Origin: Patescibacteria group bacterium
GTDB taxonomy: Bacteria; Patescibacteriota; Minisyncoccia; Phycocordibacterales; SBAW01
Length of the DNA: 39,469 nucleotides
NCBI GenBank assembly: GCA_028864875.1
Contig: JAGWLV010000003.1
Span: forward strand, 1 to 39,469
Direction: 5' to 3'
Shown here in pieces: positions 1 through 39,469 of the stretch; positions within the stretch are counted from its first letter, which is position 1; each line of letters opens with the position of its first letter. The position numbers were made by a program, and so were the translations under genes. The notes under the pieces are model-generated. The model was given only the letters and a program-made list of their open reading frames with translations, did not search any database and was not told the origin of the DNA.

Positions 1-928
<928 letters not shown>

Positions 929-1095
929 TCTTGAATCTAGTCTCGATTGAACGGAACAAGAGAAAATTGTGTTTCCTCTTATTGCCTTCCCTGTTTATTT
1001 GGAAGGTCTTGCTTCGCCCCCTTACCCAGGGGGCATTTCGATCGGTGTGATCGTTCTTCCAAAAACCCTGGCGGCTTTCAGAAGTTTTTATTCGT

Positions 1096-1198
1096 TGTTG
1101 TCAAAAAACAGACCCGCCAGGGCGGGTCTCCTAGAACAAGAGATATACCAACCTAGTAAGTCATACAGCCAGTATACGCGCCCACGCGTGTGTGTCAA
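1096..1198 (-). promoter_or_regulatory. 16S rRNA promoter (TTGACA-N16-TATACT), leader terminator-like hairpin and boxA-like motif
   Basis: On minus: TTGACA 1198-1193, TATACT 1176-1171; hairpin GACCCGC-CCTG-GCGGGTC + TGTTTTTT (1128-1103); TTTGACAACA 1105-1096. The same module precedes the 23S. Confidence 0.7.
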
Positions 1199-1230
1199 AC
1201 CCGCCTTGCCGACAAGGCAGGTGAACAGAA

Positions 1231-1264
1231 AAAGGCCGCCGGACTAGTCCGGCGGCCTTTATTT
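1231..1264. terminator. Bidirectional-looking intrinsic terminator
   Basis: Perfect palindrome AAAGGCCGCCGGACTAGTCCGGCGGCCTTT flanked by A- and T-rich runs, just after the stop of the 1279-1776 ORF. Confidence 0.85.
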
Positions 1265-1278
1265 TCAAAGAGGTTTGT

Positions 1279-1776
1279 CTATTGGCGCGCCCTCGGCGCA
1301 TCAATACCGGGTTGTACCAGTGGCGTCTGCCCACCATAAAACCGTGTGAGCATCGGATCGGGCTCGACGCCCGCCTCCATGCACGCAGCTTTGGCCAGTG
1401 CGACCCACCCATTCGGCCCCAGGGCAGTGTGGTGGGCCAGCGCGAGGTTAGCTAGCGGCGCGAGGTCGCCCAAGTCGAGAACCCTCGCCACATCCAGCAA
1501 AATCCAGGAATTCCAGCGCTCTTTGACCAGGATTTTGCAGACCGTGTCTTCAAACACGCGGGCTTGGTATGTCTGCGGGAGCTTCGAAAAGTGCTCGAGC
1601 ACAGGCAACCATATGCTTGCATAACAGCTCGTGTGTAGAATTATCTGCAGCTCCTCGCTATGCATGATACACACCGTGAGGAGCTCGCCTACATTGGCCG
1701 CAGTAGCATGGCCTTTTATGGCCGCCAGATTTCTTTGAATTAAGCCCAGCACCTCACTTTGTTGTTTCTGGTCCAT
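1279..1776 (-). CDS. Hypothetical orphan protein (~165 aa)
   Basis: Start reassigned to MDQKQQSEVLGL...; TTGGAGGGCGTGATG gives a good SD; upstream TTGAAA-N17-TACAAC; terminator right after the stop. The longer ORF (to 2136) runs into secF. Confidence 0.7.
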   Translation of the reverse strand: MDQKQQSEVLGLIQRNLAAIKGHATAANVGELLTVCIMHSEELQIILHTSCYASIWLPVLEHFSKLPQTYQARVFEDTVCKILVKERWNSWILLDVARVLDLGDLAPLANLALAHHTALGPNGWVALAKAACMEAGVEPDPMLTRFYGGQTPLVQPGIDAPRARQ

Positions 1777-1857
1777 CACGCCCTCCAAGATTGGCCGCCC
1801 GAGCGGCATAATCCAGCCGCAGTAGTTGTACTCTCTCTTGGAACATTTTTCAAGCAA

Positions 1858-1894
1858 AGAAAAAGGGCGGCCAAGGTAGAGGAGGAGGCCGCCC
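1858..1894 (-). terminator. Intrinsic terminator of secD-secF
   Basis: Minus strand GGGCGGCC...GGCCGCCC followed by TTTTTC, ~100 nt after the secF stop. Confidence 0.8.
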
Positions 1895-1994
1895 AGTTTA
1901 AACGCCACGCGGGAGGAACCTGCTACGAAACCAAGAGCTCTTAATCCGAGTATCCCCCGTTTGCCCCCACCCTGTCCACAGGGTTTATCCCCAA

Positions 1995-2897
1995 TTACTT
2001 TTTGGCTTGCCAGCCCTCCCAGGCCACGAGGAGCGGCGAGGCGAAGAAGATAGACGAGTAGGTGCCCACTATCATGCCCACCGCGAGTGTGAGCGCGAAT
2101 GCCTTGGTCGATGCCGGCCCAAAGGTATAGAGGCACACAAGCACGATGACGACGGTGAGGCTCGTGTTGATAGACCGGGCCAAAGTTTGTCTGATAGAGC
2201 GCCCGACAATGTCGCCAAAGCGCTCGCTTGCGCCGCGCGCGTGGGAGAGGCTCAAGTTTTCGCGGATGCGGTCAAAGACGACAATCTTGTCGTTGATAGA
2301 AATACCGAGAATGGTGAGGAGCGCGACAATAAAGAGTGCGTCGACTTCCGCACCGCGGAAGTGGCCGAGCGCCGCAAACACACCGACCGGAATGAGCGCA
2401 TCAAACAAGAGCGCGATGATGGCGACAACGCCGTACTTCCACGACGCGACCGGCCGCGAGACCTTGCGGAATGCGAAGGCGATAAACGCAACGATGAGGA
2501 GGAGAGCGAGACCTATCGCTATCCACGCTTTCTGAAGGAGCTCCGCGCCGATCGAGGGACCGACGGTGGTGAACTCCTCTTCGTGCACGGCGCCCACGTG
2601 GCCGAGCGCGGCAATAAATTGATTGTGCTCGTCGTTGGAGAGCGCCTTGGTGCGGATGATAAAGCCTGCGCTGCCTGTGGGCTGCACGCGCACCTCGCCG
2701 AAATTAAGCGGCGCTGTGGCGCTCTGTATCTGCGCCACGGTCGGCACCGGAGTGTTGTAGCTCACCTGGATGAGCGAGCCGCCCGTGAGATCAATCCCCA
2801 TGTTGAGCCCCCAGACTACAAGTGAGGCGAGCGCCGCGAGGACGAGGAGCCCCGGGAAGATAAAGTGCACAGCAAGATTTTTTTGGAAATTAAACAT
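1995..2897 (-). CDS. secF: Protein translocase subunit SecF
   Basis: NMGIDLTGGSLIQV and LTILGISINDKIVVFDRIREN motifs; follows secD. Confidence 0.95.
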   Translation of the reverse strand: MFNFQKNLAVHFIFPGLLVLAALASLVVWGLNMGIDLTGGSLIQVSYNTPVPTVAQIQSATAPLNFGEVRVQPTGSAGFIIRTKALSNDEHNQFIAALGHVGAVHEEEFTTVGPSIGAELLQKAWIAIGLALLLIVAFIAFAFRKVSRPVASWKYGVVAIIALLFDALIPVGVFAALGHFRGAEVDALFIVALLTILGISINDKIVVFDRIRENLSLSHARGASERFGDIVGRSIRQTLARSINTSLTVVIVLVCLYTFGPASTKAFALTLAVGMIVGTYSSIFFASPLLVAWEGWQAKK

Positions 2898-2900
2898 ACG

Positions 2901-4232
2901 TTAGCGGTTGAGACCCGAACGCATGAGGAAGCGGCCGATGCCCGCGGTTGCGCGCAGCGGGAGCGCGAGCAGGAACGTGCGCGAGATAACGACCGCCGAG
3001 AGCATCGATACCACAACGCCGAGCCCGAATACAAGCGCAAAGCCTTTGATGAGCGACGTGCCGAACCAGAAGAGTATCACCGCGGCGATGATGTGCGCGA
3101 TGTTGGAATCGCGGATTGCGGTCCATGCGCGGATAAAGCCCTCGCGAATCGCCTCTTTGGTTTCCTTGCCCGCGGCGAGTTCCTCTTTGGTGCGCTCGGC
3201 GATGAGGATGTTGGCATCCACCGCAAGACCGACCGAGAGGATAAAGCCCGCGATGCCGGCCGCGGTGAGCACGACAGGGATGAGCTTGAAGACGGCGAGC
3301 ATGAGTATGACGTAAATAGCCAACGATACCGAGGCGACGAGCCCGGGGAGCCGGTACCACAGCACCATAAAGGCCGCCACGATGAGGAGCCCGATGAGCC
3401 CCGCATACACGCCCGCGCGCAGCGCCTGTTCCCCCAGTGTTGCGCCGATGCTCTGGGTCGACGCAAGCTCGATGGGCACCGGAAGTGCCCCGAGGTTGAG
3501 GTTGCTCACCATCTGTTTTGCAGCCTGCGCGGTAAAGTTGCCTGAAATAACCGCGGTGCCGTCGGTTATTTTGTCCTGGATGACAGGCGCGGAGATGAGG
3601 TTGCCGTCGAGGAAGATGGCTAGCTCGCGCCCGACGTTGGCACTCGTGATGTCGCCAAAGAGCTTGGCGCCGTCGCCATTAAACTCAATGCGCACCGCCG
3701 GCGTCGAAACTCCCTGTCCGTTGCCGAATTGCAGCGCGGCATGCGAGAGGTACTTGCCCGTGAGCCCCGTGTCGGCAAATGCCGCCGGGTTGGGCACCAC
3801 CTTGCCCGAGGAGTCGGTAATCGTGAGATTATTTTCGGAGCCCTTGTTGACGAGTTTAAACTCCAGAAGCGGCGTCTGCCCGATGAGCGCGACGGCTTGG
3901 TTGATGTCAGTCACGCCGGGGAGCTCAACGACAAGCCGGTACTGCCCCCCGCCGAGCGCGCCGCCCTGTTCGACCTGGACGTTGGGCTCGCCGACGCCAA
4001 AGGCGTTGACGCGCCGCTCGATGACGGCCTGGAGCGTTGAGAGGTCACCCGCGATGTCCGCGGACTGCAACTTGCTCGTGTCGGCGTTGTAGACAAGTTG
4101 CGTGCCCCCCGAGAGGTCGAGCCCGAGCTTAAAGTCGAAGCGCCCGTGGAGCCCGGTGGTGCTCAATACAAAAAAGCCCAAGGCGCCCGCGGCGAGGATA
4201 ATCAAAACAGCGGTGTACCGGGTCCAAAACAT
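2901..4232 (-). CDS. secD: Protein translocase subunit SecD
   Basis: FDFKLGLDLSGGTQLVY and GLAVDANILIAERTKEEL motifs; likely start MFWTRYTAV. Confidence 0.95.
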   Translation of the reverse strand: MFWTRYTAVLIILAAGALGFFVLSTTGLHGRFDFKLGLDLSGGTQLVYNADTSKLQSADIAGDLSTLQAVIERRVNAFGVGEPNVQVEQGGALGGGQYRLVVELPGVTDINQAVALIGQTPLLEFKLVNKGSENNLTITDSSGKVVPNPAAFADTGLTGKYLSHAALQFGNGQGVSTPAVRIEFNGDGAKLFGDITSANVGRELAIFLDGNLISAPVIQDKITDGTAVISGNFTAQAAKQMVSNLNLGALPVPIELASTQSIGATLGEQALRAGVYAGLIGLLIVAAFMVLWYRLPGLVASVSLAIYVILMLAVFKLIPVVLTAAGIAGFILSVGLAVDANILIAERTKEELAAGKETKEAIREGFIRAWTAIRDSNIAHIIAAVILFWFGTSLIKGFALVFGLGVVVSMLSAVVISRTFLLALPLRATAGIGRFLMRSGLNR

Positions 4233-4374
4233 GAGCCCAAGAGTATCGAAAATATCTATAAAAGACAAGGCCCCGCCCGCGTGGTACAAGTACCTGCAAG
4301 CGGGGCCCGGTCACGCACCGGTGTTAAGAGGTCCACGAGGGATCCCGCGGCGCGCAACGGGACTACTATATCAC

Positions 4375-5442
4375 TTATAGCTTGCTGCGGCGCAGGTGGG
4401 ACGGGACGAACTCTTCGTATGCACCGTCGGTGTAGTAGAAGGCGTCAAAGGACGGGTGGGTGTAGCGGTAGCCGCGCTCGCGCGTGAGTTTGCTCCCGTC
4501 GACGGCAATGGGGTATGAATACCCTTTCCACGCGCCGCGGCCCGTCGGCACGCGACCGCGGCTGAGGTGCCAGAGTACAAAGAACGCCGCGCGCACAAGA
4601 TAGGGGTGCACGCGCACCAAGCGCTTGCCCGCGGCGCGCGCCATGTCCTCGCCCAAGACAACAGGCCCGGGTGGACAGATATTGTACACATTGAACTCGC
4701 CGTAGCGCGGTGCGCCAAAGGCCAAGATCTCGACAATGCTCACCACATCATCCTCGTGGATGAACTGCCGGCACCACTTTTTTGTCACCGGCACCACCGC
4801 GGTCAAAAGCGAGACGATGCGGTAGATACCGCCGCGCAACTGTCCCATGAGCGCGCTTTGGAGTCCGAAGCGCACCCGCATGTAGCGCCCCCGCGGCCCG
4901 GTGATAGCCGCGGGGCGCACGACATCGACTTGGATGTCTTTGTTGGCGCGGGTGTCCCACAGCGCGCGCAGGCGCTCTTCGGCAACGCGCTTTTCTTCCG
5001 CGTAGCGATAGTCGGTTGTGCGGAAGGGCTCGCTTTCAGTGAAGCGGTGTTCGATGGTGTTGTCCGGAAATGCGCCGTAGGACGCCACGGTCGAAAAGTA
5101 GACGAGCCGCTCTACGTGCGGGTGGTTGAACGCGTAGCGGAATACTTTTTCCGACCCGTCGATGTTGGAGCGCCACTCCTCGTCTTGCTTGCCGTACATT
5201 TCGCGTATCTGCCACGCGGCATGGATAACAACGTCCGGGTGATACGGCTCGACACCGGACTCCCACTCGTCGGCGACGTTGCGCTCTATATATATGAGTT
5301 TGTCGGTCCCGCGCAAAAACTCCGGCTCGGGCTCTTTATCAAGAGCAATTACGCGTTCAACGTCTTCTCGCGCGGAAAAGTGCCTGCAGAGCATCGCTCC
5401 AACGTAGCCCGCCGCTCCCGTGATGAGTATTGTGTGCTTCAT
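4375..5442 (-). CDS. NAD-dependent epimerase/dehydratase (extended SDR)
   Basis: N-terminal ITGAAGYVGAMLCRHF Rossmann motif; YAEEKRVAEE (YxxxK). Confidence 0.88.
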   Translation of the reverse strand: MKHTILITGAAGYVGAMLCRHFSAREDVERVIALDKEPEPEFLRGTDKLIYIERNVADEWESGVEPYHPDVVIHAAWQIREMYGKQDEEWRSNIDGSEKVFRYAFNHPHVERLVYFSTVASYGAFPDNTIEHRFTESEPFRTTDYRYAEEKRVAEERLRALWDTRANKDIQVDVVRPAAITGPRGRYMRVRFGLQSALMGQLRGGIYRIVSLLTAVVPVTKKWCRQFIHEDDVVSIVEILAFGAPRYGEFNVYNICPPGPVVLGEDMARAAGKRLVRVHPYLVRAAFFVLWHLSRGRVPTGRGAWKGYSYPIAVDGSKLTRERGYRYTHPSFDAFYYTDGAYEEFVPSHLRRSKL

Positions 5443-5445
5443 ACG

Positions 5446-6819
5446 CTACCAGTCGCTTACGCGAAAGAGCATCCGTTTAAACGTTTTGAGCGCAATGATG
5501 AGGTCGAGCGTAAGTGAGCGGTTTTTTATGTAATAGAAGTCGTACGCGAGGCGCATCTTCGTCTCCTCGACCGATTGCGGGGAAATGTTGCCCGGCTCGT
5601 AGCGCTGGTTAATCTGCGCCCAACCGGTGATGCCCGGCGTGACCGTGTAGCGCACACTGTAGTACGGAATCTCGCTCGCGAGGCGGGCGCCCAAGCCCAC
5701 AATATCGTTGCGAGGTCCGATGAGGGAGAGCTGTCCGCGCAACACGTTGATGAACTGGGGGAATTCGTCGAGGCTCGTGCGCCGCAAAAAAGAGCCCACG
5801 CGCGTCACGGGGTTGTGCGCTTTCTCCTCCGTCGTCCACTCCCCGCTTGCAGCCTTGTTCAGCCGCATACTGCGGAACTTGTAGGCGCGCATAATTTCGC
5901 CGAAGCGGCCGATGCGCTCCTGGGCGATGAACACGGGCCCCGGCCCCTCAAACTTCATTGCGATGAACACAAACGGCGTGATGACGAGCGTGATGAGTCC
6001 CATGACGACACCGCCGAGAAGGTCGGTAACCGCTTTGAAGAACATGTACGCGCCCCCGCCTGCGATTTCTACATTGCGGAAGAACCAGTCGTAACGCAGC
6101 AGGGAGAGCGGCACGCGGTCGAAGATATCTTCGTAGAGGCGGTAAAAGTTTTCAAACTGGTAGCGATGCACGACGAGCGCGAGATCATACACCCGCGGCA
6201 AGGCCGCGCGCAGCGCGTCGTGCTCGGCATCAACAACAAGCAGCGACACCTTGGAGCGCTCGAGCTCGCGGGCAAAATCTTCGAAATTATTCTTTACCCG
6301 CGCGACACCCGCAACGACCTTGAAGCATATCGGGTAGCGCGGGTTGTTGTTGACTTCCGCGACGAGCTCATCGACTTCGGTCCCCTCACCGATGAGCGCC
6401 GCGTTGGTACGGAAGCCGCGCGCCGAGATGAGGCCAAACAGCCACAACCGCCACAGACAAATAAGCGCAAGCGAGATGATGAGGTAGATGACAAGAGTGG
6501 TTTTGGGCGCGATGCCGACTGCAGGAGTCAAGAAAAAGAAGAGTGCCGCGAGCGTGATGTTGAGGAGTTGCGTGCGCACGATGGCCCCCCACAGCTGCGT
6601 GCGGAACCAGATAACCTGCTTGCCATAGAGTCCCGCCATATAGAAGACAAGCGCCCACGCAACAAACAAGACGCCGAAGGGCACTGAGTACGGAGCGAGG
6701 GTCTCCCGGGTCGGGAGCGCCCCGTAGCGCAAAAGGAGAGTCAGCCACAAAGACACGCAAAAAACGGCGATATCGCCTATAAAAAGGAGAACGGTGGCTT
6801 TCCTGCCACTTACGCGCAT
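5446..6819 (-). CDS. Exopolysaccharide biosynthesis sugar transferase (polyprenyl glycosylphosphotransferase)
   Basis: N-terminal TM helices; C-terminal KFEGPGPVFIAQERIGRFG, KFRSM, TSLDEFPQFINVLRGQLSLIGPRN, PGITGWAQINQRYE. Confidence 0.93.
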   Translation of the reverse strand: MRVSGRKATVLLFIGDIAVFCVSLWLTLLLRYGALPTRETLAPYSVPFGVLFVAWALVFYMAGLYGKQVIWFRTQLWGAIVRTQLLNITLAALFFFLTPAVGIAPKTTLVIYLIISLALICLWRLWLFGLISARGFRTNAALIGEGTEVDELVAEVNNNPRYPICFKVVAGVARVKNNFEDFARELERSKVSLLVVDAEHDALRAALPRVYDLALVVHRYQFENFYRLYEDIFDRVPLSLLRYDWFFRNVEIAGGGAYMFFKAVTDLLGGVVMGLITLVITPFVFIAMKFEGPGPVFIAQERIGRFGEIMRAYKFRSMRLNKAASGEWTTEEKAHNPVTRVGSFLRRTSLDEFPQFINVLRGQLSLIGPRNDIVGLGARLASEIPYYSVRYTVTPGITGWAQINQRYEPGNISPQSVEETKMRLAYDFYYIKNRSLTLDLIIALKTFKRMLFRVSDW

Positions 6820-6895
6820 TGTGGTATGGTTATATCCTACTAAGGGACCCGGGTAAACCCGTCAAAAGCCCGTTGTCCCGTATAACTATTTTGGC

Positions 6896-8023
6896 ATGAA
6901 AAAGGTTCTGTATGTAATCACCAAGAGCAATTGGGGTGGCGCGCAGCGCTACGTTTTTGATATGGCCACGGCGGCCAAGGCTGCAGGGCTCGAGCCGGTG
7001 GTCGTCTACGGCGGGGCGGGTGAGCTTGCGACCAAGCTCTACAGCACGGGCATCCGCGGCATCGAGGTACCGGGGCTCGGGCGCAACGTATCTGTCGCTG
7101 ATGTGGGCGTATACCGGAGTTTGCGCGCACTGTTTGAAGAGGAGCGGCCGGACGTCGTCCACCTCAACTCATCAAAGATCGGCATTTTGGGCGCCATAGC
7201 CGCGCGCGTGAGCGCAGTCCCGCGCATCATCTTTACCGCGCACGGGTGGGCGTTTAATGAGCCGCGCCCGCTGTGGCAGCGCGGCGCCATTTGGTGTGCG
7301 CACTACCTCTCGGTCCTCCTGTGCGACGTGACGATTGCAGTCTCGCAGGCTGTTGTGCGCGACGCGCGCACCATGCCGTTTGTCGGGCGCAAGATCACGC
7401 TCATATACAACGGGCTCGCTCAGCCGGAATTCCTTTCACAAACAGACGCGCGCGTCGCGCTCGCCGGAAAGCTTGCGCCGGGGACGGCGCTGTCTCCCAC
7501 AAGCATGTGGCTGGGCACAATCGCGGAGCTCAATTGGAACAAGGGCCTCCACCACCTCATCCGCGCCGCGGGGCTCCTTGCGCGCAGAGGGTACGACTTT
7601 GTGCTCGCTATTATGGGCGAAGGGCAGGAGCGCGGTTTTCTCGAGACACTCATTCAGGAAGAAAAATTGGAAAACCGCGTCTTGTTGCTCGGGCATGTCG
7701 AGAACGCGGCGCGCTACCTTAAAGCGCTCGACATCTTCGTACTCCCCTCCCACACCGAGGCGCTCTCCTACGCGCTTATTGAAGCGGGGTACGCGGGACT
7801 CCCCGCCACGGCGACGCACGTCGGGGGCATACCTGAAATTCTAGAAAATGAGGTGAGCGGGCTCCTGGTGGCGCGAGACGACCCGCGCGCGCTCGAAGGG
7901 GGGCTTGAGCGCCTGCTGCGGGATGCAACGCTACGCGCGCGCTTGGGCCAGGCACTGCAAAAAACCGTGCGCGAGAAGTTCAATCTCTCGCGCATGCACG
8001 AACAGACGCTCGCGCTCTACTAG
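6896..8023 (+). CDS. Glycosyltransferase, GT4-like
   Basis: SNWGGAQRYVFDMA N-terminus; HVENAARYLKALDIFVLPSHTEALSYALIEAGYAGLPATATHVGGIPEI. Confidence 0.93.
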   Translation: MKKVLYVITKSNWGGAQRYVFDMATAAKAAGLEPVVVYGGAGELATKLYSTGIRGIEVPGLGRNVSVADVGVYRSLRALFEEERPDVVHLNSSKIGILGAIAARVSAVPRIIFTAHGWAFNEPRPLWQRGAIWCAHYLSVLLCDVTIAVSQAVVRDARTMPFVGRKITLIYNGLAQPEFLSQTDARVALAGKLAPGTALSPTSMWLGTIAELNWNKGLHHLIRAAGLLARRGYDFVLAIMGEGQERGFLETLIQEEKLENRVLLLGHVENAARYLKALDIFVLPSHTEALSYALIEAGYAGLPATATHVGGIPEILENEVSGLLVARDDPRALEGGLERLLRDATLRARLGQALQKTVREKFNLSRMHEQTLALY

Positions 8024-8024
8024 C

Positions 8025-9176
8025 CTAGCGCAGGATTCCCTTGAGCGCGTCGTAGCCACCTTGCCAGTCGCGCTCGAGGGATTCGGGGTGCGCGGCGCGC
8101 GCGTAGCGGCTCATCCCCGAGAGCATGCCGAGCGCGAGGAACTCGACGAGAAGGTGGCTCCCGCCGTAGCTCATAAATGGAATGGTGGTGCCGGTGACCG
8201 GCAGGAGGCCCATGTTGATGCCAACGTGGAGGATGACGTGCGCCATGAGCCACGAGAGCACACCGAGCGCGAAGAGGGTCTCAAAGTTCGATGCCCCACG
8301 CGAAGCTGCGCGCAACATCCGCCACGCGAGGATGCCGTAGAGCCCCAGTAAAAGCACGACGCCGAGGAACCCCCACTCTTCGGCAAAGGCCGCGAAGATA
8401 AAGTCGGTTTGGAACTGCGGGAGGAAACGCAGGCGGCTCTGCGTGCCGTACCCTATCCCCTTGCCGAGAAGTTGCCCCGAGCCGACGGCGACCGTCGACT
8501 GGTACGCGTTGTAGCCCGCCCCGTGCACATCGGTCGGATTGAAAAAGGAGATGATGCGCTGTTTTTGATAGTCGTGAAAGCCGAAGAACCACAAACCCCC
8601 AAAGAGGACGAGCCCTGCGCCGATGACCGCAAACAGGTGCGTGCGCGAGAGTCCCGACAAGAGCGCCATCCCGAACCAAATGCACGCAATGATGACCGCC
8701 GAGCCGAAGTCGGGCTGGAGCGTCACGAGCATAAAGAGCACCCCCGCGTAGGCGCCGGAGACCAGAATGTGGCGGATGTTGGCAATCTCGATGTGCCGGC
8801 GGGAGAAGTATTTTGCCAGGAGCACAATGAGGGCGAGTTTGGCCAACTCGGTGGGCTGCAGTCCTACGCCGCCGAGGTCAAACCAACTCTTGGCCCCTTG
8901 CGCTGTGTGGCCGACAACGACGAGGAGTCCGAGGAGTGCAACCACTGCGAGCCAGAACCCGAGCGCCACCCCGGTGCGTCGCAGAAAGCGCCAGTCGATG
9001 CGGCTTGCAGTAAAAAAGACTATAAGTCCGATACCTATCCAAAGCGCCTGGCGCACAAAGAAGGGGTCTTGCGGCTCAAAGGATGTCATCGTAGTGAGCC
9101 CCAAGAATGAGAGTGCGAGCGCGCAGAGGAGCGCCACCCAGTCTATGTAGGAAGGGCGGGCGGGGACAAGCGGCAT
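8025..9176 (-). CDS. rodA: Rod shape-determining protein RodA (SEDS family)
   Basis: GAKSWFDLGGVGLQPTELAKLALIVLLAKY, LQPDFGSAVII, GTTIPFMSYGGSHLLVEF. Confidence 0.93.
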   Translation of the reverse strand: MPLVPARPSYIDWVALLCALALSFLGLTTMTSFEPQDPFFVRQALWIGIGLIVFFTASRIDWRFLRRTGVALGFWLAVVALLGLLVVVGHTAQGAKSWFDLGGVGLQPTELAKLALIVLLAKYFSRRHIEIANIRHILVSGAYAGVLFMLVTLQPDFGSAVIIACIWFGMALLSGLSRTHLFAVIGAGLVLFGGLWFFGFHDYQKQRIISFFNPTDVHGAGYNAYQSTVAVGSGQLLGKGIGYGTQSRLRFLPQFQTDFIFAAFAEEWGFLGVVLLLGLYGILAWRMLRAASRGASNFETLFALGVLSWLMAHVILHVGINMGLLPVTGTTIPFMSYGGSHLLVEFLALGMLSGMSRYARAAHPESLERDWQGGYDALKGILR

Positions 9177-9177
9177 A

Positions 9178-9924
9178 CTAAAAACTTGGGAGCACCACCA
9201 CCTCGGCGCGTACTATGTTTTGTACGCCGCCCGGCCATGTAAAGACCAGCGGTTCATCGCTCTTTTTGAGTAACCGCTCCAGCACAGTGATGGAGGCCCC
9301 GCGCGCAGTGCCCTGCGTGTCGTAGAGGACCGCCGCGACCGTGACGTGTCGGGCATCCTGCGGAGTCGGGTTGCTTATGGTGACCTCGAGTGTGCTCCCG
9401 TCGGTACTCAAAAGCTGCGAGGAGAGGGGCAGCTGCGGAGTCGTTGTGCGCTCCCACACAGGCTGTACCGCAAAGGAAAAAAGTGTCTTGGTAACGGTGC
9501 GATTGCCGACATTGATGTTGGGCACGACGATGGGGATGTTTTGCGTCGGCGGCAAGTCGACCGTGCCTGTGCGCTCGAGCACGAGCTCGTTTTGGTCGTC
9601 GTAGAGGTCGAAGGTGTAGGGCACACCCTTGGCTCCGGCGCCGGGGTTGCGGTTTTCAATGTACGCGGCGGCGGTGTAGGTGTGGAGACCGGTTTGGAAC
9701 GATCGGCTCCAGAGCACTTGCGCGGGCACGGTCTGGTTGGGGCACAACAAGGCGCAGGTGCCGCCGCAATCGACCCCCGCCTCGGTCCCGTCTTGTTTGT
9801 TGTTAAAGCACGACGGGGCGCTCGTCAAAAAGCTTTCGTACAAAAACACGAGCACGACGAGCGCCGCGATGCCCGCGACCGCGGTATACAACAATTGCCT
9901 GCGCCCGCTCCAGGAAAGTGCCAT
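9178..9924 (-). CDS. Hypothetical single-TM protein
   Basis: N-terminal TM then CFNNKQDGTEAGVDCGGTCALLC, a motif I associate with CPR exported proteins. Confidence 0.8.
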   Translation of the reverse strand: MALSWSGRRQLLYTAVAGIAALVVLVFLYESFLTSAPSCFNNKQDGTEAGVDCGGTCALLCPNQTVPAQVLWSRSFQTGLHTYTAAAYIENRNPGAGAKGVPYTFDLYDDQNELVLERTGTVDLPPTQNIPIVVPNINVGNRTVTKTLFSFAVQPVWERTTTPQLPLSSQLLSTDGSTLEVTISNPTPQDARHVTVAAVLYDTQGTARGASITVLERLLKKSDEPLVFTWPGGVQNIVRAEVVVLPSF

Positions 9925-9940
9925 TGAACTATTCTAACGC

Positions 9941-9966
9941 AAAAAGCGCCTTACGGCGCTTGTCGC
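9941..9966 (-). terminator. Intrinsic terminator after 5S rRNA
   Basis: Minus strand AAGCGCC-GTAA-GGCGCTTTTTGC. Confidence 0.85.
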
Positions 9967-9981
9967 TTTTAGACCCTCTAC

Positions 9982-10096
9982 TCTGGCGGCTAGCTACTCT
10001 CGCCCTCCGATTAAGAGGACTACCATCGCCGCAAGCGAGCTTAACTTCCGTGTTCGGAATGAGAACGGGTGTGACCCCGCCGCCAAGCCACCAAAG
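9982..10096 (-). rRNA. rrf: 5S ribosomal RNA
   Basis: Minus strand GGGGTCACACCCGTTCTCATTCCGAACACGGAAGTTAAGC...GGCGATGGTAGT with terminal helix TGGTGGCTTGGC/GCTAGCCGCCA. Confidence 0.93.
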
Positions 10097-10160
10097 TAGA
10101 ACGTCCAAAAAAACTGCACGAGGGTAATAAAACTTCAACCCCTCGACTTCGCTCGGGGTA

Positions 10161-10189
10161 AACAACAAATTATTGCGACTCTCAAGTTT

Positions 10190-10191
<2 letters not shown>
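10161..10191 (-). other. 3' arm of pre-23S processing stem
   Basis: aacaacaaattattgcg (10161-10177) is perfectly complementary to cgcaataatttgttgtt (13242-13258). Confidence 0.85.
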
Positions 10192-13227
<3,036 letters not shown>

Positions 13228-13230
<3 letters not shown>

Positions 13231-13258
13231 AACTTAAGAACCGCAATAATTTGTTGTT
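13228..13258 (-). other. 5' arm of pre-23S processing stem
   Basis: 17-nt perfect inverted repeat partner of 10161-10177, extended inward by CGGAAACTT/AAGTTTCCG. Confidence 0.85.
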
Positions 13259-13368
13259 TGTTTTGATTCGGCCTTATTGCAAAGCCGAATGGTGTTTATT
13301 ACCTGTTGTCACTTCCACGCGCTCAAAGACCCCATTGGTCTATCGAACAAGTGCATGGAGTGGGTTTC

Positions 13369-13520
13369 TGTTGTCAAAGTCCTGATATGTCTGGGCACAA
13401 AAAATCCCGCGCAGGGCGGGTCTAGAAGGCACGGAAGCGCCGTCTATCTCCGCAAAGGGGTATTTCGGGTGCTCAACATATCGATACGGCCAGTATATAG
13501 GAGCGATTATAGGGTGTCAA
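13369..13520 (-). promoter_or_regulatory. 23S rRNA promoter (TTGACA-N17-TATACT), leader terminator-like hairpin and boxA-like motif
   Basis: TTGACA 13520-13515, TATACT 13497-13492; CCCGC-CCTGC-GCGGG + ATTTTTTG (13420-13399); TTTGACAACA 13378-13369. Confidence 0.7.
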
Positions 13521-13540
13521 TGAATCCCCCGCCGGGCAGC

Positions 13541-13568
13541 AAAAAACCCCGCCGTTGCGGGGTTTTTT
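13541..13568. terminator. Intrinsic terminator (minus, downstream of MscS-like gene)
   Basis: AAAAAACCCCGC-CGTT-GCGGGGTTTTTT. Confidence 0.88.
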
Positions 13569-13590
13569 GTAGTTAAGACTCTATTGAAGA

Positions 13591-14274
13591 CTAGCGCTTG
13601 TGCATGCCCTCGCGGACGCGCTCGATCCAGCGCGCTGCCGCCTCCTGGCCACCAAGGCCGAACGCAAGACCGAAAGCGAGCGCAAGAGCGATGACGATAC
13701 CCGTGAAGAGTTGCTGCACAAAGGGCGTGACCTCGAGCTGATCGAGGGCCGAGAGGATCGCGAAGATCCAGATAGCCCAGCGGGCGACCGTGCCTGCGAA
13801 GCCTGCGGCCACAACACCCGCCGCGCGCGCGGCGCCGGCGACCACCGCCTCCGCCACCTGCGCAATGAGCGCGGCAACGAGGATGATGATGGCGGCCGCA
13901 ATGACGTGCGGGATGTACGGGAGGAGCCCCGAGACCACGAACGTGGTCACAACCGCGAGGTTAAGCACCTGCAGCGCCGCAACCAGGACGACGATGATGA
14001 CGAACCATTTGACCAAGGCGCCGAGGAAGCGGCCCGAGTCCAAACGGTATCCCGCGCGGTTGACGACGTCCTCGACACCGGCGGCGCGCAGCGCGTGATC
14101 AACACGCAGCGCCTTGATGGCCTCGGCTACAGCCCAGCCGACCCACTCTGCAATAAACCAACCGACGAGGAAGACGATGACCGCCACCACGAAGTTGGGA
14201 ATGAAGTTGACCGTTGCTGTGAGGAGGTTGTTGAACGACCCCTGCAGCACGTCAACCCAATTCTGTGCGTACAT
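13591..14274 (-). CDS. Small MscS-like / TM-helix repeat membrane protein
   Basis: Multiple TM helices; C-terminal ALALAFGLAFGLGGQEAAARWIERVREG resembles the MscS pore-lining helix. Confidence 0.75.
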   Translation of the reverse strand: MYAQNWVDVLQGSFNNLLTATVNFIPNFVVAVIVFLVGWFIAEWVGWAVAEAIKALRVDHALRAAGVEDVVNRAGYRLDSGRFLGALVKWFVIIVVLVAALQVLNLAVVTTFVVSGLLPYIPHVIAAAIIILVAALIAQVAEAVVAGAARAAGVVAAGFAGTVARWAIWIFAILSALDQLEVTPFVQQLFTGIVIALALAFGLAFGLGGQEAAARWIERVREGMHKR

Positions 14275-14438
14275 ATATAAAGTTACGTACTAAACGACCT
14301 ATTAAATTCGACCCTTTAATAATAACAAAAATGGACCCTTCACGGGGCTCCTTGGGGAAAGCGTGTGGATTACCTGTGGGCGAAGTGTGGCTCCGTATAA
14401 GGTGGAGTTTGTTGACAACACAGGGGATAGTGTGTGGA

Positions 14439-15020
14439 CTACGATATGCCGATTTGGAGGCGGTCAAAAATGACCTCGTGCGTGTAGTCGAGTACGTCGC
14501 GCACGAGGCGGTCGTTCATGGTGAGCCGGTAGATAAAATCCTCGCTCCCCAACAGAGCGTAGCGCAACTCCTTCCCCAACTCGGCCTCGAGTGTGCGGAT
14601 GCGGGCACGCAGCTTGCGCTCGTTGATGCGGTCGCCGACCAAGAGCATATCGAGCCGGCCGTCCCACTCGCCCGCAAAAATCCCTGAAACAATAATGCAC
14701 TTTAAGGCACCGGTCCCGCGCAGACGCGCAGCGATGTCCTTGCTGCGGCTCGGCGCATTGATGAGCAGGTTCTGGAGCGCCTCGAGGTAGGTGAAGTCGC
14801 CGTTGAGCATGTAGCGCGCGCCCGTTCTTCGCACCGCGGCGCGCTTGATGAGCCCGGCGGCGAGGAATACCGCGAGCTCGCGGCGCACCGTGCGCGCGGG
14901 GACGCGCGAGTGCTGGGCAATCTGCGGAGTAGTGTAGACACTGCGTGGGTTGAAGAGGAAGAGGCGCAGGAGCTTGATGCGGGTCTGACTGCCGAAGAGT
15001 TTGCCCAAGACATCAATCAT
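14439..15020 (-). CDS. Winged-helix transcriptional regulator with nucleotidyltransferase-like C-terminal region
   Basis: LFGSQTRIKLLRLFLFNPRSVYTTPQIAQHSRVPARTVRRELAVFLAAGLIKR HTH; SGIFAGEWDGRLDMLLVGD NTase-like. Confidence 0.7.
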   Translation of the reverse strand: MIDVLGKLFGSQTRIKLLRLFLFNPRSVYTTPQIAQHSRVPARTVRRELAVFLAAGLIKRAAVRRTGARYMLNGDFTYLEALQNLLINAPSRSKDIAARLRGTGALKCIIVSGIFAGEWDGRLDMLLVGDRINERKLRARIRTLEAELGKELRYALLGSEDFIYRLTMNDRLVRDVLDYTHEVIFDRLQIGIS

Positions 15021-15108
15021 AGGTGACCCAATTGTATCGGGTCTACAAACGCATGCAACCCGCCTCGACTCGCCCGTCTAGGCGAGGCGGGCGTAGACAA
15101 ATGAACGA

Positions 15109-15136
15109 AAAAGCTCTCGGGTATGGACCCCGAGGG
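15109..15136 (-). terminator. Intrinsic terminator of the 31-aa small ORF
   Basis: Minus CTCGGG-GTCCATA-CCCGAG AGCTTTTTC. Confidence 0.7.
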
Positions 15137-15232
15137 CTATTCGTCTTCATCCTGCTTTTTCTCGAGGTCGGGCAGATATCCGAGACTTCCCCAAAACATC
15201 CAAAACGGCAGCCAGAAGATGAGTATCGGCAT
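15137..15232 (-). CDS. Putative 31-aa small membrane protein (not in the ORF track)
   Basis: AAGGAGGTGGCCT-ATG then MPILIFWLPFWMFWGSLGYLPDLEKKQDEDE*; near-perfect SD and dedicated terminator. Confidence 0.65.
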   Translation of the reverse strand: MPILIFWLPFWMFWGSLGYLPDLEKKQDEDE

Positions 15233-15271
15233 AGGCCACCTCCTTCCATATATAAGTATCCCATATAAAAG

Positions 15272-15297
15272 CAAAACCCCGGCAAGGCCGGGGATTT
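15272..15297 (-). terminator. Intrinsic terminator of rplJ-rplL
   Basis: Minus CCCCGGC-CTT-GCCGGGGTTTTGC. Confidence 0.85.
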
Positions 15298-15316
15298 GCA
15301 GAATATTTCGTAGGAA

Positions 15317-15673
15317 TTACTTGAGCTCGACTTTGCCGCCGGCGGCTTCGACCGCTGCCTTGAGCTTGTCGGCGTCCTCCTTCTTGAGTCCCTCCTTGAG
15401 CACCGTCGGAGCAGCGTCCACGAGGTCCTTGGCCTCTTTGAGGCCGAGACCGAGCGCGTCCTTGACCGCCTTGATGACGGCGACTTTTTGCGTGCCTGCG
15501 TCCTGGAGGTGAGCATTGAAGCTCGTCTTTTCCTCCGCCGGGCCCGCTGCCGGGCCCGCCACCGCGACCGCGGCCGCAGAAACGCCCCACTTCTCTTCTA
15601 TCGCTTTGACGAGCGTGTTGAGCTCGAGCACGCTCATCTTCTCAACCGCGTCAATGATTTGATTCTGATCCAT
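15317..15673 (-). CDS. rplL: 50S ribosomal protein L7/L12
   Basis: [72 protein letters not shown]. Confidence 0.97.
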
Positions 15674-15691
15674 AGTAATTATGATTAGTTA

Positions 15692-16180
15692 TTATCCTTT
15701 CTTTTCAGCTACCTTGCCGAGCGCCACCGCAAAGCGGGTGCGCGGCGAGTTGATAACTTGGGCGAACATGGTGCGCAGGGTGTCCATACCCGGGATAGCG
15801 GAGATAGCCGTAATTTCATCGCGGCCAACATACGTGCCGCCGAAGACGCCGCCCACAAAGGTGAGCGCTCCGCCGAACTTCTTGACGAAAGTGCCTATCT
15901 CGCGCGCGGGCGCAAGTTCGTCGGCGCCGTAGGCGAGTGCGATTTCGCCCTCGAGCGCGGGCATCGAGCCCTCGTACTTATGAGAGTCGAGTGCCCGGCC
16001 AAGCAGCGTCTTTTTGGACACCGTGTAGCCTATGCCCTGCGCTTTGAGCGCCTTGCGCATTTCGTTTTGCTGCGCGACAGTGAGCCCCTTAAAGCCGACG
16101 AACACCGCGGTCTTTGCAGACTTGAGCGTCGCTTCGAGCTTGTGGAGCACCTGTGCTTTCTTTTCTTTTGTGATTGCCAC
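15692..16180 (-). CDS. rplJ: 50S ribosomal protein L10 (GTG start)
   Basis: MAITKEKKAQVLHKLEATLKSAKTAVFVGFKGLTVAQQNEMRKAL; upstream of rplL. Confidence 0.95.
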   Translation of the reverse strand: MAITKEKKAQVLHKLEATLKSAKTAVFVGFKGLTVAQQNEMRKALKAQGIGYTVSKKTLLGRALDSHKYEGSMPALEGEIALAYGADELAPAREIGTFVKKFGGALTFVGGVFGGTYVGRDEITAISAIPGMDTLRTMFAQVINSPRTRFAVALGKVAEKKG

Positions 16181-16194
16181 GTTTTATTTTGGGA

Positions 16195-16290
16195 CAAAAA
16201 ATCCCTTTTGGTTAAGGGTTGGAGTTCGACCGTCTCGGCCGGCCTCTTGCGAGATTAACGGGCTTGCGCCCTACCGACTGTCTCTGACCC
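16195..16290 (-). promoter_or_regulatory. Ribosomal protein L10 leader RNA plus weak terminator-like hairpin
   Basis: Minus: AGAGACAGTCGGTAGGGC-GCAA-GCCCGTTAATCTC-GCAA-GAGGCCGGCCGAGACGG, the L10-leader pattern; then CCCTTAACCAAAAGGGATTTTTTG. Confidence 0.8.
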
Positions 16291-16311
16291 TATGGCAAGA
16301 CTATATACAAA

Positions 16312-16346
16312 TAAGCCGGCGGGTGCAACTGCACCGCCGGCTTATG
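16312..16346 (-). terminator. Intrinsic terminator of 16348-16932
   Basis: ATAAGCCGGCGG...CCGCCGGCTTAT perfect inverted repeat. Confidence 0.85.
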
Positions 16347-16347
16347 G

Positions 16348-16932
16348 CTATCCGACCACCCGCGCGAGGATGTTGCGGATTTTTTGCTCGAACAGGACCA
16401 TGTCGCGCGTGCGCGGGAACTCAAAGAAAGGCGACTCGTTGTGCACCACATGGTTGGTGAACTCGAACACCCGCCCAAACGCCCCGCACTGTGGGACATT
16501 GAGCTGCTTGGAGAGCACTTCGCCGTTCATCGCCATCTTCCACCCGTCGCCGTGGAGTTTGACCACCTGCTCCATCGATTTGACGAAAGCGATGGCGGTG
16601 TTGTCGAGAGCCGCCGCAAACTGATTGAGCGACCCGGAAACCTCCTGTTCGAGATTGTCAGGATGGACTTCCTCGATGACGCCGACGCTCACCAGCTTGT
16701 CGGTCTTGTACGACTTGGCCGACACGATGACGTGTCCGAGCATCACTTTGTCCTGCACCAAGTGGAGGCGCGAGAGCGTTGTCGTGTAGTAGAGTGCAAA
16801 GCCCTGCGGGAGCGACCGCGGCCCCATGCACAGAGCGACGAAGCCGTCCTTGCGCGCGTGCTCGCGCACGTGCGCAATGGTGTCGCGCCCGAAGCGCTCC
16901 GCCCCACGTTTGACTTTAAGCAAGGGAGCCAT
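16348..16932 (-). CDS. Hypothetical orphan protein (194 aa)
   Basis: GTTAGGAGGGGCACATG strong SD; terminator directly after the stop. Confidence 0.75.
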   Translation of the reverse strand: MAPLLKVKRGAERFGRDTIAHVREHARKDGFVALCMGPRSLPQGFALYYTTTLSRLHLVQDKVMLGHVIVSAKSYKTDKLVSVGVIEEVHPDNLEQEVSGSLNQFAAALDNTAIAFVKSMEQVVKLHGDGWKMAMNGEVLSKQLNVPQCGAFGRVFEFTNHVVHNESPFFEFPRTRDMVLFEQKIRNILARVVG

Positions 16933-16969
16933 GTGCCCCTCCTAACGTGTTACTTCAGCCTCACAGACG

Positions 16970-17107
16970 CTACTGTGGTATAGCCACGTTGTCAACGGGT
17001 GGGGGTATAAGCGACCCTCCCCATACGAGTACGCCAAAAGCAACGGCGATGATTATCAAAAACCCGACAAAGAACCTGAAAAACGTTTTCGTAAAATACC
17101 GTTCCAT
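16970..17107 (-). CDS. Putative 45-aa single-TM protein (not in the ORF track)
   Basis: MERYFTKTFFRFFVGFLIIIAVAFGVLVWGGSLIPPPVDNVAIPQ*; TGCTAAAAT box 7 nt before the ATG. Confidence 0.6.
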   Translation of the reverse strand: MERYFTKTFFRFFVGFLIIIAVAFGVLVWGGSLIPPPVDNVAIPQ

Positions 17108-17124
17108 TTGCTTTATTTTAGCAG

Positions 17125-17991
17125 CTAGAAGTTGAGGTCGCGGATGGTGTCGGCATCTATGGCCGTGATGTCGGTTTGCCGGATGGACCCGTAGATACGG
17201 ACTTTGTCCCCCACAGCAAAGCGGTTCAAATCTATTTTGGTTTTGTTTGAGCTGAACACCGAGACGCCGGCGGCGAGGAATACCCGGTAGTCCTCACCCT
17301 CGCTCGAGACAAGGAGCGATGTCGGGAGCGTAGTGCCGTCGATGCGCTCGATGGTCCCCTGAAAGTTGCGCGCTACAAAGAGTTTGGAGTCTTGGTAGAC
17401 GACTATGGTTGTGGCACTGAGCGTATTGCTTGAATAATCAAAAAGCCCTGAAGCCGAGATAATCTTGTCCCCTATTTTCAGGTCAGCCATCGTTATGGTG
17501 CGCTTGCCCTTGGTCATAGTTGCAGTCGAGCTCGCGACGAGCGTTATGGTGCCGAGATTCTTGTCGCGCAGCGTTAGCACCCCTTGCCCCAGTGCGTTTA
17601 TAGTGCCTGCCACTGTCTTTTGCTCGAAGTTGGCCGCATAGTCGACGATTTTAGTCGCGTTGATGAGCAGGTTGTCCGCGCCCAAGGCGAGCGTCCCTTG
17701 CACACTCAGAAGGTCGCCTTCAGAGATGTCGTCGACGGTGCCCACGCCGCCGTGGTTTTTAATAATTTTTGCAGGAGCCCCGCCGGGTGTTGTGAGTATG
17801 GTGATGCGCACGTACGCATCGCCCCAGCTCACGCGGCAAAAAAGATTTGTGCCGTTTTTCTGAAGCACGACAACGTTGTTAGCGGAGAAGACGCCCTTTT
17901 CGCTTATAGAAAGGCTCGATGTCGCCGCACGGGCGGGCGATGCCGCAACAAGGCTTACGAGCATGATGAGAGTGAATGTGATGTATTTCAT
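17125..17991 (-). CDS. Exported protein with DUF5666-like repeats
   Basis: Signal peptide; repeated GTINALGQGVLTLRDK / TMADLKIGDKIISASG / GTIERIDGTTL / VGDKVRIYGSI units. Confidence 0.7.
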   Translation of the reverse strand: MKYITFTLIMLVSLVAASPARAATSSLSISEKGVFSANNVVVLQKNGTNLFCRVSWGDAYVRITILTTPGGAPAKIIKNHGGVGTVDDISEGDLLSVQGTLALGADNLLINATKIVDYAANFEQKTVAGTINALGQGVLTLRDKNLGTITLVASSTATMTKGKRTITMADLKIGDKIISASGLFDYSSNTLSATTIVVYQDSKLFVARNFQGTIERIDGTTLPTSLLVSSEGEDYRVFLAAGVSVFSSNKTKIDLNRFAVGDKVRIYGSIRQTDITAIDADTIRDLNF

Positions 17992-17995
17992 GATT

Positions 17996-19051
17996 CTACG
18001 GAGATATGGTCGATCCGATATTCTTATAAATGAGAGCGCTCAAGTCGCTGATATTTTTTGCCAACACATCAAAGTCCTGCCCCCTACTCATAATGCACAG
18101 GAGGAAAGGCGACCCGGGTTTGTAGACTATACCGCAGTCGTGGAGCTCCCGGTCTATGAGTATCCCGGTTTGTGAATAGACGCTCCGCTCACCGAACTTC
18201 TGCGCCACGGTGACGCTCGCAGGTACCCCGCTTTCTATCCCCTGTGGGAAATCGTGAAGCGCCAGCAATTCAAGCGCTTTTTCAGAGTATTCGTAGTCGA
18301 GATACGTCGCATTGTAGAGGACCCTGAAGAACGAGGCGTACGACTTGACCGATATGTAGTCGATGTTGGGTCCTTTGACCGGAACGGGGAGCCCCAAATC
18401 GGTGTACACCTCTTTAAGCAAAGTCTGATCGATTGACTGTTCAAGCAGTGCTGCGGCGTTGTTGTCAGAGTAGCCTATCATGTCGCGGAGGAGCTCATCA
18501 ACACTATAGGAGACCCCCGGCTGTATGCCGTTTGACGATTTAAAATATTCGCCCGCATTTTGGTCGGTGCCATTGAATGCAAGCTGTTGTGAAAGGATGC
18601 CCGGATCGGATTGCGCGTACTTTAAAAAGGCCACCATAAGCGGCACTTTGAGCATGCTTGCGGGATCGTAGCGCTCGTCTTCGTCAACGCCGGCCCACTG
18701 TCCTGTCTGGTAGTTGACCAGGTACACCGACATCTTTTCGGCGGCTCCTTTTGACACACGGTCTTGGACGAACCCGTTTATCTTTCCTGCAAGCGCGCTG
18801 TCTTGATTAAAATTTCTTTGGTCGCTGGCATTGCACAACAGCAGGGGGCTGATGAGCGGGTACTCACTCTGCGATAGCCGCACGGAGGGGCTCGAGAGAG
18901 GACCGCCAACAGATTTTATAAAGAAATAGGTATTGGAGGCCCATAGCACGCTCACGCCGGCAAGAAACCCGGCCGCTACGATTATGGCCGCACTCGTAAG
19001 CGGAGCTCCGGAGATGCGCGAGCGCAGTACTTTCAGTAGTCGCTCGCGCAT
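17996..19051 (-). CDS. Serine hydrolase, class A beta-lactamase-like fold
   Basis: N-terminal TM; DPASMLKVPLMVAF (SxxK), GYSDNNAAALL (SDN), HDCGIVY strand. Start reassigned to MRERLLKVL. Confidence 0.8.
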   Translation of the reverse strand: MRERLLKVLRSRISGAPLTSAAIIVAAGFLAGVSVLWASNTYFFIKSVGGPLSSPSVRLSQSEYPLISPLLLCNASDQRNFNQDSALAGKINGFVQDRVSKGAAEKMSVYLVNYQTGQWAGVDEDERYDPASMLKVPLMVAFLKYAQSDPGILSQQLAFNGTDQNAGEYFKSSNGIQPGVSYSVDELLRDMIGYSDNNAAALLEQSIDQTLLKEVYTDLGLPVPVKGPNIDYISVKSYASFFRVLYNATYLDYEYSEKALELLALHDFPQGIESGVPASVTVAQKFGERSVYSQTGILIDRELHDCGIVYKPGSPFLLCIMSRGQDFDVLAKNISDLSALIYKNIGSTISP

Positions 19052-19052
19052 G

Positions 19053-19646
19053 TTACTTAAGATGCGCCTGTGCCGCCGCGAGACCATTGACGTAGTCTTG
19101 ATTATGAGGCTCCAGAGCAACCGCCGCTTGGTAATCGGCTTTGGCCAAGGCGAAGTCATGGAGGAAGTTGAGATAGAGGTCGCCCAAGTTGCCGTGCGCG
19201 GTGTAGTTGTAGGGAGCGGGCGAGACTGCGGCGACGTACGTCCATGCCAGGGCGGCGCCTTCGTAGTCCCCCGCTATCTTGCGGTCGGTGCCTAAGAGCA
19301 GCCAAAGGTCAACCCGCGTGGGGTCTGCTTTGAGTTGCGTGATGAAATTCTGCTCTCCGTCACGCAATATCTTTTGCGCATCCGGAGGCAGGTTGGGGTC
19401 GATGGTAATCGGTCGTGTGAGGGAGGGCGGCGGCACGGACACGCCGGTGTTGCTCACCAAGGATACGGTCACCTGCCCGCCCGTTGTTGTAATACCCGCG
19501 CCGCCGACAGAGGTGGTTGCGGTCGATGTCGCATTAGTACCTGTCGAAGTGGAGGTGCGGGCGGGCAGGCCGAAGAGGAGCCCTGCCGCGACGAGTATCG
19601 CGACACCCACCCCCACAAGCCCATACATCCATACACTCTGTTGCAT
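19053..19646 (-). CDS. TPR-like membrane-anchored protein
   Basis: N-terminal TM; TPR-like DPTRVDLWLLLGTDRKIAGDYEGAALAWTYVAAVSP...NLGDLYLNFLHDFALAKADYQAAVALEP. Start reassigned to MQQSVWMYG. Confidence 0.7.
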   Translation of the reverse strand: MQQSVWMYGLVGVGVAILVAAGLLFGLPARTSTSTGTNATSTATTSVGGAGITTTGGQVTVSLVSNTGVSVPPPSLTRPITIDPNLPPDAQKILRDGEQNFITQLKADPTRVDLWLLLGTDRKIAGDYEGAALAWTYVAAVSPAPYNYTAHGNLGDLYLNFLHDFALAKADYQAAVALEPHNQDYVNGLAAAQAHLK

Positions 19647-19706
19647 AGACAGTAGTATATACGACAGCACTGCAGAGTAAAACTTTCTTTAAGGCTTCAG
19701 GCAAAA

Positions 19707-19738
19707 CAAAAAACCCACTCGTAAGAGTGGGTTTTTTG
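19707..19738. terminator. Intrinsic terminator of the surface protein gene
   Basis: AAAAAACCCACTC-GTAA-GAGTGGGTTTTTT. Confidence 0.9.
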
Positions 19739-19777
19739 CTAAGCAGTTGTCTCCTGCCTATTCAGTAATCAGAGAGA

Positions 19778-22700
19778 TTACTGCGTGCGGTTCTGAACGA
19801 TACCGCTGGCCGGGAGCCCTGGAATACCGAAGGCGTCGGTCCAGTCGTTGCTTGCAGCAACTGCGGTTGTCGTCGAGTTCGGAGACCAGGTGAAGTTGGC
19901 ATTGCTCGTCGCAGTGCTGTTGTTCACTAGCTTCGTCGAGGTCGCGGCTTGGTCAGCAATCGCCAGGAACGCGCTGTCACCCGAGAGGGTTGTCGCTACG
20001 TTGTAGGTGGCTGCCGTACCAGAGACCGTGCCTTGCACCTGGAAGTAATAGGTGCCGCCTGCCGGAACTTCGATGAGCGAGGACGGGGTGATGGTGAACG
20101 CCGTCGCGGTCGGAGCGACCGAGGAGGAGTTGACCAAACCGCCCGTACCGACACCGGAGATAGGCTGGCTGTACGCCGCGTCGGTGTAGCCATACATGTT
20201 GATGGCGGTCACCGTTGCAGACGTGGTCGAGAGGGTGAACTTGAATTGGCTCAAGCCTACGGGGCCACCCGCGCTTGCAGTTACCTTAAAGCGCATGAGG
20301 CGACCATCACCGATACCATTGGCCGAGAGCTGGTTCGTGCCAGTCTCAAGAGCCACCGTCGGGTAGGACTTGAAGACACGGACACCGTTTGCGCCCGTCG
20401 ATGCGAGACCCGCGCCAATCGTGAGACCCGAGGACTGGCCGGAGCCTTCCGCGTTGAGCGGGTCGACTTTGACGAGGTTGCCCGGAGTACCCGGTTGGCT
20501 TGTACCCTGGTTTGCAAGGTCAGCCTTCACGACGATCGTCGCGTCGGTGTCCTTCGGAAGGACAACCGGGGTCGAAAGTGTGGAGGTTGCCGAGATGTTC
20601 GTACCCGTGATTACCGCCGTACCAAGGAGGGTGCCTGCTGCTACGTTGAGGCCGGAGCCTGCGTAGAGGTACACCTGGGTGAGGTCCTGAGCGGTCGAGG
20701 AGCCAGTGTTTGTACCCGAGCCACCAGTGAGCGTGAGACCAAGCTTGTTGAGCGTGATCGCTTCGTTGGCGGCGCGGAATTTAAGTACCGACATTGTCGT
20801 TCCGGTCGTGCCTGCTGTCGCAACCGTGTAGGAGGGCGATGAGGCGTCGACCGAGACCGTGAGAGAACCTGTGCCGACCGTCATCGTGCCGCCGGCGTTC
20901 GCGCTGTTGGTCACAGTGACCGACGAGCCCGAAGTGACGCCCGTTGCAGAGATCGTGTCGGAGCTGTTGAGCGAGACAGTGTACGTACCCGAGGCAGAGC
21001 TCGTAGTATTGCACTTCGCGCCGAGCGTGAGCACTGTACCCTTCGGCACCGTGAGGGTGTTGTCGAGGGTGAAGTTGTTCACCGCGCTGGAGCTGATGCT
21101 CGTCGGGACGTTGCTGCCCGTGTTGAGGGCAGTCGAACCGTTCCACACCTGGCAGGTCTGGAGGCCCGTGCCGTTGCTGAAGCGCAGCGGTATCGAGCTG
21201 AGGCGTACGTCCTCGCCGGACTGTGAAGCGTCAAGCTGCACGTTGCCGAAGAGGATACCCTGGCCGCCCGCCACGATGTTCTGGCTGACCGGAGTGGCCG
21301 CCATAGATACCGTGAGCGAAGCCGCCTTGACCGTCATCTGGTTGAGCGAGAATACACCGATCGAAGAAAGCGAAACGGTGTTGCCCGACACCTGACCAGT
21401 GACGCCCGTCCACGCGGACGGCGTGACATAGATCGTCACGGTCGAGCCGTTGCCCGCCGTGGTGCCGATCTTGCCCTTGAAGGTGTACGTGTGCGTACCG
21501 ACCGGGAAGGTGACCGTGTCGCTGAAGGTCAGCGCAGAACCGGTCGTGTCGTTGGTGGCCGTAGTCGTGTTGTCGATAGGACCGGCAACAACTAAGCCGT
21601 TTTCGTCAACGAGGCTGATGCTCGTGACACGGCCAAGTTGTGTCGATGAAGTCGATACCGAGAACTTGAGCCCGGTGACCGAGACCGGCTCGCCGCGGAA
21701 GTTCGTCACAAACCCGCCGAGAGGCTGGTTGTTGACGTTAACCGCGATGTTCTGCGCCGGAACCGACGTCGCCTTGCTGATGGAGGTCGCCGTACCAGCG
21801 TTGATGGTCGTCACATATCCTGCGCGCCACGGCTGGTTGGTGCACTGGAGTCCGGCACAACCGAGGTCGGTCGAGCCGTATCCGTACGTCTGGCCGACAA
21901 AGTACACATCCGTGTTCTTGTCGATGTCCATTTCAACCGTGCGGTTTGCAGAGTTGGTGCCGACGATGTCGCCCTGGACATACACGTCTACGCTGTTGCC
22001 CTTACCAATCAGGATGCCGCCCGGGAAGACGGTCGTGTAGTACCTGCCGGTAGAGTCAATGGTCGTCGGGTAGGACGTACCGTTGACAACAGTCGTGATG
22101 TTGGCGATGTCAGAGGCCGAAGCCGAGCCGACTTGGCGCCAGCGGAGGCTGTAGAGGCGAAGGTCTTCAGCAGAAGCTGAGGTAAAGCGCAGCCCCGAGA
22201 AGCGCACGCCCGTGTCGCCGATGTTCTTGGTCTGTGCTGCACCCGGGTCGTAGGACGACGTCGTGGTGGAGAACGAGCCCAAGGTCAACGTGGTGTTCAT
22301 GGTCTGAGAGGCACCCGTTATCGGGAGCGAGCCGGAGACCGCCGCCGAGGTGTTGACTGCAACAACCTGCAAGCTGACGACCTGGCCGCTGTTGCCGGTC
22401 TCAGCACCCATGTTGCCGACAACCGTGAAGGTCATCGACGCACCCGCCGCGATGGTAAAGCCATCGAGGTTAGCCTGGTGGTTGGAGTTGAGCGTCTTCG
22501 CGGTGCCGATCTGGAGGCCATTGCTGTCCACCAAGACGATACCCGAGAAGTTTGCGTCAACACCCAAACCGGTGCGCTGGACCGTCACCGAGTTGACCGT
22601 CACCGCAGCGGAGCTGTTGTTGGTGACAGTGAAAGTAGTGAACGGAACGCGCGTGGCGTTTGCCGGAGCAAGCGAGTTGGCCGGCTGCGCGCCGCCAGCA

Positions 22701-23131
22701 ACAACGAGCGTGCCTGTGCCTGTACCTGTGCCGGTGCCGGTACCTGTGCCGGTGCCACTCTGGGAGCCAGAGCAGACCGCAGAGATGGCTGCGCGGGTCA
22801 AAGGACCGACGATGCCGATCGGAGACACGTTGTTTGCCTTTTGGAACTTGACTACCGCAGCGAACGTAAGGCCACCGAAGTAGGTGGACTCATTGCCGGG
22901 GGAGCCAACACCCGATGCAGAAACCTGAGTACCGGCGTTGGAGTTAAGGAACACCTGGAGGGCCTTAACGTCCGCGCCGCTCATACCCTTGGAGAGCGAG
23001 CGGGTGAGAGCCGGGCAGGCTGCCGCCGCGTGAGCGGGGGTAACAGCGAAGGCGCCTGCGAAAGCAACCACCGCAACTACACCTATGGCAACTGCAACCA
23101 GCTTTTGCGAACTGATGCTAATTGAATTCAT
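19778..23131 (-). CDS. Large secreted surface (possible S-layer) protein with N-terminal peptidoglycan-binding domain
   Basis: Signal peptide ending AHAAAA; LTRSLSKGMSGADVKALQVFLNSNAG...AAVVKFQKANNVSPIGIVGPLTRAAI (PG_binding_1-like); GT-repeat linker; long Thr/Ser/Gly-rich beta repeats. Confidence 0.85.
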   Translation of the reverse strand: MNSISISSQKLVAVAIGVVAVVAFAGAFAVTPAHAAAACPALTRSLSKGMSGADVKALQVFLNSNAGTQVSASGVGSPGNESTYFGGLTFAAVVKFQKANNVSPIGIVGPLTRAAISAVCSGSQSGTGTGTGTGTGTGTGTLVVAGGAQPANSLAPANATRVPFTTFTVTNNSSAAVTVNSVTVQRTGLGVDANFSGIVLVDSNGLQIGTAKTLNSNHQANLDGFTIAAGASMTFTVVGNMGAETGNSGQVVSLQVVAVNTSAAVSGSLPITGASQTMNTTLTLGSFSTTTSSYDPGAAQTKNIGDTGVRFSGLRFTSASAEDLRLYSLRWRQVGSASASDIANITTVVNGTSYPTTIDSTGRYYTTVFPGGILIGKGNSVDVYVQGDIVGTNSANRTVEMDIDKNTDVYFVGQTYGYGSTDLGCAGLQCTNQPWRAGYVTTINAGTATSISKATSVPAQNIAVNVNNQPLGGFVTNFRGEPVSVTGLKFSVSTSSTQLGRVTSISLVDENGLVVAGPIDNTTTATNDTTGSALTFSDTVTFPVGTHTYTFKGKIGTTAGNGSTVTIYVTPSAWTGVTGQVSGNTVSLSSIGVFSLNQMTVKAASLTVSMAATPVSQNIVAGGQGILFGNVQLDASQSGEDVRLSSIPLRFSNGTGLQTCQVWNGSTALNTGSNVPTSISSSAVNNFTLDNTLTVPKGTVLTLGAKCNTTSSASGTYTVSLNSSDTISATGVTSGSSVTVTNSANAGGTMTVGTGSLTVSVDASSPSYTVATAGTTGTTMSVLKFRAANEAITLNKLGLTLTGGSGTNTGSSTAQDLTQVYLYAGSGLNVAAGTLLGTAVITGTNISATSTLSTPVVLPKDTDATIVVKADLANQGTSQPGTPGNLVKVDPLNAEGSGQSSGLTIGAGLASTGANGVRVFKSYPTVALETGTNQLSANGIGDGRLMRFKVTASAGGPVGLSQFKFTLSTTSATVTAINMYGYTDAAYSQPISGVGTGGLVNSSSVAPTATAFTITPSSLIEVPAGGTYYFQVQGTVSGTAATYNVATTLSGDSAFLAIADQAATSTKLVNNSTATSNANFTWSPNSTTTAVAASNDWTDAFGIPGLPASGIVQNRTQ
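22703..22757. repeat. Imperfect 6-bp tandem repeat encoding a (Gly-Thr)n linker
   Basis: cctgtgcctgtacctgtgccggtgccggtacctgtgccggtgcc inside the surface protein gene. Confidence 0.85.
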
Positions 23132-23590
23132 AGCTAACTAAAATGCACTTATTTGTAATCACCAGTAATCGAACATCTACCTCCCAGGCCTTTTAAGAAG
23201 AGGCACCGGGGTTGGTAGCAAGAAGGGAGAAGGGTCGAGCGGCCATGCAACAAGAAAGGGACATCCCGAATTTCAGAGAGGAGTTGAACACACGATTAAT
23301 TGACGCCCATAAGCACCAAGGCTTACGGAGTCTTCATGAATGTGATTCGCTATTAAGTTTTCAATGAGCCAAAACGCCCCGTCCGCAGGGTTGTATCCCC
23401 GCAGGCGGCTAGCTACCATTATATGGGTACCCCTCTGGGCCTCCAAATAGTCGTGTGGATAACACAAGTAGGCCCAAAACGGGCTTTTCTTTAGGTATCT
23501 AAACGACCCCTAAAACCTACACAAAATAGCCCAGTGGCGCAAGCCTACTCTAGGAAAGGGTAAAGTCTATAATATTAATTAGAGGGGCCC

Positions 23591-24265
23591 TTATAGGGGG
23601 AGATAGAGGGTCCAGCGGCGCTCCCCCACCTTGCGCACAAGACGGGCCTCTATAAGAGTAGCGATCTCCCGCTGGAGCGTCTTTTCGCTACACCCGCGGA
23701 CCTCCCCCGCTATATCCTTAATGGACACGCTCTTATTCTTTCGGACAATGTCCAATATCTTCTTGGCCCTGTCGCTGAGGGCCTTCAGCCCGCTCGATTT
23801 GCCGGCGGCCTTTCCGACCTCGAGCGCCGGGAGTGTGGCGTGTTGCCCATCCGGCAGAGTCACCGAGAGGTCCGCCGTCGCCGCAAAGGGGCTCGGGTGG
23901 CTCCCTGCAACCAGCCGCTCGGCCACCTGTTCATATTCCCGCTGCAAAATAAGGACATTTTCCCTATCGATGAGCTGCGCGGCCTGGAGTACGCGGAGCT
24001 CCGAGAGGAGCGCGTAGATGTCGGAGAGCACGATGGCGGCATCTATCTCGCCTGCGGCAAGGTGGGCAATCTGGGAGGGCAGTGCCGCTGCGGCGCGCAT
24101 TACCTCGCCCACATCGGGGGTCATAACGGACAGGTGCGCAAGCACTTGTGCAATCTTGTCTGTCTTTAAATAGCACCAATACCAATCAAGACGTCCTTTA
24201 AAAAGTACTGAATGTAAAGAGAATTCGTGAAATTTTGCACCTCGCTCTGACATGTCTTTTATCAT
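23591..24265 (-). CDS. Winged-helix DNA-binding protein (DeoR-type HTH at C-terminus)
   Basis: LSDRAKKILDIVRKNKSVSIKDIAGEVRGCSEKTLQREIATLIEARLVRKVGERRWTLY. Start may be 24265 or 24253. Confidence 0.75.
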   Translation of the reverse strand: MIKDMSERGAKFHEFSLHSVLFKGRLDWYWCYLKTDKIAQVLAHLSVMTPDVGEVMRAAAALPSQIAHLAAGEIDAAIVLSDIYALLSELRVLQAAQLIDRENVLILQREYEQVAERLVAGSHPSPFAATADLSVTLPDGQHATLPALEVGKAAGKSSGLKALSDRAKKILDIVRKNKSVSIKDIAGEVRGCSEKTLQREIATLIEARLVRKVGERRWTLYLPL

Positions 24266-24286
24266 TATGTCCTTTAATGTCCTTTA
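24252..24286. repeat. Short direct repeats ATGTCYTTTA at the start of the HTH gene
   Basis: Copies at 24252-24261, 24267-24276, 24277-24286 (last two head-to-tail); related acgtccttta at 24191-24200. Confidence 0.7.
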
Positions 24287-24382
24287 AAATCTATAAGACA
24301 TTCTCTCGGACGTCATGGACGCCCGTAAGTATACACGAATCTGTGGAGTCAACCACTAGGAATGCCGTGATAAAATTGCGCA

Positions 24383-26578
24383 ATGGCGCGCAAGAAAGCC
24401 TCTAGTTTCGGCAATCCCCTCTCTGCCATACCCGCGGAGACAAGGCGCACCATACTTTCTATCGCCCTCACTGTGGCGGGGGTCTTTCTCACCCTGGCCG
24501 CCTTTGGGGCGGCGGGTATTGCGGGCTCAGACGCCTACCGGCTCTTTGCCGAGCTCCTCGGTGCCGGGTACTTCCTCGTGCCGGCGCTCTTTTTTGTCCT
24601 TGCAGCGGCCTTTTTTAAAGAGCGCGATGAGGGTGCCGAGAGTCCCGACTACCTCAAGCTCGTCGCGAGCATCTTTTTTATCATCTCGGGGCTCGGGTTT
24701 GTCGACATCGCGAGTGGACACGGCGGCATCGTCGGACATGCAATATCCGCGCCCATGGTCGCCTACTTCGACATCTACGCGGCGATGCTCATCTTGGGGG
24801 CAGTGCTTCTTGTGTCGCTCCTCCTCATTGTCGAAGGGCGCCTCTCCACCGCACCCTTTGTGGGGTTGTGGACCTTTGCGCGCGGGCTCTGGAGCCGCAC
24901 TACTCCCGCGTACGACCCGTTGAGTGCGTATGACGAGGCGCCCGCGGAAAACGAAGAAGAGTCTCAAGGGAAGGATGGCGAAGAAGAGGAATCTGAGTAC
25001 GAAGAAGATGACGAGGAGCCCGTCGCGCCCGCAAAGGCGCGCTCGGCCGCCGCGGCACTCAAGGCGCTCCTCGGACAGTACACTCCCCCGCCGCTCTCCT
25101 TGCTAGAGCGCGATCGCGGGCGCCCCGGCGTGGGCGACATTAAAGGCAACGCCAACATCATCAAGCGCACGCTACAAAACTTCGGCATCCAAATCGAGCT
25201 TGATGAAATTTCTATCGGGCCCTCGGTCACGCGCTACGCGATAAAACCGGCGGAAGGGGTGCGCCTCCAAAAAATCGTCGCACTCCAAAACAACCTCGAG
25301 TTGGCACTTGCCGCCCACCCGGTGCGCATCGAAGCGCCCATTCCGGGCAAGTCGCTCGTCGGCATTGAAGTGCCGAACTCAACCAAGGTGACCGTGGGCC
25401 TCGGCACCATTCTCGAGTCGCCCGACTTTGTGCAAAGCCACAAGCCGCTCGTGGTCGCCTTGGGCCGCGACATCGCGGGCGGGAGCCACTTTGCCAATGT
25501 CGCCCGGATGCCCCATGTGCTCATCGCGGGCGCGACCGGCTCGGGCAAGTCGGTCACCATCCACACGCTCATCACCAGTTTGCTGTACCGCTCTAGCCCC
25601 CAGCAATTGCGATTTATTATGATCGACCCCAAGCGCGTCGAGCTGACTCTCTACCGCAGCCTCCCCCACCTCTTAACGCCTGTTATCACCGACGCCAAGA
25701 AGGCCATTATGGCCTTGCGCTGGGCGGGCAAGGAAATGGAGCGGCGCTACAATATTCTTGAAGAGCACCGCGTGCGCGACGTCGAGTCCTACCACCAAAA
25801 TATTCTTGCCCCCAAGCTCAAAAAGCTCAAAGAGCGCGGGGCCGAGGAGGGCGCCGAAGTCCCTGAAGCGCTGCCCTACATCGTCGTCGTCATCGACGAG
25901 TTGGCCGACATTATGCAGAGCTTCCCGCGGGAACTCGAGGCCGCGGTGGTGCGGCTCGCGCAGATGAGCAGGGCGGTTGGCATCCACCTGGTGCTCTCCA
26001 CCCAGCGGCCGAGCGTCAACGTCATCACCGGACTCATCAAGGCCAACGTCCCCACCCGCATTGCGCTCCAGGTCGCGAGCCAGATAGACTCGCGCACCAT
26101 TTTGGACCAAGGCGGCGCGGAGAAGTTGCTCGGGAGCGGCGACATGCTCTACCTCTCGGGCGACATGAGCAAGCCGGTGCGCCTGCAGAGCGCGTTCATC
26201 AGCGAAAAGGAGGTGAAATCGGTTGTAGATTTTATCGCCAAGAACAACGAGCCTGAACTCCCGATAGAAATTGCGCCGGCGGCTGCGGGCAGCGACGGTG
26301 TCAGAGTCGGTTCAAACTTCGGCGGCGGGGGCGGCTTTGGCGATGAGGACGATGTCGACGACGACGTGTACCAAGCCGCGCGCGCTGCCGTTCTCGAGGC
26401 GGGCAAGGCTTCGACAAGCTACCTGCAGCGCAAACTGCGCATCGGCTACGCGCGCGCGGCGCGCATCATCGATCTCCTTGAAGAGCGCGGGGTCATAGGC
26501 CCCGGCGACGGCGCCAAGCCGCGCGAAATTTTAGATAAATCAGGGCCCCCCGAGCCCGCTGGCGAGGAAGAAGTGTAA
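24383..26578 (+). CDS. ftsK: DNA translocase FtsK/SpoIIIE
   Basis: N-terminal TM region; HVLIAGATGSGKSVTIHTLI Walker A; YIVVVIDELADIM Walker B; C-terminal gamma winged-helix. Confidence 0.95.
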   Translation: MARKKASSFGNPLSAIPAETRRTILSIALTVAGVFLTLAAFGAAGIAGSDAYRLFAELLGAGYFLVPALFFVLAAAFFKERDEGAESPDYLKLVASIFFIISGLGFVDIASGHGGIVGHAISAPMVAYFDIYAAMLILGAVLLVSLLLIVEGRLSTAPFVGLWTFARGLWSRTTPAYDPLSAYDEAPAENEEESQGKDGEEEESEYEEDDEEPVAPAKARSAAAALKALLGQYTPPPLSLLERDRGRPGVGDIKGNANIIKRTLQNFGIQIELDEISIGPSVTRYAIKPAEGVRLQKIVALQNNLELALAAHPVRIEAPIPGKSLVGIEVPNSTKVTVGLGTILESPDFVQSHKPLVVALGRDIAGGSHFANVARMPHVLIAGATGSGKSVTIHTLITSLLYRSSPQQLRFIMIDPKRVELTLYRSLPHLLTPVITDAKKAIMALRWAGKEMERRYNILEEHRVRDVESYHQNILAPKLKKLKERGAEEGAEVPEALPYIVVVIDELADIMQSFPRELEAAVVRLAQMSRAVGIHLVLSTQRPSVNVITGLIKANVPTRIALQVASQIDSRTILDQGGAEKLLGSGDMLYLSGDMSKPVRLQSAFISEKEVKSVVDFIAKNNEPELPIEIAPAAAGSDGVRVGSNFGGGGGFGDEDDVDDDVYQAARAAVLEAGKASTSYLQRKLRIGYARAARIIDLLEERGVIGPGDGAKPREILDKSGPPEPAGEEEV

Positions 26579-26620
26579 GTGCTAGAGTGTTTGCGGCTGA
26601 CAACAAAATGGGAGGCATCA

Positions 26621-27034
26621 ATGCTCTGCGACCTGGACAAAGTACAAGAACACGAAGCCGAGCAGCAGCGCTTGGTGGAAAGAATTGTCGATTCGCTCCA
26701 GCGGATAACCGAAGAAAATTACCGCATCATCTTCGGGCTGCACGCCAAGCGACTCCTCGAGGCACTCATCAACCAAAAGGCGCTCAACCCACACGTCGAT
26801 CTGCTGCTCTATACCAACGTGTGGAAACCGATTGAATTATTTACCTCCAATAAGACCGAGCGGCGGTATCTCTTACTGAAGGTGTTCGAGGGTGTCTTCG
26901 GTTCAGTGTCTTCCGGCATCGTGAGCGACTACCATAGCGAAGCGATGGGATTATCCCGCTCCGAGCCGCCACACGCTCAACCTGCGTCGGCGACTGCCAG
27001 TAACCCGCCAAACCCCGACCTCGGACTTCGTTGA
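26621..27034 (+). CDS. Hypothetical orphan protein (137 aa)
   Basis: ATGGGAGGCATCAATG strong SD; terminator 5 nt after the stop. Confidence 0.7.
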   Translation: MLCDLDKVQEHEAEQQRLVERIVDSLQRITEENYRIIFGLHAKRLLEALINQKALNPHVDLLLYTNVWKPIELFTSNKTERRYLLLKVFEGVFGSVSSGIVSDYHSEAMGLSRSEPPHAQPASATASNPPNPDLGLR

Positions 27035-27038
27035 CACA

Positions 27039-27067
27039 AACGCCGCCCATGACGGGGCGGCGTTTTC
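27039..27067 (+). terminator. Intrinsic terminator
   Basis: ACGCCGCCC-ATGACG-GGGCGGCGTTTTCC. Confidence 0.8.
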
Positions 27068-27083
27068 CTATATACTACTCCGC

Positions 27084-27431
27084 ATGCGCCGCGCGGTTAT
27101 CGTCCTCATTGCACTCCTTGTCGTCGGCTACGGCCTGTTTGAGGCGCGCAAACTTATTGAGGGCCCGGTCATCACCATAGACGCGCCCAAGGACGGCTCG
27201 GCCACTTCCTCGCCGCTTGTCGTGGTCGTCGGGAGCGCCCAAAATATAGCTTTTTTGAGCATCAACGACGCCCCCGCATACACAAATGAAGCGGGTCAAT
27301 TTGTGGAGAAATTTGCCCCGCCCGCGGGGTATACTACAGTGACGGTTGCGGCGGTAGACCGCTTTGGCCGCCGGGCGCTCCGGACCATCACTATTAACGT
27401 TGTTAAGTACTGCTTTGAAACGCATGGCTAA
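27084..27431 (+). CDS. Membrane-anchored protein with Ig-like domain
   Basis: N-terminal [69 protein letters not shown]. Confidence 0.75.
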
Positions 27432-28503
27432 AGTTGCCGAAAAAAAGTCCGCCAAGGGCGGGTCCGCCTCCGGCGGAAAAGAGTCCGCCGCCATCGACGC
27501 GGCAATACGGGAAATAAAGACCAAGTTCGGCGAGGAAGCAATCATGAAGTTGGGTGAGGCACCCAAGGTCAACATCGACGTCATCCCCTCCGGCTCGGTG
27601 GGGCTCGATTGGGCGCTCGGCATCGGCGGGTACCCGCGCGGGCGCATCATTGAAATTTTTGGTCCTGAATCCTCGGGCAAGACCACACTCACGCTCCACG
27701 CGATTTCCGAAGCGCAGAAAAAGGGCGGCGTGTGTGCCTTCATCGATGCGGAGCACGCGCTCGACCCGGAGTACGCGCGCAAAATCGGCGTCAAGCTCGA
27801 TGAACTTTTGGTCAGCCAGCCCGACACCGGCGAGCAGGCGCTCGAAATCGTCGAGAGTTTGGTGCGCAGCGGCAAAATTGACCTCATTGTCGTCGACTCG
27901 GTGGCGGCGCTCACCCCCAAGGACGAAATCGAGGGCGATATGGGCCAGAGCCACGTCGGCAAGCAGGCACGCCTCATGTCCCAAGCCCTGCGCAAACTCA
28001 CGGCTATTGTCGCCAAGTCGAAGACCATCGTCGTCTTCATCAACCAAATCCGCATGCAAATAGGCGTCATGTTCGGCAACCCGGAGACGACAACCGGCGG
28101 CAAGGCGCTCAAGTTTTACACATCGGTGCGCCTCGACATCCGCCGCATCGCACAAATCAAAAAAGGCGAGGAGGTCGTGGGCGGCCGCCACAGGGTCAAG
28201 GTGGTCAAGAATAAAGTCGCGGCACCCTTCCGCTCGGTGGAGTTTGATCTCATGTACAACGAGGGGGTGAGCCGCGAGGGCGAGCTTATTGCGCTCGGCG
28301 AAAAGCTCGGCATCATAACAAAGAGCGGCACGAGCTACGCGTGGGGGGAGGAAAAGCTCGGCCGCGGCTACGACGCGACGCGCACGTACCTGCGGGAGAA
28401 TAAAAAGGTTGCCAACGAAGTGCTCAAAGAAATCCGCGCCCGGCTCAGCGAAGTTGCGGTTGCGGGCGCCAAGGTCAGCGGAGCGGAGGACGAAGGCGGG
28501 TAA
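27424..28503 (+). CDS. recA: Recombinase RecA
   Basis: [15 protein letters not shown] Walker [39 protein letters not shown]. Start reassigned to MAKVAEKK; overlaps the upstream gene by 8 nt. Confidence 0.97.
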
Positions 28504-28504
28504 C

Positions 28505-28687
28505 CTAGTGTTGCGCGGTTGAAGGCGCGGTCCCTGTGGCCATATTGGCGGCCGTGCTCTGATTGTACGTGGGAGACAGGGTGAGAGTGGCGGGCGAACC
28601 TTGCCCCAACCACATCGCCGCGGCCAGCAGCACGACCATCACAAAAAACAGTACGAGCAGGTTGCGGGAGGAGTGCGCCGGGTGCAT
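28505..28687 (-). CDS. Hypothetical 60-aa single-TM protein
   Basis: MHPAHSSRNLLVLFFVMVVLLAAAMWLGQGS; follows 28706-29026 on the same strand. Confidence 0.55.
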   Translation of the reverse strand: MHPAHSSRNLLVLFFVMVVLLAAAMWLGQGSPATLTLSPTYNQSTAANMATGTAPSTAQH

Positions 28688-28705
28688 GCCCTCCAGTATA
28701 AACGA

Positions 28706-29026
28706 CTAGTGCACGAGCGCGCCCCGCTGCGAGAGGCCGCGCACGGCATCGACCGCAAGCCAACACCCGGTAACCGCGATGGCCGCGAGAGTGAGTTGCA
28801 CCGAGGCGTGCGTATGCACCACCGCGTAGGTGAGAAACTGCCACGTGCCGCGCAGCCCCACCGCCTGCCAGTTGGCGAATACTTTGTGCACCCATGTGAG
28901 CTGCCACAGTGCAATGAGCCCGGCCGCAAGTACATAAAGTTTAAGCGCCGTCAGGCTCGCCGCTTTGCGTGCGGCGTACACGACCCCCACGCCCGCCATC
29001 ACCTGTTTTTCAATGCTTGATGCCAT
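28706..29026 (-). CDS. Hypothetical membrane protein downstream of the sigma factor
   Basis: Two to three hydrophobic segments; begins 13 nt after the sigma factor stop. Confidence 0.65.
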   Translation of the reverse strand: MASSIEKQVMAGVGVVYAARKAASLTALKLYVLAAGLIALWQLTWVHKVFANWQAVGLRGTWQFLTYAVVHTHASVQLTLAAIAVTGCWLAVDAVRGLSQRGALVH

Positions 29027-29039
29027 AACACTTTTGCAA

Positions 29040-29618
29040 CTACGGCTTAGCCTGTAAAGTTTCGTACACTTTGCGGAACTCGGCCTTGGCCCGGTGGACG
29101 CGCGTTTTGATGGCCCCGACCGATACGCCCGCCTCCCCCGCTATCTCCTCTTGGGTCTTCCCCTCTATAAAAAAGGCGTTCAATGCTGCAGCCAAGGGGC
29201 CCGGCATGCGCGAGAGTACCGAAGCAATCAAATCCTGCAGCTCGCGGCGCTCAAACTGTTGGAGATTTTTGTCGGGGATGAGCGCCCAAATCTCATCGTC
29301 GAGGCGCGCGGTCGAATCGCCGCGGCGCTTTGCCCGCGCGTAGTGCGTGAGCGCGGTGTTGATGAGGATGCGGTACCCCCAGGAGGAAAAGCTCGCGCCT
29401 TCCTGCTTTTTAAACTTACCCGCGTTGAGGTAGATCTTGGTGAAGGCTTCCTGCACCACGTCCTGTGCCGCGTCCTCGGCGCGCACAATAGAAAGCGCTT
29501 TGCGCATGAACGGGGCCTCGTACTTACGCACAATGAGCGCAAACAGTGACGGGTGCGAGGTGCAGAGCGCAAGGATATCCTCGTCACTGCGCTCTTTGGA
29601 GTCTTCAAGTAAACTCAT
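29040..29618 (-). CDS. ECF-type RNA polymerase sigma factor
   Basis: AQDVVQEAFTKIYLNAGKF region 2; FFIEGKTQEEIAGEAGVSVGAIKTRVHRAKAEFRK region 4. Start reassigned to MSLLEDSK. Confidence 0.9.
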   Translation of the reverse strand: MSLLEDSKERSDEDILALCTSHPSLFALIVRKYEAPFMRKALSIVRAEDAAQDVVQEAFTKIYLNAGKFKKQEGASFSSWGYRILINTALTHYARAKRRGDSTARLDDEIWALIPDKNLQQFERRELQDLIASVLSRMPGPLAAALNAFFIEGKTQEEIAGEAGVSVGAIKTRVHRAKAEFRKVYETLQAKP

Positions 29619-29681
29619 CCCCACAGCATATACACTCACACCCTTTGTAACAAGGGCCGCTCCGGCGAAGTTTCAAGAGAC

Positions 29682-30404
29682 TTAGTGGGTGGCCGGAGTC
29701 GAAGTGGCGGTCAAGCGTTTTATCTCATCCCCAATGCGCTGCAAGAGGGGCTTGAGCGCATCTGCAAAGTTCTGAGATGCACCTTCAAGGGCGGCTACTT
29801 TATTTTGAATGTCGCTGAGTTGCGCGCTTGTGGGCGTATCGCCGTAGAGGAGATCCTGGATAGCAGCCGCGTAGGTCGTGAGCGCCCCTCCGAGCGCCTG
29901 CCCCGCCGTGACGGTCGAGTTGGTTGTGGACTTGATTAAGGCATCGCTCGTTTTGACGTTGGCTTCCCCGAGCGCACTTATGTGGAGATTAAACTGCGCC
30001 GCAAGTGTGGAGTTGCGATTGGCCAATTGCCGCGCTTCGGTTATGAGGTCATAAAAGTCGGTGTAGCGGCACGAAAGTGTGAGTTGGTTGAGTTGATCGA
30101 GCACAGGGCCAAGTTGCGTGTTGACGTCGTTGAGCTGATAAGTGTCCCGCAAGACGTTATTAAACGCAAGGTAGTAATCCTCCGTCGCATCCTCTTTGGG
30201 GATGGGGAAGTATGCCTGCTGGCTCGATGTTGCTTGCGGAATAGACGCGGGCGCTTGCGGCGCTTGGTAGTGTGCAACCAAGAAATCCCGCAGCATGCGC
30301 TGCCCTTGCGGTGTCGTGCCCGCCCAATACAACACCCCGGCATCCAGAGCGGTGCTCAATACAAACACGAGAAGCGTGATACCTATGGTGCGTAAGATTC
30401 TCAT
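29682..30404 (-). CDS. Hypothetical exported/membrane-anchored protein
   Basis: N-terminal TM, long helical region. Confidence 0.7.
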   Translation of the reverse strand: MRILRTIGITLLVFVLSTALDAGVLYWAGTTPQGQRMLRDFLVAHYQAPQAPASIPQATSSQQAYFPIPKEDATEDYYLAFNNVLRDTYQLNDVNTQLGPVLDQLNQLTLSCRYTDFYDLITEARQLANRNSTLAAQFNLHISALGEANVKTSDALIKSTTNSTVTAGQALGGALTTYAAAIQDLLYGDTPTSAQLSDIQNKVAALEGASQNFADALKPLLQRIGDEIKRLTATSTPATH

Positions 30405-30477
30405 GTGTGTACAGCGCGGCTAGGCGAACTCATGTTGAGTATATACTTAAAAAAGACGGTGCTACACCGTTATCTAC

Positions 30478-31107
30478 ATGGCTCTCAAACAACCCAGAGG
30501 CAGATCGTCGGCCGCGGCAGTCATTGCTGTTGTCGTGTACGTTGTGCTGGCGGTGGCTACAGGAGGGTTTGGTGGTGTGGGTGCCTTATTATTTAGCGGC
30601 GAACTAGATGTATTGGGTATCGGTGCCCCACTAGGTCTGTGTGCTGCGGGGGTATTTTGGGGCTGCAGCAATAGTAAGCCTGCCTCCGCCGGCGGCTCAA
30701 GCCAGGTCCGGGTGGGCGCCGCGTGTACTTCGGCCTCTAACTCCTGCGGTATGACCAACTTGGGCTCTGTGGTCAATAACGGAAACGGCACAGGCTCGTG
30801 CAATGCCACCCCGCCGCCTAATAGCGCGTGTCCGCCGCCGGTCATAGGACGGAACTTCTATGCGAGTCCGGCGCCCGTCGGCCCGGGTATGTCGACGACT
30901 CTCACGTGGAGTGCGGCTAACGCGAGTGCATGCAAAATAGACGGCGACAACGGCTTTAGCAACGTAGGCGGGTCCTCGGGCTCAGTCTCGACCGGTCCCC
31001 TCGCATCGACGACGACCTTTACGCTCACGTGCCAAAACGGCGGCGGCGGGCCTGAAACCTCTGCGAGCGTCCGCGTCGCCGTCGACCCTCACTACCAGGA
31101 AATTTAG
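30478..31107 (+). CDS. Hypothetical membrane/surface protein with Ig-like C-terminal domain
   Basis: N-terminal hydrophobic helices; FYASPAPVGPGMSTTLTWSAANASACKIDGDNG...FTLTCQNGGG. Confidence 0.65.
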   Translation: MALKQPRGRSSAAAVIAVVVYVVLAVATGGFGGVGALLFSGELDVLGIGAPLGLCAAGVFWGCSNSKPASAGGSSQVRVGAACTSASNSCGMTNLGSVVNNGNGTGSCNATPPPNSACPPPVIGRNFYASPAPVGPGMSTTLTWSAANASACKIDGDNGFSNVGGSSGSVSTGPLASTTTFTLTCQNGGGGPETSASVRVAVDPHYQEI

Positions 31108-32564
31108 CGGCGTCTGTGTCTGTAGGCCACGCACAGCACAAGCGCACATAGTGCGTATGTGCCCCACTCTCCTATCGCCCGATACGGCGTAGAAACGCGC
31201 TCAATAGGAAGCTCCGCCCGAAGAACGCCGCGATGGCCGTATGGAAGGTCCGCAACAACCTTGCCTCCGGCTGCAATGAGGGCGCTCGGCCCGAATACAT
31301 TCGCGCGCACCACGGACACACCAAGCTCGGCGGCGCGGTAGCGCGCTATCTTTATACTGTACTCTCCGGCAAACGCACTGGGGAAGAACGCGTCGAAGCC
31401 GTCGGCCAGAATAAGATCTGCGGAGGCCCCTTGTCTGCGCGCCCACCCGTCCTGCTCGAGTTCCGAACAAATGAGGTTCCCCAAGCGTAGCCCGCCCAGA
31501 GAAAGGGGCGCCGTCTGCGTCCCGGAACTCACCTCTTCGGAGGACTTTTCAACCCCCGCAAATTTTGCCCACCATGGGGAGTAGTCCGAGAGTGGGTAGA
31601 GTACATTTTTTTGATAGATCTGTTCTTGCCCCGCGCCCCAGAGAGCATTGTAGGTATACGTGCGGTCGTCTTGTGCCATAAGCCCCCACAGCAACACACT
31701 TGTTGAGGTGCTCTCAAATCGTGCGAGCCACGAGCCAACGGAGGCATCCTGCTCAGGAGACATCGCTTGCTCTGCAAGAGGCGAGGGATATACGATAAGG
31801 TCGGGAGACCCGGCGCTCTCCAGCAAGGCGCGCAGGATCGGATTATAAAACTCATTCCCCTGCCACGAACCGAGCGCCAGATCAAAGTGCTGCACTGGCA
31901 CTGACTGAATAATCGAAACCGTCAGGGTATTCTGCGTGCGTTCTGGCAATGCCGCGAGGACTGCGACAGTAAGCGCCACTACGCCGAGCGCCACACCAAA
32001 CGGCGCAATGCCGCGGGGAGTGTTGCGCACACGATACACTTCGACGAACGTTCCGGCAAAAAAGACGGCAACGAAAGAGATGAGTGGGGCCCCGCCCAAG
32101 CGCGCGAGAATGAGCGCGCCAGGAGCGTCCGTGAGCGAAGTGCCGAGCGCTGCCATCCAATAGCCGTTTGATATCCATTGTACCAGTGCCTCAAACATCA
32201 CCCAGACGCCTGCGGCACCCAATGTCCGCACTAGTGGCGAGCGGCCGCTCATCCGCTGCCACAACAACGCCACCACGCCAACAAGGATGCCCCCCGTAAG
32301 TGCTGCGGGGAGACTCAAGGCGCGGATGACCCATGTGTAGTACTCGCCGCCGAGACCGGGGACAAGTTGTGCAAGCGTGAGCACGCAAATTGGCCCCCAC
32401 AAAAAAATTCCCGCGACCGCTCCATATCTAAAAGCGTCACGTTGGGAAGGAGCGGCCGTTGCGAGCGCATAGAGCGGCACGAGCGCCACCATTGCAAGGG
32501 GCCACCACCATATCGCGGCACACACAAGAGCGCCCGAGAGTGCCGCGAGACTGTACCGTGACAT
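31104..32564 (-). CDS. Apolipoprotein N-acyltransferase-like protein (CN-hydrolase fold)
   Basis: Multi-TM N-terminus; DLIVYPSPLAEQ, YQKNVLYPLSDYSPWW, LGNLICSELEQ. Start reassigned to MSRYSLAAL. Confidence 0.8.
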   Translation of the reverse strand: MSRYSLAALSGALVCAAIWWWPLAMVALVPLYALATAAPSQRDAFRYGAVAGIFLWGPICVLTLAQLVPGLGGEYYTWVIRALSLPAALTGGILVGVVALLWQRMSGRSPLVRTLGAAGVWVMFEALVQWISNGYWMAALGTSLTDAPGALILARLGGAPLISFVAVFFAGTFVEVYRVRNTPRGIAPFGVALGVVALTVAVLAALPERTQNTLTVSIIQSVPVQHFDLALGSWQGNEFYNPILRALLESAGSPDLIVYPSPLAEQAMSPEQDASVGSWLARFESTSTSVLLWGLMAQDDRTYTYNALWGAGQEQIYQKNVLYPLSDYSPWWAKFAGVEKSSEEVSSGTQTAPLSLGGLRLGNLICSELEQDGWARRQGASADLILADGFDAFFPSAFAGEYSIKIARYRAAELGVSVVRANVFGPSALIAAGGKVVADLPYGHRGVLRAELPIERVSTPYRAIGEWGTYALCALVLCVAYRHRRR

Positions 32565-32616
32565 TAAACTAGTATAGAATGCTCCGCACAGCCCTCCCGG
32601 GGCCCATTTTCTTGAT

Positions 32617-33195
32617 ATGGCAATGCTCGAGTACAACGAAATCCTCCCCAAGAAGGTCATCCTCCTCGACGGCGAGCCCTACGAGGTGCTCGATGCGCAC
32701 GTCTTCCGCAAGCAGCAGCGCAAGCCGGTCAACCAAACCAAGCTCCGCCACCTTATTACCGGGCGCGTGACCGAGCAGGCGTTCCACGTCTCCGAGAAAG
32801 TCGAGGAGGCCGACCTTTCAACCAAACAAGTAAAATATTTGTATACCAACCGCGGACAGTGGTGGTTCTGCGCAATAGACAACCCCGCCGACCGCTTCGA
32901 GCTCCCCGAGGAAACGATAGGTGCACAGGGACAATTTCTTAAACCAAATACGGTGCTGGAAGCGCTCGTGTTCGACGAAAAGATAATCGGGCTCAAGCTC
33001 CCCATCAAAATGGACCTCACGGTCAAAGAGGCACCGCCCGCGGTCAAAGGCGACACGCGCCAGGGCGGGAGCAAGCAAATTGTACTTGAGACGGGCGCGA
33101 CGATAAACGCGCCGCTGTTTATCAACGAAGGCGATGTCGTGCGCATCAACACGCAGGAAGGCACGTACGTCGAGCGCGTCGACAAAAATAGTTAG
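32617..33195 (+). CDS. efp: Translation elongation factor P
   Basis: [52 protein letters not shown]...[33 protein letters not shown]. Confidence 0.95.
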
Positions 33196-33401
33196 CGGAT
33201 GATGTAGGGCAGGAGTGCCATGAAGCGCGCACGCTTGATGGCCTGCGAGAGCATGCGCTGCTGGGGGGCGGAGAGCCCGGTGCGCCGGCGGGGCATAATT
33301 TTGCCGTGCGGGTTGAGGAACTTCTTCAGAAGCTCGGTGTCCTTGTAGTCCACGCGGATAAACTGTGGGCTGTAGTACTGCTCTGTAGTCTTGGGAGGCA
33401 T
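33192..33401 (-). CDS. rpsR: 30S ribosomal protein S18
   Basis: [53 protein letters not shown]. Confidence 0.95.
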
Positions 33402-33439
33402 AACTATTTTATTTTCTTTTATATTTCTTCTAAATAAAT

Positions 33440-33883
33440 TTAGAAGGGTATATCGTCAGGATTAATGTCGGTCTCTTCCGGATACTCGATTGCGTCTTCC
33501 TTCGGGGCCTTTTGCGGAGCCTCGGCTTCGGTGCGCGGTGCGCCGCCGCCCGAACCGGCGGAGCGCGGACCAAACTGCACGCGCTCGGCGATTATCTCGG
33601 TGCGGTACTGCTTGCCCTTCTCCCCCTCCCAGCTGCGGGTTTGGAGGCGGCCCTCGACGTACGCGGTTGAACCTTTTTTGAGATACTGTGCGCAGGTCTC
33701 GGCCTGGCGGCCGAAGACGACGATGTTGTGGAACTCGGCCTGCTCGGCCTTGGTGCCGTCAGCCTTTTTATAGACGCGGTTTGTGGCAAGCCCGAAGGAG
33801 CACACCTGCCCGCCGCTGGGGAGCGCGCGGAGCTCCGGGTCGCGGGTCAAGTTGCCGAACACCATTGCCTTGTTGAGATACAT
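33440..33883 (-). CDS. ssb: Single-stranded DNA-binding protein
   Basis: [35 protein letters not shown]...; acidic DIPF tail. Confidence 0.97.
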
Positions 33884-33887
33884 ATAG

Positions 33888-34406
33888 TTATTCTACCCCG
33901 CCCGTAAGCGCCTCGAGCGACTTCTCGAGTTCCTCTTCGGAGACCTCGCCGCCCTTTTCTGCGACAGGTTTGGGTGCCACGAGCGTCTGCCCCTCGAGCC
34001 GGTCGGAGGAAAAGACGGCCCGGCGCGGCTCGGTCTTGATGTCTTCGCGCACAGTTTCGATGATGAGCGAGCGCAGCGCCTCCGGCATCGCGAGCAGTGC
34101 CGCTTCGAGCGCGGGGATATGTTCCTTTTCTGTCGCAAATTTAATCCATCCGAAGTAGGACTCGCGGTACTTCTCGCGCTTGCCCTGGGCGGCGCGCTCC
34201 ACCGTGTACGCGAGCGTCATGCGCGTGGGGAATCCTTCTGAAATAAATTCCGCCCCGCCGAGGAGCTTGCGGATTTTCTCGACAACCGCGCCGACACCCT
34301 GTTCGCCCACCGTGGGCACAAGGTGAAAGCCAACCTCGTATACGGGCCGCTTCTGTTCTATATCCGCTTGGGTGAGCCCCTCTTCGGAGCGCGGCGTCTC
34401 TGCCAT
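33888..34406 (-). CDS. rpsF: 30S ribosomal protein S6
   Basis: YEVGFHLVPTVGEQGVGAVVEKIRKLLGGAEFISEGFPTRMTLAYTVERAAQGKREKYRESYFGWIKF; rpsF-ssb-rpsR order. Start reassigned to MAETPRSE. Confidence 0.9.
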   Translation of the reverse strand: MAETPRSEEGLTQADIEQKRPVYEVGFHLVPTVGEQGVGAVVEKIRKLLGGAEFISEGFPTRMTLAYTVERAAQGKREKYRESYFGWIKFATEKEHIPALEAALLAMPEALRSLIIETVREDIKTEPRRAVFSSDRLEGQTLVAPKPVAEKGGEVSEEELEKSLEALTGGVE

Positions 34407-34423
34407 GAGGACACCATAGCACG

Positions 34424-34609
34424 TCAGATTTTCTGCCGCAACTTGTACGCATTCCCGTGCGTAAGCAGCCCGCGATACGACGCGGCGACTTCGGGACTGC
34501 GGTTGCGTCCTAGGTTTCTCAGCATCCGCCGTTTCGTCGCTGTGCGCAGGACGCGATGGTCTGGAAAATGCACCCAACCAAGAAAATCAACCCCAGACGC
34601 GAGTGCATA
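34424..34609 (-). pseudogene. C-terminal remnant of a DGR/CPR-type reverse transcriptase (no start, 61 codons)
   Basis: Open frame reads YALASGVDFLGWVHFPDHRVLRTATKRRMLRNLGRNRSPEVAASYRGLLTHGNAYKLRQKI*; in-frame stop just upstream at 34612. Confidence 0.72.
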
Positions 34610-34620
34610 TCAAATAAAAT

Positions 34621-34644
34621 GGGCCGCATCGCAAGATGCGGCCC
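34621..34644. terminator. Perfect 10-bp hairpin with 4-nt loop (terminator and/or DGR cruciform-type element)
   Basis: gggccgcatc-gcaa-gatgcggccc; on minus followed by ATTTTATTT; 48 nt after the target gene stop. Confidence 0.75.
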
Positions 34645-34692
34645 AAGAGCTAAGGAACCAGGTGCCAGAGCAATAGATTCCAAAAGCAGATT

Positions 34693-35310
34693 TCAACTTG
34701 CGAGGAGCGGAGAGACGTTGACACGACTGCGACCGTAGTCGAGCCAGTTGCAGCGCCAGTGCCACGACCCATCGTCGTCGCGGCGGAGATACAGGAAGTA
34801 CCGGGAGCCGCGGGAATCCCGCAGAACGGTACCCGAGAGCTCGAACCAAGTGATACCGAAGGTGTCATAGAGCCACCTGAGCGTCGCTTGCCCCTTCTCT
34901 TCAAAAAGCGTCTGGCCGAACTTCGCGTCGAGGCGGATGCCAAGGCGCTTGAGACGCTTCAGCTTTTCCTCGCCATCAATTACCGACTCACCTTCCTTAA
35001 GCCCGCTTTCGAAACGGACATTCGAGAAGTCGACTGTCGTCAGTGCAAGTGCCTTCTTATCTTCCTCGACGATTTCCCAGCCGGAGCCGATGAATTTCGC
35101 CGGATCGAAAGGTGTGGTGCGATCGACGACGAGCGCGCCGGGTCCCTTGATGACAAATTGACAGCCGTTGTCGACGAAACGCTTTGTTTTACGCATCTTC
35201 TCCTCGCTATGCGCGAGGTTGGCGATATCGTCAGGGGTGAAGCCGGCCTTGGCGGCGGTGATCATAAATTCGTGGGCAAGACCCACGCCGAATTCGGACA
35301 CATTGCGCAT
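34693..35310 (-). CDS. Putative DGR target (variable) protein
   Basis: C-terminus GTVLRDSRGSRYFLYLRRDDDGSWHWRCNWLDYGRSRVNVSPLLAS resembles CPR DGR targets; VR-like stretch of NNY codons; RT remnant directly downstream. Confidence 0.7.
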   Translation of the reverse strand: MRNVSEFGVGLAHEFMITAAKAGFTPDDIANLAHSEEKMRKTKRFVDNGCQFVIKGPGALVVDRTTPFDPAKFIGSGWEIVEEDKKALALTTVDFSNVRFESGLKEGESVIDGEEKLKRLKRLGIRLDAKFGQTLFEEKGQATLRWLYDTFGITWFELSGTVLRDSRGSRYFLYLRRDDDGSWHWRCNWLDYGRSRVNVSPLLAS

Positions 35311-35419
35311 GGCAACTCATCCTTTTGGTTTGTGCGACACATCCCTTCCTTGGGACTCATCGCAAATTACAATGTGCTGTTCTGAGGTGCGGGAATCCGC
35401 ATCCCACCAGCTGAAAAAC

Positions 35420-35449
35420 ATTGTACTATATCAACTACTATACTGTCAA
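35420..35449 (-). promoter_or_regulatory. Strong sigma70-type promoter for the DGR-target gene
   Basis: TTGACA (35449-35444)-N18-TACAAT (35425-35420), overlapping the 3' end of tatD. Confidence 0.7.
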
Positions 35450-36217
35450 GTTAAAAATATGTTGTGAATTAAGGACGATTTGGGCGCCTACCTCCCCAAG
35501 TGTAAGGCCTTTGAGTGCGGCGACCTTGCGCGCGACATCAAGCACAAAACTCGGCTCGTTGCGCTTGCCGCGGTTGGGGGTGGGGGCGGCAAACGGCGCG
35601 TCGGTTTCGACAAGTAGTTTGTCCATGGGGCACGCGTCAATCGCGCCGTCATACTCGCCCGTGTACGTGACCGGACCGGGGAAGGACAGGTAGCAGCCGA
35701 GATCAAGATATTTTTGTGCGAGCTCTTTCGTCCCCGTGAAAAAATGCATAACAATATGTAGTTTGTCGCCGTGGTCGCGGCGATGCGCTGCGAGTGTGGT
35801 GAGCATGTCTTCGTGCGCGTCCCTGCAGTGGATAATCAAGGGCTTCTGCGCGCGGAGTGCGAGCTGGATGTGCGCCTCGAAGCGCAGCATCTGCGTGCGG
35901 CGCTCCTCGGGCGTCTTGCCGGTTCTGAAGTAATCCAAGCCGCACTCCCCTATCGCCACCACTTTCGGGTCGAGCGCGAGTTCTTGATACTTTTCCATAT
36001 CAAAGTCTTCGGCTTCGTTGTCGTTGGGGTGGAGGCCGACCGAGGCCCACAAAAAGTCGTGTTGCCGTGCGAGTGCGAGCCCCGCTTTCGAGACTTCATA
36101 GTCGGTGCCGACCACAAGGCCGCCGAGTGCGAGCGCGCGCATGCGCGCGAGCACCTGGGGCAGGTCGTTTTTGTACTGCGGGAATTGCAGGTGGCAGTGC
36201 GCGTCAAAAAATTTCAT
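35438..36217 (-). CDS. tatD: TatD family hydrolase
   Basis: FFDAHCHLQFPQY, IGECGLDYFRTGK, PLIIHCRDAHED, LLVETDAPFAAP. Confidence 0.95.
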   Translation of the reverse strand: MKFFDAHCHLQFPQYKNDLPQVLARMRALALGGLVVGTDYEVSKAGLALARQHDFLWASVGLHPNDNEAEDFDMEKYQELALDPKVVAIGECGLDYFRTGKTPEERRTQMLRFEAHIQLALRAQKPLIIHCRDAHEDMLTTLAAHRRDHGDKLHIVMHFFTGTKELAQKYLDLGCYLSFPGPVTYTGEYDGAIDACPMDKLLVETDAPFAAPTPNRGKRNEPSFVLDVARKVAALKGLTLGEVGAQIVLNSQHIFNLTV

Positions 36218-36252
36218 ACAGATATTCTGACATTCTTGAGAATGTTGGAATG

Positions 36253-37677
36253 TTAATCTTTGCGCGGAAAGAGGTTCTCCGGTTTTTTGTTTTCAACAAC
36301 AGCCTTTTTTATTGCTTCGTTTGTCGCCGGCATAAACGGATTGAGCATACGGCCAATGATATACAGCTCTTGGGTCAATTCGAGGATTATCTTTTTGCCT
36401 TGTTCGGGATTCTCTTTAACAACTTTAAATGGCTGGGTTTCGGTGATTTTGTGGTCTAGGGCGGCAATGCACTGCCACACATACTCAACAGCTTTATTAA
36501 CCTCAAACTGCTCGAGCGGCTCTGTGTATTCTTTCGGGAAACCAACCGCCTCCGGCCGAGTCCCCTCTGACAAATGCATCTGCGCCAACTGCATAATCCG
36601 CGAAGCGAGATTACCGAGACCATTGGCCAGGTCGGCGTTGTACACCTCTTTAAAGTGTTCGCGGGTGATGTCGCCGTCCTCGAACGGTGAAATGTGGCGG
36701 GCGAGATAGTATCGCAGGGCATCGGTACCGTACTCCTCCAGCAACTCTTGGGGGTCTATAACATTGCCGAGTGTTTTGCTCATCTTTTTGCCGCCGGAGC
36801 GTATGAGTCCGTGTACAAGCAGCCTTTTGGGCAGTGGCACTCCCGCACTCAAAAGCATCCCGGGCCAGATGGCGGCATGAAAGCGCAAAATGTCCTTGCC
36901 TATAACGTGTACGTCGGCCGGCCAGAATTCTTTGTACAGAGCATCGTCGCGCCCGTAGCCGAGCGCCGTGATGTAGTTGGAGAGCGCATCGCACCACACG
37001 TACATGACTTGGGAGTCGTCGCCCGGGACAGGGATCCCAACGGGCACTTTTGCTTTGGGGCGGGAGAAGCTTACGTCTTGCAATCCTTCATCCAAAAGAG
37101 CGAGGATTTCATTCTTGCGGCTCTGGGGCAGTATCTCAAGTTCATCGGACTCTATTTTCGATTTAATAGGGGCGGTGTACTTTGAGAGCCTGAAAAAATA
37201 GTTTTCTTCCTTGGTGCGCTCCGGCACCGTGCCATGGTCAGGGCACTTGCCGTCCACTAATTCCTTCTCGGTAATAAACGCTTCGTGCCCCACACAGTAG
37301 AGCCCCTCGTACTCTTTTTTATAGATATCTCCCGCTGCCGCCATCTTTTCCCACAGCCTTTTTGCGCCCGGCCAGTGCATCTGTTCGTCTGAAGTGCGGA
37401 TAAATTGGTCGTACGAAATATCGAGGCGCTTAAAGAGCGCCGCAAACCCCTCGACCATGCGGTCGCGGAAGGCGTGGATGTCTTCTCCGGCTTTTATCGC
37501 TCCTTGGATAACCGTCTGTGCGTTCTCGTCAGAGCCGGTCAGGAAGTACGTCTTGTCCCCCACCAGGCGGTGGTAGCGGGCAATGACATCGCATAGGGTG
37601 GTTACATACGCATGCCCCAAGTGCAAGTTCGCATTGGGATAAAAAATGGGCGTGGTGATATAGAACTTTTTGTCCAT
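36253..37677 (-). CDS. metG: Methionyl-tRNA synthetase
   Basis: FYITTPIFYPNANLHLGHAYVTTLCDVIARYHR; KMSKTLGNVIDP (KMSKS-type). Confidence 0.96.
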   Translation of the reverse strand: MDKKFYITTPIFYPNANLHLGHAYVTTLCDVIARYHRLVGDKTYFLTGSDENAQTVIQGAIKAGEDIHAFRDRMVEGFAALFKRLDISYDQFIRTSDEQMHWPGAKRLWEKMAAAGDIYKKEYEGLYCVGHEAFITEKELVDGKCPDHGTVPERTKEENYFFRLSKYTAPIKSKIESDELEILPQSRKNEILALLDEGLQDVSFSRPKAKVPVGIPVPGDDSQVMYVWCDALSNYITALGYGRDDALYKEFWPADVHVIGKDILRFHAAIWPGMLLSAGVPLPKRLLVHGLIRSGGKKMSKTLGNVIDPQELLEEYGTDALRYYLARHISPFEDGDITREHFKEVYNADLANGLGNLASRIMQLAQMHLSEGTRPEAVGFPKEYTEPLEQFEVNKAVEYVWQCIAALDHKITETQPFKVVKENPEQGKKIILELTQELYIIGRMLNPFMPATNEAIKKAVVENKKPENLFPRKD

Positions 37678-37688
37678 GGAAAAATCGG

Positions 37689-38762
37689 TTAGGCGGGTTC
37701 GCCCTCCGGCGTCATCCCCGCGCGCGCAAGCGCGCGCGTCTTCTCGCGGTCGACGTCCGAGACAAATTCCTGTATCGCGCCCGCAATAGGGACGGACAGC
37801 AGCACGCCGAGGAAGCCGACGAGCTTAAAGCCGATAATGAGCGAGAGGATGACGAGGAGCGGGGGGACGCCGACGACTTTTTTGACGACGACGGGGTATA
37901 TAAGGTGCGCTTCAAACTGCTGCACAATGACGTAGAGGCCGACGACAAGGAAAGCCGCGGTCACCCCGCCGTCGGCCGCCGCAACGGCGACCGCGGGTAT
38001 GGCCGCAAGGAACTGCCCGAACACCGGAATGAGCTCAAACACCGCGGCGAGGACCGCGAGCACAAGCGCGTTTGGTACCGCCAAGATGAGGAGACCCAAG
38101 TAGAGGAGCACGCCGACGATGAGGGCGAGCACGAGCTGCCCCTGCATCCACTTGCCGATCTTGTCCTGCGAGCGCTTCCAGAGGTGGAGTACGTAGGCCT
38201 GTTCGTCGACAGGTGTGATGACGCGCAAAAAGTCGTCAACGCCGGTCTCCTGCACGCAAAAGTAAAAGGAGAAGACGACGATGAGCACAAAGGACGTGAG
38301 CCCGCCGAAAAACGCCGAGACGGTCGAGAAGATGCCGCCTGTCGAGTCCGCAAGCGTCGTCGAGAGCGAGCGGAGCACCTCGGCGGAGCTCAGCGTCTCG
38401 GTCACCGAGCCGGGGAGGAAGCCGTGTGTAATCTCGGCGATATTGAGCGACGAGAGTGTAGCGGGAAGGTGTTGAAGAAAGCTCGCGGCATCGTTAAGAA
38501 TAGGTGGCACAAAAAAGAAGAGCACGCCCCCGATAATGCCGATGACTGTCGCGTACATGACTATGACCGAGAGCACACGCCGCAGGCCCCAGCGCATAAA
38601 TGCGTGTATACCCGGCTCCATCGCGGAAGCTATGACTATCGCGGTCAAGACCACGAGCACGATGTCCCGCAAAAACCACAAGAGGCCGAGGAGCAATACA
38701 AAAAGGAGGCCCGTCACAATGGAGCCCGAGGAGATGTGGACGTTGATGTCCTTGCTGGCCAT
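37689..38762 (-). CDS. AI-2E/PerM family transporter
   Basis: Multi-TM; FELIPVFGQFLAAIPAVAVA...QQFEAHLIYPVVVKKVVGVPPLLVILSLIIGFKLVGFLGVLLSVPIAGAI. Confidence 0.9.
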   Translation of the reverse strand: MASKDINVHISSGSIVTGLLFVLLLGLLWFLRDIVLVVLTAIVIASAMEPGIHAFMRWGLRRVLSVIVMYATVIGIIGGVLFFFVPPILNDAASFLQHLPATLSSLNIAEITHGFLPGSVTETLSSAEVLRSLSTTLADSTGGIFSTVSAFFGGLTSFVLIVVFSFYFCVQETGVDDFLRVITPVDEQAYVLHLWKRSQDKIGKWMQGQLVLALIVGVLLYLGLLILAVPNALVLAVLAAVFELIPVFGQFLAAIPAVAVAAADGGVTAAFLVVGLYVIVQQFEAHLIYPVVVKKVVGVPPLLVILSLIIGFKLVGFLGVLLSVPIAGAIQEFVSDVDREKTRALARAGMTPEGEPA

Positions 38763-38766
38763 GCCG

Positions 38767-39469
38767 CTATCCTAGCACTATTCTGCTTTTTATATAGTGG
38801 GGCAGCTCCTCTATTTCGATGCGCTCTTGCGCGCCCGTGTCGCGCTCCCGCACGGTCACCGTGTCGTTTTGGAGAGTGTCGAAGTCGACCGTAATACACC
38901 ACGGGGTCCCGACTTCGTCCTGGCGGCGGTAGCGCTTGCCGATGTTGCCGTTGTCGTCCCACACGATGTGCGGAACTTCTTTTTTGAGCGCCTCGTATAC
39001 TCCGCGCGCTTTTTGAATAAGTTCGGGTTTGTTTTTGAGGAGCGGAAACACGGCGGCTTTGACAGGTGCGAGGTGCGGGGGGAACTTCAACACTACGCGG
39101 GGCTCGCCGCCAAGCTCGTCTTCGGTATAGGCCTTGGCGATGACCGCGAGCACGTGGCGGCCCAACCCGAATGTGGGCTCAAGGACGTGGGGCACAAAGC
39201 GCTCGTTGCTGCCGTGATCGAGGTACGAGAGGTCCACCCCCGAGTGTTCGATATGATTTTTGAGGTCAAAGTCCGTGCGATACGCGAGCCCGCCTATCTC
39301 GTCGAACTTGTGCGGATAGTTGAAGTGGAAGTCGATTGTGCGCTTGGAGTAGTGTGCGCGCTCGCCGTCGGGGATCTCCACCTCTTTGATGTCGCCCTTA
39401 TCAAAGCCGAGCGACTTAAACCACGCGCGCATTTCTCCCAGCCAGTATTCAAATTGCTTCTGCCACTCC
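38767..39469 (-). CDS. glyS: Glycyl-tRNA synthetase, single-chain type (5' truncated by window edge)
   Basis: DIKEVEIPDGERAHYSKRTIDFHFNYPHKFDEIGGLAYRTDFDLKNH...PHVLEPTFGLGRHVLAVIAKAY...KRYRRQDEVGTPWCITVDFDTL. Confidence 0.93.
   Translation of the reverse strand, partial: EWQKQFEYWLGEMRAWFKSLGFDKGDIKEVEIPDGERAHYSKRTIDFHFNYPHKFDEIGGLAYRTDFDLKNHIEHSGVDLSYLDHGSNERFVPHVLEPTFGLGRHVLAVIAKAYTEDELGGEPRVVLKFPPHLAPVKAAVFPLLKNKPELIQKARGVYEALKKEVPHIVWDDNGNIGKRYRRQDEVGTPWCITVDFDTLQNDTVTVRERDTGAQERIEIEELPHYIKSRIVLG

Follow-up and report, generated by a model that had tools for sequence, protein, structure and literature searches.

A probable decayed diversity-generating retroelement with a retained target gene and a reverse transcriptase tail between tatD and rpsF in a Patescibacteria group bacterium

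The window, the 39,469-nucleotide stretch analysed here, is contig C16 of a 588.6-kb genome in 57 contigs from a Patescibacteria group bacterium. On its minus strand, metG and tatD are followed by a 205-residue open reading frame (ORF; 34,693–35,310), a hairpin, a 61-codon open frame (34,424–34,609) and then rpsF, ssb and rpsR. A sequence-only reading of this DNA had picked out the ORF, the hairpin and the open frame as one segment between tatD and rpsF; all of them are present, with tatD upstream and rpsF-ssb-rpsR downstream. From the ORF and its homologues, we assign the 205-residue protein as the target (variable protein) of a diversity-generating retroelement (DGR). Its gene is preceded by a predicted sigma-70-like promoter, TTGACA-N18-TACAAT (35,420–35,449, minus strand; 11 of 12 consensus positions), and carries at its 3' end a variable repeat (VR; 34,698–34,818, minus strand), delimited by ungapped alignment to the template repeat (TR) of a related genome, G033. 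Approximately 50 bp 3' of the stop codon, on the same strand, is the hairpin (34,645–34,620), with an 11-bp stem, a TTGC loop and a T-rich tail (folding z = -5.4). The downstream neighbour rpsF (33,888–34,406, minus strand), encoding ribosomal protein S6, is intact and starts at 34,406, with the end of the open frame 17 bp upstream of it.

The 61-codon frame reads YALASGVDFLGWVHFPDHRVL...KLRQKI* and does not begin with a start codon. It matches the PHROG reverse transcriptase (RT) family phrog_1423 (E = 1.9e-8), shares 64% identity with the C-terminus of the only other RT encoded in the genome, on contig C54 (E = 7.7e-20), and aligns with residues 271–332, through the last codon, of the 332-residue intact RT of a relative, G002. 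These homologues confirm what had been recognised from the letters alone, namely that the frame is an RT C-terminus lying downstream of the target on the same strand. Pfam scans of the target and of the RT tail gave no match, as might be the case if the frame and the ORF were unrelated to DGRs and resembled them by chance; this reading is refuted by the RT homology together with the adenine signature of the VR and the syntenic intact DGRs described below, and its probability is negligible.

What is missing in cis is the rest of the element. The locus contains no TR and no catalytic RT (the one RVT_1 match of the genome lies on contig C54), and Avd, present in intact relatives, is absent from the 84 bp separating target and RT tail. 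Comparison with the intact loci of G002 and G003 and with the cassettes of G033 and G111 places the deletion junction, at which the TR, Avd and RT residues 1–270 are lost, at 34,601–34,619 on the minus strand. The sequence-only reading had likewise seen neither an RT catalytic domain nor a TR and had put a deletion near 34,610–34,620. We take the RT tail to encode no functional protein, since it lacks a start signal and its counterpart in another genome, G007, is frameshifted.

Among the 147 nearest genomes searched, 19 encode homologues of the target protein, a count that includes the genome of the window itself; across the order, 32 of 397 genomes do so (E ≤ 1e-15). The homologues include proteins 71% and 64% identical in G033 and G111, both of which have DGRs, and one 62% identical in G007. 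Directly downstream of the target homologues in G033, G094, G085, G224, G285 and others lie a TR, an antisense Avd and an RT; with TR copies adjoining homologues in several genomes, the question of whether the target family is DGR-associated, raised with the first reading, is answered in the affirmative.

To compare the VR with a TR, we used that of G033, the closest DGR homologue, as the reference and scored codon positions 1 and 2. The window VR, whose 3' end is TCTCCGCTCCTCGCAA, is changed at 15 of 28 TR adenines versus 2 of 52 other bases (p = 5e-7), and AAC codons are replaced in 8 of 9 cases versus 5 of 31 for other codons. The VR of G007 gives the same picture against this TR, with changes at 21 of 28 adenines versus 3 of 52 other bases (p = 1.6e-10). 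Such adenine-biased differences are the fingerprint of past DGR mutagenesis, retained here in the absence of a TR. The target ORF is intact in both the window and G007, and the dN/dS between the two is 0.30/1.9, most of this signal predating DGR loss. A recent date for the loss, suggested by the low synonymous divergence of the VR (dS of 0.36 versus 1.9 in the rest of the gene, NG86), was rejected; the difference is not significant when only codons for identical amino acids are compared (p = 0.12–0.16 in the window's comparisons). An AlphaFold model of the target has a mean pLDDT of 88.6, and the best PDB match in a structure search with this model, a C-type lectin domain, is not significant (E = 0.46).

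We compared the same interval across the genus, where rpsF was found in 34 of 35 genomes. At most of the loci examined, tatD is directly upstream of rpsF or one unrelated gene lies between them. In several genus members (L076, L077, L078, L079 and L041), the interval contains a gene judged by eye to encode an MFS-like transporter, suggesting that it is an insertion-prone site in general. A complete DGR occupies exactly this interval in G002 and G003, with a VR of 123–132 bp that is 86–89% identical to the TR, followed by Avd, RT and rpsF, and in both the RT ends with the same KLRQKI* codons as the window tail. Checking sister genomes at this position, as had been proposed from the sequence, therefore revealed an intact TR-Avd-RT arrangement. 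The order in G007 is that of the window (target, hairpin, RT tail, rpsF), and its frameshifted RT tail begins at residue 264, 7 residues from the window's breakpoint.

A tree built from metG, rpsF, ssb and rpsR places the window apart from G007, and both of these apart from the G002/G003 pair, within the genus, although the backbone is weakly supported, and many DGR-free lineages fall between the window and G007 on this same poorly supported backbone. A single deletion common to the window and G007 is disfavoured, given the different RT breakpoints and separate tree positions; to judge from these sequences, repeated occupation of the site and independent loss are favoured, but not proven. G007 also bears on the possibility that errors in the assembly or binning of an intact, hypervariable DGR produced the junction of target and RT tail as an artefact. 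Metagenome assemblies can break at DGRs, which are repetitive and variable, but an independent genome has the same architecture with another breakpoint and a frameshifted tail, tail-only remnants exist in two further genomes of other genera, and the synteny of the flanks is normal. We consider an artefact very improbable.

The two further RT-tail-only remnants belong to other genera of the order. G199 (L148, 4,569–5,587) retains its TR and an RT starting at residue 271; in G088 (L037, 75–1,156), RT sequence from residue 285 onwards is joined to the TR. The four remnants in all have RT breakpoints at residues 264–285; as the order-wide RT search listed no partial matches, this count of tail-only remnants gives no rate. 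Approximately half of the target homologues with at least ~4 kb of flank have no RT nearby. The sequence-only reading had called the remnant unusual, which is too strong, as RT-less targets are common in the target family; the existence of such targets implies that surveys based on RTs miss part of the DGR-derived proteins of these bacteria. In G066 (L034, 5,827–6,947), a target and a TR (93% identical over 126 bp) are present with no RT nearby, and an RNase P RNA-like motif, identified by eye only, lies in the sequence 3' of the TR. In G202 (L149, 5,854–7,116), which represents another family, a target gene and an Avd fragment (residues 106–132) lie upstream of rpsF, and the DGR-rpsF neighbourhood therefore recurs.

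The hairpin is a common feature of these loci. In all ten that were folded (the window and nine others), a hairpin of 10–14 bp, mostly with a 4-nt loop, lies 3' of the VR; the loci include intact and decayed ones, and the stem sequences differ. The target-recognition hairpin of the BPP-1 type has a 7–10 bp stem and a GRNA loop and lies 4–34 bp from the VR (PMC3240598). The window hairpin resembles this DGR hairpin/cruciform in its GC-rich stem, 4-nt loop and position 3' of the VR, but falls outside the BPP-1 definition in that its TTGC loop is not GRNA and its distance, ~50 bp past the stop codon, is greater, and it also fits a terminator (PMC3240598). It may be a terminator, an analogue of the BPP-1 target hairpin, or both.

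If the hairpin served as a target-recognition signal, the target might still be live, with a TR and RT on an unassembled contig diversifying the VR in trans. Some DGRs elsewhere are known to have remote targets (PMC7517822; PMC4891356), in G094, of the same order, two targets share one TR, and both remnants, the window and G007, retain the hairpin stem with different sequences. The stem could, however, equally be retained as the target's terminator, and neither a protein search nor a search with the VR 3' end allowing two mismatches detected a TR matching the window VR in the assembly, which is 92.7% complete; in G007 (83% complete), the 3'-end pattern gave none either. A 2-mismatch match to the TR 3' end on contig C6 was rejected since it lies inside a membrane-protein-like reading frame. 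Overall, a live remote target seems unlikely.

The genome-wide search for a TR proposed in the first reading thus yielded no match to this VR, as a decayed element would predict, yet the genome is not free of DGRs. A second DGR is present on contig C54 (L002, 7,788–10,264), with a target at 9,632–10,264 (minus strand), a VR at 9,651–9,787, a TR at 9,191–9,326 and an Avd at 8,758–9,189 (plus strand; Pfam bAvd, E = 5e-13); 17 of its 19 VR-TR substitutions are at TR adenines. Its TR, the single DGR TR detected in this genome, is unrelated to the window VR, and C54 was rejected as a trans donor. A frameshift close to a CCCC run (~8,440–8,516) interrupts the C54 RT and may reflect real decay, phase variation or an assembly error. 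The intact RT of G002 matches Pfam RVT_1 with E = 6e-27; this match and that of the C54 Avd served to check the Avd and RT identities.

Why a tail of RT survives is suggested by its overlap with the predicted rpsF promoter (34,413–34,441, minus strand). In the window, G002 and G003, the -35 box TTGCGG (34,441–34,436 in the window) is inside the last RT codons (AAG TTG CGG CAR AAA ATC TGA) and the -10 box (TATGGT, 34,418–34,413 in the window) is 3' of the RT stop codon; the RT's final codons are thus predicted to contain the -35 box of rpsF. The pattern TTG[CA]-N18-20-TAnnnT occurs near the rpsF ATG in 33 of 34 genus loci versus 0.125 expected by shuffling, a comparison that is descriptive only since the pattern was drawn from the same loci. 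Because the RT end overlaps the neighbour's predicted promoter, a deletion removing the RT has a natural right-hand limit, and protection of the promoter by selection is plausibly the reason why deletions stop at the RT end. This protection would account for the retained last RT codons and not for the whole ~60-codon tail. Some other DGRs of the genus likewise have an RT ending near the next gene, for example in G011 (L116) and G024 (L130), where it abuts a gatC-like housekeeping gene, identified from the protein start only. More generally, DGRs in this lineage might dock directly on housekeeping promoters, with the RT 3' end joining the neighbour's promoter, so that a dead element's RT tail becomes trapped there while the target variant sampled last persists as a fixed receptor gene; repeated, as in the four remnants, this would amount to "sample then freeze" protein evolution. 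We offer this wider scheme tentatively and regard it as doubtful.

Taken together, the window locus is very probably a decayed DGR in which the target gene is kept and the TR, Avd and most of the RT have been deleted. The catalytic RT, near-identical TR and Avd of a functional DGR are absent from it; what marks it as a DGR target and remnant are the VR changes concentrated at adenines, the homologous targets in complete DGRs and the RT sequence in the expected place and orientation. The sequence-only reading had proposed a decayed DGR and named three tests (RT homologues of the frame, an RT in the same interval of relatives, and DGR association of the target family), all of which the proposal has survived. 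We envisage that tatD and rpsF were formerly separated by a complete cassette, made up of the target with its VR, the hairpin, TR, antisense Avd and RT, as they still are in the two relatives, and that adenine-specific mutagenic retrohoming subsequently rewrote the 3' end of the target. A later deletion of ~1.5 kb would have extended from just past the hairpin to RT residue 270. The remaining target gene, intact and with its own promoter-like site and terminator-like hairpin, would now be a fixed, ordinary gene. The RT tail would persist because its final codons carry the predicted rpsF -35 box, and selection would presumably act against further deletion, which would silence an essential ribosomal operon.

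Decaying DGRs beside intact syntenic copies in related species form a natural before-and-after series, which allows one to ask whether a hypervariable protein survives in frozen form after loss of its mutator, and what sets the limits of the deletions. For the latter, the overlap of the RT end with a ribosomal promoter provides a simple and testable reason for the surviving scar.

Cellular DGRs of Patescibacteria (CPR) correspond to DGR clade 2 of Roux et al. 2021 (PMC8144416). The window locus is like these in its Patescibacteria-type genome, in a target with a 3' VR and no known domains, and in the TR, Avd and RT of its intact relatives, but differs in being without TR, Avd and catalytic RT itself (PMC8144416). 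Target-only DGR remnants are already known from Treponema (PMC4891356) and Nostoc (PMC7517822). Treponema denticola isolates contain remnant target genes without RT and TR; there, as in the window, a target gene is left after loss of the core DGR, whereas in the window a deletion scar with an RT tail is visible and overlaps a predicted ribosomal-operon promoter (PMC4891356). In Nostoc PCC 7120, all3226 is a VR-bearing paralogue without an RT, sharing with the window VR homology and the absence of a nearby RT; unlike all3226, the window locus is syntenic and can be compared in intact and decayed versions across related species (PMC7517822). New here are the equivalent of the hairpin in intact relatives, the predicted -35 box within RT codons, the two additional tail-only remnants, and the finding that about half of the target homologues have no RT nearby.
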